Assembly: GCA_016184105.1 (NCBI GenBank)
Contig: JACPDI010000021.1
Location: forward strand, 1 to 64,000
DNA length: 64,000 nucleotides
Direction of reading: 5' to 3'
DNA from: Acidobacteriota bacterium
GTDB lineage: Bacteria; Acidobacteriota; Vicinamibacteria; Vicinamibacterales; 2-12-FULL-66-21
Shown: positions 1 through 64,000 of the stretch, piece by piece
How positions within the stretch are numbered: position 1 is the stretch's first letter
How the letters are laid out: the number at the start of each line of letters is the position of its first letter
Translations under genes and position numbers: made by a program
The notes under the pieces: model-generated
Database searches by the model: none
What the model was told of the DNA's origin: nothing
Seen by the model: the letters and a program-made list of their open reading frames with translations, nothing else

Positions 1-328
<328 letters not shown>

Positions 329-600
329 AATTCGCCTGCCACGCCGAAGCCCGCGTCCGCGCCAGAGGCGCTTCAGCGGGACGAAGGCGGGCAAAACGTT
401 TAACACAAGCGCCTTGTTGATTGGCTCTTGCGTTGTTAGTTCGTCAAGTGATGAGTGGTTCGCCGCCTCCACCAGGTCGTGAACCACACGCCTGGCCTCG
501 GACTGCACAGCGCCACCCGCTGATACTCGACGGGCTGCCCACCTCGCCCAGGCGCCGTGAGGCGCGAAGGCGGGTGAACAAAGTGCTTGCACGTTCTATC

Positions 601-616
601 TAGTTTTCAAAGAACC
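601..616 (-). promoter_or_regulatory. boxA-like rRNA antitermination element
   Basis: On the minus strand this reads GGTTCTTTGAAAACTA, close to the boxA motif found in rRNA leaders (TTCTTTGAAAAC in many bacteria), which recruits NusB/S10 to the elongating polymerase. It lies about 60 bases downstream of the proximal promoter and about 270 bases before the 16S 5' end, the expected place for antitermination loading. Confidence 0.75.
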
Positions 617-674
617 GGCTTGCGCGTATTGCTGACTGCCCCTCCGGCCGTTTCTCCGTTGGGGGAACCTTCCA

Positions 675-703
675 ATACTATCCAACCCGCGTATGGCTGT
701 CAA
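675..703 (-). promoter_or_regulatory. rrn promoter, proximal
   Basis: Minus strand: -35 TTGACA at 703-698, 17-base spacer, -10 TAGTAT at 680-675. Predicted start is near 667. The -35 is a perfect consensus and is preceded by GGGG, as in the distal promoter, suggesting the two belong to a matched tandem pair driving the rRNA operon. Confidence 0.8.
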
Positions 704-846
704 CCCCCTGGAACCTCTTTTTTCCGTTCAACCTGGAGATTATCGGCTTCGGATGGGCAGACCGTCAGGCGCAGAGCCGACAAAAATAGCTCCGAATCTT
801 CTGGAGCTGTTTCCGGCGACCCGCCGGGTCACGCGCAGCGACAGCC

Positions 847-875
847 AATATAGGCGGCGGAAGACGGAGTGTCAA
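847..875 (-). promoter_or_regulatory. rrn promoter, distal
   Basis: Minus strand: -35 TTGACA at 875-870, 17-base spacer, -10 TATATT at 852-847. It begins 16 bases after the tyrS stop codon, so rRNA transcription is launched immediately downstream of tyrS in the same direction. I see no obvious terminator between tyrS and this promoter, so read-through from tyrS is possible. Confidence 0.8.
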
Positions 876-890
876 CCCCGGCGCTTTCCT

Positions 891-2171
891 CTAGTGACTC
901 TTCCGCACCCGGATCAGGCGGCGGTCGCGCTGCCCCTTTCGCAGCACGAAGATCTCTCCTTCGATCGCCTGATCCAGGCCGACTCGCTCTTTCTCGCTCG
1001 AGACGCGCGCGTCGTTCACGTAAAACCCGCCTCCCTTGACGAGCCGGACTGCGGCGCTCGTGGACGGCTCGAGGCCGGAAAGCGTGATCAGCCGGGTGAC
1101 CGGGAGCCCGTCGGTGCCGAAGTCGGCGGCGTCAACCGCGGTTGACGGCACGTCTTCGAAGACGGTGAGGATGTCGTCCTTGGAGGCGTTCCGCACGTCC
1201 CCCTTGAAGAGCAGCGCCGATGCCGCCTCGGCGCGCTGCCGCTGTTCGGGGCCGTGCGCGAGGTCGGTCACGTGCGCCGCGAGCGCCCGCTGCGCGTCAC
1301 GGCGCTCCGGGAACGCCTCGGACGCGCGCGCGAGCTCCTCGATCGCCGTCTCATCGAGAAACGTGAAGAACTTCAGGTATCGGACGGCGTCGCGATCGTC
1401 GGTGTTCAGCCAGAACTGGTAGAAGCGGAACGGCGAGGTGCGCGCGGCATCCAGCCACACGGTGCCCACCTCGGTCTTGCCGAACTTCACGCCGGATGCG
1501 GTCGTCACCAGCGGCAGCACGATGCCGTGCGCCTTTGCGCCGCGCAGCTTGCGAATCAGATCGATGCCGGCCGTGATGTTCCCCCACTGATCGCTGCCGC
1601 CCATCTGCAGCGTGCAGCCGAAGCGATCGTGCAGCACGACGAAGTCGTACGCCTGCGTGAGCAGGTAGCTGAACTCGGTGTAGGAGATCCCCTCCTCGGA
1701 CTCCAGCCGCCGCTTCACCGATTCCTTCTGCAGCAGGTAATTCACCGTGAAGTGCTTGCCGATGTCGCGCAGGAACGTCATGAGCGGGATCGTCACCAGC
1801 CAGTCCGCGTTGTTCACGATCCGCGCGGCGTTCGGGGCGCGGTCGAAATCCAGGAAGCGTTCGAGCTGCCGGCGGATCCCCACGACGTTCGCCTCCACCT
1901 GTTCGGTGGTCAGGAGCTGCCGCTCCTGCGTCTTTCCGCTCGGATCGCCGATGAGGCCGGTCCCGCCGCCGACGATGGCGATGGGCGCGTGGCCGGCGCG
2001 TTGAAAACGCGCGAGCGCCATGACTGGGAGGAGCGAGCCGACGTGCAGGCTGTCGGCGGTCGGATCGAAGCCGATGTAACCCGTAACCTGTCCGGAGCGG
2101 AGGGCGTCGCGCGCGCCGTCGGTTGCGTCGTACACCATCTCGCGCCATTCGAACTCGCGGAAGAGATCCAT
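891..2171 (-). CDS. tyrS: Tyrosine--tRNA ligase
   Basis: Class I aminoacyl-tRNA synthetase that charges tRNA-Tyr in the cytoplasm. The 426-residue product has the HIGH-type signature HVGS at residues 43-46, the KMSKS-type loop KFGKT near 229-233, the tyrosine-site segment MGGSDQWGN near 190, and a C-terminal S4 RNA-binding domain (about 360-426). Length matches bacterial TyrS (about 420). I chose the ATG at 2171 because the family starts at the MDLF segment; a longer frame to 2264 adds unrelated low-complexity residues and would overlap the divergent gene. It is divergent from a methyltransferase gene across 28 bases and directly upstream of the rrn promoters. Confidence 0.97.
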   Translation of the reverse strand: MDLFREFEWREMVYDATDGARDALRSGQVTGYIGFDPTADSLHVGSLLPVMALARFQRAGHAPIAIVGGGTGLIGDPSGKTQERQLLTTEQVEANVVGIRRQLERFLDFDRAPNAARIVNNADWLVTIPLMTFLRDIGKHFTVNYLLQKESVKRRLESEEGISYTEFSYLLTQAYDFVVLHDRFGCTLQMGGSDQWGNITAGIDLIRKLRGAKAHGIVLPLVTTASGVKFGKTEVGTVWLDAARTSPFRFYQFWLNTDDRDAVRYLKFFTFLDETAIEELARASEAFPERRDAQRALAAHVTDLAHGPEQRQRAEAASALLFKGDVRNASKDDILTVFEDVPSTAVDAADFGTDGLPVTRLITLSGLEPSTSAAVRLVKGGGFYVNDARVSSEKERVGLDQAIEGEIFVLRKGQRDRRLIRVRKSH

Positions 2172-2199
2172 GCTGCGAATCAAGTTACCATAGCGGCGC
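2172..2199. promoter_or_regulatory. 28-bp divergent gap with overlapping -10 elements
   Basis: The near-palindromic core TACCATA at 2186-2192 reads TACCAT on the plus strand and TATGGT on the minus strand, so one patch could serve as -10 for both directions. It lies 8 bases before the plus-strand ATG and 15 before the tyrS ATG. No good -35 is visible. The call rests on position and on similar arrangements elsewhere in this window. Confidence 0.4.
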
Positions 2200-2982
2200 A
2201 TGGCCTCGCGTCTGCCCCACGCGGTGACTCGCGCGCTGGGCCTGGCGGCGTTCGTCGGGCTCAACCCACGCCAGACGTGGCTGCTCCGGCGCCTGCCCCG
2301 GTTCTGGCGCGAGGCGCGCCAGTACGCGCGCGCGGCCGGAAGAGGCCCTTTTCCGCTGGACCCGTGGGATCTGGAGCCAATCCTGCACGACTACTTCGCT
2401 GAAGCCGGCAGCGCGAGCGGGCACTACTTCCACCAGGATTTGTGGGCGGCACGCCGGATCTGCGCGAGGCGGCCGGCCAGCCACGTGGACGTCGGATCCC
2501 GCGTCGACGGCTTCGTCGCGCACGTGCTCGCGTTCATGCCCGTGACCGTGGTCGACATCAGGCCCCTGCACAGCGATGTCGCCGGGCTCCGGTTCGTGCA
2601 GGGCGACGCGTGCCGGCTCGACGCCTTCGCGGACGACAGCGTGGAATCCCTCTCGAGCCTCCACGCCGTCGAGCATATCGGGCTCGGTCGCTACGGGGAC
2701 GCGATCGATCCGGACGGGTGCTTCAAGGCACTGCGCGAGTTCGCGCGCGTGCTGCGCCCCGGCGGGCGCCTGTACCTCGGCGCGCCCGTCGGCCGAGAGC
2801 GGGTCAGGTTTAACAGCGAGCGGATCTTCGACCCGCGCACGCTCATCGACGCCCTCGGAAATCTGCGGTTGCTCGACCTCCAGGCGGTGGACGACGGTGG
2901 CGCCTTGATCGAACACCCGAACCTCGCCACGCTCGCACGGGCGTCGTATTCGTGCGGGCTTTTCGAGTTCACGAAGCACTGA
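2200..2982 (+). CDS. DUF268-like SAM-dependent methyltransferase
   Basis: A 260-residue protein. The central part resembles a class I methyltransferase fold: a glycine-containing motif I (HVDVGSRVDGF, about 94-104), an acidic strand end (VVDIRPL, near 117), a motif with D-x-V-E-S-L then HAVEHIGLGRYGD, and a FARVLRPGGRLY strand near 185 typical of methyltransferase motif post-II. This pattern with YFHQDLW upstream matches the DUF268 family, whose substrate is unknown. The gene is divergent from tyrS and its stop overlaps the next start (TGATG), so the two are probably co-translated. Methyltransferase fold is well supported; the target is not inferable. Confidence 0.75.
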   Translation: MASRLPHAVTRALGLAAFVGLNPRQTWLLRRLPRFWREARQYARAAGRGPFPLDPWDLEPILHDYFAEAGSASGHYFHQDLWAARRICARRPASHVDVGSRVDGFVAHVLAFMPVTVVDIRPLHSDVAGLRFVQGDACRLDAFADDSVESLSSLHAVEHIGLGRYGDAIDPDGCFKALREFARVLRPGGRLYLGAPVGRERVRFNSERIFDPRTLIDALGNLRLLDLQAVDDGGALIEHPNLATLARASYSCGLFEFTKH

Positions 2983-3875
2983 TGGCGCGCCGCGGACTTC
3001 CTCAGGCGGCTCAACGGCACACGCGGGCCGCCCGTGGCCGGCCTGGCGGCGCATCGCTGTCGCGTCGCACCCTGCTCCAGGCGCTCGCGGTCGCCGGCGC
3101 AGGCGTGGCGACCGGATCGGCAGGCTACGGGTTCCTCTACGAGCGGCATCGCCTCGAGATCACCCGGACCCACGTGCCGGTCTCGGGGTTGCCCGATGCC
3201 CTCGACGGCCTGCGCGTGGCGCTCGTCACCGACACGCACTTCAGCTCCACGGTCCCCGCCGAAGACATCGAGCGCGCGGTCCGGGCCACGCTCGATGCGG
3301 CGCCCGATCTGATCGTCCTCGGCGGTGACTACGTGACCTGGGGGGATCGGCGCTACGTGGGCGGCGCCGCCGAACTGCTCGCGCCCCTGAACGCGCCGCA
3401 CGGCGTGTTTGCCGTGCTCGGCAACCACGACGACGATCGCGACATGCCCGCCGCGCTGGCCGCCAGGGGCTTCGTCGTCCTGAAGGACGAGCGCACGCAG
3501 ATCGTGATTCGCGGCGAGCGCCTGGAGATCGCCGGGATCCGGTTCTGGACCCGTCGCGTCGACCGCATCGCGAAAGTGCTGGCCGGCGCCACGGCCACGA
3601 CCGTGCTGCTCGCACACGATCCAAGGCGGTTGAAGGAAGCGGCGGATCTCGACGTCTCCCTCGTGCTCTCCGGCCACACGCATGGCGGCCAGATCGTGCT
3701 GCCGGGCCTCGGGGCGGTCGCCGCACGGCCGTTCCCTGTCGTCGCGGGGCTGGGCACACGGGAGAACACGTCCATTTACGTCAGCCGCGGCGTGGGAACC
3801 GTGTACGTCCCGATCCGCCTGAACTGCCCGCCCGAGGTCGCGATCCTCACGTTAAAGCGGCAATCCGATTTCTAG
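2982..3875 (+). CDS. Tat-exported metallophosphoesterase (YaeI/YkuE type)
   Basis: A 297-residue calcineurin-like phosphoesterase. Metal-binding motifs appear in family order: D-x-H (VTDTHF, near 75), GGDYV, GNHDD, a HDP histidine, and GHTHGGQ near 230. An N-terminal twin-arginine signal (SRRTLLQ followed by an alanine-rich hydrophobic stretch, about 26-50) predicts Tat export of the folded metalloenzyme, as in YkuE-like proteins. Related proteins act on UDP-2,3-diacylglucosamine or other envelope phosphoesters, but the substrate here cannot be told. Start ATG at 2982 is chosen because it overlaps the preceding stop by one base; an upstream in-frame ATG at 2952 would lie inside the neighbour. 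Confidence 0.88.
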   Translation: MARRGLPQAAQRHTRAARGRPGGASLSRRTLLQALAVAGAGVATGSAGYGFLYERHRLEITRTHVPVSGLPDALDGLRVALVTDTHFSSTVPAEDIERAVRATLDAAPDLIVLGGDYVTWGDRRYVGGAAELLAPLNAPHGVFAVLGNHDDDRDMPAALAARGFVVLKDERTQIVIRGERLEIAGIRFWTRRVDRIAKVLAGATATTVLLAHDPRRLKEAADLDVSLVLSGHTHGGQIVLPGLGAVAARPFPVVAGLGTRENTSIYVSRGVGTVYVPIRLNCPPEVAILTLKRQSDF

Positions 3876-3903
3876 GCGCGCGGATCGCTCCGGTTGCCGA
3901 TGA

Positions 3904-4575
3904 TTAACGCTCCGCGGGACGCGGAGCACCGGCAATGAAGCGCCGCCCCTCGAGCCGCCACCCGCCCGCGAGGACGCGGGCGATCGCCTCGGGATACAGG
4001 CGATGTTCCTGCTCGAGAATGCGGGCCGCGAGGGTCTCGACGGTGTCCCCTTCGAGCACGGCCACCGCAGCCTGCACGACGATGGGGCCTCCATCGAGCT
4101 CACCGGTGACGAGATGCACGGTCGCCCCCGAGACTTTCACGCCGTGCTCGAACGCCTGGCGCTGCGCCTCGAGGCCGGGAAACGCGGGCAGCAGCGATGG
4201 GTGGATGTTCAGGACCGCGTTGGGGAACGCGTCGAGCAGCGCGCGCCCCACCAGGCGCATGAATCCCGCCAGGCACACCAGTTGAACGCCGCGCAGCGTC
4301 AGCTCGCGCGCAAGCCGCGCGTCGTACTCGTCGCGCGACGCGAACGCCTTGTGATCCAGCACGAGGGTCTCGATCCCCGCCGTCCGCGCGCGTTCCAGCC
4401 CGTACGCCCCCGTGCGATTCGAGATCACCACCGCGATGCGCGCGCGCAGCCGCCCCTGCGCAATCGCGTCGATGATCGATTGCAGGTTGCTTCCCCGCCC
4501 GGAGATCAACACGCCAAGAACCGGCACTTTCGAAAATTGTAAAAAGGGGTCGGGAGCCTTTTTTTCTGACATCAC
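3904..4575 (-). CDS. purN: Phosphoribosylglycinamide formyltransferase with element-derived N-terminus
   Basis: Transfers a formyl group from 10-formyl-THF to GAR, third step of purine synthesis. The GRGSNLQ phosphate loop is near residues 26-32, N-I-H-P-S-L-L around 120 (catalytic Asn/His), and the conserved late Asp is in the ELDGGPIV segment. The family normally begins at the first beta-strand (here VPVLGVLISG), which corresponds to a GTG at 4527. The open frame instead continues 16 residues upstream (MMSEKKAPDPFLQFSK) to an ATG at 4575, and that extension is encoded entirely by the inverted end of the RAYT element at 4531-5305. Which start is used is unclear; the native GTG has lost its original upstream sequence. 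It is the last gene of the pur operon. Confidence 0.93.
   Translation of the reverse strand: MMSEKKAPDPFLQFSKVPVLGVLISGRGSNLQSIIDAIAQGRLRARIAVVISNRTGAYGLERARTAGIETLVLDHKAFASRDEYDARLARELTLRGVQLVCLAGFMRLVGRALLDAFPNAVLNIHPSLLPAFPGLEAQRQAFEHGVKVSGATVHLVTGELDGGPIVVQAAVAVLEGDTVETLAARILEQEHRLYPEAIARVLAGGWRLEGRRFIAGAPRPAER
4525..4564 (+). repeat. RAYT left inverted end
   Basis: Forms the left terminus of the element; reverse complement of 5272-5311 with two mismatches over 40 bases. On the minus strand it encodes the first residues of PurN as now read (KAPDPFLQFS). Internal hairpin AAAAAGG/CCTTTTT. Confidence 0.9.
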
Positions 4576-5305
4576 TGGTACCGCGCTTGCTCAAGTCGCT
4601 CAGACACAGCCTAGTATGCCCCGTCGTCGCAGGATCTGCACCGGTGAGTTCGTCTTTCATGTGGTAAATCGTGCCTCTCGACGCGAGACCCTGTTTTTCG
4701 ACAGTGGCGACTATCGCGCCTTTCTTGTGGTTCTCGATGAAGCCTGCCGTCGAGTCAATCTTCGACTGATCGCCTATTGCATCATGCCGAACCATTGGCA
4801 CCTCGTCTTGCAGCCAGAAAACGGGCAACAACTGTCTCGCTTCATGCACTGGCTGACGATGACTCATACGCAGCGTTTTCACTGCTGGCATCAGACGACG
4901 GGCACGGGCCCGCTGTACCAGGGGCGGTACAAAGCGATTCCCGTCCAGGGCAACGATCACCTGTTGCGCGTCGTGCGTTATGTGGAACGTAACGCCCTCA
5001 AGGCCGGACTGGCTCTCACGGCCGAAGACTGGAAATGGGGAAGCCTGCGGCAGCGGCAGGATGGGGTCGATGCGCCTCCGCTGGCGGAGTGCCCCGTCCG
5101 ATTGCCGGACGATTGGGTGACACTGGTCAACACCCCGATGGATCTCGATGAAGTGCGTGCGATCCGGAAAGCGATCCGGCGAGGTGCGCCGTATGGAGAA
5201 GAGGACTGGGTCCTCCACGCGGTTGAGACACTCGGACTGGAATCAGCGGTCAGGCCGAGGGGGCGGCCACGAAAAAAGGCTCCCGACCCCTTTTTTCAAT
5301 TTTCG
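4531..5305. mobile_element. RAYT (REP-associated tyrosine transposase) unit
   Basis: A 775-bp unit bounded by inverted ends: 4531-4564 and 5272-5305 are 34-bp reverse complements with one mismatch, and CACTT/AAGTG extends the symmetry to 4525 and 5311. Each end itself contains a small hairpin (AAAAAGG ... CCTTTTT with a 9-base loop), as REP sequences do. The unit carries one transposase gene in the orientation opposite to the host operon. Deleting 4531-5305 on paper joins the flanks so that purM would read ACT then TAA and purN would start at GTG two bases later, a normal tight operon junction. This strongly suggests a clean insertion at the purM-purN boundary. Confidence 0.88.
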
Positions 5306-5308
5306 TAA
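4616..5308 (+). CDS. REP-associated tyrosine transposase (Y1, IS200-like fold)
   Basis: A 230-residue HUH single-strand endonuclease. The N-terminal MPRRRRI and FHVVNRASRR segment matches TnpA-REP proteins; the metal-binding HUH motif is NHWHLV (about residue 60-66), and the candidate catalytic tyrosine lies in RYVERNALKAGL near 125. Family members nick and may mobilise REP hairpins. The tail (RPRGRPRKKAPDPFFQFS) and the TAA stop at 5306-5308 run through the right inverted end, so the transposase C-terminus ends exactly with the element. I chose the ATG at 4616 because family homology begins there; the frame is open upstream to 4412 only because it lies opposite purN. Intact, probably still functional. 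Confidence 0.9.
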   Translation: MPRRRRICTGEFVFHVVNRASRRETLFFDSGDYRAFLVVLDEACRRVNLRLIAYCIMPNHWHLVLQPENGQQLSRFMHWLTMTHTQRFHCWHQTTGTGPLYQGRYKAIPVQGNDHLLRVVRYVERNALKAGLALTAEDWKWGSLRQRQDGVDAPPLAECPVRLPDDWVTLVNTPMDLDEVRAIRKAIRRGAPYGEEDWVLHAVETLGLESAVRPRGRPRKKAPDPFFQFS

Positions 5309-5311
5309 GTG
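5272..5311 (-). repeat. RAYT right inverted end
   Basis: Forms the right terminus of the element. It simultaneously supplies the last 11 residues and stop of the transposase on the plus strand and the last residues and TGA stop of purM on the minus strand. Confidence 0.9.
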
Positions 5312-6309
5312 ACGGCACGGTTGCCGGGAGCAAGATCGCCGATGACACGGCCTTCGGGGAGCTGCGCGAGTACGCCGGCGGCCTCCGCGGACGCGACGAC
5401 GAGTATCAACCCGATGCCCATGTTGAAGGTACGCCGCATGTCGGCGTCGGGGACATTGCCGGCCCGCTGGAGCCAGCGGAAGATCGGCGGCACTTCCCAG
5501 GCAGACGTGTCGATGCGGGCGCGCACGCCCTCCGGCAAGACCCGCGGCACGTTGTCGGTGATGCCGCCGCCGGTGATGTGGGCCATGGCCTTGATCGTTC
5601 CCGACGGCAACAGAGGCCGGATCACGGGCAGATAGGAGCGGTGAGGGGCGAGCAACGCATCGCCGATGGCGGCGCCAAGCTCCTGGACGCGCGCAGAGGC
5701 GTTCAGGCCCACCTGCTCGAACGCGATCCGGCGCGCGAGCGAGTATCCGTTCGTGTGCAGCCCGCTGGAGGGAAGGCCGATCAGCACGTCGCCGGCAGCG
5801 ACGCGCCGGCCGTCGATCACCCGCTCGCGATCGACGACGCCCACGATAAATCCCGCGATGTCGTACTCGCCGGCAGCGTAAAACCCGGGCATCTCCGCGG
5901 TTTCTCCGCCAAGCAGCGCGCACCCGTTTTCGCGGCATCCCCGCGCGACGCCCGCCACAATCTGCTCGGCGATATCGGGCGCGAGCGCGCCGGTCGCCAG
6001 GTAATCGAGGAAGAACAGCGGCTCGGCGCCCTGCACGAGGATGTCGTTGACGCAGTGGTTGACGAGGTCGGCACCGACCGTGTCGTGCCGGCCCGTCATG
6101 AAGGCGACCTTCAACTTCGTGCCGACGCCGTCAGCGCTCGCGACAAGCACCGGCTGGCGATACCGTGCCACGTCGAGACCGAACAGCCCGCCAAAGCTGC
6201 CGATGTCCGACAGCACATTCGACGTGAACGTTCCCCGCGCCATCTGGCGGATGCGCCGGACGACCTCGTTGCCCGCCTCGATATCGACGCCGGATTCCTT
6301 GTACTTCAT
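5296..6309 (-). CDS. purM: Phosphoribosylformylglycinamidine cyclo-ligase (AIR synthetase)
   Basis: ATP-dependent ring closure of FGAM to AIR, fifth purine step. 337 residues, the usual length. Visible marks: SFGGLFGLD near 40, the GVGTKLKVA phosphate/Mg site near 60, the signature HCVNDILVQGAEPLFFLDY near 85-103, GETAEMPG near 140 and SGLHTNGYSLAR near 185. The start ATG at 6309 fits the family. The final codons (Tyr-Glu-Asn-stop) lie inside the right end of the RAYT element, so the native C-terminus has been replaced by two or three foreign residues. The gene follows the HEAT-repeat gene in the same operon, across a 25-base gap that contains a short repeat. Confidence 0.96.
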   Translation of the reverse strand: MKYKESGVDIEAGNEVVRRIRQMARGTFTSNVLSDIGSFGGLFGLDVARYRQPVLVASADGVGTKLKVAFMTGRHDTVGADLVNHCVNDILVQGAEPLFFLDYLATGALAPDIAEQIVAGVARGCRENGCALLGGETAEMPGFYAAGEYDIAGFIVGVVDRERVIDGRRVAAGDVLIGLPSSGLHTNGYSLARRIAFEQVGLNASARVQELGAAIGDALLAPHRSYLPVIRPLLPSGTIKAMAHITGGGITDNVPRVLPEGVRARIDTSAWEVPPIFRWLQRAGNVPDADMRRTFNMGIGLILVVASAEAAGVLAQLPEGRVIGDLAPGNRAVTYEN

Positions 6310-6310
6310 T

Positions 6311-6333
6311 GTCAGTGGCCAGTGGCCAGGTAC
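6311..6333. repeat. Short degenerate repeat in purM/HEAT gap
   Basis: Contains AGTGGCC twice in tandem and ends in GGCCAGGTAC. The same decamer occurs, inverted, at 59042-59051, and related words occur at 24522-24563. Probably one copy of a dispersed low-complexity repeat family; function unknown. Confidence 0.5.
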
Positions 6334-6334
6334 G

Positions 6335-7519
6335 CTAGAACTCCAGTTTCTGAATCAGGATCCCTGCCGCGCGCCGCGGCGGCGTGCCCTCGGCCGCCTT
6401 CCAGTATGCACGCCGCACGGTCGCGAAAAACTGTTCTTCCTCGAAATCCTCTTCGAGCATATCGAACGCCTCGCGCAGCAACTCGATCAGCGGGACCGGA
6501 TCCCCCTGTGCGGCGACGACGCGCAGCATCGCCTCGGGGTTGCGAATCGCAGCCAGACCGAGGCCGAGCGCGATCGGCGCCCGGGCAGGATCCCTTGCGG
6601 GCGCACCCGCATCGACGAGCGCCTGCAGCGCCTGTTCGTCGCCACCCGCCGCGATCGCCGCAAGCCCGCCGACCGCTGGCCGAAGCAGCTCCTGGAAGCC
6701 GATATTGCCGATCGCAAAACGGACGGTTTCGACGAGATAACTCTTGTGCGTCGCGCAATTGGTCCCGAGCAAGCAGATCGCCGCGGCGATGGACGGCTGC
6801 ACGTCGCGTGGCGCCGTGCGCTGCAGGGCCGCGAACGTCTCGACGGAGCGTTTGTCGCCGATCTTGCCCAGCGCGATCACCGCGTCGTCCTGGAGAGGGC
6901 CGTCGAGCCCGGCGACACGGGTCAGCTCCGGAATCGCATACGCGCCCTTGCGGTCGCCAAGCGCCTCGATCGCGACGCTGCGAAAGAAATCCTGTCCGCG
7001 GCTGACCAGGTTTTTCATCACCTCGCGGGCACGAGAATCGTCACCGTAGGCGGCCACCGCCCGCATCAGCTCGGGCCGCACGAACTCCGATTCTTCACGG
7101 TCGAGCGCTTTGAGAAGCTGAGGGAGCGCCTCCGGCGTGCGATTGTGCTCCAGCCACGAGTACGCGGTCGACCGCAGCCGATCGTTCGGATCGGCGAGCA
7201 ACGGCAGGATCACGGACTTCGTGCGCGGGTCGTTGAAACCCGACAGCAACACGAGCGCCCTGAATCGCACGTATCCGTCCGCGTGCGACGTGACCGCTTC
7301 GATGAGTGCCGGTACCCCCTGCGCCGGTCTGGCTCGACGGACGGTCCGCGCGGCATTCATCCGCGTGTTGAAGTCGAGCTGCCCGAGCTGATCGATCGCG
7401 GCCCGCAGCTGCGCGGGCGTGACGTCCGTCTCCTGCGCCGCGGGCACGGTGGGGACGACGAGGAGCAGCACGGCGGCCAGCCCGGCGCTTCCCACGATCG
7501 AGAGCCGGACGCGCGTCAC
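6335..7519 (-). CDS. Exported HEAT-repeat protein within the pur operon
   Basis: A 394-residue protein with an N-terminal signal-like stretch (about residues 5-28, ending VPAAQ) followed by repeated helical pairs with HEAT/PBS-lyase spacing: for example PALIEAV..YVRFRALVLLSGFNDPR, VILPLLADPNDRLRSTAYSWL, AIPELTRVAGLDGPLQDDAVIALGKIGD. Such proteins are scaffolds; no enzymatic site is visible. I chose the GTG at 7519, which overlaps the purF stop (GTGA) and sits right before the signal peptide; a frame open to 7606 lies inside purF. Its position between purF and purM in a tight operon is odd for a secreted protein and suggests co-transcription rather than a purine role. Confidence 0.75.
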   Translation of the reverse strand: MTRVRLSIVGSAGLAAVLLLVVPTVPAAQETDVTPAQLRAAIDQLGQLDFNTRMNAARTVRRARPAQGVPALIEAVTSHADGYVRFRALVLLSGFNDPRTKSVILPLLADPNDRLRSTAYSWLEHNRTPEALPQLLKALDREESEFVRPELMRAVAAYGDDSRAREVMKNLVSRGQDFFRSVAIEALGDRKGAYAIPELTRVAGLDGPLQDDAVIALGKIGDKRSVETFAALQRTAPRDVQPSIAAAICLLGTNCATHKSYLVETVRFAIGNIGFQELLRPAVGGLAAIAAGGDEQALQALVDAGAPARDPARAPIALGLGLAAIRNPEAMLRVVAAQGDPVPLIELLREAFDMLEEDFEEEQFFATVRRAYWKAAEGTPPRRAAGILIQKLEF

Positions 7520-8925
7520 TGAACGAGTTTGAGCGCGAGCTGCAGGTACGCCTGCTCGTTGCGCGGAAATTCGACGGGATACTCGCCGGTGTAGCAGGAG
7601 GTGCAATACGACGTCCGCCTGGCGCCAACGGCGCCGAGCAGCCCCTCGAGACTGAGATAGGACAGGCTGTCCGCCTCGATGTACTTCTTGATCTCCTCGA
7701 GCGTGTGCGTCGCGGCAATCAGCTCCGAACGCCGCGGGGTATCTACGCCGTAGAAGCAGGGCGAGATCGTCGGCGGGCAGCTGATGCGCATGTGCACTTC
7801 GCGCGCGCCCGCCGCGCGCACCATGCGGACGATCTTGCGGCTGGTGGTGCCGCGCACGATCGAGTCATCCACGAGCACGACGCGCCTGCCCTCGAGGATG
7901 CTCCGCACGGGATTCAGCTTCACCTTCACGTTGAAGTGGCGGATCGACTGCTGTGGCTGGATGAAGGTGCGGCCCACGTAGTGGTTGCGGATGAGCCCCA
8001 TCTGCATCATCACGCCAGACGTCTCGGCGAAGCCGGTGGCCGCGCAGACGCCGGAGTCCGGAATCGGCACGATGACGTCGGAATCGACCGGCGATTCCTT
8101 CGCGAGCTGCCGGCCGAAGTTCGTCCGGATCTCGTTGACGCTTTCGCCGAACACGTAGCTGTCGGGGCGAGCGAAGTACACGTGCTCGAAGATGCAGTGG
8201 GCCAGCCGTGCCGCGCCGAAGGGCTTGATCGAGCGCATGCCGTGCTCGCCGATCACAAGCACCTCGCCGGGCTCGATGTCGCGGAGGTAGGTGGCCCCGA
8301 TCAGATCCATCGCGCACGTCTCGGAGCACACGATGTACGCGTCACCCAGGCGTCCGAGCGCCAACGGGCGGAAGCCGTGCGGGTCGCGCACCGCGACGAG
8401 CAGGTCCTTGGTGAGAAACAGGAGCGAGAACGCGCCGGTCGCGTGCGAGACCGAATCCACGATCGCGTCTTCGACGCTGGACGCCTTCGATCGCGCGTAG
8501 AGGTGGAGCAGCACCTCCGTATCGCTCGTGGTCTGGAAAATTGACCCGCGCCCCACGAGCTCGTCGCGCAGCTCCTGTGCATTGACCAGATTGCCGTTGT
8601 GACAGACGGCGATCTCGCCGTGCACGCAGTCGATCACGAACGGCTGCGCGTTCTGGAGGTGGCTCTCGCCCGACGTCGAGTACCGCACGTGGCCGATCGC
8701 GGCGCCACCCGGCAGGCCGGCCATGGTCCGCTCGTCAAAACTGTCAGCCACGTACCCCATCGAGCGGGAGACGTGGAGCTTCACGCCGTCAGACGAGGCG
8801 ATGCCGGCGCTCTCCTGGCCGCGATGCTGCAGCGCGTACAACCCGAGATACGCCATCGTGGCAGCCTCGGGTTGGCCGTAGATGCCGAAGACCCCGCACT
8901 CCTCGTGCAGCTCGTTCAGTGCCAT
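7516..8925 (-). CDS. purF: Amidophosphoribosyltransferase
   Basis: Commits PRPP to purine synthesis by forming phosphoribosylamine with glutamine as ammonia donor. The 469-residue protein has a class II glutaminase domain whose nucleophile is the Cys of the ECGVFGIYG segment (residue 10), after a short propeptide, so the enzyme is of the processed type. The phosphoribosyltransferase half carries the PRPP loop VVLVDDSIVRGTTS near 345-358. Cys residues in ISCPP, SPCFYG and the later YCTSCYTGE fit the [4Fe-4S] type known from Bacillus. Start ATG at 8925 is four bases after the purL stop. Confidence 0.97.
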   Translation of the reverse strand: MALNELHEECGVFGIYGQPEAATMAYLGLYALQHRGQESAGIASSDGVKLHVSRSMGYVADSFDERTMAGLPGGAAIGHVRYSTSGESHLQNAQPFVIDCVHGEIAVCHNGNLVNAQELRDELVGRGSIFQTTSDTEVLLHLYARSKASSVEDAIVDSVSHATGAFSLLFLTKDLLVAVRDPHGFRPLALGRLGDAYIVCSETCAMDLIGATYLRDIEPGEVLVIGEHGMRSIKPFGAARLAHCIFEHVYFARPDSYVFGESVNEIRTNFGRQLAKESPVDSDVIVPIPDSGVCAATGFAETSGVMMQMGLIRNHYVGRTFIQPQQSIRHFNVKVKLNPVRSILEGRRVVLVDDSIVRGTTSRKIVRMVRAAGAREVHMRISCPPTISPCFYGVDTPRRSELIAATHTLEEIKKYIEADSLSYLSLEGLLGAVGARRTSYCTSCYTGEYPVEFPRNEQAYLQLALKLVQ

Positions 8926-8929
8926 GTCA

Positions 8930-11175
<2,246 letters not shown>

Positions 11176-11179
<4 letters not shown>

Positions 11180-11898
11180 CGCCCCACCGGCACCGACACC
11201 GCGCCTGCCGCGCGCAGCGACGCGACGACGGATTCGAACAGGAGGAGGCCATCGGCGCTGCCGAGCGCGCGCTCGCACGCGCGCTCGGGGTGCGGCATCA
11301 GGCCGACCACGTTGCGGCGCTCGTTGCAGATGCCGGCCACGTTACGCGCCGACCCGTTCGGGTTGGCGGCCGGCGTGACCTCTCCCGCGGCCGTCGCATA
11401 CCTGAAAATGACGCACCGCTGCTCGTCGAGCGCGCGCAGGACGTCCGGCTCCGCGAAGTAGTTGCCTTCGCCGTGCGCGATCGGCAGGCTGAGCACCTGC
11501 CCCTCACGGCACAGGCTGGTGAACGGCGTGTCGGCCGCCTCCACGCGGACGTTGACGTGCTCGCAGTGAAACGTCAAATCGGCGTTGCGCAGCATCGCGC
11601 CCGGGAGCAGTCCCGCCTCGAGCAGGATCTGGAAACCGTTGCAGATACCGAGCACCGGGCCACCGCCGGCCGCGAAGGCCTGTACGGCCTCCATCACCGG
11701 CGAGAAGCGCGCGATCGCGCCGGTGCGCAGGTAATCTCCGTGGGAAAACCCGCCCGGGAGGACCACCACGTCCGCCCCGCCAAGCGTCGTCTCCTTGTGC
11801 CAGACGAACTCCGCGTCCTGGCCGAGCACGTGCTTCGCGGCGTGGTAGGCGTCATGGTCGCAGTTGGATCCCGGAAACACGACGATCGCAAACTTCAT
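11176..11898 (-). CDS. purQ: Phosphoribosylformylglycinamidine synthase, glutaminase subunit
   Basis: Class I glutamine amidotransferase that feeds ammonia to PurL. The 240-residue product has the nucleophile elbow GICNGFQ (Cys near residue 94) and the His-Glu pair in PHPER near the C-terminus; the early FPGSNCD and [11 protein letters not shown] segments are typical of PurQ. It lies between purS and purL with a 4-base overlap to purL. The 38-base gap to purS contains a short dispersed repeat. Confidence 0.97.
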
Positions 11899-11902
11899 TC
11901 AC

Positions 11903-11935
11903 CCCTCACTGCCCACTGTCCACCGCGCACCGCCC
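11903..11935. repeat. Degenerate CCACTG-type repeat in purQ/purS gap
   Basis: The gap reads as iterated CNCACTG / CCACCG words (CCTCACTGCCCACTGTCCAC). The same phrasing, CCACTGTCCACTGCCCACT, is found at 59085-59101 upstream of the ZIP transporter. Likely another copy of a dispersed low-complexity repeat. Confidence 0.5.
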
Positions 11936-11936
11936 G

Positions 11937-12182
11937 CTACTCGATCTCCACCCGATAACTCTCGATCACCGGATTTGCCAGCAGCCGGTCCGCCACCTCG
12001 GACGCCAGCGCGCGCGCCTGCTCGGCCGTCGTTGCATCCACGTCCAGCTCGAAGTACTTGCCCTGCCGGACGTCGCCGACCGAGGCGTACCCCATCGAGC
12101 GCAGCGCCTCGGCGATGGTCCGCCCCTGCGGGTCGAAGACGGACGGCTTCAACGTGACGAACACTCTCGCACGCACGCTCAC
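11937..12182 (-). CDS. purS: Phosphoribosylformylglycinamidine synthase, PurS subunit
   Basis: Small structural subunit that bridges PurL and PurQ. The 81-residue product has the family pattern: RVFVTLKPSVFDPQGRTI at the start, the LRSMGY-x-x-VGDVRQGKYFELD core, and the EVADRLLANPVIESYRVEIE end. I chose the GTG at 12182, which overlaps the purB stop (GTGA); this gives the usual 80-85 residues. The gene is easily missed because the same frame is open far upstream inside purB. Confidence 0.95.
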   Translation of the reverse strand: MSVRARVFVTLKPSVFDPQGRTIAEALRSMGYASVGDVRQGKYFELDVDATTAEQARALASEVADRLLANPVIESYRVEIE

Positions 12183-13483
12183 GCCGTGACCTCCTGGTAG
12201 ACGCGCGCGAAGATCGCGTCCACGTTTCGAAGCTGATCGTCGAGATCGAACGCGCGCTCGATCTCGGCGGCCGGCAGCACCCTGGCGATGTCGGGGTCGG
12301 CGAGCAGCAGGTCCTTGAAGTCCGCCTGCTCGTGGAAGGCCCGCATGGCGTTGCGCTGGACCCATTCGTATGCCTGCTCGCGCGAGACGCCGCGGCGGGC
12401 CAGCTCCAGCAGGACCGAGCCGGAGAACACGACGCCGCGGGAGCGCCGCAGGTTCTCGAGCATCCGCTCGGGATACACCACCATCCCCGAGACGATCCGC
12501 GTGAACCGGCGCAGCATGTGGTCGAGCGCGATGAAGCTGTCGGGCAGGATGACGCGCTCCACCGAGGAATGCGAGATGTCGCGCTCGTGCCAGAGCGCCA
12601 CGTTCTCGAGCGCCGCCATCGCGTTGGCGCGCAGCAGCCGCGCCAGGCCGCAGATCTGCTCGCAGCCGATCGGGTTTCGCTTGTGCGGCATCGCCGACGA
12701 GCCCTTCTGCCCTTTCCCGAACGGCTCCTCGACCTCGCCAATCTCCGTCTTCTGCAGGCCGCGAATTTCGAGCGCGAACTTCTCGAGCGACGCCGCGGCG
12801 ATCGCCAGCGCGCTCATCAGCTCCGCGTGGCGATCGCGCTGCACGACCTGCGATGACACGGGTGCCGGAACGAGCCCGAGGCGCGCGCAGACGCGCGCTT
12901 CGATCGACGGATCGAGGTGCGCGAAGGTGCCGACCGCCCCCGAGAGCTTGCCCACGCTGACGACCTCGCGCGCGCGACGCACGCGCGCGACGTTCCGCTG
13001 CACTTCGGCGTACCAGAGCGCCAGCTTCAGGCCGAACGTCATCGGCTCGGCGTGCACGCCGTGGGTCCGGCCAATCATCGGCGTCCGCCGATGCTCCTCG
13101 GCGCGACGCCGGATCGCTTCGGCCAGCGCGTCGAGATCGCCCAGGATCACATCGCACGCGTCGCGCATCTGCAGGGCGAGCGCGGTATCGAGCACGTCCG
13201 ACGAGGTCAGGCCGAAATGCAGCCACCGCGCGGCCGGCCCGACTTTCTCCGCGACGGCGGTGGTGAACGCAATCACGTCGTGCTGCGTCGTCTGCTCGAT
13301 TTCCTCGATCCGCGCGATGTCGAAGCCCGCCTTCGCGCCAAGCTCACGCGCCGCATCTGCCGGGACCACCCCCGCCTCGACGAGCGCGTCGGTGGCCGCC
13401 AGCTCCACCTGGAGCCAGGCCTCGTAGCGGCGCTGCTCGCTCCAGACGGCGCCCATTTCGGGGCGTGTGTAGCGTGGAATCAT
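12179..13483 (-). CDS. purB: Adenylosuccinate lyase
   Basis: Cleaves SAICAR to AICAR and adenylosuccinate to AMP. 434 residues, with the fumarase/aspartase superfamily signature SSAMPHKRNP near 262-271 (flexible catalytic loop Ser), the first conserved stretch FGLTSSDVLDT near 90-100 and the catalytic-His region GRTHGVHAEP near 138-147. It lies between the M16 peptidase gene (25-base gap) and purS (overlap). Confidence 0.97.
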   Translation of the reverse strand: MIPRYTRPEMGAVWSEQRRYEAWLQVELAATDALVEAGVVPADAARELGAKAGFDIARIEEIEQTTQHDVIAFTTAVAEKVGPAARWLHFGLTSSDVLDTALALQMRDACDVILGDLDALAEAIRRRAEEHRRTPMIGRTHGVHAEPMTFGLKLALWYAEVQRNVARVRRAREVVSVGKLSGAVGTFAHLDPSIEARVCARLGLVPAPVSSQVVQRDRHAELMSALAIAAASLEKFALEIRGLQKTEIGEVEEPFGKGQKGSSAMPHKRNPIGCEQICGLARLLRANAMAALENVALWHERDISHSSVERVILPDSFIALDHMLRRFTRIVSGMVVYPERMLENLRRSRGVVFSGSVLLELARRGVSREQAYEWVQRNAMRAFHEQADFKDLLLADPDIARVLPAAEIERAFDLDDQLRNVDAIFARVYQEVTA

Positions 13484-13508
13484 CTCTTGTTCTCGCGCAG
13501 GCGCGTCC

Positions 13509-14768
13509 TCAGCTCAGATCCAGCCTCTCGCGCGTGAGCGCATATCCGTCCCTGGGGCCGAGCACCGTGACGCTCACGTGACCGTTCACGAACAGGTCGC
13601 CGGCCACGCGCTGCAGATCCGCAGCGCTCACCTGCTCGATGCCGGCCAGCGTCTCGTCCATCGAGAAGTACCGGTCGAAGTAGATCTCCTGCCGCGCGAG
13701 GTGCGACACGCGGCTTGCGGTGTTCTCGAGCGACAGCATGAGGCTCCCCTTCAGGTGATCCTTCGCCCGCCGCAGCTCCGCCTCCGGCACGCGCGCGCTC
13801 TTCATCGCCCTCAATTCCTCGACGACGAGGTCGACCACCTGGTCGACCTCGTCGGCGCCGCACCCGGCGTAGATGGTCAGCGCGCCGGCGTCCAGGTACG
13901 CGCTCAAGCTGCTGAACACCGCGTAGGCGAGGCCCCGCTTTTCGCGGATGTTCTGGAACAGCCGCGAGCTCATCGAGCCGCCGAGCACCGTGTTCAGGAT
14001 GTAGCTCACGTACCGGTCGTCGTGCCGCTGCGGATAGCCCGGCGTCCCGATACAGACATGGCTCTGCTCGATGTCCTTGGTCCGGACGACGACGTGCGGC
14101 ACCACGGTGGGCGTGCTCTGCGTCACCGCCGCGCCCGAGGCCGGCAACGGCCCGAAGGCCCGCGACACCAGGTCGCGCACGCGCTCGTGCGCGACGTTTC
14201 CCGCCGCCGCAATGACGATGTTCGGCGCGACGTACGCGCCGCGGAAGTACTCGCGGATGCCGTCCTGCGTCAGCCCTTCGACCGCTTCCCGGGTACCGAG
14301 GATCGGGCGCCCCAGCGGATGCCCTTCCCAGAAATGCTGCGTGAACACCTCGTGGACGAGGTCGTCCGGCGTGTCCTCGACCATCTTGAACTCTTCGAGG
14401 ATCACCTTCTTCTCGCGCTCGATCTCGTCGGCGGGGAAGGCGGGGTTCAGCACGATGTCCGAGAGCAGGTCGATGGCGAGCGGCAGGTGATCGTCGAGGA
14501 CCTTGATGTAGTAGCTGGCGTACTCTTTCGCCGTGAACGCGTCGAGCTGGCCGCCGATCGAATCGATCGCCTGCGCGATGTCCTCGGCCGTCCGCGTCGC
14601 CGTGCCCTTGAAGAGCATGTGCTCGACGAAATGCGCGATCCCCGCCCGCGAGTCCGCTTCGTGCCGCGACCCGCGCGTCAGCCAGACACCGATACTGACC
14701 GACCGGACGTGCGGCATCGCCTCGGTGATGAGACGAAGACCGTGGTCCAGAACCTCACGAACGATCAT
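13509..14768 (-). CDS. M16 family zinc metallopeptidase (processing-peptidase-like)
   Basis: A 419-residue member of the pitrilysin/MPP family. The inverted zinc motif HxxEH is present as HFVEH (near 46-50), with the downstream glutamate expected in the REKKVILEEF segment near 118-127, so this is a catalytically complete (MPP-beta-like) subunit. Two homologous halves are visible: the N-terminal catalytic half and a C-terminal half beginning near HVCIGTPGYPQRHDD. The family start MIVREVLDHGLR supports ATG at 14768. It is the first gene of the pur operon block, divergent from rlmN. Its link to purine synthesis is not evident; this neighbour may simply share the promoter. Confidence 0.92.
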   Translation of the reverse strand: MIVREVLDHGLRLITEAMPHVRSVSIGVWLTRGSRHEADSRAGIAHFVEHMLFKGTATRTAEDIAQAIDSIGGQLDAFTAKEYASYYIKVLDDHLPLAIDLLSDIVLNPAFPADEIEREKKVILEEFKMVEDTPDDLVHEVFTQHFWEGHPLGRPILGTREAVEGLTQDGIREYFRGAYVAPNIVIAAAGNVAHERVRDLVSRAFGPLPASGAAVTQSTPTVVPHVVVRTKDIEQSHVCIGTPGYPQRHDDRYVSYILNTVLGGSMSSRLFQNIREKRGLAYAVFSSLSAYLDAGALTIYAGCGADEVDQVVDLVVEELRAMKSARVPEAELRRAKDHLKGSLMLSLENTASRVSHLARQEIYFDRYFSMDETLAGIEQVSAADLQRVAGDLFVNGHVSVTVLGPRDGYALTRERLDLS

Positions 14769-14919
14769 CTGAACTAGAAGCGTCGGAACTTATTGGTACA
14801 GAAGGGATTACGAGAGCGCCGCCGTGAGCGATGATCATAACACGCGGGTTGCTGACCTCGCAACCGCAGCAACCGATACGTACAATGGATCGAAGGGGCT
14901 TGGCGCCTCCTGGTGGCTC

Positions 14920-15984
14920 ATGAACATCGCGGAGCTGGAACTCGGCGAACTGGAGGACGCGCTCGAGGCGACGGGCCGGGCGCGGTTTCACGCGCGGCAG
15001 CTCTTCGGCTGGGTGCATCGCCGCGGCGTGACGGATTTCGCGGGGATGACCGACCTTTCGGTCGCGCTCCGCGAGGATCTCGCGCGCAACTTCCGCGTGT
15101 CGACGCCTCACGTGCTCCGCAGGGAGGTGTCAAGCGACGGGACGACGAAGTTCGTGCTCGAGCTGGACGATCGGCGGCAGATCGAGTCGGTGTTCATACC
15201 CGACACGCCCTCCAACACGTTCTGCGTGTCGACGCAGGTCGGCTGCGCGATGAAGTGCGCGTTCTGCCTGACCGGAAAGATGGGGCTCGATCGCCATCTC
15301 ACCGCCGGCGAGATCGCGGGCCAGGTCCGGGTTCTTGCGCGCGAGCTCGGCATGCTCGAGAAGCCGTTCAACATCGTCCTGATGGGGATGGGCGAGCCGC
15401 TGCACAACTACGACGCGACGATGAAGGCGCTGCGGATGCTGCACGACCCGCACGGGCTGTCGGTCTCGCCGCGGCGCGTGACGCTGTCCACCGTTGGCGT
15501 GCTGCCGGCGCTGCAGCGGCTGGCGCACGAGCCTCTGATGCCGAACCTGGCGATCTCCCTGCACGCGACGACCGAGGACACGCGCGATCGCCTCGTGCCG
15601 GTGAACCGCAAGTATGGCCTGGACGATCTGCTGAACGCCTGCCGCGAGTTTCCGCTGAAGAAGCGGAACCGCATCACGTTCGAGTACGTGGTGATCGCCG
15701 ATGTGAACGATTCGCCCCAGGATGCGCGCCGGCTCGTGAAGCTGATGCACGGCATCCGTTCGAAGATCAATCTGCTGCCGCTCAACGAGGCGGCGGGTAT
15801 CCCCTTCCGGCGGCCGTCGGACGAGCGCGTGAACGCCTTTGCGAGGATCCTGGCGGACGCGGGCTTGACGGTCTCCGTCCGCAAGAGCCGCGGCCGCGAC
15901 ATCCGCGCGGCCTGCGGGCAGCTCATCACCGAGGTCGGCGCAAAGCGCTCGCCTGGGCAGGCGCTGGCGTCGGCGATGGCCTAG
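14920..15984 (+). CDS. rlmN: Dual-specificity 23S rRNA/tRNA adenine C2-methyltransferase
   Basis: Radical SAM enzyme that makes m2A2503 in 23S rRNA and m2A37 in tRNA. The radical SAM cluster motif is CAMKCAFC; the upstream Cys in TFCVSTQVGC and the C-terminal Cys in RAACGQL match the resolving and methyl-carrying cysteines of E. coli RlmN (118 and 355). GMGEPLHNY is the SAM-binding segment. I prefer ATG at 14920 (MNIAELELGELE), where family homology begins, giving 354 residues; a GTG at 14824 would add 32 residues without homology. It is divergent from the M16 peptidase gene. Confidence 0.95.
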   Translation: MNIAELELGELEDALEATGRARFHARQLFGWVHRRGVTDFAGMTDLSVALREDLARNFRVSTPHVLRREVSSDGTTKFVLELDDRRQIESVFIPDTPSNTFCVSTQVGCAMKCAFCLTGKMGLDRHLTAGEIAGQVRVLARELGMLEKPFNIVLMGMGEPLHNYDATMKALRMLHDPHGLSVSPRRVTLSTVGVLPALQRLAHEPLMPNLAISLHATTEDTRDRLVPVNRKYGLDDLLNACREFPLKKRNRITFEYVVIADVNDSPQDARRLVKLMHGIRSKINLLPLNEAAGIPFRRPSDERVNAFARILADAGLTVSVRKSRGRDIRAACGQLITEVGAKRSPGQALASAMA

Positions 15985-15990
15985 AGCCGA

Positions 15991-16070
15991 CCGCCGCCCC
16001 GAAGGGCGGCGGCTGCACGTGCCAGCGGCGGCTACACGTGCCAGTAGCCGCCGGTCTTTAGACCGGTGGC
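15991..16070. repeat. Palindromic/tandem repeat cluster between rlmN and purE
   Basis: Three elements are packed here. A perfect 9-bp stem with CGAA tetraloop (15991-16012) follows the rlmN stop; two 19-bp tandem copies (16008-16026 and 16027-16045) differ at one or two bases and contain CACGTG; a second hairpin (16047-16070, GCCGCCGGTC/GACCGGTGGC) overlaps the last codons of purE. The first hairpin lacks a U-tract but could stall converging polymerases. The whole looks like a dispersed REP-type repeat serving as a bidirectional terminator. Confidence 0.6.
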
Positions 16071-16552
16071 TTCGACAACCGCTCCGCGGCCTTCTCCACC
16101 TTCTCGGCGAGCTTCTTCTTGTAGTCTTTGAGCGCCTGCGCCACGCGTGGGTCCGCGACGGCGACGATCTGCGCGGCGAGCACCGCGGCGTTGGTCGCGC
16201 CGGGCTTGCCGATTGAAACCGTGGCGACGGGCACGCCCGGCGGCATCTGCACGGTCGAGAACAGCGCGTCGAGCCCCTTCAGGTCAGATGAGGCGATCGG
16301 CACGCCGATGACCGGCAGCGTCGTGTGCGCGGCGACGACCCCCGCGAGGTGTGCGGCGGCCCCCGCGGCCGTGATGAAGACCTTCACGCCGCGGCCGGGC
16401 GCCTCCTCGACCAGCTTCATCACACGCGCGGGCGAGCGGTGCGCCGATGCCACCGTCATCTCGCACGTGAGGCCGAGCTCCGTCAGCGTGTCCACCGCTC
16501 CCTGCATGACGGGAGCGTCGGAATCGGACCCCATCAGGATCAGGACATCCAT
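16058..16552 (-). CDS. purE: N5-carboxyaminoimidazole ribonucleotide mutase
   Basis: Class I PurE, converting N5-CAIR to CAIR. The 164-residue protein has the substrate loop MGSDSDAPVM (8-17), ASAHRSP near 36-42, and AAHTTLPVIGVPI followed by MPPGVPVATVSIG. No purK is in the window, though class I enzymes normally depend on it. The start overlaps the purD end by 13 bases. The C-terminus carries a Lys/Glu-rich helix extension, and its last residues (Pro-Pro-Val-stop) are encoded inside a palindromic repeat. Confidence 0.96.
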   Translation of the reverse strand: MDVLILMGSDSDAPVMQGAVDTLTELGLTCEMTVASAHRSPARVMKLVEEAPGRGVKVFITAAGAAAHLAGVVAAHTTLPVIGVPIASSDLKGLDALFSTVQMPPGVPVATVSIGKPGATNAAVLAAQIVAVADPRVAQALKDYKKKLAEKVEKAAERLSKPPV

Positions 16553-17823
16553 TCAAGCGCCTTCCTTCCGATGTCTCGGCGATAGTGCATGCCGCCAAAC
16601 GAGATCCTCCCGATACCCTCGTAGGCCCTGCCGATCGCGTCCGCATAGCTCGCGCCGCGGCCGACAATTGTCAGCACGCGGCCCCCTGCGGTCACGAGCG
16701 CGCCGTCGCGCAGGGCCGTCCCGGCATGGAAGACGATCACGTCGTCGAGCTGCTCTGCGTCACGGACGCCGGCGATCGGTTTTCCGTTCTCGAACGTGCC
16801 GGGGTATCCACCGGAGGCGAGCACGACACCCACGTGCGGGTGGGGCGAGAATCGGACGCCCGCGCCATCGAGCGCGCCGGCGGCCGACGCCATCAGCAGC
16901 GGGGCGAGATCGCCTTCGATCATCGGGATCACCACCTGCGCCTCCGGGTCGCCGAACCGCACGTTGAACTCGACCACGCGCGGACCGGCGGGCGTGAGCA
17001 TCAGCCCGACGTAGAGAAATCCGCTGTAGCCGTGCCCCTCGCGCGCGAGGCCTTCGAGCACCGGGCGGACGATCTCCTCCATCACGCGCGCCGCCACCTG
17101 CGGGGTGACGAGCGGGCTCGGCGCGAACGCTCCCATGCCGCCGGTGTTCGGCCCCTCGTCGGCGTCGAACACGCGCTTGTGATCCTGCGCGGAGGTGAGC
17201 GGCAGCGCCGTGCGTCCGTCGCACAGCACGAAAAACGACGCTTCGGTCCCCTCCATGAACTCTTCGATGACCAGTCTCGCGCCGGCCTCACCAAACCGGC
17301 GATCGATCATCGCGCCGCGCACGCCGTCTTCCGCCATCGCGGCGCCGGTGGCCACGACGACCCCTTTGCCTGCCGCGAGGCCGTCCGCCTTGAGCACGAC
17401 CGGATAGCCGAAGCTCCCGCCGCGCAGGACCGAGCGGGCTTCGTCCGCCGAGCCGCAGACTCGATACCGGGCCGTCGGCACGCCATGCCGGGCCATGAAG
17501 TCCTTCGCGAAGACCTTGCTGGTCTCGAGCTGAGCGGCGAAGCGCGTGGGGCCCACAATCGCGTGCCCGGCGGCGCGGAACGCGTCCACGATGCCGCGCT
17601 CGAGCGGCACTTCGGGGCCGACGACGGTGAGATCGACGTGCTCGCGGCGCGCGAGCGCCAGCATGGCGGCCGGGTCGGCGGGATCGCCCGCCGTCAGACG
17701 CGCGCATCGGGCGATGCCGGGGTTGCCGGGGACGGCCAGAACGTCAGCGACGGTCGAATCCGAGCGGAGTTTCCAGGCGAGCGCGTGCTCGCGCGCGCCG
17801 CTGCCGATGACGAGGACTCTCAC
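16540..17823 (-). CDS. purD: Phosphoribosylamine--glycine ligase
   Basis: ATP-grasp ligase making GAR, second purine step. 427 residues with VLVIGSGAREHALAWKL at the N-terminus, the ATP-grasp glycine loop VLKADGLAAGKGVVVA near 145-160, VIEEFMEGTEASFF, and the C-terminal NVRFGDPEAQV near 290. It is the first gene of a purD-purE pair, divergent from rpsU across 204 bases, while the other pur genes sit in the separate 3904-14768 operon. Confidence 0.97.
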   Translation of the reverse strand: MRVLVIGSGAREHALAWKLRSDSTVADVLAVPGNPGIARCARLTAGDPADPAAMLALARREHVDLTVVGPEVPLERGIVDAFRAAGHAIVGPTRFAAQLETSKVFAKDFMARHGVPTARYRVCGSADEARSVLRGGSFGYPVVLKADGLAAGKGVVVATGAAMAEDGVRGAMIDRRFGEAGARLVIEEFMEGTEASFFVLCDGRTALPLTSAQDHKRVFDADEGPNTGGMGAFAPSPLVTPQVAARVMEEIVRPVLEGLAREGHGYSGFLYVGLMLTPAGPRVVEFNVRFGDPEAQVVIPMIEGDLAPLLMASAAGALDGAGVRFSPHPHVGVVLASGGYPGTFENGKPIAGVRDAEQLDDVIVFHAGTALRDGALVTAGGRVLTIVGRGASYADAIGRAYEGIGRISFGGMHYRRDIGRKALEWMS

Positions 17824-17906
17824 GCCAGAGTTATCCGCAGTCGAATGAGAGGGTTATGGGGAGAAAGCCCCGCACGTTCACAGATTGTCACGCACCAGAC
17901 TTTTCG

Positions 17907-17937
17907 TTGACGCGCGCGCGGGTACTTGCAATAGAAT
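17907..17937 (+). promoter_or_regulatory. Candidate rpsU promoter
   Basis: TTGACG at 17907-17912 with TAGAAT at 17932-17937 (19-base spacer) or CAATAG at 17929-17934 (16-base spacer). About 90 bases of leader follow, including a small hairpin GGTCC/GGACC at 17984-17997. No purine-riboswitch-like structure was seen on the purD side of this 204-base divergent gap. Confidence 0.4.
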
Positions 17938-18027
17938 CCGCGTTTACCTGTGGTAGCCTAGCATATTCTGGGTTCAATGCCGGGTCCTCGCAGGGACCAC
18001 ACCGGGCGGTGAGGGGGTGTTCGTAGT

Positions 18028-18225
18028 TTGGCCGAAGTCAAGATTCAGGAAGGCGAATCGATCGAAAGCGCGCTTCGCCGCTTCAAGCGGAAGGTCCAGC
18101 AGGAAGATATCATCAAGGATATCAAGAAGCACTCCTTCTATCTGAAGCCGGGAGACAAGCGCCGCGCGAAGCAAGCACTCGCGCGGAAGCGGACCCGCAA
18201 GAAGCAGCGCCGCGAGTCGGAGTAG
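18028..18225 (+). CDS. rpsU: 30S ribosomal protein bS21
   Basis: 65-residue basic protein of the small subunit, near the mRNA exit of the 30S platform. The pattern VKIQEGESIESALRRFKRKVQQEDII then KKHSFYLKPGDKRRAKQ and an Arg/Lys-rich tail is typical of bS21. The start is a TTG at 18028 preceded by GAGGGGG about eight bases upstream; no ATG exists in frame before the conserved N-terminus. The rare start may hold down its yield. Confidence 0.95.
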   Translation: MAEVKIQEGESIESALRRFKRKVQQEDIIKDIKKHSFYLKPGDKRRAKQALARKRTRKKQRRESE

Positions 18226-18244
18226 CCGAAAGGGCGGACGAGCA

Positions 18245-18565
18245 ATGGAGTTCCAGGACAAGTCCCTGCGGTGCGTGGATTGTGGCGCGGAGTTCGTCTG
18301 GACGGCCGGCGAGCAGCACTTTTTCGCCGACAAGAACTTCAAGAACGAGCCGAAGCGGTGCAAGGCGTGCAAAGCCAAGCGTGCCTCGCGTGGATCGGCC
18401 GGCCCCTCGGGGCAGCCGATGGCGCGCGAGCGCGTGGAGACCCATACCAGTTGCTCGGCCTGCGGGAAGGAAACGACAGTGCCGTTCCGGCCCACTCAGG
18501 GGCGTCCGGTGTTCTGCCGCGAGTGCTTCCAGCAGCGCAAGTTCATGGGCGCGGGCGGCGTCTAG
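18245..18565 (+). CDS. Double zinc-ribbon protein (zf-trcl type)
   Basis: A 106-residue protein with two zinc-binding modules. The first has CVDC (residues 10-13) and CKAC (about 39-42) around an aromatic FVWTAGEQHFF segment, as in the zf-trcl probable zinc-ribbon domain. The second has CSAC (about 70-73) and CREC (about 92-95), spaced like the CxxC-x17-CxxC family. Such small proteins are common in Acidobacteriota and Deltaproteobacteria but have no established function; nucleic-acid or ribosome association is a guess prompted by the adjacent rpsU, 19 bases upstream. Confidence 0.8.
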   Translation: MEFQDKSLRCVDCGAEFVWTAGEQHFFADKNFKNEPKRCKACKAKRASRGSAGPSGQPMARERVETHTSCSACGKETTVPFRPTQGRPVFCRECFQQRKFMGAGGV

Positions 18566-18631
18566 TTCCTGTCAGTCAACACGTCGGGGGTCACGCGTCG
18601 CGGCCCCTCTTTCGGTTGGAGGGTATCTGGC

Positions 18632-18970
18632 ATGCAGATCGAGGAACGAGTCGTCAACAGCGTGACGGTACTCGACCTCAAGGGCAAGATGACGCTCGGC
18701 GAGGGGGACGAACTGCTGAAGGACAAGATCAATTCCCTGCTGCAGCAGGACCGGAAGCAGATCGTGTTGAACCTCGAGGGCGTGCCCTACATCGACAGCG
18801 CGGGCCTCGGCGAAATCGTCCGCACGTATACGACCGTCAGCCGCCAAGGTGGAAAGCTGAAACTCGTGAACCTCACGAAGCGAATCACCGACCTGCTGTC
18901 GATCACCAAGCTTCTGACCGTCTTTGAAACCTTCGAGTCAGAACAGGACGCGATCCGCAGCTTCAGCTGA
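18632..18970 (+). CDS. STAS-domain anti-sigma-factor antagonist (SpoIIAA-like)
   Basis: 112 residues forming a single STAS domain: VTVLDLKGKMTLGEGDELL, a middle strand QIVLNLEGVPYIDSAGLGEIV, and a terminal helix. The phosphorylatable serine of the family is the Ser in YIDSAGLG (near residue 57). Family members bind a kinase/anti-sigma partner in a partner-switching system, but no such partner (RsbW-like) is in the window. The start ATG at 18632 has a GGAGG site about 15 bases upstream. A short GC hairpin with a CTCTTT tail precedes the gene. Confidence 0.88.
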   Translation: MQIEERVVNSVTVLDLKGKMTLGEGDELLKDKINSLLQQDRKQIVLNLEGVPYIDSAGLGEIVRTYTTVSRQGGKLKLVNLTKRITDLLSITKLLTVFETFESEQDAIRSFS

Positions 18971-19008
18971 TCCGAATGTGGCTGCCGCGAATTGAGGCGG
19001 ATTGATTC

Positions 19009-19890
19009 GTGGCAGCCGCATCATACCTGCTCGTCTCCCTCCGGCCCCACCAGTGGACGAAGAACCTCATCGTCTTCGCGGGGCTGATCTTCGGACAGCG
19101 GCTGCTGGACGCGGAGGCGGTTGCCCGCTCCAGCGGCGCGTTCGTGATTTTTTGCGCTCTTTCCAGCGCCATCTACCTGGTCAACGACATTGTCGACCGC
19201 GACGCCGACCGGCGGCATCCCGTCAAGTCGGCGCGCCCGATTGCGTCCGGCGCGCTGCCCGTGCGGATCGCTGCCTACGCCGCCGCTCTCCTCGCCGCCG
19301 GCGGGTTGGCGGCGTCGCTGGCGCTCGGGCCGCTGTTCGCGCTCGTCGCGGCCGGCTACGTCGCGCTCCAGAGCCTGTATTCCGGCCCGCTGAAGCGGAT
19401 CGTGATCATCGACGTGCTCACGATCGCGGGCGGTTTCGTCGTGCGGGCCGTCGCCGGCGCGGTCGCCATCGCCGTCCCGATCAGCCACTGGCTGCTCGTC
19501 GTCACGGTGCTGCTGGCGCTGTTTCTCGCGCTCAGCAAACGCCGGCACGAGCTCGTGCTGCTTGCCGATGGTGCGACAGACCATCGCCAGATACTGGGTG
19601 AGTACAGCCCCTATCTGCTCGACCAGATGATTTCGGTGGTCACCGCCTCCACGCTGGTGGCGTACGCGTTCTACACCATCAGCCCCGAGACGGAAGCGAA
19701 GTTCCAGACCGGCCTCCTGGGCCTCACGGTGCCCTTTCCGCTGTACGGAATCTTCCGGTACCTGTATCTCGTGCACCGGAAGGAACTGGGCGGAAGCCCG
19801 TCGGATCTGCTGCTGACCGACCGCCCCCTGCTCATCTGCGTCGCGCTCTGCGCGCTGACCGTGATGGCCATCATCTATGGCCCGCGATGA
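19009..19890 (+). CDS. UbiA-family decaprenyl-phosphate phosphoribosyltransferase-like protein
   Basis: A 293-residue membrane protein with about eight hydrophobic helices. The Asp-rich prenyl-phosphate/Mg motif is N-D-I-V-D-R-D-A-D near residues 60-68, and RPHQWTKNLIVF at the N-terminus plus HPVKSARPIASG match DPPR synthase-like proteins such as mycobacterial Rv3806c, which moves phosphoribose from PRPP onto polyprenyl phosphate. Start GTG at 19009 follows GAGGCGG with an eight-base spacer. It overlaps the DUF362 gene by four bases and heads a glycosyltransferase operon, which fits a role in making a lipid-linked pentose donor for a surface glycan. Confidence 0.85.
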   Translation: MAAASYLLVSLRPHQWTKNLIVFAGLIFGQRLLDAEAVARSSGAFVIFCALSSAIYLVNDIVDRDADRRHPVKSARPIASGALPVRIAAYAAALLAAGGLAASLALGPLFALVAAGYVALQSLYSGPLKRIVIIDVLTIAGGFVVRAVAGAVAIAVPISHWLLVVTVLLALFLALSKRRHELVLLADGATDHRQILGEYSPYLLDQMISVVTASTLVAYAFYTISPETEAKFQTGLLGLTVPFPLYGIFRYLYLVHRKELGGSPSDLLLTDRPLLICVALCALTVMAIIYGPR

Positions 19891-21086
19891 ACCTCGGCGG
19901 CTACCGCGAGGTCATCGCGCCGGATGCGGACACGGCGCTCAAGATCAACATCTCCTGGCATTTCTTCTTCCCGGGCAGCTCGACCACGCCGTGGCAGCTC
20001 GAGGGGGTGATCCGGGCGATGAAGCGGGATGGCTACCGTCCCGAGTTGATCCACGGCTGCCACAACCGGACGGTCGTGATTGACGCCCACCTCGGCGAGC
20101 GCGAAAACAAGCAGCTCAACGTGATCCAGGCGCACGGGCTGCGCAACGTGCACATCTACGAGGGGGAGGACTGGATCAACGTCCGCGACGCCGTGGGGGA
20201 CCTCGCGAACAAGTTCCTCGTGTTGAACCAGGTGTACCCCGACGGGTTCATGATCCCGCGGCGGTTCATCGGCGAGAACATCATCCACCTGCCCACCGTG
20301 AAGACCCACGTGTTCACGACGACGACCGGCGCGATGAAGAACGCGTTCGGGGGGCTGCTCAACGAGCGGCGGCACTGGACGCATCCGGTCATCCACGAAA
20401 CGCTCGTGGACCTGCTCATGATCCAGAAGAAGGTTCATCGCGGCGTGTTCGCGGTGATGGACGGCACGTTCGCCGGTGACGGGCCCGGGCCCCGCTGCAT
20501 GGTGCCGCACGTGAAGAACGTGCTGCTGGCGAGCGCCGACCAGGTGGCCATCGACGCGGTCGCGGCGAAGCTCATGGGCTTCGACCCGATGCAGATCAAG
20601 TACATCCGCGCGGCGCACGACCTCGGCCTCGGGTGCGGCGACCCGCGCGAGATTGACATCGTCGGCGACCTGGAGGCGGCAAACGAGAACTGGCGCTTCG
20701 TCGGGCCGTTCCAGAGGATGACGTTCGCCTCGCGCATGCAGCACAGGATCTACTGGGGACCCTTGCGTAAGCCGGTCGAGTGGTCGCTCAAGACGGTGCT
20801 CGCCCCGTGGGCGTACCTGGCGAGCGTGGTGTATCACGACAGCTTCTGGTACCCCGTCCACGCAAGGCGCATGATGCACGAGGTGCTGGAGAGCCCGTGG
20901 GGCCGGCTGTTCCGCAACTGGGAGCACGTCACGGCCGACGAGCAGGGCTACCCGGACGTGGGGAGCGGCGGCGCGGAGCTGCAGCTCACCGGCGCCCGCG
21001 CGCTCGGCCGATCGATCGGGATCCTGGGCACGTGCATCAGGGAAGCGCCGGAATTCGCCGCCCGGAAGCACAGGGCGGCGAGGTAA
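19887..21086 (+). CDS. DUF362-domain protein in glycan operon
   Basis: A 399-residue protein matching the DUF362 pattern: KINISWHFFFPGSSTTPWQLEGVIRAMK near the start, the core INLPTVKTH-like segment (IHLPTVKTHVFTTTTGAMKNAFGGL near 130-155), and the late VLLASADQVAIDAVAAKLMGFDP (about 210-235). DUF362 proteins have no settled function; some carry ferredoxin domains, but no Cys cluster is seen here. A C-terminal region of about 120 residues (WGPLRKPVEWSLKTV onward) has an aromatic, possibly membrane-associating helix. The ATGA overlap with the UbiA-type gene implies co-translation. Confidence 0.75.
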   Translation: MNLGGYREVIAPDADTALKINISWHFFFPGSSTTPWQLEGVIRAMKRDGYRPELIHGCHNRTVVIDAHLGERENKQLNVIQAHGLRNVHIYEGEDWINVRDAVGDLANKFLVLNQVYPDGFMIPRRFIGENIIHLPTVKTHVFTTTTGAMKNAFGGLLNERRHWTHPVIHETLVDLLMIQKKVHRGVFAVMDGTFAGDGPGPRCMVPHVKNVLLASADQVAIDAVAAKLMGFDPMQIKYIRAAHDLGLGCGDPREIDIVGDLEAANENWRFVGPFQRMTFASRMQHRIYWGPLRKPVEWSLKTVLAPWAYLASVVYHDSFWYPVHARRMMHEVLESPWGRLFRNWEHVTADEQGYPDVGSGGAELQLTGARALGRSIGILGTCIREAPEFAARKHRAAR

Positions 21087-21107
21087 GGGTTCGATCAAGG
21101 TTCACTT

Positions 21108-21992
21108 ATGGCTGAGTTCTCAATCCGCTCCGATGCCGTCGACGTCGAGCAGATCATGCGCCAAATCCGCGCGCGGATCCGCGAGAAGCGCGGCGCCGAC
21201 TACACCGAGCAGGAGATACGGCAGCTCGCCACCGCGAAGCTCGAGACGTTTCTCGACCCGACGCGCGTGCGATCCGACCTGCTGGAACAGTTCCGCGCCG
21301 TCAGGAGCCAGCAGCCCGCGGCGCCGAATTTCGCGTTCGAGGACACCACGATTTTCGAGACGCACCGCCCTCTGCTGCGCTTCATGCGCCGGCTGCTGCG
21401 GCCCGTCCTCAAGCTGTTCTTCAATCCCAACCCGATCGCCGAGGCGCTGCACGTTCAGGCCGGGGTCAATCAGCGCACCGCCGAGTCGCTCGGCCGGGTC
21501 GAAACGCTGTATTACGAGCTGATTCACAACCTGGTCGTCGAAGTCACGCGGCTGGGGATCGAGGTCAAGAACCTCAAGATGAAGGTCGAATCGGTCTCGG
21601 GCCGCCTCGACTTCGACGAGCGCCGGGCCCGGGCGCTCGAAGGCGCGGTGCAGTACCGCCCTGCGGCGCTCCAGCAGGAGCGCCCGCCGCGTCAGGCGCG
21701 CGACGGCGGAGAACGCGCGGCGGCGCCCGACCGCGGCGGCGAAGGAGTCGAGGGCGATCGCCCGCGGCAGGGACGGGGCCCGCAGACGCCCGAGGAGGGC
21801 GAGCGCCGCAGGCGACGGCGGCGCCGCGGCCGCCGACGTCACGGCGGCGGGCAGGGCGCTGCCGGCGCGGCCGGCGAGGCGACGGTCGATGCTGGCGAAA
21901 CCGGCGCGCCGGAGCATGCCGCCGAGGCCGCGGCCGACGCCGGGCATTCGGACAGCACCGGCGATCCAGCCGGGTCTGACGATCAGCCGTGA
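21108..21992 (+). CDS. Protein of unknown function with Arg/Gly-rich disordered tail
   Basis: 294 residues in two parts. The first 180 residues look folded: DVEQIMRQIRARIREKRG, then LLRFMRRLLRPVLKLFFNPNPI (amphipathic or membrane-associating) and helices with heptad-like spacing to about 180 (VEVTRLGIEVKNLKMKVESVSGRL), probably coiled coil. From about 190 the sequence is low-complexity, with a cluster of ten or more arginines (near 235-245) and alternating Gly/Ala/Asp. I do not recognise the family. Similar N-terminal segments occur beside glycosyltransferases in related genomes as far as I recall, so a scaffold for the GT cluster is a guess. The stop overlaps the next start (GTGA). Confidence 0.6.
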   Translation: MAEFSIRSDAVDVEQIMRQIRARIREKRGADYTEQEIRQLATAKLETFLDPTRVRSDLLEQFRAVRSQQPAAPNFAFEDTTIFETHRPLLRFMRRLLRPVLKLFFNPNPIAEALHVQAGVNQRTAESLGRVETLYYELIHNLVVEVTRLGIEVKNLKMKVESVSGRLDFDERRARALEGAVQYRPAALQQERPPRQARDGGERAAAPDRGGEGVEGDRPRQGRGPQTPEEGERRRRRRRRGRRRHGGGQGAAGAAGEATVDAGETGAPEHAAEAAADAGHSDSTGDPAGSDDQP

Positions 21993-23320
21993 AGCTGGCG
22001 ATTGTCGTTCAGCGCTACGGCGCCGACATCAACGGCGGCGCCGAGCTGCACGCGCGCTACATCGCGGAGCGGCTGTCCCGGCACGCCGAGGTGGAGGTCT
22101 ACACCACCTGCGCGCGTGATTACGTCACCTGGAAGAACGAGTTGCCGGCCGGCGAGGAGCGCGTGAACGGCATCCGCGTGCGGCGGTTTCGCGTGTCGCG
22201 GCCGCGCGACACGCGCGATTTCGGCCGCCGGTCGCAGCGCGTCTTCGGCGAGGCACACTCGGTGGCCGACGAGCTGGCATGGCTTCACAGCGAGGGGCCG
22301 GCCAGCCCCGCGCTCATCTCCGCGATCAGTCGCGACGCGGCGCGCTTCGACTTCATCATCTTCTTCAGCTATCGCTATTACCACGCGTATCACGGCGCAC
22401 GGGCCGTGCCTGCCAGGGCGGTGCTCGTCCCCACGGCGGAGCGCGACCCCGCCGTCGCGCTCGGGATCTTCGGCCCGCTGTTCCGCGGCGTGCGCGGGAT
22501 CATGTACAACTCGTACGAGGAACGCGCGCTGATCCACCGCGTCTCCGCCAACCAATCCGTCCCCGGCGTCGTCGTGGGCGTGGGTTCCGACGTGCCGGAG
22601 CGCACGAACCCTCAGCGATTCCGCAAGAAGTTCAACCTGCGCGGCGCGTTTGCCGTGTATGTCGGCCGCGTCGACGAGAACAAGGGGTGCGTCGAGCTGT
22701 TCGAATATTTCCGGCGGTACGTGCAGGAGTTTCCGCGCGGGCTCTCGCTGGTGCTCATCGGCAGCGCCGTGATGAAGATCCCCGCGCACCCGCGGATCCG
22801 CCACCTTGGCTTCCTTCCCGACGAGGACAAGTTCGACGCGATCGGGGCAGCCGACGCGCTCATCATGCCGTCGCAGTACGAGAGCCTCTCGATGGTGGCG
22901 CTCGAGGCATGGGCGCTCGGCCGGCCCGTGCTGGCGAACGGCCGCTGCGACGTCCTGCGCGGCCAGTGCATGCGCAGCAATGCCGGTCTTTACTACGACA
23001 ACTACGACGAGTTCGTCGAGACGCTGTACGCGCTCGAGTCGAACGGCCCGATGAACGGCGTGCTGGGACGCAACGGCCGCGAGTATTTCCGGCGCCATTA
23101 CACGTGGCCGGTGATCGAGCGCAAGTACCTCGACATGTTCGACCGGCTCTCGCGCGAGAAGGACGGCGCGCGCATGGAGCCGCTGCCCGGCTGGTGGGCG
23201 CGCCGCGCGCGCGCGCTCCCGCCGGCCGGCGACGTGCTTGCCGGCATCCCCTCGGGGCCGGTCGTCGACAGGCAGCAACGGGCGGCCGCCGCACAGAACG
23301 ACGCGCCGCGCCGCGCCTAG
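21989..23320 (+). CDS. GT4 glycosyltransferase A
   Basis: 443 residues, GT-B fold retaining glycosyltransferase. N-terminal acceptor domain starts VVQRYGADINGGAELHARYIAERL; a diagnostic CARDYVTWKNELP segment lies near 45-57. The C-terminal donor domain has FAVYVGRVDENKGC near 220 and the E-x7-E type catalytic region PSQYESLSMVALEAWALGRPV near 292-312. It is clearly paralogous to glycosyltransferase D at 25725. A short low-complexity tail follows. GTG start overlaps the previous stop. The sugar donor cannot be told from sequence. Confidence 0.85.
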   Translation: MKLAIVVQRYGADINGGAELHARYIAERLSRHAEVEVYTTCARDYVTWKNELPAGEERVNGIRVRRFRVSRPRDTRDFGRRSQRVFGEAHSVADELAWLHSEGPASPALISAISRDAARFDFIIFFSYRYYHAYHGARAVPARAVLVPTAERDPAVALGIFGPLFRGVRGIMYNSYEERALIHRVSANQSVPGVVVGVGSDVPERTNPQRFRKKFNLRGAFAVYVGRVDENKGCVELFEYFRRYVQEFPRGLSLVLIGSAVMKIPAHPRIRHLGFLPDEDKFDAIGAADALIMPSQYESLSMVALEAWALGRPVLANGRCDVLRGQCMRSNAGLYYDNYDEFVETLYALESNGPMNGVLGRNGREYFRRHYTWPVIERKYLDMFDRLSREKDGARMEPLPGWWARRARALPPAGDVLAGIPSGPVVDRQQRAAAAQNDAPRRA

Positions 23321-23324
23321 CGCC

Positions 23325-24578
23325 ATGCGTAACGTTCACCAGGTGCTCGCGACGCTCAGCTACGGCGATGCCATCGGCCACGAGGTGCTGGGCATCCAGC
23401 GCGTGCTGCGCGCGCGCGGCTTCCGGTCCGAGATCTACGTGGAGACGGCGCACCCCCGTCTCGAGCACCTCACGCGGGACTATCGCGAGATGGTGGCGCA
23501 GGTCGGCACGGACGACCTGCTCATTCATCACTTTTCGATTGGCTCGAAGGCGTCGCGGATTTCCTACGCGCTGCCCGCGCGCATGATGCTCGTCTACCAC
23601 AACATCACGCCGCCGGAGTACTTCACCGGCGTCAACAAGGAGCTGGCGGAGAGCTGCTTCCTCGGGCGCCGCGAGCTGGCGGGTTACGCCGGACGGTGCG
23701 AGTTGGCCGTGGGAGACTCCGAGTTCAATCGCGCGGAGCTCCAGGCGCTCGGCTTCGATCCGACCGCCGTCCTGCCCGTGGTCCCCGATTTCTCGCACCT
23801 CGATGGGGAGCCGAACGCCTTCGTGGCGCGCGCGTTCGATGATGACTGGACGAACATCCTGTTTGTCGGGCGCGTGATCCCGAACAAGCGGTTCGACGAC
23901 CTCGTGCGAATATTCCACGCGTACCGCACGCGCTGCAACCGCCGCTCGCGGCTGCTGCTGGTGGGCTCATCCACCGGCTTCGAGAGCTATCGCACGCAGC
24001 TGTACCACCTGATCGCGCAGCTCGGTACGCCTGACGTGTATCTGACGGGTCACATCACGAACGAGGAGCTTGCGGCCTTCTACGACGTGGCGGACCTGTT
24101 CCTCAGCGCCAGCGAGCACGAGGGCTTCTGCGTCCCGCTCATCGAGGCGTTCTACAAGGAAGTGCCGGTGCTCGCCTACGCGGCGACGGCCGTGCCGTGG
24201 ACGCTCCATGGCGGCGGCGTGCTGTTCGAGGACAAGGATCCGCGAGCCGTGGCCGCGCTGATGGACGGCATTCTCTCCGACACGGAGGTCCGCGACGCGG
24301 TGCTCGATTCGCAGGAGCGGGCGCTCGAACGGCTGCTCGCCGAGGACTTCGCCGGCACGCTCATGGGGCACGTGGAGCGGGCCTTCGCGGCGCCGAAACG
24401 CACGTGCGAGGTCGCGTTCGACTTCTGGCAGCAGGTGGATACGTACGAGCGCCTGAAGGCCCTGAAGAAGGTCCGGCCGGCGTTGTACGAAGCGCTGCCG
24501 GCGGAGGTGCCAGGGGCCGCGGGGTACCAGGGGTCAGAGGCCGGGTACCAGGGGCCAGAGGCCGGCGACGAGGGATGA
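23325..24578 (+). CDS. GT4 glycosyltransferase B
   Basis: 417 residues, GT-B fold. N-terminus VHQVLATLSYGDAIGHEVLGIQRVLRARG; acceptor domain marks LVYHNITPPEYF and GDSEFNRAELQALGF; donor domain NILFVGRVIPNKRFDD near 180-195 and SASEHEGFCVPLIEAF near 265-280, the E-x7-E region. It is paralogous to glycosyltransferase C, its direct neighbour. The last 20 residues (GYQGSEAGYQGPEAGDEG) come from a two-copy 21-bp tandem repeat and are probably an acquired tail. The start ATG at 23325 lies four bases after the previous stop. Confidence 0.85.
   Translation: MRNVHQVLATLSYGDAIGHEVLGIQRVLRARGFRSEIYVETAHPRLEHLTRDYREMVAQVGTDDLLIHHFSIGSKASRISYALPARMMLVYHNITPPEYFTGVNKELAESCFLGRRELAGYAGRCELAVGDSEFNRAELQALGFDPTAVLPVVPDFSHLDGEPNAFVARAFDDDWTNILFVGRVIPNKRFDDLVRIFHAYRTRCNRRSRLLLVGSSTGFESYRTQLYHLIAQLGTPDVYLTGHITNEELAAFYDVADLFLSASEHEGFCVPLIEAFYKEVPVLAYAATAVPWTLHGGGVLFEDKDPRAVAALMDGILSDTEVRDAVLDSQERALERLLAEDFAGTLMGHVERAFAAPKRTCEVAFDFWQQVDTYERLKALKKVRPALYEALPAEVPGAAGYQGSEAGYQGPEAGDEG
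24522..24563 (+). repeat. Two-copy 21-bp tandem repeat at end of glycosyltransferase B
   Basis: Units 24522-24542 and 24543-24563 differ at one base and contain GGGTACCAGGGG and CAGAGGCC. Words of this repeat (GTCAGAGGCC, GGCCAGAGG) reappear inverted in non-coding DNA at 59042-59074, so a dispersed intergenic repeat seems to have become part of this reading frame. Confidence 0.6.
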
Positions 24579-25636
24579 TCGTCAACCAGTGGGTGCCGGC
24601 GGCGCACAGGGGCGACGCGATCGGAGACAGCGCCCGTCGCGTCAGGGACATGCTGCGACAGCGGGGGCACCAGTCCGACCTCTTCGCGATGACCGTGGAC
24701 GACGATCTGCGCGACGAGGTTCTGCCGTTTCCTCACGTCGCGGCGCAGCGCGGCGACATCACGATCTTTCACTTCGCGCTCCCGTCGCCCATGACCGGCG
24801 CCTTCGCCCGCGTGCCGGGCGTCCGGGTGATGCAGTACCACAACATCACCCCTGCGCATTTCTTTGCGCCCTACGCACCCGCGCTCTTCCGCCTGGCCGC
24901 GCTGGGGCGGCAGGAACTCGCCGCGCTCGCGGGCAAGGTGGACCTCGCGCTCGGCGACTCGGAGTACAACCGGCGCGAGTTGGAGCAGCTCGGGTTCACC
25001 CGGACGGGAGTCATGCCGATCGCGGTCGACCTGCGCCGCATCACCGACGCGCCGCCGCGCCCCGCGCTCGAAGAGATCCTGGACGATCGGCTGACCAACA
25101 TCCTCTACGTCGGACGCATCGCACCCAACAAGAAGATCGAGGATCACGTCCGCCTTGCGGAGCACTACAAGCGCTACGTCGACGCGGAGTGCCGGTTCAT
25201 CTTCGTGGGCCGCTACGACGGCGTGCCGCGGTACTATGCCATGGTCCGCGCCCTCATCGAGCGGTACAGGATGCTGCCGGAACGGTTCCTCTTCACGGGC
25301 CCCGTCCCGGATGAGGACCTGGCCACCTATTACCGGATGGCGGATGCGTACGTCTCGCTGAGCGAGCACGAGGGCTTCTGCGTGCCGCTGCTGGAGGCCA
25401 TGGCGGCCGGCGTGCCGATCCTCGCCTACTCGTCCACGGCCGTGACCGACACCCTGGGCGGGGCGGGCATTGAGTTCTTTCCCAAGGACCTCGAGTTCGG
25501 AGCGGAGCTGCTCGGGTCGCTGGTGTTCGACGAAGGCGTGCGGGAGCAGGTACTCGCCGGCCAGCGCCGGCGCGTGAACGACTTCGGCGACGAGCGCACC
25601 GTGCGCGAGCTGGACAAGTGGCTGGGTACGATATGA
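24575..25636 (+). CDS. GT4 glycosyltransferase C
   Basis: 353 residues, GT-B fold, start ATG overlapping the stop of glycosyltransferase B (ATGA). Begins IVNQWVPAAHRGDAIGDSARRVRDML; shares with B the marks MQYHNITPAHFF, GDSEYNRRELEQLGF, NILYVGRIAPNKKIED and SLSEHEGFCVPLLEAM (about 262-277). The pair probably arose by tandem duplication and then diverged. The gene ends exactly where an 82-bp palindrome begins. Confidence 0.85.
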   Translation: MIVNQWVPAAHRGDAIGDSARRVRDMLRQRGHQSDLFAMTVDDDLRDEVLPFPHVAAQRGDITIFHFALPSPMTGAFARVPGVRVMQYHNITPAHFFAPYAPALFRLAALGRQELAALAGKVDLALGDSEYNRRELEQLGFTRTGVMPIAVDLRRITDAPPRPALEEILDDRLTNILYVGRIAPNKKIEDHVRLAEHYKRYVDAECRFIFVGRYDGVPRYYAMVRALIERYRMLPERFLFTGPVPDEDLATYYRMADAYVSLSEHEGFCVPLLEAMAAGVPILAYSSTAVTDTLGGAGIEFFPKDLEFGAELLGSLVFDEGVREQVLAGQRRRVNDFGDERTVRELDKWLGTI

Positions 25637-25717
25637 ACCACGAAGACCACCAGGAACACAAAGGAGCCCGCGAGGATCCTTGTGTACCTCTTCGTGCTCT
25701 TGGTGGTCTTTGTGGTT
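25636..25717. repeat. 82-bp imperfect palindrome (AACCAC type) between glycosyltransferase genes C and D
   Basis: Left arm begins AACCACGAAGACCACCA at 25636, and the right arm reads, inverted, AACCACAAAGACCACCA ending at 25717; arms of about 33 bases match with a few substitutions around a GC-rich loop. It starts on the last base of the C stop codon and ends eight bases before the D start, so it fills the gap completely. AACCACGAAG-type palindromes are, as I recall, widespread intergenic repeats in several phyla. It may act as an mRNA stability element or terminator inside the operon. Confidence 0.75.
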
Positions 25718-25724
25718 ATCCATT

Positions 25725-27029
25725 ATGAAGATCGGGTTCGTGATTCAGCGGTACGGCACGGAGGTCCTCGGCGGGTCCGAGTACCTGTGCCGGCTCGTGG
25801 CCGAGCGACTCGCAGCGCGCCACCCGGTCGAGGTGCTGACCACCTGCGCGCGCGATTACATCACCTGGAAGAACGAATACCCCGAGGGCCCGGACCGTGT
25901 CCGCGGGGTGACGGTGCGCCGTTTCGCCACGGCGCACACCCGCGACCTCGAGGAGTTCAATCGGTACTCCGACTGGATCTACGCCAACCCGCACACGCGG
26001 CAGGACGAGATCGAGTGGTTGAAGCAGCAGGGCCCGTGGTCCCCCGCGCTCGTCGAGTATCTCCAGCGCCAGCACGCGTCGTTCGACGTGCTGGTCTTTT
26101 ACACGTACCTCTACGCGCCGACCGTGCTCGGTCTGAAGATCGATCCCGCGCGCAGCGTGCTCGTCCCGACGGCGCACGACGAGCCGGCAATCCGCCTCGA
26201 CATCTTCCAGGAGGTCTTCAGCCTCCCGGCCGGCCTCGTGTACAACACGGACGCGGAGCGCCGGTTCGTGCGCGCCAACTTCCGCCTGCGGGCGCTCGCC
26301 GAGGAGGTCGTGGGGATCGGCGTCGACATCCCGCGGAGCAGCGAGGAGACGGAGCCCGCGCCCCTGGCATCGGAGGAGGAGGGACGCGTCGAGGTCGAGG
26401 TGAGCGAGGACCCGGAGCGGGACCACGTGCACGATGAGGAGTCCCCCACCTTCCGCAACCACCTCGCGCACAAGGGGGAAACGTTCCGGCGGCGGCATCG
26501 GCTGCACGGGCCGTTCGCGCTCTACGGCGGCCGGATCGACGCGGGCAAGGGCTGTGAAGAGCTGGTCGAGTACTTCAGCAGCTACGTGAAAGAGGGAGGC
26601 GAAGGATCGCTCGTGCTCATGGGCGTGAAGATGATGCCCATCCCGGATGAGCCGTTCATCCGCTTCGCCGGCCAGCTACCCGACCAGGAGCGCTCGCACG
26701 CCGTCGAGGCCGCCACGGTGGTCGTGGTGCCCTCTCCCTTCGAGAGCCTGTCAATCATCGCGCTCGAGGCCTTCGCCGCCGGCACCCCGGTGCTGGCCAA
26801 CGCGCGCAGCGACGTGCTGGTGGATCACTGCCGCCAGAGCAACGCGGGGCTGTACTATGCCGACCGCGACGAGTTCGTCGAGTGCCTGCGGCTCCTGATG
26901 GGCGACGAGAAGCTGCGCCTGGCGATGGGACGCAACGGCCGCGAGTACGTCCGCCGCAACTACCGGTGGGACATCGTCATGCAGAAGTACGAGCGGGTGT
27001 TCGCGAAAGTGCGGGCCGCGGGAAAATAA
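25725..27029 (+). CDS. GT4 glycosyltransferase D with acidic insert
   Basis: 434 residues, GT-B fold, paralogue of A (VIQRYGTEVLGGSEYLCR, TTCARDYITWKNEYPEGPD near 40-58, FALYGGRIDAGKGCEE, PSPFESLSIIALEAFAAGTPV near 340-360). Unlike A it has a roughly 45-residue insert between the two domains (about 203-245) rich in Glu, Asp and Ser, ending near FRNHLAHKGETF, likely a flexible acidic linker. ATG at 25725 is chosen because homology starts there; a frame open to 25680 would read through the palindrome. The last codons (Ala-Ala-Gly-Lys-stop) lie inside a second palindrome. Confidence 0.85.
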   Translation: MKIGFVIQRYGTEVLGGSEYLCRLVAERLAARHPVEVLTTCARDYITWKNEYPEGPDRVRGVTVRRFATAHTRDLEEFNRYSDWIYANPHTRQDEIEWLKQQGPWSPALVEYLQRQHASFDVLVFYTYLYAPTVLGLKIDPARSVLVPTAHDEPAIRLDIFQEVFSLPAGLVYNTDAERRFVRANFRLRALAEEVVGIGVDIPRSSEETEPAPLASEEEGRVEVEVSEDPERDHVHDEESPTFRNHLAHKGETFRRRHRLHGPFALYGGRIDAGKGCEELVEYFSSYVKEGGEGSLVLMGVKMMPIPDEPFIRFAGQLPDQERSHAVEAATVVVVPSPFESLSIIALEAFAAGTPVLANARSDVLVDHCRQSNAGLYYADRDEFVECLRLLMGDEKLRLAMGRNGREYVRRNYRWDIVMQKYERVFAKVRAAGK

Positions 27030-27083
27030 GGGGGACAGTCACACTTTCCGAAGCAGCGGCCCGGGAAAGTGTGACTGTCCCCC

Positions 27084-27099
<16 letters not shown>
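27014..27099. repeat. 86-bp near-perfect palindrome spanning two convergent stop codons
   Basis: Arms 27014-27049 and 27064-27099 are 36-base reverse complements with one mismatch; the inner 25 bases are perfect. The loop is 14 bases. The core reads GGGGGACAGTCACAC. The TAA of glycosyltransferase D (27027-27029) and the TAA of the response regulator (27084-27086) sit at mirror positions. As RNA this would be an extremely stable hairpin and bidirectional terminator. The GGGGAC start recalls GGGGTC in the RAYT ends and in the palindrome at 51488. Confidence 0.88.
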
Positions 27100-28532
<1,433 letters not shown>

Positions 28533-28572
28533 GATTCCCGTGAGTGCCGGCGCCGCCTTCGCAGGCGGCGCG

Positions 28573-31491
28573 CTAGCTCTTGGCGGCCTGCTCCGCGCGG
28601 GTTGCCGCCAGTGGCAGCGACAGGGCGAACCTGGTGCCCTGCCCCTCGGCGCTTTCACACGTCATTGTACCGCCGTGTTCCTGAACGATACCGTACGTGA
28701 TCGAAAGCCCCAATCCGGTGCCCTTGCCGATGGCTTTGGTGGTGAAGAACGGGTCGTAAATGCGAGACAGGTGCTCCACCGGAATCCCCAGCCCGGTGTC
28801 GGAGACCTCGATGAGCGCCGTGCCATGCTCGCGGCGCGAGATGACCGACAACCACCCGCCGCGCGGCATGGCGTCCCTCGCGTTCAGGAACAGGTTCAGG
28901 AAGACCTGCTGGAGCTTGTATTCGATCCCGTCCACGATCGGGGTCGCCGTGCAGAGTTCCTTCCTGACCTGGATCTTCGCGTTGCGCAACTGGTGGTCGA
29001 GCAGCGCCAGCACGTCGTTGATGACCGCGTTGACGTCCACCGGCCCGGTCTCCACCTGCGCCGGGCGCGCGAGGTTGAGCAGGCCATTGACGATCTTGGC
29101 GGCGCGGAAGGTCTGGCGCTCGATCTTCTCCAGCAGCTTCGTGCGGGGGTCGTCCGGGTCCGCACGGTCGAGCAGCATCTGCGTGTAGCTCGAGATCCCG
29201 GTGAGCGGTGTATTCACTTCGTGCGCCACGCCGGCCGCGAGCAGCCCGATCGACGCCATCTTCTCGGATATCTGCAGCTGCTCTTCGAGCTGCACGCGCG
29301 AGGTGATGTCCTCGATGATGACGATCGTGCCCGCCGTGTCTCCGGCGGGCGTCCTGAGCGGCGCCGCGGCCACGTTCACCAGGAGACGGCGCGGCCCATC
29401 GGCGTGCGCGCTCGCCAGCGGCACGCGGTACAACAGGGCCCCCGCCGGCGACTCGCGCCGCGCGGCGCGCAGCGACTCGACGAACGACGGCTCGAAGATC
29501 GCATCGAGCGGCCGGCCCACGGCGTCCGCGCGCGCGAGGCCGAACAACTGCTCGAGCGGCGTGTTCCAGCGAAGGACGCGGTCCTCCAGGTCGACGACGG
29601 CGAGGCCGTCGCTCAGCGACTCCAGGATGCTGTCGCTGAACTGGCGCATCCGATCGACCTCGTCCGCCTTGACACGCAGCTGGCGGTACAGCCGCGCGTT
29701 CTCCAGGGCGGTGGCGGCCTGCGCGGCGACGGCAGCGAGCAGCGCCATGTCCTCGCTGCTCAGCGGCTCGCCGCTGGCGCGCCGGCCGAGCGCCATGACG
29801 GCAATCGTGCCTTCCTTCGAGACGCAGGGCACGAAGTAGTGCACGCCGCTGTCCTTCCACGCGGCCACTTCGTCCGGCGAGTACCGCCGCGCCGTGAACG
29901 CGTCCTCGAGGGACACCGCCTGGCCGGCGAGCAGCCGCGACGCGATCTCGGACTGCCGTGCCAGATGCGGCCGCTCGTCGGGGTCGAAACCGGCCGCGGC
30001 GATCACGCCGAACGCATGCGGCGTCCGCTCGCTTCCGTCGGGAGGCGCCAGCATCAGCGCCATCCGGTCGACGACGAGGGTTTCGACGACGCGCTGCACG
30101 AGGCGCTCGCTGAGCCGCTGGAGGTCGAGATCGCTGTTCAGCTCTCGCGCGAATCCGACGAGCGCGCGGCGGTAATCGTACCGATCCCGGTAGTACACGC
30201 GGTCGAGCGCCATCTGGATGGCGTTCTTCACCGGATTGGCCAGGAGCACGACGACGAGCGTCGCCAGCAGGGCGATGACCGTGTTGTGCTCGTCGCGGCC
30301 GTCGAGGAAGACTTCTCCCGCGAAGCGCAGCAGCATGGCGTAAATCGCCGCAATCGCCGCCACGGCGGCCGCATACACGAGGCTGCGCTTGATAATCACC
30401 TCGACGTCCATCAACCGGTAGCGGACAATCGCCGAGGCGAAGGCGAGCGGCACCACGCCGACGAGCAGCGCCGTCAGCTCCACGGCCGCAGGGGGGCGCA
30501 TGCCAAGGACGAACGGCACGACGTACCCGAACACGAACGGCACCGTGCCGAGCGACGTGCCCCACACGATCCAGCGCAGCTGCCGTCGTGCGGTGACCGA
30601 CCGCACGCGCGCCAGCGCGCGCACCATCACGGCAAGTCCCGCGCTCAGACAGACGGCGAGATACACCAGCTCGAGCCTGTCGAGCCACTCGATCGTGGTC
30701 GACAGCGACGCCCCGTTCTCGCGTGCCAGCGCTGTCACGCGAAGGCCGCCGAGGGCGAACGCCGGCAGGTACAGGAGCGGCAGGAGGGTCCGGCCGGTAT
30801 CGGTGCGCACCCACGCAGTCGGGCGCTCGGGGAACACGAGCGCGAAGTGAACGAAGAGCGGCGGGAGGAGCAGCATCGACACCGCGTCGCCCCAATAGAA
30901 GATCCGGTCGAGCGTGTCGAGACGGCCGCTGAACGAAAACGCGAGCACGCCGTAGAACGCCACCGTCAGCCAGAAGAAGTGCAGCGTCGCCTGGTCGGAC
31001 GGGCGGCGGAGCCGCACCGACGTGCCCACAAACAGCGTGAACATCGCCACGCCGGCGAGCAGGTAATACAGCAGCGGGTCCCCTTCAGGGACCGGGGCCA
31101 GCACCACGTCGGCCACGCGCTCGGTGCCGGCGTGGAAGATGGTGTAGGTCAGGCCGTCCCCTTCGCGCCCGCGGTGCATCGCCTGCACCACGTCGTTGAC
31201 CGATTCGATCGGCCGGCCGTCGATCGCCAGCAGCGTATCGCCGGGCTCGATGCCGGAAGCGGTCGCGGGCGAATCGGGCGCCACGGCGCGCGCGACGACA
31301 TCGCTGCCCGACAGCGCCCAGAGCACGCCGTCCTCGACCTCGTGCCACGTCGTGCGGACGGCGATGTTCGCCGCGCCAAGCGACGCGAGGACCGCAGCAA
31401 TGCCGACCGGCAGCACCACGCGCCAGAGAAGCAATCCGCGACGGCTCTGAGAAGTGTCCACGTGAACCGTGGAGAACGAAGCAAGAGGCAT
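28573..31491 (-). CDS. PDZ-GAF-PAS sensor histidine kinase
   Basis: About 972 residues. Order: a first membrane helix (about 20-40); a PDZ domain (about 65-140, with ASGIEPGDTLLAIDGRPI) placed outside the cytoplasm; roughly seven more membrane helices to about 430; a GAF-like domain (about 480-620); a PAS domain (ILESLSDGLAVVDLEDRVLRWN, about 650-760); HisKA with phospho-His in AAGVAHEVNTPLTG (near 785); and HATPase with N box NLFLNARDAM, DTGLGIP and GTGLGLSITYGI. ATG at 31491 is preferred; a GTG eight codons upstream is possible. It pairs with the NtrC-type regulator just downstream. PDZ in the sensor region suggests detection of a peptide or misfolded-protein signal. Confidence 0.9.
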   Translation of the reverse strand: MPLASFSTVHVDTSQSRRGLLLWRVVLPVGIAAVLASLGAANIAVRTTWHEVEDGVLWALSGSDVVARAVAPDSPATASGIEPGDTLLAIDGRPIESVNDVVQAMHRGREGDGLTYTIFHAGTERVADVVLAPVPEGDPLLYYLLAGVAMFTLFVGTSVRLRRPSDQATLHFFWLTVAFYGVLAFSFSGRLDTLDRIFYWGDAVSMLLLPPLFVHFALVFPERPTAWVRTDTGRTLLPLLYLPAFALGGLRVTALARENGASLSTTIEWLDRLELVYLAVCLSAGLAVMVRALARVRSVTARRQLRWIVWGTSLGTVPFVFGYVVPFVLGMRPPAAVELTALLVGVVPLAFASAIVRYRLMDVEVIIKRSLVYAAAVAAIAAIYAMLLRFAGEVFLDGRDEHNTVIALLATLVVVLLANPVKNAIQMALDRVYYRDRYDYRRALVGFARELNSDLDLQRLSERLVQRVVETLVVDRMALMLAPPDGSERTPHAFGVIAAAGFDPDERPHLARQSEIASRLLAGQAVSLEDAFTARRYSPDEVAAWKDSGVHYFVPCVSKEGTIAVMALGRRASGEPLSSEDMALLAAVAAQAATALENARLYRQLRVKADEVDRMRQFSDSILESLSDGLAVVDLEDRVLRWNTPLEQLFGLARADAVGRPLDAIFEPSFVESLRAARRESPAGALLYRVPLASAHADGPRRLLVNVAAAPLRTPAGDTAGTIVIIEDITSRVQLEEQLQISEKMASIGLLAAGVAHEVNTPLTGISSYTQMLLDRADPDDPRTKLLEKIERQTFRAAKIVNGLLNLARPAQVETGPVDVNAVINDVLALLDHQLRNAKIQVRKELCTATPIVDGIEYKLQQVFLNLFLNARDAMPRGGWLSVISRREHGTALIEVSDTGLGIPVEHLSRIYDPFFTTKAIGKGTGLGLSITYGIVQEHGGTMTCESAEGQGTRFALSLPLAATRAEQAAKS

Positions 31492-31607
31492 ACCCCGGCC
31501 GGCGGGACTGGTCACGAGCTAAACGGCTGAAAAATAGACAATTATCCTGCGAAAAGCGCTCACAAAATTGTGCGCCATTCAACGGGACGGAACGGCGGAT
31601 TCAAATT

Positions 31608-33464
31608 TTAGAACTTCACCTGCACGCCGCCTATGACACGCTTGGGCGGCCGGATGACGAGCAGCTCGTCATAGGTGGACGAGGCGCCATCGAGCGGGTC
31701 GCGGAACAGGTCGCGGATGCCGACCAACACCTGCCACTCGCTGCCGCGGAACGGCATGAACGGGAGTGCCTGCCGCACCTGCAGATCGAATCTCGCGCCG
31801 AGCGCGCTCAATTCGTCTTCGGCGTAACCGGTGCTGACGCGGTAGAAGAAAAAGACGCGCGTGGCGGTTTCCGAGATGTCCGCCTCGACCGACGTCGCGA
31901 TGTCGTGCACGTCTTCGCGCTCGGGACGCAACGCGACGGGCGCGATGCGCTCGAGCACGATTGTATCCGGCGACGTCCAACGCGCGCGCGTGAGCGAGTA
32001 GTCAACGGCGCCGCGGAAGCGCTTCGACGCGGGCGTGCTCAACTTCACGCCCCACCCGTCCGAATCGACCGCGCCGACGCTGCCGACCAGATAGTGTCCA
32101 ACGTCCGTGCGCTCGCCGGGCCTGCTCGACGCGCCGAAGATGGTGACCAGCTGGTCGTCAACGGACTCGAAGAAGCGCCGCACCGCGACCACGCCGCTCT
32201 GGAACTCACGCTCGAGCGTCAGTTCGATCGCATGGATGCGCTCGGCGCGGAAGTCCTCGCCGGGCAGCGGCGAGAACGTGCGCTCGGGCGGGAGCCACGG
32301 TCCGCCTGTCTGCGACGGGAGCAATTCCTCCGCTCCCGGCGCGCGGAACCGCTGCGAGACGGCGGCGCGCACGTGCGTGTTGCGCGCGACGTTCACCGCG
32401 AGCGCCACGCGCGGGCTCCACAGGTCGTCGCGGCTCACGTAGTCGTACCGCGCGAGCCGTGCGCCGTAGGCCAGATGCACGTACGGCGAGATCGCCCAGT
32501 TGTCGTACGCGTAGGCCGCGCCGACGCGGCGGCTGCCGTCCGACCGCACGGCCAGCGCCGCGGGATTGCCTCCCTGGTATTCCTGCGCGCCGTACGACAC
32601 GCCCATGTCGAAGGCGTGCGCACGCGGGCCGCGCGCGGCGAACGAGCCGGCCACGATCCAGGACGACACATCCCCCTGGCTGACCGCGGCCTGCACCGTC
32701 CATCCGGCGCTGTCCGCATCGCCGCCGCCGAGCTGCACGTACGTGACGCCGCGCGGCAGGCCGCCGGCGAGAAGGCCGGATGAGCGATCGAATGCGCTGG
32801 TCGTCAGCAGGTTGATTTCGCCGGAGAACGGCAACGCCGCGAAGAGCGACGCGAAGGCGGGGGCGCCCCGGCTGAAATCGCCGGCCCCATCTTCGCCGAG
32901 CGTCACGACATCGGAAGCATCCTTCAACACGCTGCGCCGGGCGTGGCGCAGCCGCCAGGCGGCTTCCGTGTGCGGGTGCGGGGAATCCACGACGGCCGGC
33001 TCGCCGGCCGGGTCGACCGGCGTACCGGGCGCCTCGCCGGCGAGTCCTGCCGCGAGGATGTGCGGCTCGGTCCCCGCCGTCGCGATCGATTCTGCGCGCC
33101 TCAACTCGAGCGTCCTCACAATCCGCGCGATCGGGCGCACGTGGACGTATTCTTTCTCGGGCAGCGAGAATCCCGCGCGATGCGCGCGGAGGAGATAGCG
33201 GCCGGCCGGCAGGCTGTTGAAGCCGAACCGGCCCTTGCGATCGGTGACCGCGAAGACCATCGTCTCGCCGATGGCCGAGACGGTGGCCCCCGCGATGGCG
33301 GCTCCGTGGTCGTCGTTGACGATTCCGTGGAGGCTTCCCTGGCCGGCGCGCGCGACCTGGACGACCGCCTCCTGCACGGGCGCGGACGCGGGCTGCGCGT
33401 GTGCAGCCGGCGCCGCGCAGCCAACGAGCACGGCGGTCGTGAGCAGCCCGTTCAGGCGTGTCAT
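31608..33464 (-). CDS. TonB-receptor-like outer-membrane protein with carboxypeptidase-regulatory domain
   Basis: 618 residues. A signal peptide (1-23, ending AHA) is followed by a carboxypeptidase-like regulatory (CarboxypepD_reg) domain at about 40-120 (GIVNDDHGAAIAGATVSAIGE ... TDRKGRFGFNSLPAGRYLL). No TonB box or clear plug domain is evident. The remainder has alternating aromatic strands and ends in VKF, the terminal-Phe signal of outer-membrane barrels. Acidobacteria carry many such proteins with unknown cargo. It is shorter than a full TonB receptor (700 or more), so it may be a plug-less barrel. Confidence 0.7.
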   Translation of the reverse strand: MTRLNGLLTTAVLVGCAAPAAHAQPASAPVQEAVVQVARAGQGSLHGIVNDDHGAAIAGATVSAIGETMVFAVTDRKGRFGFNSLPAGRYLLRAHRAGFSLPEKEYVHVRPIARIVRTLELRRAESIATAGTEPHILAAGLAGEAPGTPVDPAGEPAVVDSPHPHTEAAWRLRHARRSVLKDASDVVTLGEDGAGDFSRGAPAFASLFAALPFSGEINLLTTSAFDRSSGLLAGGLPRGVTYVQLGGGDADSAGWTVQAAVSQGDVSSWIVAGSFAARGPRAHAFDMGVSYGAQEYQGGNPAALAVRSDGSRRVGAAYAYDNWAISPYVHLAYGARLARYDYVSRDDLWSPRVALAVNVARNTHVRAAVSQRFRAPGAEELLPSQTGGPWLPPERTFSPLPGEDFRAERIHAIELTLEREFQSGVVAVRRFFESVDDQLVTIFGASSRPGERTDVGHYLVGSVGAVDSDGWGVKLSTPASKRFRGAVDYSLTRARWTSPDTIVLERIAPVALRPEREDVHDIATSVEADISETATRVFFFYRVSTGYAEDELSALGARFDLQVRQALPFMPFRGSEWQVLVGIRDLFRDPLDGASSTYDELLVIRPPKRVIGGVQVKF

Positions 33465-33525
33465 ACGTCCTCCCCCGACTCTGTGAATGCGCGGAGGACC
33501 AAGATCGGCCGCGCTCGCCGGCCCC

Positions 33526-34587
33526 TCAGGGCGCGACGATGAACGTCACGTCGCGCGTGATCGTCTTGCTGCCGAGCTTGTCGTTGATCTTGATCTCCAG
33601 CCGGTATTCACCCTCAGGGAAACTTGCAAGCGGGATCGTCTGCCCGCCCACCACCTGGTGCCCGGCCCGCACGTCGAACTGCGGCGGCAGCGTCGTCGCG
33701 TTGAACAACTGCGGCTGGGTGCGGTTGAAGAATTTCTCCGTCTCGCCGGTCTTCTGGTTGAAGCGATACTCGACCTCGAGGTCCGGCTTGCCCGTCTCGT
33801 TCACCTGCGCGTTGTAGATCAGGAAAATAAGCGAGAGCTCTTCCTTCTTCGTGAAGCTCTTGTCGGCGGCCGGCAGAATCTCCATGCCGCCGAGCACGTA
33901 CGGACGCGCCATCTGCTCTTCAGGGGACAGCGGCGCGGAGAGCTGGTCGATCTTCTCGGCGAGGATGACCGGGCTCGTGGTCAGCTCGGTGCCCCAGTAC
34001 TGCGGAACGGTGATCGGCTGCTTGAGAACGGCCGTGCGGCCGATGGCGGCCTTGTCCTTCGACGGCTTGCCCACCTGCTCGGCGACGGCGACATAGACGT
34101 CATAGTCGCCGGCCGGCACGGCGAACGCGCGGCTCACCGAGTAAGGCTGCCCGGCCCCGGCGGCCTTGAGCTCCACCGGCTGCAGGTCCTCGAACGGATA
34201 GATTGGCGGCGCCGCCGCCTTGTCCTGGTCCTTCGCCTTTTCGCCGGGCTGCGCCGGCGCGGCGGCGCCACGCGTCGCCACACGGATGTAGGCGACCGCG
34301 GGGCCCTCGTTCAGCTTCGACGGGTCAATCGAAACGGTGAAGGGCACGTACGTCCGGTTCTCCTGCGCCTTCAACGAGAGGTCGTTGGACCACGTGATGC
34401 CGGAGTCCGCGGATGGCTGCGCCATGGCGGCGTCCACGCTGCGCGACATCGCAAGGTACTGCGCCCGCTTGGCCTCATCCTGCTTCTTCTGGTTCTTGTC
34501 GTTCTTGCCCTGAGCGAATGCGAACACGGGCAGCGCGATCCCCACCGTCAGGACCGCTGCCGACCGCCGGATACGAGATGAAAACAT
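33526..34587 (-). CDS. Exported protein of unknown function
   Basis: 353 residues with a clear signal peptide (1-25, ending FAFAQ). A Lys/Gln-rich linker follows (about 27-45). The body is predicted mostly beta: a strand-rich domain with YVPFTVSIDPSKL, a middle AVPAGDYDVYVAVAEQ, and a C-terminal Ig-like part (PDLEVEYRFNQKTGETEKFFN ... SFPEGEYRLEIKINDKLGSKTITRDVTFIV). The C-terminal pattern resembles the end of some acidobacterial VWFA/GWxTD-associated proteins, but no catalytic motif is seen. It precedes the barrel gene by 61 bases on the same strand. Confidence 0.7.
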   Translation of the reverse strand: MFSSRIRRSAAVLTVGIALPVFAFAQGKNDKNQKKQDEAKRAQYLAMSRSVDAAMAQPSADSGITWSNDLSLKAQENRTYVPFTVSIDPSKLNEGPAVAYIRVATRGAAAPAQPGEKAKDQDKAAAPPIYPFEDLQPVELKAAGAGQPYSVSRAFAVPAGDYDVYVAVAEQVGKPSKDKAAIGRTAVLKQPITVPQYWGTELTTSPVILAEKIDQLSAPLSPEEQMARPYVLGGMEILPAADKSFTKKEELSLIFLIYNAQVNETGKPDLEVEYRFNQKTGETEKFFNRTQPQLFNATTLPPQFDVRAGHQVVGGQTIPLASFPEGEYRLEIKINDKLGSKTITRDVTFIVAP

Positions 34588-34665
34588 CGATGACTCCGTG
34601 AACGTTTCGTGAGATTAATCGAGAATCATACCATGATATTATCCGCGGTTCGGACCCGCCCTGCC

Positions 34666-35301
34666 ATGCCATTCATTGATATTTCCGTCCCAATTTCCTC
34701 GCGCGTACCCACATGGCCGGGAAACCCGCCGGTGGTGATCGAGCCGGTCAGACGCATCGCCGCGGGGGGCTCATCCAACCTGTCCCGACTGTCACTGGGC
34801 ACGCATACCGCGACGCACGTGGACGCACCTCGACACTTCCTCCCTGACGGTGCCGGAGCGGACGAGTTGCGGCTGTGTGACCTGGTCGGGCCTTGCGAGG
34901 TCCTCGACATGGGCGAGGCAGCGCCGGGCCAGGGGGTGACGGCCGCGCTCCTGGCGCGCGTTGCGGGCGTGACCCCGCTTCCACGAGTGCTGCTGAAAAC
35001 CCGCAACGCTATCCTGTGGGACGGGCGCCCGTTCTCGCAGGAGTTCGTGCACCTCACGCCAGACGCCGCCGAGTGGCTGGTGACACGTGGTGTGCGCGTC
35101 GTCGGGATCGACTATCTTTCCGTGGAACGGTTCAAATTGCCGGGCGCGCCGGTGCACCACGCGCTGCTCGGCGCGGGCGTCATCATCATCGAGGGGCTCA
35201 ATCTTGCCCACGTGGCGCCGGGACGGTACGAGCTCATTTGTCTGCCGCTTCTGGTCGAGGGCGCTGACGGCGCGCCGGCGCGCGTGATACTGAGAAAGTG
35301 A
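34666..35301 (+). CDS. Cyclase-family metal-dependent hydrolase (kynurenine formamidase-like)
   Basis: 211 residues of the cyclase/KynB family. The zinc motif H-x-x-x-H-x-D-x-x-x-H is seen as HTATHVDAPRH near residues 46-56, preceded by MPFIDISVPISSRVPTWPG. The conserved late segment IDYLSVERF and EGLNL also fit. Relatives hydrolyse N-formylkynurenine or cyclic amides; the substrate is not determined and no tryptophan-catabolic genes are close. I chose the ATG at 34666 where homology begins; a frame open to 34609 adds an unrelated leader. Confidence 0.85.
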   Translation: MPFIDISVPISSRVPTWPGNPPVVIEPVRRIAAGGSSNLSRLSLGTHTATHVDAPRHFLPDGAGADELRLCDLVGPCEVLDMGEAAPGQGVTAALLARVAGVTPLPRVLLKTRNAILWDGRPFSQEFVHLTPDAAEWLVTRGVRVVGIDYLSVERFKLPGAPVHHALLGAGVIIIEGLNLAHVAPGRYELICLPLLVEGADGAPARVILRK

Positions 35302-35340
35302 GGGAGCGTTCGGGCATACGCTGGGCGCTCCTGCCGAATC

Positions 35341-37927
<2,587 letters not shown>

Positions 37928-37928
37928 A

Positions 37929-39479
37929 ATGCCACGACGTCTTCCCCTCGTCCTCATCGTCCTTGACGGGTTCGGCCTGCGCGAGTCGCGCGATCACAAC
38001 GCGATCGCGCTGGCACGGACGCCGGTCTATCGCGATCTCCTCGCGCGCTACCCGCACGTCTCGCTCGTGGCCTCGGGCGAGGCGGTCGGGCTTCCCGCCG
38101 GCCAGATGGGGAATTCCGAGGTCGGCCACATGAACATGGGCGCGGGCCGCGTGGTCTACCAGGACCTGACGCGAATAGACAGGAGCATTCACGACGGCGA
38201 TTTCGCCGGCAACCAGGCGCTCATCGACGGCATGGCGCCCGCCACCGACGGGCGGCACGCGCTGCACCTGATCGGCCTCGTCTCCGATGGCGGCGTTCAC
38301 AGCCACCAGAACCACCTGCACGCGCTCATCGAGCTTGCACGGCGGCAGGGAGTGACGCGCGCGTTCGTGCACGTCATCACGGACGGGCGCGACACCTCCC
38401 CCACCGGCGCGGCGCGCTACATTCCGCGGCTCGAGGCGGCGCTGGCGGAGGCTGGCGCGGGGCGCATCGCGACCGTCAGCGGGCGCTACTACGCGATGGA
38501 CCGCGACAAGCGGTGGGATCGCACCCAGCTCGCGTACGACGCCATCACGCTTGGACGGGCCGCCACCAGGGACACATCGGCGATCGGGATCGTCGAACGC
38601 TCCTACGCGGCCAACGTCACGGACGAGTTCGTCCGGCCATCGGTCGTCACCGATGCGCAGGGCCAGCCGGTGGGCGTGCTCGGCGACGGGGACGCGGTCA
38701 TCTTCTTCAACTTCCGCGCGGACCGCGCGCGGCAGCTCACGCGCGCGATCGCGTTCGACGACTTCGACGGCTTCGCGCGCGCCGCGCACCCGAAGGTCTC
38801 GCGCTACACGACGATGACCGAATACGACCAGACGTACCGCCTGCCGGTCGCGTTCCCGCCCCAGAGCTTCACCGGGAACTTCGCCGAGGCGCTCGTGGCC
38901 GCGAACCTCGCGAATCTGCGGCTCGCCGAAACGGAGAAGTACGCGCACGTGACCTACTTCTTCAACTGCGGCGAGGAGCGCCCGTATTCGCGCGAGAATC
39001 GCCTCCTGATCCCCTCCCAGAAGGTGGCGACCTACGATCTCAAGCCGGAGATGAGCGCGCCGGGCATCGCCGACGCGCTCGTCGCCGACATCGACTCCCG
39101 CGCCCACGACGTCGTCATCTGCAACTTCGCCAACGCGGACATGGTCGGCCACACGGGCGATCTCGCCGCCACGATCAAGGCGGTCGAGACGCTCGACACC
39201 TGCCTCGGCAGGATCCTCACGTCATTGCAGAGGGCCGGAGGCGTCGCGATCGTCACGGCCGATCACGGCAACGCCGAGCAGATGTGGGACGACGAGCTGA
39301 AGTCGCCGCACACGGCGCACACGTCGAACCCGGTGCCGTTGATTCTCGTGGACGAGGCCGCTCGCGGCATCACGCTGCGCGAAGGCGGGTGGCTGCGGGA
39401 CGTCGCGCCGACGATGTTAGGGTTGTTGGAGGTGTCCCTGCCGCGTGAGATGACGGGCAGGGACTTGAGAGAGATATGA
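37929..39479 (+). CDS. gpmI: 2,3-bisphosphoglycerate-independent phosphoglycerate mutase
   Basis: Interconverts 3- and 2-phosphoglycerate using two Mn ions. 516 residues, as expected. The first metal site is IVLDGFG (10-16); the catalytic Ser is in MGNSEVGHMNMGAG (near 60-73). GLVSDGGVHSH, ITDGRDTSP, FFNFRADRARQL and the later FANADMVGHTGDL and ADHGNAEQM segments complete the phosphatase-like metal shell. With eno it forms a tight glycolytic pair. Confidence 0.97.
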   Translation: MPRRLPLVLIVLDGFGLRESRDHNAIALARTPVYRDLLARYPHVSLVASGEAVGLPAGQMGNSEVGHMNMGAGRVVYQDLTRIDRSIHDGDFAGNQALIDGMAPATDGRHALHLIGLVSDGGVHSHQNHLHALIELARRQGVTRAFVHVITDGRDTSPTGAARYIPRLEAALAEAGAGRIATVSGRYYAMDRDKRWDRTQLAYDAITLGRAATRDTSAIGIVERSYAANVTDEFVRPSVVTDAQGQPVGVLGDGDAVIFFNFRADRARQLTRAIAFDDFDGFARAAHPKVSRYTTMTEYDQTYRLPVAFPPQSFTGNFAEALVAANLANLRLAETEKYAHVTYFFNCGEERPYSRENRLLIPSQKVATYDLKPEMSAPGIADALVADIDSRAHDVVICNFANADMVGHTGDLAATIKAVETLDTCLGRILTSLQRAGGVAIVTADHGNAEQMWDDELKSPHTAHTSNPVPLILVDEAARGITLREGGWLRDVAPTMLGLLEVSLPREMTGRDLREI

Positions 39480-39481
39480 CG

Positions 39482-39787
39482 CTATTCAACCTCTTCCTGC
39501 GTCGTCTCGTCTGCGGCAATCCGCAACGAACGCAGGAAGCGGCGGTCGTTGGCGCTCATCTCCATCGGCCGCTTCTGCGGCGCGGCCTTGGCGGGGACCC
39601 CGACTTTGGCGAGAGCGTTCGTCGCAGGACGATTCACGAACCCGACGACGGCTTCGAGCGTGACTTTCATCTCGTAGCCGGCGGCGCGTGCTTTTTCCCG
39701 GCACGCTTCAACACGGGGATCGTCACTCGCGGCGGCAGCAATCGCGTCGGCCAGCTCGCGTGCCAACCGGTTCACGACGTCTTCCAT
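39482..39787 (-). CDS. Small conserved-looking protein of unknown function
   Basis: 101 residues. N-terminal helix EDVVNRLARELADAIAAAASDDPRVEACREKARAAGYEMKVTLEAVVGFVNR, then a Pro/Lys-rich middle and an acidic tail (ETTQEEVE). I do not recognise the family. It is supported as a gene by a strong RBS (GGAGG) before ATG 39787 and by an excellent upstream promoter (TTGACA, 17 bases, TACAAT at 39917-39945). Its stop is two bases from the gpmI stop on the opposite strand. The AGYEMKVTLEAVVGFV segment looks like a helix-strand element; a regulatory or RNA-binding role is only a guess. Confidence 0.7.
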   Translation of the reverse strand: MEDVVNRLARELADAIAAAASDDPRVEACREKARAAGYEMKVTLEAVVGFVNRPATNALAKVGVPAKAAPQKRPMEMSANDRRFLRSLRIAADETTQEEVE

Positions 39788-39916
39788 GATCGGGACCTCC
39801 TCACCGCCGCCGGACTGGGAAACCGGAAGCGCCTGCCTCTGTCCAGCTGCACTGGGGGTGTGCCGCCGGTCGGGCCGCAAATTGGGTGAAGGCTTCTCTT
39901 TCGGGGAACTCCTGTC

Positions 39917-39945
39917 ATTGTAAACGCCGATCGCGGCAGTGTCAA
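39917..39945 (-). promoter_or_regulatory. Consensus promoter for the small gene at 39482-39787
   Basis: Minus strand: TTGACA at 39945-39940, 17-base spacer, TACAAT at 39922-39917. This is one of the best sigma-70-type matches in the window outside rrn. The transcript would carry a leader of about 120 bases before ATG 39787, in which I see no obvious structured element. Confidence 0.75.
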
Positions 39946-39967
39946 TGAACGCGCGGGTCCCCCGCGA

Positions 39968-39973
39968 TACAAT
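39968..39973 (+). promoter_or_regulatory. -10 element abutting the mutase start (possible leaderless mRNA)
   Basis: TACAAT lies six bases upstream of ATG 39980, so a transcript starting at the usual distance would begin at or next to the A of the start codon. The -35 region is weak. There is no Shine-Dalgarno in the gap. Confidence 0.45.
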
Positions 39974-39979
39974 TCGCCG

Positions 39980-41542
39980 ATGCCTTCACAACGTCCCTAC
40001 GTCGCGCCCGACGACCTGCGCGAATGGGACCCGCGGCGCGATCTTGGACAGCCCGGCGAGTTCCCGTTCACGCGTGGCATCCAGCCCACGATGTACCGCG
40101 GGCGGCTCTGGACCATGCGGCAGTATGCGGGGTTCGGGACCGCGGCGGAGTCGAACCAGCGGTATCGATATCTCCTCAGCCAGGGCGTCACCGGCCTGAG
40201 CGTCGCGTTCGATCTGCCCACCCAGATCGGCTACGACTCCGACCATCCGCTCGCGGCGGGCGAGGTCGGGCGGGTCGGCGTGGCGATCGACACGATCGAC
40301 GACCTCGCGCTGCTCTTCGACGGGATCCCGCTCGACAAGGTCTCCACGTCGATGACGATCAACGCGACGGCGATCATCCTGCTCGCGCTCTACGTCGCGG
40401 TGGCGAAGCGCCAGGGCGTCGACCCGCGGAAGCTCTCGGGCACGGTGCAGAACGACGTGCTCAAGGAGTACGTCGCGCGCGGCACGTACATCTACCCGCC
40501 GCGCGCGTCGCTGCGGATCATCACGGACATCTTCGCGTACTGCGACCGCGAGCTGCCCGAGTGGAACACGATTTCGATCAGCGGGTATCACATCCGCGAG
40601 GCCGGCTCGACCGCGGTCCAGGAAGTGGCGTTCACCCTCGCCAACGCGATCGCCTACGTCGAGGCGGCGCGGGCGGCGGGGCTCGACATCGATCGGCTGG
40701 GACAACGGCTCTCGTTCTTCTTCAACGCGCACAACGACTTCATCGAGGAAGTCGCGAAGTTCCGCGCCGCGCGGCGGCTGTGGGCCCGCCTGATGCGCGA
40801 GCGCTTCGGATCGAAGAACCCGCGCGCGCAGCAGCTCCGCTTCCACACGCAGACCGCCGGCAGCACGCTCACCGCGCAGCAGCCGGACAACAACATCGTC
40901 CGCGTCGCGATCCAGGCGATGGCCGCGGTGCTCGGCGGCACCCAGTCGCTCCACTGCAACGGCCGTGACGAAGCGCTGGCGCTCCCGACGGAGGAGTCCG
41001 CCCGCATCGCGCTGCGCACGCAGCAGATCATCGGCTACGAGACGGGCGTTCCGAACACGATCGACCCGTTTGCGGGTTCGTACGCCGTGGAGTCGAAGAC
41101 GAACGAGATCGAAGCGGGGGCGCGCGACCTGATCGCCCAGATCGACCGCCTGGGCGGAACGCTGAGCGCGATCGAGGCGGGCTTCATCCAGAAACAGATC
41201 CAGGACTCGGCGTACCGCGCGCAGCAGGCGATCGACAGCCGCGAGGCGATCGTCGTGGGGCTGAACCGCCACGACACCGACGAGCCGTCACGCATCGAGC
41301 TCCTCCGGATCGACGCCGATCTCGAACAGCGGCAGGCGGCGCGCACGCGCGCGTTCCGTGCGGCGCGGAACGAGGCGGAGTGCCGCGCCGCGCTCGCCAC
41401 GGTGTCCGGGACCGCCCGCGGGACCGGCAACCTCGTGCCGGCCGTCATCGCAGCCGTGGAGGCGCGCGCCACGCTCGGCGAGGTCGCCGACGCGATGCGG
41501 CAGGTGTTCGGCGAGCACCGCGAGACCGATACTGGGAGCTGA
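39980..41542 (+). CDS. Methylmalonyl-CoA mutase, large subunit (no B12 domain)
   Basis: 520 residues forming the (beta/alpha)8 substrate domain only: [14 protein letters not shown] near 40, [34 protein letters not shown] near 57-90, [21 protein letters not shown] near 154-174, [24 protein letters not shown] and [17 protein letters not shown] near 320. The Tyr of RQYAG and the Arg of SLRII, which in known enzymes mark methylmalonyl- rather than isobutyryl-CoA specificity, are kept. A separate cobalamin-binding subunit is required and is not in this window. The stop overlaps the next ABC gene (TGATG). Confidence 0.92.
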
Positions 41543-42569
41543 TGGCCGACGCGCCGCTCCTCGGCGTCCGCAACCTGACGACGATCGTCGACCTGCCGGG
41601 CGGACCGGCCGCGGCCGTGGACCGGGTCAGCTTCGAGGTTCGCGCGGGCGAGACGCTGTGCCTCGTCGGCGAATCCGGAAGCGGCAAGTCGATGACGGCG
41701 CTCTCGATCCTCCGGCTGGCGCCGCCGGCGGCCCGCGTCGCCGCCGGATCGATCCTGTTCAAGGGGCGGGACCTGCTGGCGCTCGACGAGCGCGACATGC
41801 GGGAGATCCGCGGCGGCGAGATCGGCCTGATCTTCCAGGAGCCCGCGAGCGCGCTGGACCCGGTCTTCAGCATCGGCGCGCAGATCGCGGAGACGCTCGT
41901 GGCGCACGGCCGCGCCGCGACGAGGCGCGACGCCCGCGCCCAGGCGATTGACCTCCTCCGCCGCGTCAGCATCCCGGAACCCCAACGGCGCGTGGACGAG
42001 TATCCCCACCAGTTGTCCGGGGGGCTCCGCCAGCGCGCCACGATCGCGCTCGCGATCGCCTGCGCTCCCGCCCTGCTCATCGCCGACGAGCCCACGACGG
42101 CGCTCGATGTCACGACCCAGGCGCAAGTGCTCGACCTGCTCGAGGAAATGCGCGACGTGTTCCGGCTGGCGCTGCTCCTCATCACGCACGACCTGGGGAT
42201 CGTGGCCGGGAGGGCGGACCGAGTGGCGGTGATGTATGCCGGGCGGATCGTCGAGCAGGCGCCGGTCCGCGATCTGTTCCGCGATCCGAAGCACCCCTAC
42301 ACCCGCGGGCTGCTGGCCTCGGTTCCCGGCGGCGCGCCGCGACGCCCGCTCGCGGCGATTCCCGGCAACGTCCCGGCGCTTGGCGCGTTTCCGATCGGCT
42401 GCGCCTTCGCGCCGCGATGCCCGGATCGGTTCGAGCCGTGCGACGCGGCGACGCCGGCGCTCACCGCGCCCGGGTTCAGTCGACTGGTGCGTTGCTACCT
42501 CCATTCGCCTGACGCGGAGCCACCCGGCCTGGAGCCGGCCGGCATCACGCGAACGGGGGCGGTGGACTG

Positions 42570-42570
<1 letters not shown>
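41542..42570 (+). CDS. Peptide/nickel-type ABC transporter ATPase (DppD-like)
   Basis: 342 residues. Walker A GESGSGKS near 43-50, Q loop [10 protein letters not shown], signature [12 protein letters not shown] near 155-166, Walker B LLIADEP and the H-loop THDLG. The C-terminal oligopeptide-transporter extension with the CRFAPRCP-type motif is seen ([15 protein letters not shown] near 290-304), which in relatives binds an Fe-S cluster or stabilises the dimer. It is coupled by TGATG overlaps to the mutase upstream and the second ATPase downstream. The permease and binding-protein genes are not in the window. Confidence 0.9.
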
Positions 42571-43360
<790 letters not shown>

Positions 43361-43364
<4 letters not shown>

Positions 43365-44047
43365 GCCGCGCGTGTCACGTCCTTCTCGACTGTCCCGTCC
43401 TTGATGTGCACCACGCGGTCCGCGTGCGCGGCGATATCGGCCTCGTGTGTCACGAGGATCATCGTGTTGCCCGCCTGGTGCAGCCTGGCGAAGAGCGCCA
43501 TGATCTCCTCGCCGGTCTTCGAGTCGAGGTTGCCGGTGGGCTCGTCGGCAAGGAGGATGGACGGATTGTTGACGAGCGCGCGCGCGATGGCGACACGCTG
43601 GCGCTGACCGCCCGAAAGCTCGTTCGGGCGGTGCGTGATGCGCGAGCTGAGCTCCACCCGATCGAGCGCCTCCCTGGCGCGCGTGTCCCGGACTCTTGCC
43701 GGCACGCCGGCGTAGATGAGCGGCAGCTCCACGTTGTGCAGCGCGGTGGCGCGCGGCAGCAGGTTGAACGTCTGGAACACGAACCCGATTTCCTCGTTCC
43801 TGATCCGCGCCAGCTCGTCATCGTTCATCTGCGACACGAGCTTCCCGTTCAGGAGGTAGGTTCCTTTCGACGGTGTGTCCAGGCAGCCGATCAGGTTCAT
43901 CAGCGTGGACTTGCCTGACCCGGACGGCCCCATGATGGCGACGTACTCACCGGGCTCGATCGCGAGGCTGACGCCGCGCAGCGCGTGGATCTCCTCGGCG
44001 CCCATCACGTAGGTCTTCCACAGGTCGTGGGTTTCGATAAGAGCCAT
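43361..44047 (-). CDS. LolD/MacB-type ABC transporter ATPase
   Basis: 228 residues: Walker [10 protein letters not shown] near 40-48, the LolD/MacB hallmark segment [22 protein letters not shown] near 88-110, signature [12 protein letters not shown], Walker [17 protein letters not shown] and [14 protein letters not shown]. The family works with FtsX/MacB-like permeases in outer-membrane lipoprotein release or efflux; none is adjacent, so its partner is encoded elsewhere. Transcribed on the minus strand, downstream of the DnaJ-like and MshE-like genes. Confidence 0.9.
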
Positions 44048-44089
44048 CGCCTACAGGATACGCGAGGTCTGGTTCGGGGGTTCCGGGTT

Positions 44090-44893
44090 TCAGCTTGGTT
44101 TCTTGAGCTTTGCCAGGATTTCGCGCACGCCCGAGGGCGCGTCGGTCGGAACCAGCGCCTCCCAGTCGCGCACGTCCACCGGCACGACCACCGGGCAGCG
44201 GCCGCGCGCCTTGCGGCGCAGGTCGGCGACGCGCGCGGCCAGCGCCGCGGGAGGCGCCATCCCACTGCCCATCAGAAAAACGACCGGGGCGCTTCCCGCG
44301 CTCGACCCGGCCTTGAGCGCGAGCCCCCACGCTTCGTCCACCGCCGCGGCATCAACCGTTGTGACAAACCGTGCGAGCACCCGGAGGGGCAGCCCCGGCC
44401 TGCCGAACAGTCCGCGGCGGGGCCTGGCGACGAACACATCGAAGCCGCGGGCGGCGGGCAACACGTCCACCTCTCCGAGCGCCTGCAGCATCGCGTCGCG
44501 AAAGCGGACGAGCCCCGCGCGCCGGACGAACTCGTCGCGGTTCGCGCGCTCCTCCTTGAAAGCGTGGTCGGCCGCCTTCGGCGGCGCATCAGCCGGAGGG
44601 GCTTCGGGCTCGCGAGCGGGAGCGCGCACGTCCCGCGCCGGCGGCGGCGTGAAGAACTCGCCCGGCGCCTTGCGCAGCTGCCCGTCGTACTGCGCGCGCG
44701 CCATCGGATCGGTGAGGATGCGATAGGCCTCGGTCAGCTCCGCCGCGCGTCCTTCCGCGATCTGCAGGAACTCCGGGCCGAGGTGCGCGACCTTGTCAGG
44801 ATGGTAGCGCGCGATCTCGCGCCGGAACGCGCGCTTGATGTCGTCCGCGCCGGAATCCGGGGCTATCGATAGCAGCTCGTAGTAATTCTTCAC
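44090..44893 (-). CDS. J-domain protein of unknown partner
   Basis: 267 residues. An N-terminal J domain (about 1-70) has the essential HPD in ARYHPDKV near 30-33, so it can stimulate a DnaK-type ATPase. A Pro/Ala-rich linker (about 75-105) follows, then a globular alpha/beta region (FDVFVARPRRGLFG, VVPVDVRDWEALVPTD near 235-250) that I do not recognise; no zinc-finger or DnaJ C-terminal substrate domains. Nine bases downstream of the MshE-like ATPase gene, suggesting it assists assembly of that machine or is co-expressed with it. Confidence 0.82.
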   Translation of the reverse strand: MKNYYELLSIAPDSGADDIKRAFRREIARYHPDKVAHLGPEFLQIAEGRAAELTEAYRILTDPMARAQYDGQLRKAPGEFFTPPPARDVRAPAREPEAPPADAPPKAADHAFKEERANRDEFVRRAGLVRFRDAMLQALGEVDVLPAARGFDVFVARPRRGLFGRPGLPLRVLARFVTTVDAAAVDEAWGLALKAGSSAGSAPVVFLMGSGMAPPAALAARVADLRRKARGRCPVVVPVDVRDWEALVPTDAPSGVREILAKLKKPS

Positions 44894-44902
44894 GAACGCA
44901 GG

Positions 44903-46909
44903 TCACGCCTTCTCGGATTTCTTGAACTCCGTCACGTTCGACGCCGGCAGTTCCAGCGCGCGCCGCTGGTCGCGCAGCCGCCTGCCGGCCTTCGGCGTCG
45001 CCGAACTCGAGCAGTACGGGCAGAAGTTCCACCCGGGCTGCTGCGGCCGCCCGCACTTCGTGCAGCCGCCGGAGAGCCGGCGCCCGCAGTGCGGGCACGC
45101 GTTGAAGTCCATGGCGACGCTGCCGCCGCACCCCGGGCAGATCGTGCGCATCTCGCGCACTTCCGTCACCACGCGCAAGAGCTCCTCGGCGGTGGTGATG
45201 CCGCCCTTCACCTTCGAGAGCCCGTCCTCGCCGAGCGTCAGCATGCCGCTGCTGAGGGCCACGTCGCGCGCCGCGTCCTCGCCGCCGCGCGAGGCGATGA
45301 TGCGCCGCAGCTTGTCGTTCACGCGCATCACCTCGTAGATCGCGATGCGCCCGCGGTAGCCGGTGTGGTTGCACTGCTCGCACCCCACGGCGCGGTAGAA
45401 CGGGAATTGCGCCGCCTCGCCTTCCGGCATGTTGAGCGCCCGCAACGTGTCGGGCGACGGCGTGTACACACGCTTGCAGTGCGGGCACAGCCGCCGTACC
45501 AGCCGCTGCGCGACGACGCCGACGAGCGCGGAGGCGATGACGTAGGGCTCGACCCCCATGTCGGTGAGCCGCGTCACGCACGACGGCGCGTCGTCGGTGT
45601 GCAGCGTGGAGAGCACGAGGTGGCCGGTCTGCGCGGCCTGCATCGCGATCTTCGCCGTCTCCTGGTCGCGGATCTCGCCGAGCAGGATGACGTCGGGGTC
45701 CTGCCGCAGGATCGCGCGCAGCGCGCTGCTGAACGTCAGCCTGACCTTCTCGTTCACCTGCGTCTGGTTCACGCCGGGGATCTGGTACTCGATCGGATCC
45801 TCGATCGTGATGATGTTCGTCCGCCCCGAGCGGATCGACGTCAGCGCCGAGGACAACGTCGTCGTCTTGCCGCTGCCGGTCGGGCCAACGACGAGGATCA
45901 TGCCGTGCTGATGGCGAAGGAAGTGCTTGAGTTCCTCGAGCGCGGGGGCGGAAAGCCCGAGCTCCTCGAGCGGCGGGGCCCCCTTTCGATGGTCGAGCAC
46001 GCGCAGCACGATCTTCTCGCCGAAGAGCGTCCGCAGGGTCGAGACGCGGAAGTCCACGTCCTGGCCCTCTTCCGTCTTCACGCGCAGCCGTCCGTCCTGC
46101 GGCAGCCGTTTTTCGGCGATGTCGAGGCCGGCCATGATCTTGAGGCGCGCCACCAGCCCTTCGTGCACCCACTTCGGGAGGTCCATCACCTCCTTGAGGA
46201 TGCCGTCGAGGCGGTGGCGCACGAGCACGCCCTTCTCCATCGGCTCGACGTGGACGTCGCTGGCGCGGCTGGTGATCGCGCTGTTCACGATGAGATCGAC
46301 CAGGTCGATGATGGGCGCCGCGTCGCTGCTGGCTTCCTTCCCGGCCGCCGCCTGCGCGCTCTCGAACACGTCGTCGTCGCTGCGCCGCACGAGCGCACCG
46401 CCGCCCGGCGCGTGACCCACGCCCGGACCTCTCCTGGTCTGCGCGGCGAGCGCGGGACCCGATTCGCCGTACTTCGCGAGCGCCTTGTCCGGGTACCCGG
46501 TTTCGATGGCCTGGAGGATGTCGCTCCGCGTCGCGACCACCTGCCGGATGCGATAGCCAGTCTGGAACTCGAGATCCTGCACCAGGCTGAACAGCAGCGG
46601 GTCGGACATGGCGACCGTGAGCAGGTTCTTCTCCAGGCGCACGGCCACGCACACACGCTTGAGCGCAACGTCTCTCGGGATGAGGATGATCGCCGCCGGA
46701 TCCGGCGGCTCGTCGGCAAGGCTGGCGTAGGGAAAGCCGAGCTGGTAGGCAAGGGCCTTCGTCACCTGCTTTTCACTCGCGAGGCCCATGCGCACGAGGA
46801 CGGCCCCGAGGCGCTCGCCCGTGCGTTTGTGCTCGACGAGCGCCAACTGCAGGTCGTCTTCGGTGATGAGCCCTGCCTGGATCAGGCACTCACCAATCTT
46901 CTTGCGCAC
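44903..46909 (-). CDS. MshE/PilB/GspE-type assembly ATPase with C-terminal zinc-ribbon extension
   Basis: 668 residues. N-terminal MshEN domain (1-60) with two tandem motifs: KIGECLIQAGLITEDDLQLAL and RLGAVLVRMGLASEKQVTKAL; the second fits the RLG-x-x motif used for c-di-GMP binding. GspE core from about 190: Walker A GPTGSGKTTT near 350, Asp box ILRQDPDVILLGEIRD, His box QTGHLVLSTLHTDDA, and a zinc tetracysteine CPHC ... CEQC near 480-525. After residue about 590 an extra region carries CPGC, CPHC, CTKC and CPYC, a double zinc ribbon not normal in the family. Powers pilus or type II-like assembly. Confidence 0.92.
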   Translation of the reverse strand: MRKKIGECLIQAGLITEDDLQLALVEHKRTGERLGAVLVRMGLASEKQVTKALAYQLGFPYASLADEPPDPAAIILIPRDVALKRVCVAVRLEKNLLTVAMSDPLLFSLVQDLEFQTGYRIRQVVATRSDILQAIETGYPDKALAKYGESGPALAAQTRRGPGVGHAPGGGALVRRSDDDVFESAQAAAGKEASSDAAPIIDLVDLIVNSAITSRASDVHVEPMEKGVLVRHRLDGILKEVMDLPKWVHEGLVARLKIMAGLDIAEKRLPQDGRLRVKTEEGQDVDFRVSTLRTLFGEKIVLRVLDHRKGAPPLEELGLSAPALEELKHFLRHQHGMILVVGPTGSGKTTTLSSALTSIRSGRTNIITIEDPIEYQIPGVNQTQVNEKVRLTFSSALRAILRQDPDVILLGEIRDQETAKIAMQAAQTGHLVLSTLHTDDAPSCVTRLTDMGVEPYVIASALVGVVAQRLVRRLCPHCKRVYTPSPDTLRALNMPEGEAAQFPFYRAVGCEQCNHTGYRGRIAIYEVMRVNDKLRRIIASRGGEDAARDVALSSGMLTLGEDGLSKVKGGITTAEELLRVVTEVREMRTICPGCGGSVAMDFNACPHCGRRLSGGCTKCGRPQQPGWNFCPYCSSSATPKAGRRLRDQRRALELPASNVTEFKKSEKA

Positions 46910-46969
46910 GGCTGGTCCTCGCGGTTGGAAAGAGATCGATCCTACGGTTATGGTCGGGCTTCGGCAACA

Positions 46970-48283
46970 TCATTCCAACCCGCCTGACGACGGCCCCGAA
47001 CGACTGAGCGGGGCGCGGCGCAGGCGCCCTGCCCGGTCGCGCGCGAGCACCGCGTCCGGTTGAATTTCCACGATTCGCGCCCCATCCACCGTGTCGCCGA
47101 CGCCGAGTACCTGGCCATCCACGACCGCGAACTGCCGCTCCGCAGACCAGAGGATCGAGGTGACGGTGAAGGTTGCGGGGCGGACGGGTTCGACGGGTTC
47201 GACGGGTTCGATGGGTTCGACGGGTTCGATGGGTTCGACGGGTTCGATGGGTTCGATGGGTTCGCGCGTGGCTGTGGGGGCGAGTCCCGGAGGCGGTGCA
47301 GCGGCAACCATCGTCGCCGGTGCAGCCGCTTGCTGTGGCGCGGGCTGCGCGGGGCGCGAGGGGGCCGGACCGGCGGCACGCGGCGGCGAGGCTGGACGCG
47401 CCGGCGCGGTCACCCGTGCGTGCTCCTCGAGCGGGCTCGGCGCGGACCCGCCGCCGAAGCCATACAACGCAAACGCGTAGAGTGCACCGGCGGCAATCCC
47501 CGAGGGAACAGCAACGCGGAGCACTTTCCTGCCGATGGCGGGCTGGCCGTGCCAGCGGCGGCCGGCCGCGATCGCGATGCGCATGGCCGCAATCGAATCC
47601 AGGAGCACGTCAAACGCCGGCCCCTTGACGCGCACGTCGATGTTATCGGCCGAGTCGAGCGTCTCGACCTCCACGTCGAACTCGTCGGCCAGCGGCATGG
47701 TGAACGAGCGCAGTTCCGGCAGGCTGCCGCAGGTCAGGATGTCGGTGACCGGGCGTCCGGTGAGCTTCGCTGCGGCGGCAAACGATCCGCGAAGCAGCTC
47801 GGTCAGTTCGGATAGAAACGCGTAACGACGCAGCAGATCCGGGTTGCCAAGCGACGCCGCTGTCAGCGGGGACCAGGTCAGCGGCGTCTCGTGCCGCACG
47901 CGTCCGTCCTGGACGATTGCGAGAGCGCCGCCGCCGGCGTGCAACGCGATCACCGCCGTGTTCGACCCCGGAGGGGCCGAAGCCCGGTGCATCCGCTCGA
48001 CGCGCGCGAGCGCCTCGCCGGGGGTGATCACCCGTTCGACGGCCAACCCTGCGCCGCGGACCGCCTCCACGCGGGCGTCGCCCGCCCAGGCAACCACCTC
48101 GGCGTTCCCGGGAAACCGGTGCTTGCGCCTGGCGCGCCGCAGGTCAGCAGCCAGCGACAGCGCATCGCCACCCGTGTCGATCAGCGCGAAGCCGCGCAGC
48201 TGGATCCGCCCGTTGCGCGTCTCGCGCACGTCGGCGAGCGCGACAACCTCGGAGGACAGATCGATCCCCAGGCGTCTGGACAT
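46970..48283 (-). CDS. PilM/GspL-like protein fused to GspB/GspC-like domain
   Basis: 437 residues. The N-terminal part (about 1-245) has an actin-like/PilM layout (LGIDLSSEVVALADVRETRNGRIQLRGFALIDTGG ... TAVIALHAGGGALAIVQDGRVRHETPLTW). One membrane helix follows (about 262-285), then a Pro/Ala linker and a (EPI/EPV)9 repeat (about 345-373), and a C-terminal domain (FAVVDGQVLGVGDTVDGARIVEIQPDAVLARD) typical of GspB/GspC/PilP-like periplasmic domains. It therefore joins cytoplasmic PilM/GspL and periplasmic alignment roles in one chain. ATG at 48283 is preferred over an upstream one at 48295. It precedes the MshE-like ATPase gene by 60 bases. Confidence 0.8.
   Translation of the reverse strand: MSRRLGIDLSSEVVALADVRETRNGRIQLRGFALIDTGGDALSLAADLRRARRKHRFPGNAEVVAWAGDARVEAVRGAGLAVERVITPGEALARVERMHRASAPPGSNTAVIALHAGGGALAIVQDGRVRHETPLTWSPLTAASLGNPDLLRRYAFLSELTELLRGSFAAAAKLTGRPVTDILTCGSLPELRSFTMPLADEFDVEVETLDSADNIDVRVKGPAFDVLLDSIAAMRIAIAAGRRWHGQPAIGRKVLRVAVPSGIAAGALYAFALYGFGGGSAPSPLEEHARVTAPARPASPPRAAGPAPSRPAQPAPQQAAAPATMVAAAPPPGLAPTATREPIEPIEPVEPIEPVEPIEPVEPVEPVRPATFTVTSILWSAERQFAVVDGQVLGVGDTVDGARIVEIQPDAVLARDRAGRLRRAPLSRSGPSSGGLE
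47183..47263. repeat. Nine-copy 9-bp coding minisatellite
   Basis: Nine tandem GAYGGGTTC units, differing only at the third base (C or T). On the minus strand they encode Glu-Pro-Ile/Val triplets in the linker of the PilM-like protein. Such an array is prone to slippage in multiples of three codons, which would change linker length without breaking the frame. Confidence 0.9.
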
Positions 48284-48377
48284 CCTGATCTCCAATCTCG
48301 GCTGTGAGCGTGGATCCCATTAGAGCCGGCGGCGAGGGCTTCCGGCAAGCTGAGCGGGCTTCCGGTTATCATGAGGC

Positions 48378-49493
48378 ATGTCGGGCGGCAGCGAAGGGGG
48401 ACCCGGCGCGGTGGTGCGTCGCGAGGCCATCGAAGTCCTACGGGAGCGGAACGCGGCGCTCGTATCCGACCTCTCGAGCGAGCTGCACGCGCTCTACGCT
48501 GACGCGCTCACGCCTGAGAGCTCGCGATCGGCAGCCACGCTCCTCCTGACGTTGACGCTTTCCGCGCTCGAGCACGGGGAGGTCAGCCCGCGGGCCGGCG
48601 CCGTCCACGACCTGTACAGGATTTGCCTCGAGGCGCTGGGACCCAGACGCCTGTTCCACGCGACCGAAACCGCGGGCCGCATCATCGCCGACGAGCTCGC
48701 GCTCGACGACCGCATCGGCGCCACATCGGAGCCCTGGCCGATGGTGCTGCTCTTCGTCCGGAGAGCGGCGCTCGATGTACTTGCCGCATTCACCGCCCGT
48801 CTGCTCGACACGCCGGCGTACGGCGCGGTGCGCGATCCGCTGACCACGCTCATCGCGCGGCCGGTGTTCGACCTCGCGCTGGAGCAGGAAACGCAGCGCG
48901 CGATGCGGCACCAGGGATCCTTCGCGCTGATTCTGTTCGACGTGGACGATCTCTCCGCGATCAACCGCGAGCACGGCTACGGCGTGGGTGACCGCGTGCT
49001 CGAGCGCCTCGGCATTCTCGCGCGGCGCTTCTTCCGCACGCACGACTGGATCGCGCGCCACGACGAGGACTCGATCGTGGCGCTGCTGCCGGAAACGTCG
49101 CTCGACCAGGCGGCGCTCCTGGCGACGCGTTTCCGGGACACCGTGCGGCAGCGGCTCGTGCTGGTCGATCACAAGAGCGAGTCGCGCGCGAGCGTGACGC
49201 TCACCGCGGCGGCCGTGGCGGTCGAACGGGTGCAGGCCGCCGGCCTCGAGGCGGCGGCCGTGATGAGGGAAGCGGAGACCGCGGTGGCGCGGGCGAAGCT
49301 GGAGGGAAGGAACCGCACCGAGCGCATCGCGCTGATGCCGACCTCGGTCACGCTGCTCGCCGCCGCCACCCTCCTCGAGTGCACGTTGAGGGAGCTGCGG
49401 CGGATGATCCGATCGGGCGCGCTCAAGGCCACGCGGCGCGGCCGCCACTATCTCGTCGACCGCGCCGATATCGCCCGGCTGCAGGCGCAGTAA
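48378..49493 (+). CDS. Degenerate GGDEF protein fused to a C-terminal excisionase-type HTH
   Basis: 371 residues. Residues 1-160 are helical and unassigned. A GGDEF fold spans about 165-310: FALILFDVDDLSAINREHGYGVGDRVLERLGILARRF is well kept, but the active-site loop reads RHDEDS instead of GGDEF, so diguanylate cyclase activity is doubtful. The last 50 residues (LLAAATLLECTLRELRRMIRSGALKATRRGRHYLVDRADIARL) form a HTH_17/excisionase-type DNA-binding domain. The fusion suggests a nucleotide-sensing or enzymatically dead DNA-binding regulator. A TATCAT -10-like element ends five bases before its ATG. It is divergent from the pilus-type genes. Confidence 0.85.
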   Translation: MSGGSEGGPGAVVRREAIEVLRERNAALVSDLSSELHALYADALTPESSRSAATLLLTLTLSALEHGEVSPRAGAVHDLYRICLEALGPRRLFHATETAGRIIADELALDDRIGATSEPWPMVLLFVRRAALDVLAAFTARLLDTPAYGAVRDPLTTLIARPVFDLALEQETQRAMRHQGSFALILFDVDDLSAINREHGYGVGDRVLERLGILARRFFRTHDWIARHDEDSIVALLPETSLDQAALLATRFRDTVRQRLVLVDHKSESRASVTLTAAAVAVERVQAAGLEAAAVMREAETAVARAKLEGRNRTERIALMPTSVTLLAAATLLECTLRELRRMIRSGALKATRRGRHYLVDRADIARLQAQ

Positions 49494-49505
49494 GGAAAGG
49501 TTCTT

Positions 49506-51464
<1,959 letters not shown>

Positions 51465-51487
51465 AGGGAATGGAGTGTAGCGCACGG

Positions 51488-51530
51488 GGGGTCAGATCCC
51501 GAAAACGCACTTTTTTCTAGATCTGACCCC
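51488..51530. repeat. 43-bp REP-like palindrome upstream of acsA
   Basis: 11-bp perfect arms: GGGGTCAGATC at 51488-51498 and its reverse complement at 51520-51530, around a 21-base loop with AAAA and TTTTTT tracts. The GGGGTC opening matches the inner part of the RAYT ends (GGGGTCGGGAGCC). It lies in the acsA 5' region, 24 bases before ATG, and would form a hairpin in the leader. Confidence 0.75.
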
Positions 51531-51536
51531 TTCATG

Positions 51537-51728
51537 TCATAGCCGTCCGCTATACAGCGCCGGAAGATCTGCAGGAGGGCTCAGGTCGGGGCGGACGCAA
51601 ATGCTCAGGGCCGCGAGTGCCGAACCAAAGGATCGGTGCAGCGTCATCCACGGTTCCGAGTTGACCATCATCCGTGCGCATGCCTCCGTGCGGGCCCGGT
51701 CACTGGCGCTCACCTTCAACACGTCCAT
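51537..51728 (-). pseudogene. Possible truncated GNAT acetyltransferase remnant
   Basis: In the 374-base stretch 51531-51904 between the REP-like palindrome and the TPR gene, a minus-strand frame reads MDVLKVSASDRARTEACARM followed by MVNSEPWMTLHRSFGSALAAL, which resembles the first 40 residues of small GNAT acetyltransferases (xxSDPWxTLG pattern). After that the sequence loses resemblance and stops (63 codons in all). No later GNAT motifs are found. I read it as a 5' remnant cut off beside the palindrome; it could also be chance. Nothing else is seen in the stretch. Confidence 0.4.
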
Positions 51729-51904
51729 GCTTTGTGCCCCCAATGGCCCCCGACGTGGCGCTCGGTGGACGGGCAATCGTAGCGCCTCCGGCTCCACGGC
51801 GGAAGGCTCGCTGCGTGCAGGTGTTCTCTCGGCGATGCCTCAAGGGCGCGCCGGACGGCCGCGGCGCTTTGCTGCATGACTCACCATTGCCAACGGGGAT
51901 TAAT

Positions 51905-53050
51905 CTAGCGAAGGCGCGCGGACAGCGACTCGACGCGCGCGCGGACGTCCGGCGCGACCTGGGCGTGCTCGACGCCGGCGTGATCGAGGAACTCGCGATA
52001 GTGCTCCACGGCGCGGGAGACCTCGCCGGCTTCGTCGTAGAGCAGCGCGAGGTTGTAGTGCGCGGCGGCATGGCGCGGGTTGATCGTGAGCGCGCGCAGG
52101 AGCGAGGTCCGTGCCGCCTCGCCGCGCTGCAGGCCCTTCTGCGCGAGCGCGAGGTTCACGAGCGCGTCGGTGTCGCGCGGGTCGATCGAGAGCGCAACGC
52201 CAAACTCCGCGAGCGCGGCGTCGAGCCTTCCCTGCCGCATGAGCGCCACGCCAAGGTTGCTGTGCGCGCGGCCGTATCGCGGGTTGATGATGGTCGCGCG
52301 CTGAAACTCGCGGACCGCCTCGGCCAGCAGCCCCTTCTCCTGGTACAGCAGACCGAGATTGTTGTGCGCCTCGGTGTGCAGCTCGTTGCGCTCGAGCACC
52401 GCACGGTAATGCGTCAGCGCGCGCTCGAAATCGCCGCTGCGGTGGTAGTAGAGCGCGAGGGTGAAATCTTTCGACGCGGGTTCGCGCGAGGGTGCTCGCG
52501 AAGGCTCGCGCGATGGTGCGCGTGAAGGTGTGCGCGCGGGCGCACGCGAAGCTGACGCCGGCCGGTTCACCGCCACGGCCGGCGGAGTCGCCGACGCGGC
52601 CGATCGCGTCACCGACGGCGCCGGCTGAGGCGGCGCGAGCGCGGCCGGCGGCCGTGCGACCGGCGATGCAGGCTTCGGCGCAGGTGCGGGCGTCATCGTC
52701 AGCGATCCGGGCGGCGGTGACGGCCGCGTCCCGGGCGCGGGGCGCGCGGCGGACGGCGAGGGAGACGACGACGGAGACGGTGGCGCCGCACGGCGCGCCT
52801 GCCGGGACGCGGGCGCCGTTGACGGCGCCTCCGGCGCCGCGGGAAACAGCTGCGGCCACAACCACACACCGGCGGCGACGAGCAGAACGACCAGGCCCGC
52901 GAAGATGGTCAGGCGCGGTCCGCGGCCGCTTGTCGGCGGCTTCGGTGAATACCCGAGCGTCGCGAGGACGTTGTCGGCGTGCGCCGATCGCGGGGTCGTC
53001 GTGCGCCCCGACCCGCGCGACCGCCGGAGCGCATCGAGAAGCAGGCTCAT
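51905..53050 (-). CDS. TPR protein with GspB/MshN-like N-terminus
   Basis: 381 residues. Starts MSLLLDALRRSRG, the typical opening of GspB/MshN-like proteins, then one membrane helix (about 48-67) and a long Pro/Ser/Ala/Arg-rich periplasmic linker (about 75-190) with SRAPSREPSRAPSREP repeats. From about 193 four to five TPR units follow (ALYYHRSGDFERALTHYRAVL, AHNNLGLLYQEKGLLAEAVREF, AHSNLGVALMRQGRLDAALAEF, AHYNLALLYDEAGEVSRAVEHY). It probably anchors and positions the secretin apparatus. It lies ten bases downstream of the ExeA-like gene. Confidence 0.82.
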   Translation of the reverse strand: MSLLLDALRRSRGSGRTTTPRSAHADNVLATLGYSPKPPTSGRGPRLTIFAGLVVLLVAAGVWLWPQLFPAAPEAPSTAPASRQARRAAPPSPSSSPSPSAARPAPGTRPSPPPGSLTMTPAPAPKPASPVARPPAALAPPQPAPSVTRSAASATPPAVAVNRPASASRAPARTPSRAPSREPSRAPSREPASKDFTLALYYHRSGDFERALTHYRAVLERNELHTEAHNNLGLLYQEKGLLAEAVREFQRATIINPRYGRAHSNLGVALMRQGRLDAALAEFGVALSIDPRDTDALVNLALAQKGLQRGEAARTSLLRALTINPRHAAAHYNLALLYDEAGEVSRAVEHYREFLDHAGVEHAQVAPDVRARVESLSARLR

Positions 53051-53059
53051 CTCTGGGAC

Positions 53060-54358
53060 TCAGTTCAGGACGACGCGCGCCGAGGAAAACGCGGCCACCT
53101 GCCGCAGGCGCCGCTCGTCGTCACGCGCCCGTTCGACATTGTCGTACGTGCCGACGAGAAGTTGCAACGACCGCGAGCCGTCTTCCCGCTCGACCGTGGC
53201 CCGGTAGGCATTAAAGCCGAGCTGCTGCAGCTCGCGGGCGCGGGCCGCGGCGTCCTCCTCGCTCTCGAACGATCCCACGAAGATCGAGAAACTCGCCCGT
53301 CGCGCCGCGGCGGGCGCCGCGTTCACCGCGGTCGTCCTGACCGGCGCAGAGGCCGGCTGCGCCGCCGGCGCGGCCGCGACCGGGGCTGGCTCCTCCCACG
53401 GAGGAATCGCGCCGACCTGCATGAGCACCAACACGGACAGCGCCGGCGCGACCGCCAGCGCGGCGCTCGCGACCAGGAACGCCGCGCGCCGGCGCAGCCA
53501 CGCGGCCCACGCCACCGGCGCGAGCCGCAGATCGAGGCTCGACGCCGCGCGCTTCACCAGACTTGGCGTGATCCGGTTCGTGCGCTCCGAAAACCCGCCC
53601 AGGAGCGACCGATCGCACAACAGGTTGATCAGGCGCGGCGTGCCGCCGGTGAACCGGTGCACCAGGTCGAGCGCGCGCGACGTGAACGTCACGCTCGCGC
53701 CGCCCCCCGCGATCGAGAGCCGGTGCGCCACGTAGGCCGCGCACTCGTCGCGCGTCAGCGGCCGCAGCTCGTAGCGGATCGACACGCGCTGATCGAGCTG
53801 CCGCATGTTCGGCGAGCGCAGCACCCCCTGCAGATTCGTCTGCCCCACGAGGACGATCTGGAGCAGCTTCTCCTTCTCGGTTTCGAGGTTCGACAGGATG
53901 CGGATCTGCTCGAGCAGCCGGTTCGGGAGGTTCTGCGCCTCGTCGATGATCAGCAGCGCGCGCGCGCCGATCGGCTGGAGCGACAGCAGGAACTCGTTGA
54001 GCGTGTCGATCAGCTCCTGCTTCGTCACCCCGAGGAGCCTGCCGCGCTTCACTTCCTCGCGCGAGACCACGCCGAAGTCCTGCAGCACGATCCTGAGGAG
54101 GTCCTCCTCGGTGATGAACGGGTTCAGCACGAGCGCCGTGAACGTCCGCGAATCGAGCTGCTCGAGGATCGCCCGGCACAGCGTCGTCTTCCCGGTGCCG
54201 ATATCGCCGGTGATGACGACGAAGCCCTCGCGACGCTGGATCGCGTACTGGAGGAGATCGAACGCGTTCGCGTGCGTCTCACTCTTGTACAGGTACTTCG
54301 GATCCGGCGTCAGGCTGAATGGCTTCTCAGTGAAGCCGTAGTATTCCTCGTACATCAC
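53060..54358 (-). CDS. ExeA/MshM-like AAA ATPase with C-terminal SPOR domain
   Basis: 432 residues. ATPase part (about 1-265): YYGFTEKPFSLTPDPKYLY start, Walker A GDIGTGKTTLC near 51-61, Walker B LLIIDEAQNLP near 135-145, sensor FTGGTPRLINLLC. One membrane helix (about 288-310) and a Pro/Ala linker lead to a C-terminal SPOR domain (about 355-432: SFSIFVGSFESEEDAAARARELQQLGF ... VVLN), which binds denuded peptidoglycan. ExeA of Aeromonas uses a peptidoglycan-binding domain to help install the secretin; here SPOR replaces it. ATGA overlap with the secretin gene. Confidence 0.9.
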   Translation of the reverse strand: MMYEEYYGFTEKPFSLTPDPKYLYKSETHANAFDLLQYAIQRREGFVVITGDIGTGKTTLCRAILEQLDSRTFTALVLNPFITEEDLLRIVLQDFGVVSREEVKRGRLLGVTKQELIDTLNEFLLSLQPIGARALLIIDEAQNLPNRLLEQIRILSNLETEKEKLLQIVLVGQTNLQGVLRSPNMRQLDQRVSIRYELRPLTRDECAAYVAHRLSIAGGGASVTFTSRALDLVHRFTGGTPRLINLLCDRSLLGGFSERTNRITPSLVKRAASSLDLRLAPVAWAAWLRRRAAFLVASAALAVAPALSVLVLMQVGAIPPWEEPAPVAAAPAAQPASAPVRTTAVNAAPAAARRASFSIFVGSFESEEDAAARARELQQLGFNAYRATVEREDGSRSLQLLVGTYDNVERARDDERRLRQVAAFSSARVVLN

Positions 54359-55725
54359 AGCACCTTCGGCGTCAGCAGCACCGCCAGTTCCGAATAGGTC
54401 TTGCGGGCCGGCGCGCGCCGGAAGAGTCCCGCCAGCCCTCTGCCCGACGCCTCCCGCGCCTCGCGCTCCCGCCGCAGCCCGGGAAGGACGAGCGTCTCGC
54501 CGTCGCGGACGCGCACCGACGTGGTCACCTCGCTCACCGCCGTGACGGGCGCCTTCTGCCGTTCCCGCGCGCGCACGTCTCCCGTGTGCTGTACCACGCT
54601 CGGCGCCACGCTCATCGTGACCATCCCGTCGGCGGAGATGTGGGGCACGACCGCCAGCGAGAAACCGTCGAGGACCGCGGTGGTGTGCTCCTGTCGTCCC
54701 TCGGGTCCTTCGCGCTCGAATGTGATGTCCTGCAGGCCGACGCGCATCACGGCGGGCTCGTTGTGCAGCGCCTTCACGCGCGGGCTGGCGAGCACCGACA
54801 CGCTGCCCTGCTCCGCGAGCGCTTTCATGAACGCGTCAAAGTCGAGCGTGACGGTGCCGGACGCGGACGTGACCTGCGCCTTCGCAATCGCCGCCGGCCA
54901 GTCCACGCCTCCGGCCGGAGGATCGGTCATCGTGACTTCCACCACGCGCGCTGCGATATCCACCTGCCGCACGAGGCGGCGCTCGACGCTCTCCAGGTAC
55001 ACCGCCACGCGGTCGATGCGATCCTCGTAGTCGGTCACCTGGACGACGCCCGCGCGACGATCGACGGCGAACCGCCCTTGCGGCGAGAGGAGCGACTGGA
55101 TGCCGCGCGCGACTTCCTCGAACGCGTCGGCGTCCGCCGTCCACTCCACGCCGGCGCGGCTGCCGTTCCCGGCGTCGCGGCGCAGCGACGATGACGTCGA
55201 GAGCGCGCCGTTGCCGCGGCGCTTCACGGCGGAAACGTTGACATCGAAGATGCGCGTCCCGGTGCGCCGGCGGTACACGCGAATCGCGTTTCCTTCGACG
55301 CTGTATTCGAACCCGTGCGGCTGGAGCACCAGGTCGAGCGCCTGCCGCAGCGTCACGCCGGACAGCTCGCCGACGAACGTGCCCTCGACGCCCGGCTCGG
55401 TGACGAGGCTCAGGCCGGTGTCGCGCACCAGGAGGAGGAGGACGTCGCGGAGCGGCATGGGCTGGGCGAAACGGAGCGACAGCGGGCGGACCGCGTCGAG
55501 CGTCGCGTTGGCGCCGGTCGGGTCGAGGCGCGCGACGGGCATCGGCGGAAGCGGCGAGGGGCGCACCGGGCTTTGCGCCTGCGCGTCGGCACCCTGGGAT
55601 CCCTGGACGCCACGCGCCCCGTCCGACAGGCGGACGACGAGCAGCGGCTGCAGCGGGCGCGACTGCCCTGCAAGGACGGCAGTGGCCGCCAGCGCGAAGC
55701 CGGCGAAAAGCAGGCGTGTCCTCAA
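54355..55725 (-). CDS. Secretin of MshL/PilQ type
   Basis: 456 residues. Signal peptide (1-20). An STN/secretin N-terminal domain at about 85-155 (RFAQPMPLRDVLLLLVRDTGLSLVTE ... LRQALDLVLQPHGFEYSVEGNAIRVY), an N1-like domain, then the secretin core (VDIAARVVEVTMTDPPAGGVDWP, SVLASPRVKALHNEPAVMRVG, VRDGETLVLPGL, ending TYSELAVLLTPKVL). It is shorter than typical MshL (about 550), having few N domains. With the ExeA-like and TPR genes it forms the outer-membrane half of a MSHA/type IV-like machine. Confidence 0.9.
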   Translation of the reverse strand: MRTRLLFAGFALAATAVLAGQSRPLQPLLVVRLSDGARGVQGSQGADAQAQSPVRPSPLPPMPVARLDPTGANATLDAVRPLSLRFAQPMPLRDVLLLLVRDTGLSLVTEPGVEGTFVGELSGVTLRQALDLVLQPHGFEYSVEGNAIRVYRRRTGTRIFDVNVSAVKRRGNGALSTSSSLRRDAGNGSRAGVEWTADADAFEEVARGIQSLLSPQGRFAVDRRAGVVQVTDYEDRIDRVAVYLESVERRLVRQVDIAARVVEVTMTDPPAGGVDWPAAIAKAQVTSASGTVTLDFDAFMKALAEQGSVSVLASPRVKALHNEPAVMRVGLQDITFEREGPEGRQEHTTAVLDGFSLAVVPHISADGMVTMSVAPSVVQHTGDVRARERQKAPVTAVSEVTTSVRVRDGETLVLPGLRREREAREASGRGLAGLFRRAPARKTYSELAVLLTPKVL

Positions 55726-55790
55726 CGGGCCCTCACATCCCTCAATTCACACAATTTCTCCGGGATTATCGGTCCGGCCGGGCTGAACCC

Positions 55791-56324
55791 TTAGGGGGCG
55801 GGAGGGAGGTCGGCCGGCGAGACGGGCGCCGTGAACGGGGGCGGAGGCGCGCTCTTCCTGAACAGCGCGGCGCCGAGCAAGCCGCCGAGCAGCGCGAAAA
55901 TCGGATAGATGATGAGCGCCATCACCAGCCCGGCGGCCGCGGCGATGAGGTTCACGGCCGGGCCGCTGCGCCGCTGCTCCATCATCTGCTCGACGATGGG
56001 AGGGACGTCGCGCATCATCTGCGACATCCGCCCCCACATGTAGAGATCGAGCTGTCGCTGGAACGGCGCCATCAGCAGCGAGACCACCGTCGCGACGAGC
56101 GCGCCGAAGACCCCGGCGAGCAGTCCGACGAGCGCGCCATCCGCGGTGGTGATCGCGTACGGATGGTTCTGCTGCATCACCCACGCCGCAAGCAGGCCGC
56201 CGACGAGCACCCACAGGCAGCAGCACGCGTTCACGTACGACACGAACGGCAGCGCGGAGAGCACGCCGATGAACGCGCCGCCGAGCAGGGCGGGCTGCAG
56301 CTTGTCGGGCGATGACGGCATCAC
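55791..56324 (-). CDS. Four-helix membrane protein of unknown function
   Basis: 177 residues with about four hydrophobic helices (LQPALLGGAFIGVLSALPFVSYVN, CCCLWVLVGGLLAAWVM, LVGLLAGVFGALVATVVSLLM, VNLIAAAAGLVMALIIYPIFALLGGLLGAAL) and a Pro-rich tail. The middle loop YMWGRMSQMMRDVPPIVEQMMEQRR is hydrophilic. It carries a three-Cys run near residue 34, an unusual feature. I do not recognise it beyond resembling other acidobacterial small integral membrane proteins. It ends 65 bases from the secretin start and begins six bases after the inositol-phosphate synthase gene. Confidence 0.65.
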   Translation of the reverse strand: MMPSSPDKLQPALLGGAFIGVLSALPFVSYVNACCCLWVLVGGLLAAWVMQQNHPYAITTADGALVGLLAGVFGALVATVVSLLMAPFQRQLDLYMWGRMSQMMRDVPPIVEQMMEQRRSGPAVNLIAAAAGLVMALIIYPIFALLGGLLGAALFRKSAPPPPFTAPVSPADLPPAP

Positions 56325-56330
56325 AGCGAC

Positions 56331-57644
56331 CTAATCGTAGTATTCGAGCCCGAGGTGCGTGATCAGCTCTTCCCCCTTCATGTAGCGCAGGGTGTTCTTC
56401 AGCTTCATGAGCTGGATGAAGAGATCGTGCTCGGGGTACAGCTCGGGCGCGTGCACCGGGCTCTTGAAGTAGAACGACAGCCACTCCTGGATGCCGCTCA
56501 TGCCGGCGCGCTTCGCGAGATCGAGGAAGAGCGCGACGTCGAGCACGATCGGCGCCGCGAGAATGGAATCGCGGCACAGGAAGTTGATCTTCAGCTGCAT
56601 CGGGTACCCGAGCCAGCCGAAGATATCGATGTTGTCCCAGCCTTCCTTGTTGTCGCCGCGCGGCGGATAGTAATTGATCCGGACGAGGTGGCAGATGTCC
56701 TTGTACAGGTCCGGATAGAGCTTCGGCTGGAGGATGTAGTCGAGGACGGACTTCTTACTCTCTTCCTTCGTCTTGAACGACTCGGGATCGTCCAGCACTT
56801 CGCCGTCGCGGTTGCCGAGGATGTTCGTCGAGTACCAGCCGTTGACGCCGATCAGGCGCGCCTTGAGTCCGGGCGCGATGATGGTCTTGATCAGCGTCTG
56901 GCCGGTCTTGAGGTCCTTGCCCGCCAGGGGCGAGCCGGTCTGCGCGGCCAGTTCGGTGAGGGCTGGAACATCGCCGCTCAGGTTCGGCGCCGCGTTCGCG
57001 TACGGGATGCCTTCCCTGATGGCGGCGTACGCGTAAATCATGCTCGAGGGAATCGCGTCGTCGCTCGCCTCGAGCCCCTTCTCGAATGCGGCCAGCGAGG
57101 CGTGGACCGGCGCCTCCCTCATGAAGACCTCGGTGCTGCCGCACCACACCATGACGAGGCGATCGAGCTTGTGCTCCGCCTTGAAATTCCGGATGTCGGC
57201 GCGGACCTGCTCCGCCAGGTCGCGCTTGTTCTTTCCCTTCTTGACGTTCGGGCCATCGAGCCGCTTGACGTAGCGGCGATCGAACACCGCGGGCCAGGGC
57301 TTGATCCTCTCGAGGTCGGGGCGAATCTGCTCGAGCAGTCCCGCTTCGATCACGCCGGCGGTCTTCGCCGCCTCGTAGCAGTTCTCCTCGAAGATGTCCC
57401 ACGCGCCGAACACCAGGTCGTTCAGGTCGGCGAGCGGCACGAACTCCCGGATGGCCGGCGAGCGGCCTTCGGTGCGCTTCCCGAGACGGATGGTGCCGAG
57501 TTCAGTAAGAGAGCCGATCGGCTGTGCGAGGCCGCGGCGAACCGCGTGCACGCCGGCGATGAAGGTGGTGCTGACCGCGCCAAGGCCCACGAGCATGATG
57601 CCGAGTTTGCCCGACGCGGGCGCGATGTTTACTGGTGCTTTCAC
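56331..57644 (-). CDS. Inositol-3-phosphate synthase
   Basis: Makes L-myo-inositol 1-phosphate from glucose 6-phosphate using NAD. 437 residues: the Rossmann start LGIMLVGLGAVSTTFIAGV near 13-31, VVWCGSTE-like VMVWCGSTEVF near 160, GNDLKTGQT-like GKDLKTGQTLIK near 240-252, NGWYSTNILGNRDG near 268-281 and KINFLCRDSILAAPIVLD near 360-377. The second half is complete. Start is a GTG at 57644. It would support inositol phospholipids or osmolytes. It is divergent from a methyltransferase gene across 26 bases. Confidence 0.93.
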   Translation of the reverse strand: MKAPVNIAPASGKLGIMLVGLGAVSTTFIAGVHAVRRGLAQPIGSLTELGTIRLGKRTEGRSPAIREFVPLADLNDLVFGAWDIFEENCYEAAKTAGVIEAGLLEQIRPDLERIKPWPAVFDRRYVKRLDGPNVKKGKNKRDLAEQVRADIRNFKAEHKLDRLVMVWCGSTEVFMREAPVHASLAAFEKGLEASDDAIPSSMIYAYAAIREGIPYANAAPNLSGDVPALTELAAQTGSPLAGKDLKTGQTLIKTIIAPGLKARLIGVNGWYSTNILGNRDGEVLDDPESFKTKEESKKSVLDYILQPKLYPDLYKDICHLVRINYYPPRGDNKEGWDNIDIFGWLGYPMQLKINFLCRDSILAAPIVLDVALFLDLAKRAGMSGIQEWLSFYFKSPVHAPELYPEHDLFIQLMKLKNTLRYMKGEELITHLGLEYYD

Positions 57645-57670
57645 ATGCCCAACTATATCATCAGGGGTTC
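57645..57670. promoter_or_regulatory. 26-bp divergent gap with overlapping -10 elements
   Basis: The AT-rich patch at 57652-57661 gives TATAGT on the minus strand (seven bases before the GTG at 57644) and TATATC or TATCAT on the plus strand (nine bases before ATG 57671). The two -10s overlap, and both transcripts would be leaderless or nearly so. No strong -35 was found for either. Confidence 0.45.
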
Positions 57671-58216
57671 ATGCGCTTTCTTCGCAGGGGCGGCGATCCG
57701 CACGCGTTCGCGCTCGCCATGATCGGCCTCAAGATGGGCGACCGGCTCCTTCAGCTCGGCGCCGGCGACGGCGCGCTGCTGGCCGCCCTCGGGGGAAAAG
57801 TGGGTCTGACGGGCCGCGCCTGCGGCGTGGACGAATCCGACGAGGGGGTCGCCCGCGCCAAGCTCGCGGCGGACCGCGAGGGGGTGCTGCTGGAGCTGCA
57901 GCGCGCGTCGTACGAGGCGCTGCCCTTCGACGATGGGGCGTTCGACGTCGCGATCGTGAACGCGGTGCTGCCCGACGTGGCGCCCGAGGCACGCGTGACG
58001 ATCGTCGCGCAGGTGGCGCGCCTGCTCCGCTCCGGCGGGCGCTGCATCGTCGTGGATGCCGTGCCCCGCGGCGGCCTCGGCGCGCTGCTCGGCGGGCCGA
58101 AGCCGGATCCCGCCTATCGGCCGGCCGACCTGCCCCGGGCCGCCGGCTTCAAGGCGGTGCGCTCGCTGGCCGAGCGCGACGGGGTGCGGTACGTGGAGGG
58201 GATCATCAGCCGGTAG
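57671..58216 (+). CDS. SAM-dependent methyltransferase, class I
   Basis: 181 residues. Motif I LLQLGAGDGALLAALGG near 27-43, acidic end GVDESDEGVARAK near 55, motif II FDDGAFDVAIVNAVLPDV near 86-103, and VARLLRSGGRCIVVDAV near 118-134, as in UbiE/COQ5-like or Trm-like small methyltransferases. The N-terminus (FLRRGGDPHAFALAMIGLKMGDRLLQ) is basic and could touch membrane or nucleic acid. The substrate is undetermined. Start ATG 57671 chosen over an upstream ATG at 57635 because the latter lies inside the divergent gene. Confidence 0.8.
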   Translation: MRFLRRGGDPHAFALAMIGLKMGDRLLQLGAGDGALLAALGGKVGLTGRACGVDESDEGVARAKLAADREGVLLELQRASYEALPFDDGAFDVAIVNAVLPDVAPEARVTIVAQVARLLRSGGRCIVVDAVPRGGLGALLGGPKPDPAYRPADLPRAAGFKAVRSLAERDGVRYVEGIISR

Positions 58217-58253
58217 GCGCCTTCAAGCTCAGAGGGGATTGAAGTCGGCCACG

Positions 58254-59018
58254 TCACCGCGCGCATGTGAGATGCCTGCCGCCGTCGATCGCGATCGTCT
58301 CGCCGGTCATCCACCCGCTCTTCGGCGACACCAGGAACGCGATCAGCTCGGCGATCTCCTCCGGGTTCCCGGCTCGTCCCATCGGGTGCGTCTCCCTCGA
58401 GCGCTCCAGGAACGCCGCGTACTGCTCCTCTCCCATCCCGGAGCGCCGGTGCAGGTTGGTCACCACCACGCCGGGGTTGACGGCGTTGACGCGGACCCCT
58501 TTCGGCGCGAGCTCCAGCGCGGCGCAGCGCGTGAGCTGATCGACCGCGGCCTTGCTCACCGCATACGCGAAGATGCCGGGGAATGACCTGGTGCCGGCGA
58601 CACTGGAGACGTTGACCACCGCGCCGCGCCGTGCGGCCAGGTGCGGCACCGCCGCGCGCGTCAGGCGAAAGAGCGACCGCACGTTGATGTCGAACATGCG
58701 GTCCCACGCCTCGTCGGGGGTGTTCTCGACCGTCCCCGAGCCGATGATGCCGGCCGCGTTCACCAGCGCGTCGAGCGCGCCGAATCGGCCTGTCGCGGCG
58801 GCGACGATCCCGGCCGGCGCATCGGCGGCCACGACGTCCGCGCGGTGCGTGGCGCAGACGCCCCCCTGCTGGCGAATCGCCCGTTCGACTTCTCCAAGCG
58901 CCGTTTCGTCACGCCCGACGGCGAGCACCGCGTATCCATCGCCAGTCAGACGCAAAGCGGTTGCGCGGCCGATCCCGGACGTCGCGCCCGTGATGATTGC
59001 GACAGGTTGTGTTGCCAT
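58254..59018 (-). CDS. Short-chain dehydrogenase/reductase
   Basis: 254 residues, classical SDR: cofactor loop TGATSGIGRA (11-20), ADV near 60, NAAGI (about 88-92), catalytic Ser in VVNVSSVAGTR near 140 and the YxxxK motif YAVSKAAVDQ near 155-162, with NPGVV after it. It closely resembles SDRs annotated as 3-oxoacyl-ACP reductase or glucose dehydrogenase, but the substrate cannot be assigned. ATG at 59018; a frame open to 59120 would cover a repeat. A TACAAA element lies nine bases upstream. Confidence 0.9.
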   Translation of the reverse strand: MATQPVAIITGATSGIGRATALRLTGDGYAVLAVGRDETALGEVERAIRQQGGVCATHRADVVAADAPAGIVAAATGRFGALDALVNAAGIIGSGTVENTPDEAWDRMFDINVRSLFRLTRAAVPHLAARRGAVVNVSSVAGTRSFPGIFAYAVSKAAVDQLTRCAALELAPKGVRVNAVNPGVVVTNLHRRSGMGEEQYAAFLERSRETHPMGRAGNPEEIAELIAFLVSPKSGWMTGETIAIDGGRHLTCAR

Positions 59019-59041
59019 GACGCCAAGTTTGTACCACAGTC

Positions 59042-59100
59042 GTACCTGGCCCCCGACCTCTGGCCTCTGACCTCGCTCACCGCCCACTGTCCACTGCCCA
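59042..59100. repeat. Degenerate repeat cluster in SDR/ZIP gap
   Basis: Two repeat styles in one 59-base stretch: 59042-59074 is the inverted form of words seen at 24522-24563 and 6311-6333 (GTCAGAGGCC, GGCCAGGTAC), and 59084-59100 (ACTGTCCACTGCCCA) matches the style of 11903-11935. This suggests one dispersed repeat family inserted between genes. Confidence 0.6.
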
Positions 59101-59119
59101 CTACATGTATCATTCGTCA

Positions 59120-59851
59120 ATGCGCATCGCAGCCACCCTCGGCCTGAGCGCGCTTGGAAGCGTCGGCGGCGTGCTCGTCGCCTCGCTGTTTCTGCTCGTC
59201 GGAGAAAAGAACCGCTCGCGGGTGCTGCCCTCGCTCATCAGCTACGCGGTGGGGACGCTGCTTGGCGCGGCGCTGCTCGGGCTTCTTCCCGAGGCGCTCG
59301 AGAGCCGCACGCCGACTGCCGTCTTCGCAAGCCTGCTCGTCGGCATCTTCACCTTTTTCATTCTCGAGAAGCTGGTGTTGTGGCGTCACTGCCACGACAC
59401 GGCGGACTGCCAGGTGCACAGGAGCACGGCGACGCTCGTCGTCCTTGGCGACGCGTTCCACGCGCTGGTGGACGGCGCGGTGATCGCCGCGGCCGTCGTC
59501 GTATCGCTTCCGCTCGGCATCACGACGGCGCTGGCGATCGCCGCGCACGAGGTGCCGCAGCAGGTGGGAGACGTCGCGATCCTGCTCGCGGCCGGCTATT
59601 CGCGCCGGCGGGCGCTCGCGCTGAACCTGGTGGCGGGACTGGCGAGCGTGGCCGGCGCCGGGATGATGCTGACGTTCGCCGGGGCGACGCCGTCGCTTCT
59701 CGGCTACGTGCTCGGGTTCGCGGCGGGCAACTTCCTCTACGTGGCGATGGCCGATCTCATCCCGCACCTGCACCGCGGAATGGAAGAGACGAGCGCCGTG
59801 CGGCAGATCGTCATGATTGCGGCAGGGATTGTGACGATCGTGGCGCTATAG
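59120..59851 (+). CDS. ZIP-family divalent metal transporter
   Basis: 243 residues with about seven or eight membrane helices. The family metal sites are in helix IV (FHALVDGAVIAAA near 115-127, His and Asp) and helix V (AAHEVPQQVGDVAILL near 142-157, the HExPxxxGD signature). A His/Cys-rich loop (RHCHDTADCQVHRS near 90-103) may bind metal in the cytoplasm. Likely imports zinc or iron. ATG at 59120 lies six bases after a TATCAT element with no Shine-Dalgarno; an ATG at 59105 would start on the -10. Its 3' end overlaps the next, opposite gene by 41 bases. Confidence 0.88.
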   Translation: MRIAATLGLSALGSVGGVLVASLFLLVGEKNRSRVLPSLISYAVGTLLGAALLGLLPEALESRTPTAVFASLLVGIFTFFILEKLVLWRHCHDTADCQVHRSTATLVVLGDAFHALVDGAVIAAAVVVSLPLGITTALAIAAHEVPQQVGDVAILLAAGYSRRRALALNLVAGLASVAGAGMMLTFAGATPSLLGYVLGFAAGNFLYVAMADLIPHLHRGMEETSAVRQIVMIAAGIVTIVAL

Positions 59852-60632
59852 ATCTTCCGCGGCCGCGGCGCACCACCCACCAGATCGCCATCGCGAGCGC
59901 GAACATCGCGGCGCCAAACGCCCCCGCGAACAACCAGAGCGTCCGGTTCAGGATCGACTCGCTGTCCATGCGGACTTCCATCTCCACCGGGACGCCCGCC
60001 AGCCGATCGGAGAGCCGCTGCTCCCAGCGCACGATGTTGCCGCGCTCCACTTCGCCCGTCTGCCTGGTCTCGATGTCGCGCACGTTGTGGTGGAAGATGC
60101 GGCTCGGCAGGTGGAGCTTGAAGGCGACCAGCTCCGATCCATCCCAGTTCGCCTCCGGCACGCCGGCACGTTTTCCGCCGCCGACGCGCTGCCGGAAGAC
60201 CGATCCGCCCTCCCGCGTCGCCAGGTCATAGCGCGCCCGGTCGAACAGCGGCGCCTCGGGCAGCCGCCGGACGTCGGGAACGTCGAGGCGGATCTGGATG
60301 AAGCGCCGGCCGCGGCGGCGCCAGGTGCGGCTCACGCGCGTGACGTCGTACACCGGCGATTCAATCTGCGCCCGCACATCGTCGCGGTCGATCCGCGTGC
60401 GGCTGTTGACCGGCAGCGCCATCCCGTGCAGCGCCACCAGCGCGGGAATGGATGCATTGATCGTGACGACGGCGGAACCGTCGAGGCTGAGCGTGACGTC
60501 TTCCTCGTATTCGTATTGCCGGCCGAAGCGCCGCCCGGCGCCGCCGGCGCAGTCGATGGTGGACGCGGCGACGAGGAGGACGAGGCAGGCGATGACGAGA
60601 GCGATCGGTGCGGCGCGGCGCGTCCTGCGCAT
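59811..60632 (-). CDS. Exported, C-terminally membrane-anchored protein of unknown function
   Basis: 273 residues. A signal-like segment (about 6-25) is followed by an extracytoplasmic region of beta character with many Arg residues (YEYEEDVTLSLDGSAVVTINASIPALVALHG, FIQIRLDVPDVRRLPEAPLF, WDGSELVAFKLHLPSRIFHHNVRDIE), then a single membrane helix near 235-258 (LWLFAGAFGAAMFALAMAIWWVV) with a basic tail. No known domain recognised. The Cys after the signal region (TIDCAGG) does not form a good lipobox. ATG at 60632; longer frames cover the divergent gap. The stop lies inside the ZIP gene. Confidence 0.7.
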   Translation of the reverse strand: MRRTRRAAPIALVIACLVLLVAASTIDCAGGAGRRFGRQYEYEEDVTLSLDGSAVVTINASIPALVALHGMALPVNSRTRIDRDDVRAQIESPVYDVTRVSRTWRRRGRRFIQIRLDVPDVRRLPEAPLFDRARYDLATREGGSVFRQRVGGGKRAGVPEANWDGSELVAFKLHLPSRIFHHNVRDIETRQTGEVERGNIVRWEQRLSDRLAGVPVEMEVRMDSESILNRTLWLFAGAFGAAMFALAMAIWWVVRRGRGRSIAPRSSQSLPQS

Positions 60633-60663
60633 CAGTCGAATAATATAAGAATGGACTGTTCCG
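60633..60663. promoter_or_regulatory. 31-bp divergent gap with overlapping -10 elements before polA
   Basis: An AT-only patch TAATATAA at 60641-60648 offers TAATAT or TATAAG on the plus strand (GTG of polA at 60664) and TATATT on the minus strand (ATG at 60632, nine bases away). Both directions would start within about ten bases of the start codon. -35 sequences are poor. Confidence 0.45.
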
Positions 60664-63357
<2,694 letters not shown>

Positions 63358-63366
63358 CGCGGTGGT

Positions 63367-64000
63367 CTATTTGTTTGACCAGCGCTTCTTGAATTCTTCC
63401 CACTGATCGCGCAGCGCGGCGGCCTGTTTCTCCGGGTCCTGCCCGTTGCGGCGCGCGCGTTCGGGGATCAGCGCCTGCGTCACGATCCGCTCGAGGTCCG
63501 CGCGCAGCTCGGCGCCGCGGTCGTGCGCGAGCGGCGCGCGCACCCACGCGGCCATCGCCGCGTCCCACGCCGCATCGAGATCGCCGGCGCCCCGCGCGGC
63601 CACCACGCGCCAGTACGCGGCGGTGCCGAGCGACCCGTCGCGTTCGAGCTCCTGCTCGAGCCGCGCGTCCAGTCGCGAGTACTCGGCTTTGCGGGCGTGG
63701 CCGTCCCGCGCCTGCGCGGCGCGATCGGACGCCGTCGCCCACCAGTCCAGCAACCGCTCGCGCCCGCCCGGAACGGTGGCGGCGGCCCGGGGGTCGTCGA
63801 TGAGCGTGGTGAACAGCGTGGCCGCAGCGCCGAACGCCCCCTCGAAGAACAGCGCCTGCGCCGAGCCAACCAGCCATTCCGATCTCAGAGGTTCCGCCAG
63901 CGCGGTTCCGCCCGACGTGACGAGCACCTGGCGTGCCTCGGCGAGGTCCTCTGGGCGGCCCGTCTGGCGGTACCGCTCGATCAGGGCGCGGCCGAGGACG
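63367..64000 (-). CDS. Exported or cytoplasmic helical-repeat protein (partial)
   Basis: The minus-strand frame is open to the right edge; 211 codons are visible and the 5' end is outside the window. Residues read ALIERYRQTGRPEDLAEARQ then LFFEGAFGAAATLFTTLIDD and WRVVAARGAGDLDAAWDAAMAAWVRAPL, which has TPR-like helix spacing (GDLDAAWDAAMAAW), and ends in a basic tail (FKKRWSNK). No enzymatic motif. It is convergent with polA, nine bases apart. I cannot assign a function; a peptidoglycan- or transport-related repeat protein is a guess. Confidence 0.65.
   Translation of the reverse strand, partial: VLGRALIERYRQTGRPEDLAEARQVLVTSGGTALAEPLRSEWLVGSAQALFFEGAFGAAATLFTTLIDDPRAAATVPGGRERLLDWWATASDRAAQARDGHARKAEYSRLDARLEQELERDGSLGTAAYWRVVAARGAGDLDAAWDAAMAAWVRAPLAHDRGAELRADLERIVTQALIPERARRNGQDPEKQAAALRDQWEEFKKRWSNK

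Follow-up and report, generated by a model that had tools for sequence, protein, structure and literature searches.

The question raised by this locus is how two genes that face away from each other can both be transcribed from an intergenic gap of 26–31 bp. Three such gaps occur in the window, by which we mean the whole stretch of 64,000 nucleotides that was analysed (GC content 68%, from a genome of 4.24 Mb). In these gaps, the back-to-back genes appear to share one two-way promoter, with the predicted messages starting at or near the start codons. Relatives of ino1, one of the genes concerned (79–82% identity), come from Acidobacteria, Vicinamibacteria and Vicinamibacterales. The window's genome accordingly belongs to the Acidobacteriota and probably to a soil-type member of the Vicinamibacterales, the order referred to below.

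The three gaps and their -10 boxes

The minimal -10 was defined as TANNNT, and the spacer is the number of nucleotides between the box and the start codon. The genes, gaps and boxes are as follows.

891..2171 (-): tyrS-like tyrosyl-tRNA synthetase, ATG at 2171, translation MDLFREFEW...
2172..2199: gap 1 (tyrS/mtA), 28 bp
2186-2191 (+): gap 1 box TACCAT, spacer 8
2187-2182 (-): gap 1 box TAACTT on the tyrS side, spacer 10; or TATGGT, 2192-2187, spacer 15
2200..2982 (+): mtA, methyltransferase-domain protein (DUF268 / Methyltransf_11)
56331..57644 (-): ino1, myo-inositol-1-phosphate synthase, GTG at 57644 (Pfam PF07994, PF01658)
57645..57670: gap 2 (ino1/mtB), 26 bp
57652..57661: shared decamer of gap 2, ACTATATCAT on the plus strand, ATGATATAGT on the minus strand
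57657-57652 (-): gap 2 box TATAGT for ino1, spacer 7, preceded by TGA (extended -10)
57656-57661 (+): gap 2 box TATCAT for mtB, spacer 9
57671..58216 (+): mtB, class I methyltransferase (Methyltransf_11/25), a small protein, ATG at 57671
59811..60632 (-): sec, protein with a hydrophobic N-terminus and no Pfam match, ATG at 60632
60633..60663: gap 3 (sec/polA), 31 bp, its own copy being ATAATATAAG
60645-60640 (-): gap 3 box TATTAT on the sec side, spacer 7; also TATATT, spacer 9
60641-60646 (+): gap 3 box TAATAT, the sole TANNNT facing polA, spacer 17; alternatively TATAAG, which lacks the -7T
60664..63357 (+): polA, DNA polymerase I, GTG at 60664

Divergent gene pairs flank all three gaps, and the coordinates and lengths (28, 26 and 31 bp) given in the earlier note are exact. 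The note read the AT patch of every gap as a -10 on both strands. This is fully borne out in gap 2, where each strand has a clear -10 and the two hexamers overlap in a common TA at 57656-57657, with a predicted distance of 23 bp between the transcription start sites (TSSs). In gap 1, mirrored boxes are present but weak, and the tyrS side is weak in the window genome. In gap 3, only the minus-strand box is convincing; the polA side is degraded in the window genome, and relatives carry both boxes. Judged from the sequence, an overlapping bidirectional promoter would best account for gap 2 and is plausible for gap 1. The same grading applies to the suggestion that both transcripts would have few or no leader bases, which is weak for the polA side of gap 3. 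The gaps had also been called too short for two separate promoters. This holds for separate -10s; a -35, however, might in principle be placed within the flanking gene. No conserved -35 is found inside the genes neighbouring the gap or in the ino1 alignment, and none was found genome-wide; the consensus scan yielded a single, weak -35/-10 pair, for sec (9/12). As no -35 is conserved, recognition by the -10 only or by an extended -10 is likelier. For ino1 only, TGA-TATAGT together with the lack of a conserved -35 corresponds to an extended -10 promoter.

The start residue of tyrS is the same in the orthologues of relatives, and a further in-frame ATG lies at 2201. The tyrS/mtA pair is kept in two relatives only; there, the gap is 52–54 bp long and holds two separate boxes, TATAGT facing tyrS (7 nt away) and TATGAT facing mtA. 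The 5' part of a 16S rRNA gene (window 1-328, minus strand; Rfam RF00177) adjoins tyrS at the contig edge.

At the sec/polA gap, relatives carry ATGATATA[GC]T. An in-frame sec start is located 7–9 nt from TATCAT in 25/25 loci where both could be placed, and polA is 6–55 nt away. These distances make sec the near-leaderless partner, with polA usually having a leader in relatives, a correction to the earlier note's few or no leader bases on this side. The sec gene is a conserved neighbour of polA (divergent in most relatives across the order), and its N-terminus is variable. Beyond the window, there is a further divergent gap of 21 bp (C21:64189-64209, CGTACCCTATAATCGAATCCG), with TATAAT 8 nt from the plus-strand gene, which by eye is tRNA nucleotidyltransferase/poly(A)-polymerase-like.

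The ino1/mtB gap across the order

The ino1 upstream region was compared in 81 genomes from 13 families. In all 81, ATGATATAGT stands before ino1, exactly (57/81) or as a close variant, and the GTG start of ino1 is conserved across the order. The TA and the final T of the core are kept, and the spacer is 6–9 nt (8 nt in 64/81), the position of TANNNT that marks leaderless (TA-led) genes. In most of the ino1 genes that the search retrieved from outside the order, the leader is Shine-Dalgarno-like, and the decamer and an mtB neighbour are absent. The divergent partner of ino1 is mtB in most of the order. In 32 genomes from eight families, its ATG is located 6–14 nt from the mirrored TATCAT; for seven of these 32, the start was set manually to an in-frame ATG that lies closer to the core.

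The alternative that survives best is that the patch serves ino1 (or sec, or mtA) only as a one-way promoter, the mirrored -10 being incidental and the partner being transcribed from elsewhere. The close mtB starts in eight families argue against it, and so does position 1 of the decamer. This base belongs neither to the ino1 hexamer nor to the TGn before it; it is the -7T of the mtB -10. It is A in 32/32 genomes with a near mtB ATG versus 30/49 of the others (Fisher, 2e-5; within-family permutation, 5e-5). The core positions that belong to ino1 only show no significant difference between the near-mtB (32) and other (49) genomes. These counts suggest an extra constraint on the decamer at the -7T of the partner. 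In family f6, where the gaps are longer, five genomes carry a separate TAAACT or TAAGCT at 7–9 nt from the mtB start; the position 1 A is lost in four of the five. Once the partner gene has moved away, a base needed only by the partner would be free to change. In favour of a one-way promoter, the position 1 A persists in many genomes with a far mtB. Families f1, f9, f11 and f12 keep it in this situation, and there the site may give a leadered mtB mRNA, or the A may bring ino1 a mild benefit. The tree-corrected result is also borderline: among 14 independent pairs, 4.7 go in the same direction and 0 in the opposite one (median p 0.06).

Short divergent gaps across the genome

The genome-wide counts cover 1.17 Mb of the window's genome. 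Gene starts were predicted by a purpose-made codon-pair-score caller that uses neither promoter nor Shine-Dalgarno signals. In the sequences before 272 divergent genes, TANNNT is sharply concentrated at spacers of 6, 7 and 8 (19, 16 and 10 occurrences versus a background of 1.6 per position), with a Shine-Dalgarno peak beside it; the genome therefore mixes leaderless-type and led genes. TG precedes 15 of 60 leaderless-type boxes genome-wide. Among the 16 divergent gaps of 15–45 bp, 15 have a box 5–12 nt from at least one start codon (4.3 expected), and eight have one at this distance from both start codons (0.68 expected). The two-sided boxes are 12 times commoner than in dinucleotide shuffles (p<=0.0005). 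As the shuffle test of the register is not conditioned on the presence of a -10, a stricter comparison was made with 79 other leaderless-type boxes of the same genome, all non-divergent or in long gaps. Mirror symmetry is present in 12/15 short divergent gaps and in 30/79 of the comparison boxes (p=0.004). The 30 illustrate what a one-way promoter can produce, since TA is self-complementary and one extra A gives many -10s a mirrored TANNNT, but the two-sided boxes and the more frequent symmetry of the short gaps go beyond it. Taking both sides together, we consider a one-way promoter unlikely. Predicted TSS distances of 18, 21 and 23 are over-represented genome-wide, and convergent gaps of 12–120 bp show no mirrored register that occurs twice or more.

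These counts suggest that overlapping bidirectional promoters are a systematic feature of the window's genome. The feature varies within the order, as judged from two relatives. One (G050, family f9) lacks the leaderless peak and, over 400 kb, any divergent gap of 15–45 bp, yet keeps the ino1 decamer; in the other (G091, family f6), the leaderless peak is weaker than in the window's genome.

Two further gaps illustrate the geometry. The gap between fabZ and a GAF-PP2C gene (C12:110549-110579) holds a shared AGTATAAT, with a predicted TSS distance of 21; about 18 of 30 relatives retain this sequence, with varying gap lengths. The extreme case is a gap of 17 bp between mazG and a gene for an MBL-fold hydrolase (C9:10746-10762, CCGGGTATGCTACACCT). 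Both boxes are exactly 6 nt from their start codons, which are 18 bp apart. Many relatives conserve the mazG box, TAGCAT, but their MBL gene usually lies at a greater distance (at least 300 bp in most). The tight pair therefore seems to be of recent origin, the MBL gene apparently having adopted the reverse side of the mazG -10.

Our preferred reading is that the short gaps are bidirectional sigma-70-type promoters with overlapping -10s and with TSSs at or within a few nucleotides of the start codons; we would put its probability at about 0.72. A more specific version, for which the odds seem even, is that of predicted double-leaderless promoters, in which two divergent genes share a single symmetric -10 and each start codon is itself a TSS. 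The gap would then shrink towards the minimum allowed by the polymerase (17 bp at mazG/MBL, where the 18 bp between the start codons equal the commonest TSS distance of E. coli), and at ino1/mtB the unit would have been kept throughout the order.

Two other interpretations of the decamer were weighed and rejected on the following evidence. The decamer could be an operator instead of a core promoter, bound by a transcription factor that ino1 and polA have in common, and the same near-palindromic decamer does occur at two unlinked functions. This is very improbable: the decamer keeps a fixed, -10-like distance from the start codon, its invariant positions are exactly TA and the final T in a gap without any other -10, and other short gaps carry different decamers (TATGCTA, AGTATAAT). 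That it is a conserved minimal upstream ORF, ATGATATAG being readable as Met-Ile-stop, has next to no chance of being right, as the first codon is GTG, CTG or TTG in far genomes, several have ATGATATATT without a stop and the polA relatives have ATGATATACT. In the window's own genome, ATGATATAGT is rare outside the window and is thus a specific conserved site, not a general promoter form.

Proposed mechanism and comparison with known systems

Under the bidirectional promoter model, the -10 hexamers on opposite strands would overlap, a common TA giving a predicted TSS distance of 23 bp and TANNNTA one of 18 bp. At ino1, the extended -10 (TGA-TATAGT) appears to stand in for a -35. The near-symmetric -10 would allow RNA polymerase to load in either direction, with initiation predicted at or within a few nucleotides of each start codon and translation presumably leaderless. 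The polymerase footprint would be located mostly inside both coding regions. As RNA polymerase can take only one orientation at a time, the two genes would compete for, and be tied to, one site. A leaderless mRNA needs nothing between TSS and start codon, which would leave both genes free to approach the shared -10; the start codons would have moved up to it because the lineage apparently makes many leaderless mRNAs.

Comparative genomics provides an independent sign of selection for both strands of one -10. The short gaps suggest a lower limit on the distance between divergent genes that is set by promoter geometry, and they would link leaderless translation to genome compaction in Acidobacteriota. 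No TSS map for Acidobacteriota was found in the literature searched. The ino1/mtB gap is a test object of 26 bp suited to a reporter.

Warman and colleagues reportedly described bidirectional promoters with a pseudo-symmetric -10 in Escherichia coli and Salmonella in 2021. Such promoters have been found by TSS mapping, mainly in these two organisms (Middlemiss et al. 2023, PMC10268837; Warman et al. 2026, PMC12825309), and the earlier note was right that overlapping bidirectional promoters have been reported in bacteria. At the near-symmetric -10s of E. coli, polymerase loads either way, and the TSSs are mostly 18 bp apart, with distances of 10 and 23 bp also seen (PMC12825309; PMC10268837). 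Among the TSS distances predicted here are the preferred ones of 18 (C9 gap) and 23 (gap 2), and the gaps resemble the E. coli and Salmonella promoters in their opposite-strand overlapping -10s and in the bias to divergent gaps. They differ in that the E. coli and Salmonella reports do not discuss leaderless transcripts (PMC12825309, PMC10268837), whereas here the start codons are at or within a few nucleotides of the predicted TSSs, and the intergenic region is little more than the promoter core.

Leaderless genes have been predicted in all three of three Acidobacteria genomes, with a mean of 13.3% (Zheng et al. 2011, PMC3160421). The genes studied here share with the TA-led leaderless genes of high-GC bacteria a TANNNT about 12 bp before the start codon (PMC3160421). 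That work is a survey of single genes, and a search of its text returned no relevant passage on divergent genes or bidirectional promoters. Searches of the mostly open-access literature returned no paper on point in which bacterial leaderless genes are connected with promoters that are bidirectional or that are divergent and overlap. The ino1 site resembles extended -10 (TGn) promoters in its TGA-TATAGT and the lack of a conserved -35; unlike in those promoters, its bases double as part of the -10 of the partner. The mechanism would thus be a known one, combining bidirectional -10 promoters with leaderless genes, and what appears new is the predicted doubly leaderless arrangement around a shared core, kept across the order at ino1/mtB.

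Follow-up and report, generated by a model that had tools for sequence, protein, structure and literature searches.

Protein X, encoded by an open reading frame (ORF) on the plus strand (positions 21108 to 21992, stop codon included; ATG start, 294 residues) of the 64,000-nucleotide stretch of acidobacterial DNA analyzed here (the window), is on balance best explained as the noncatalytic component that scaffolds a glycan-assembly complex of four GT4 enzymes and anchors it to the membrane. We base this reading on a conserved helical module with an amphipathic helix and heptads, on its coupling to the glycosyltransferases GTa to GTd, on reuse of the module, and on an arginine block that, in the genomes compared, is confined to the order Vicinamibacterales. 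X is a stand-alone module protein with a two-part layout, in which conserved helices extend to about residue 180 and are followed by a disordered tail. An AlphaFold2 model of the single chain (65 rows, mean pLDDT of 67.9, pTM of 0.40) places helices at residues 13 to 28, 34 to 48, 51 to 68, and 88 to 104 and one long helix at residues 107 to 180, and is unstructured from residue 181 on. Together with the heptads described below, the model bears out the original prediction that this ORF combines a folded coiled-coil half with a disordered tail.

X is the head of an operon with four GT4-type glycosyltransferase genes, all on the plus strand: GTa, its closest partner (21989 to 23320; Pfam); GTb (23325 to 24578; the Pfam run covered 23325 to 24575, and the ORF can start at 23238); GTc (24569 to 25636, start taken at 24569); and GTd (25725 to 27029, start taken at 25725). 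Directly upstream of X, on the same strand, lies a DUF362 gene (19887 to 21086; Pfam), preceded by a UbiA-family, decaprenyl-phosphate phosphoribosyltransferase-like gene (19009 to 19890; Pfam/NCBIfam). The order purD-(zinc finger)-STAS-UbiA-(DUF362)-X-GTa-GTb-GTc-GTd-response regulator-histidine kinase recurs across 57 loci; some have gaps, and others reach a contig end. Searched with the window's own sequence, the DUF362 gene was found in only part of the order's loci, so it does not accompany X consistently. At 53 of the 57 loci, GTa is listed next after X; at two (L062 and L075), GTd is, and at the remaining two (L041 and L069), the contig ends there. In the window, the stop codon of X and the GTG start of GTa share the four bases GTGA (21989 to 21992, plus strand, read from the sequence); the same 4-base overlap is present in 68/70 complete X-GTa pairs. 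The C-terminal residue of X is Q in 44 of 73 orthologues, and the constancy of the last residues probably reflects this overlap rather than function. Downstream of the glycosyltransferases, in most loci as in the window (27084 to 31515), are an NtrC-type response regulator and a large histidine kinase, whose weaker matches include the PEP-CTERM/XrtA pair PrsR/PrsK, below cutoff.

With the N-terminal 184 residues of X as the query, 57 of 60 related genomes gave a match (the records are mostly titled Acidobacteria, several Vicinamibacterales), as did 50 of the 51 with completeness of 90% or more and contamination of 5% or less; in Vicinamibacterales, X is a core gene present in single copy. Looking for N-terminal homologues and their neighbors in other genomes, as had been proposed, returned relatives with a conserved gene neighborhood. 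X is row 1 of our alignments A1 to A4 and matches the diverse profile A3, which includes X itself, with an E value of 5.7e-61. Among 297 genomes drawn from a larger group of the phylum, profile A2 matches 61 and the broader A3 matches 77, with E values of distant matches that come from profiles including some of the same families. GTa homologues (E value of 1e-80) occur in 70 of the 297: 67 genomes have both X and GTa, 3 have GTa only, 10 have X only, and 217 have neither (Fisher P of about 1e-51, not corrected for shared ancestry). X lies just upstream of the best GTa match in 58 of the 70 genomes and is not adjacent in 12, at least one of which (G312) is probably explained by a contig break. 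Gene order, the overlaps, and co-occurrence in 67 genomes strongly support the predicted partnership with glycosyltransferases.

The module is also duplicated with its partner. At all eight Vicinamibacterales loci fetched (L253 to L260), a second, shorter stand-alone copy, 143 to 190 residues long except for one ORF of 254, directly precedes a GTa paralogue and in most cases overlaps it (for example, L254:9658-10122, with the GTa paralogue from 10122). The overlap and the joint duplication would suit a private subunit that stabilizes or activates GTa alone and scaffolds none of the other glycosyltransferases. We consider this unlikely: at six loci outside the order (L205, L207, L209, L210, L211, and L222), it is GTb that follows X, with no GTa there, and at the two loci noted above, it is GTd.

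Outside Vicinamibacterales, 27 of 35 loci have a relative of GTa to GTd beside the X module and 8 do not. Because several of these 8 are beside unrelated genes, the module can act elsewhere. Some are near obg- or ATP-synthase-subunit-like genes, as read from the listed sequences, and a different use there is possible; in L195, L198, and L219, the homologue lies upstream of an obg-like gene, a few genes away, with no glycosyltransferases nearby. The original prediction regarded homologues located away from glycosyltransferase genes as evidence against it; such homologues exist at these 8 loci, but the orthologues are not among them. Beyond Acidobacteriota, the searches covered plasmids and viral contigs; no relatives of X were found on the viral contigs, and two queries found no relatives of the stand-alone module on the plasmids.

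Within the phylum, the module region also precedes a C-terminal SAM-methyltransferase in eleven ORFs of 386 to 538 residues (L241 to L249, L251, and L252); of the ten scanned against Pfam, all match methyltransferase families. The relationship between the X module and these N termini was recovered by profile-profile comparison (96.2% probability, E value of 2.5e-9, residues 12 to 128), and a profile of the methyltransferase N termini matches 52 of 58 X proteins and no reversed control. Many loci with module-methyltransferases or second copies also hold GT4-like or UDP-glucose dehydrogenase-like ORFs, as read from the listed sequences. The best solved relative of the module-methyltransferases is 3dli. 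A weak A3 match, L250, was dropped as lying outside the frame of a plausible fusion. Methyltransferase N termini of this kind might be expected outside Acidobacteriota as well. For this comparison, 4 plasmid methyltransferases, from Pseudomonas, Roseomonas, Ruegeria, and Sulfitobacter, were fetched among the 62 records that a first query matched. They have the methyltransferase part in common, but their N termini gave no significant match to the module (best E value of about 0.1), so we limit the proposed module to Acidobacteriota.

The family, as defined here from its sequences, combines an N-terminal IM..IR helix, an RR..LLRP..KL.FNP amphipathic helix, and a coiled coil ending in RR.R.LE; X has all three. 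No Pfam or NCBIfam model, nor any model in the libraries searched, covers it: the Pfam scan of X gave no family at E values up to 1, and all NCBIfam matches were far below curated cutoffs, including one to RhlB (E value of 0.42) that spans the tail and looks compositional. Among solved structures, no PDB chain, WbdD included, matches profile A2 at E values up to 10, and none matches X by fold at an E value of 0.001. A literature search returned nothing on the X protein.

The conserved N-terminal helical region (residues 1 to 68, positions 21108 to 21311, plus strand) comprises helices 13 to 28, 34 to 48, and 51 to 68 and carries the motif VDVEQIMRQIR..REKRG.DYTE. The basic helix that follows (residues 88 to 104, PLLRFMRRLLRPVLKLF, positions 21369 to 21419, plus strand; charge of +5) is a candidate in-plane membrane helix with a hydrophobic moment of 0.89. 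The 11-residue windows of highest moment in X start at residues 86 to 94, and the alignment-averaged moment over residues 87 to 105 exceeds that of shuffles (P = 0.006), so that a membrane-associated amphipathic helix is plausible here. X has no transmembrane segment; its best 19-residue Kyte-Doolittle mean is 0.75, versus 2.39 for the neighboring UbiA protein. A Wzz-type polysaccharide copolymerase, which requires two transmembrane helices, was rejected on this measure.

The long helix (residues 107 to 180, positions 21426 to 21647, plus strand) is a predicted coiled coil, whose heptads keep one register across three alignments. In A4, hydrophobicity over residues 134 to 180 is 0.71 at a/d positions versus 0.24 elsewhere (28 of 5,000 shuffles), and in A3, none of 5,000 shuffles reaches the observed value. 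A hydrophobic-moment test on the same helix was not above shuffles; only the binary heptad test was. The part between N106 and E137 varies from 20 to 56 residues among 65 sequences, most of the differences being steps of three or four, while residues 142 to 178 span 37 residues in 65/65. Eleven of the 15 distinct lengths fall on coiled-coil steps, a pattern matched by 633 of 20,000 random draws and therefore suggestive only.

This architecture recalls WbdD of Escherichia coli O9a/O8 and Klebsiella pneumoniae O3/O5. The noncatalytic C-terminal region of WbdD is reported to combine a coiled coil, an amphipathic membrane helix, and glycosyltransferase recruitment (PMC11231755, PMC3482155), and the recruited enzyme is WbdA (PMC3482155). 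X shares the predicted extended coiled coil (the long helix with its heptad register) and the candidate amphipathic helix, with a glycosyltransferase link known from genes, and its module, too, is joined to methyltransferases in Acidobacteriota. However, Pfam and NCBIfam detect no kinase, methyltransferase, or glycosyltransferase domain in X, the module precedes the methyltransferase in the acidobacterial fusions and so the order of parts differs, and the A2 search of PDB chains shows no sequence relationship to WbdD. X therefore resembles part of WbdD but is no WbdD, since it has neither a terminator domain nor a sequence match; by analogy, it may work like the noncatalytic half of WbdD without the terminator enzyme, while not being a sequence member of the WbdD family. 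The coiled-coil terminators of K. pneumoniae O4, O7, and O12 (a GT137 protein, ORF6 of O7, and WbbB) differ in the same way, each having a terminating enzyme that X lacks. A further likeness is to PglH, of the GT4 class, and to other membrane-associated GT4 enzymes, which act on lipid-linked acceptors at the membrane; in the X system, by contrast, the membrane-helix candidate sits on a separate partner protein.

The comparison also raises the idea that X is a chain-length spacer, a WbdD-like ruler split off into its own gene, whose coiled coil would set the distance from the polymerizing glycosyltransferases to a separately encoded terminator. The length-variable stretch beside one of constant length, the coiled-coil steps, and the fusion to methyltransferases elsewhere in the phylum would all fit. 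However, the evidence from length steps is weak, the annotated genes around X in the window include no methyltransferase, kinase, or other terminator gene, and the module-methyltransferase profile has no match at an E value of 1e-30 in the window's genome. We regard a spacer of this type as distinctly improbable.

The tail divides into a variable disordered linker (residues 184 to 232, positions 21657 to 21803; charge of −1), an arginine block (residues 233 to 244, RRRRRRRRGRRR, positions 21804 to 21839; charge of +11), and an acidic disordered C-terminal end (residues 245 to 294, positions 21840 to 21989; charge of −10), all on the plus strand. Its net charge is therefore 0, and the description of the tail as highly basic does not hold for the tail as a whole. 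"Arg/Gly-rich" is correct for composition (20 R and 21 G among 111 residues) but not for what is conserved, which is one arginine block and not RG repeats. Defined as a 12-residue stretch with at least 9 R/K, the block is found after a linker of variable length in 72 of the 73 complete Vicinamibacterales orthologues (80 loci minus 6 incomplete at a contig end, minus L162, an over-long frame that enters GTa out of frame, and L176, which has unknown bases, plus the window). For each of the same 72, shuffling the tail yields such a stretch in <1% of shuffles. The sequence that follows is acidic in 73/73 (mean charge of −11.1). The sole exception to the block, L125 (L125:3156-3926), keeps the operon and shows no frame change; either natural loss or assembly collapse of repeat-like codons may explain it. 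Four proteins (L066, L067, L223, and L224) carry an arginine/glycine-rich N-terminal extension besides the C-terminal block.

Across species, the block uses all six arginine codons in mixed order, with usage similar to that of the domain, which points to selection on the protein and rules out a low-complexity or DNA-level repeat as its origin. Nor is poly-arginine a common by-product of these GC-rich genomes: a stretch of 9 of 12 R/K is present in 47 of the 659 gene-like ORFs at loci of the order, and 41 of the 47 are X; among the other six, four lie across X on the other strand, and the last two are in L050 and L058. The block contains R and K at 708:18, compared with ratios of 2.8:1 for the domain and 8.2:1 for the remainder of the tail.

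None of 35 homologues outside the order has the block; a few (L190, L202, L203, and L206) have short lysine/arginine-rich ends. Homologues without the tail were likewise to speak against the original prediction; they are found among these distant relatives and not among the orthologues. Because distant homologues lack the block, and some also lack relatives of GTa to GTd, the tail was added specifically in this order to an older glycosyltransferase-partner module and is not the essence of X.

Arginine-rich tails are known from bacterial RNA-binding proteins such as RhlB and RNase E, and in some RNA-binding proteins, acidic tails regulate release. X likewise has an arginine-rich block in a disordered tail; it differs from RhlB and RNase E in having no helicase or nuclease domain and in its glycan operon context. 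One could thus imagine that the block binds RNA or ribosomes, tying the mRNA or ribosomes of the glycosyltransferase operon to the membrane so that the complex assembles during translation, with the acidic end regulating release. Near-pure arginine over lysine suits phosphate and nucleic-acid contacts, the acidic stretch accompanies the block throughout the orthologues, and the 4-base overlap with GTa suggests translational coupling. But X has no RNA-binding domain, with no Pfam or NCBIfam model at curated cutoff, and homologues that lack the block retain this operon; we therefore give this scenario a low probability. The block is best read, from its composition and distribution, as a phosphate-binding tether that would have been gained in the Vicinamibacterales ancestor and would be moderated by the acidic end. 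Its ligand would most likely be an anionic phospholipid or a lipid-phosphate carrier, with RNA as a possible alternative. The neutral tail weakens the case for simple electrostatic attachment of X to the membrane; the predicted membrane- or polyanion-binding scaffold is plausible, given helix 88 to 104, the coiled coil, and the preference for arginine.

In the scaffold and anchor model that we favor, helix 88 to 104 would sit in the cytoplasmic leaflet of the inner membrane, and the long helix, with a membrane-proximal half of variable length, would oligomerize and space the enzymes. GTa may be bound by the N-terminal helices, the coiled coil, or both, and the other glycosyltransferases via GTa. 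In Vicinamibacterales, the arginine block would bind phosphate-rich partners, with the acidic end as a competing mask. A bolder and rather doubtful extension is that an unnamed adaptor module, spread across the phylum, connects a GT4 set, a second GT4, or a methyltransferase to glycan-assembly complexes at the membrane via a length-tunable coiled coil and that Vicinamibacterales upgraded it once with a self-masked arginine block, making assembly switchable by a polyanion (RNA or lipid-phosphate carriers).

If the favored model is true, the noncatalytic half of WbdD-like systems can be encoded separately and can serve as a module that is combined with different enzymes. It is then the conserved first gene of a core four-glycosyltransferase operon in Acidobacteriota, whose surface glycan assembly is little studied. 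X with GTa is a named target for pulldown and deletion work, and the order-wide arginine block with its acidic countertail offers a clean, testable disordered electrostatic element fixed across an order.
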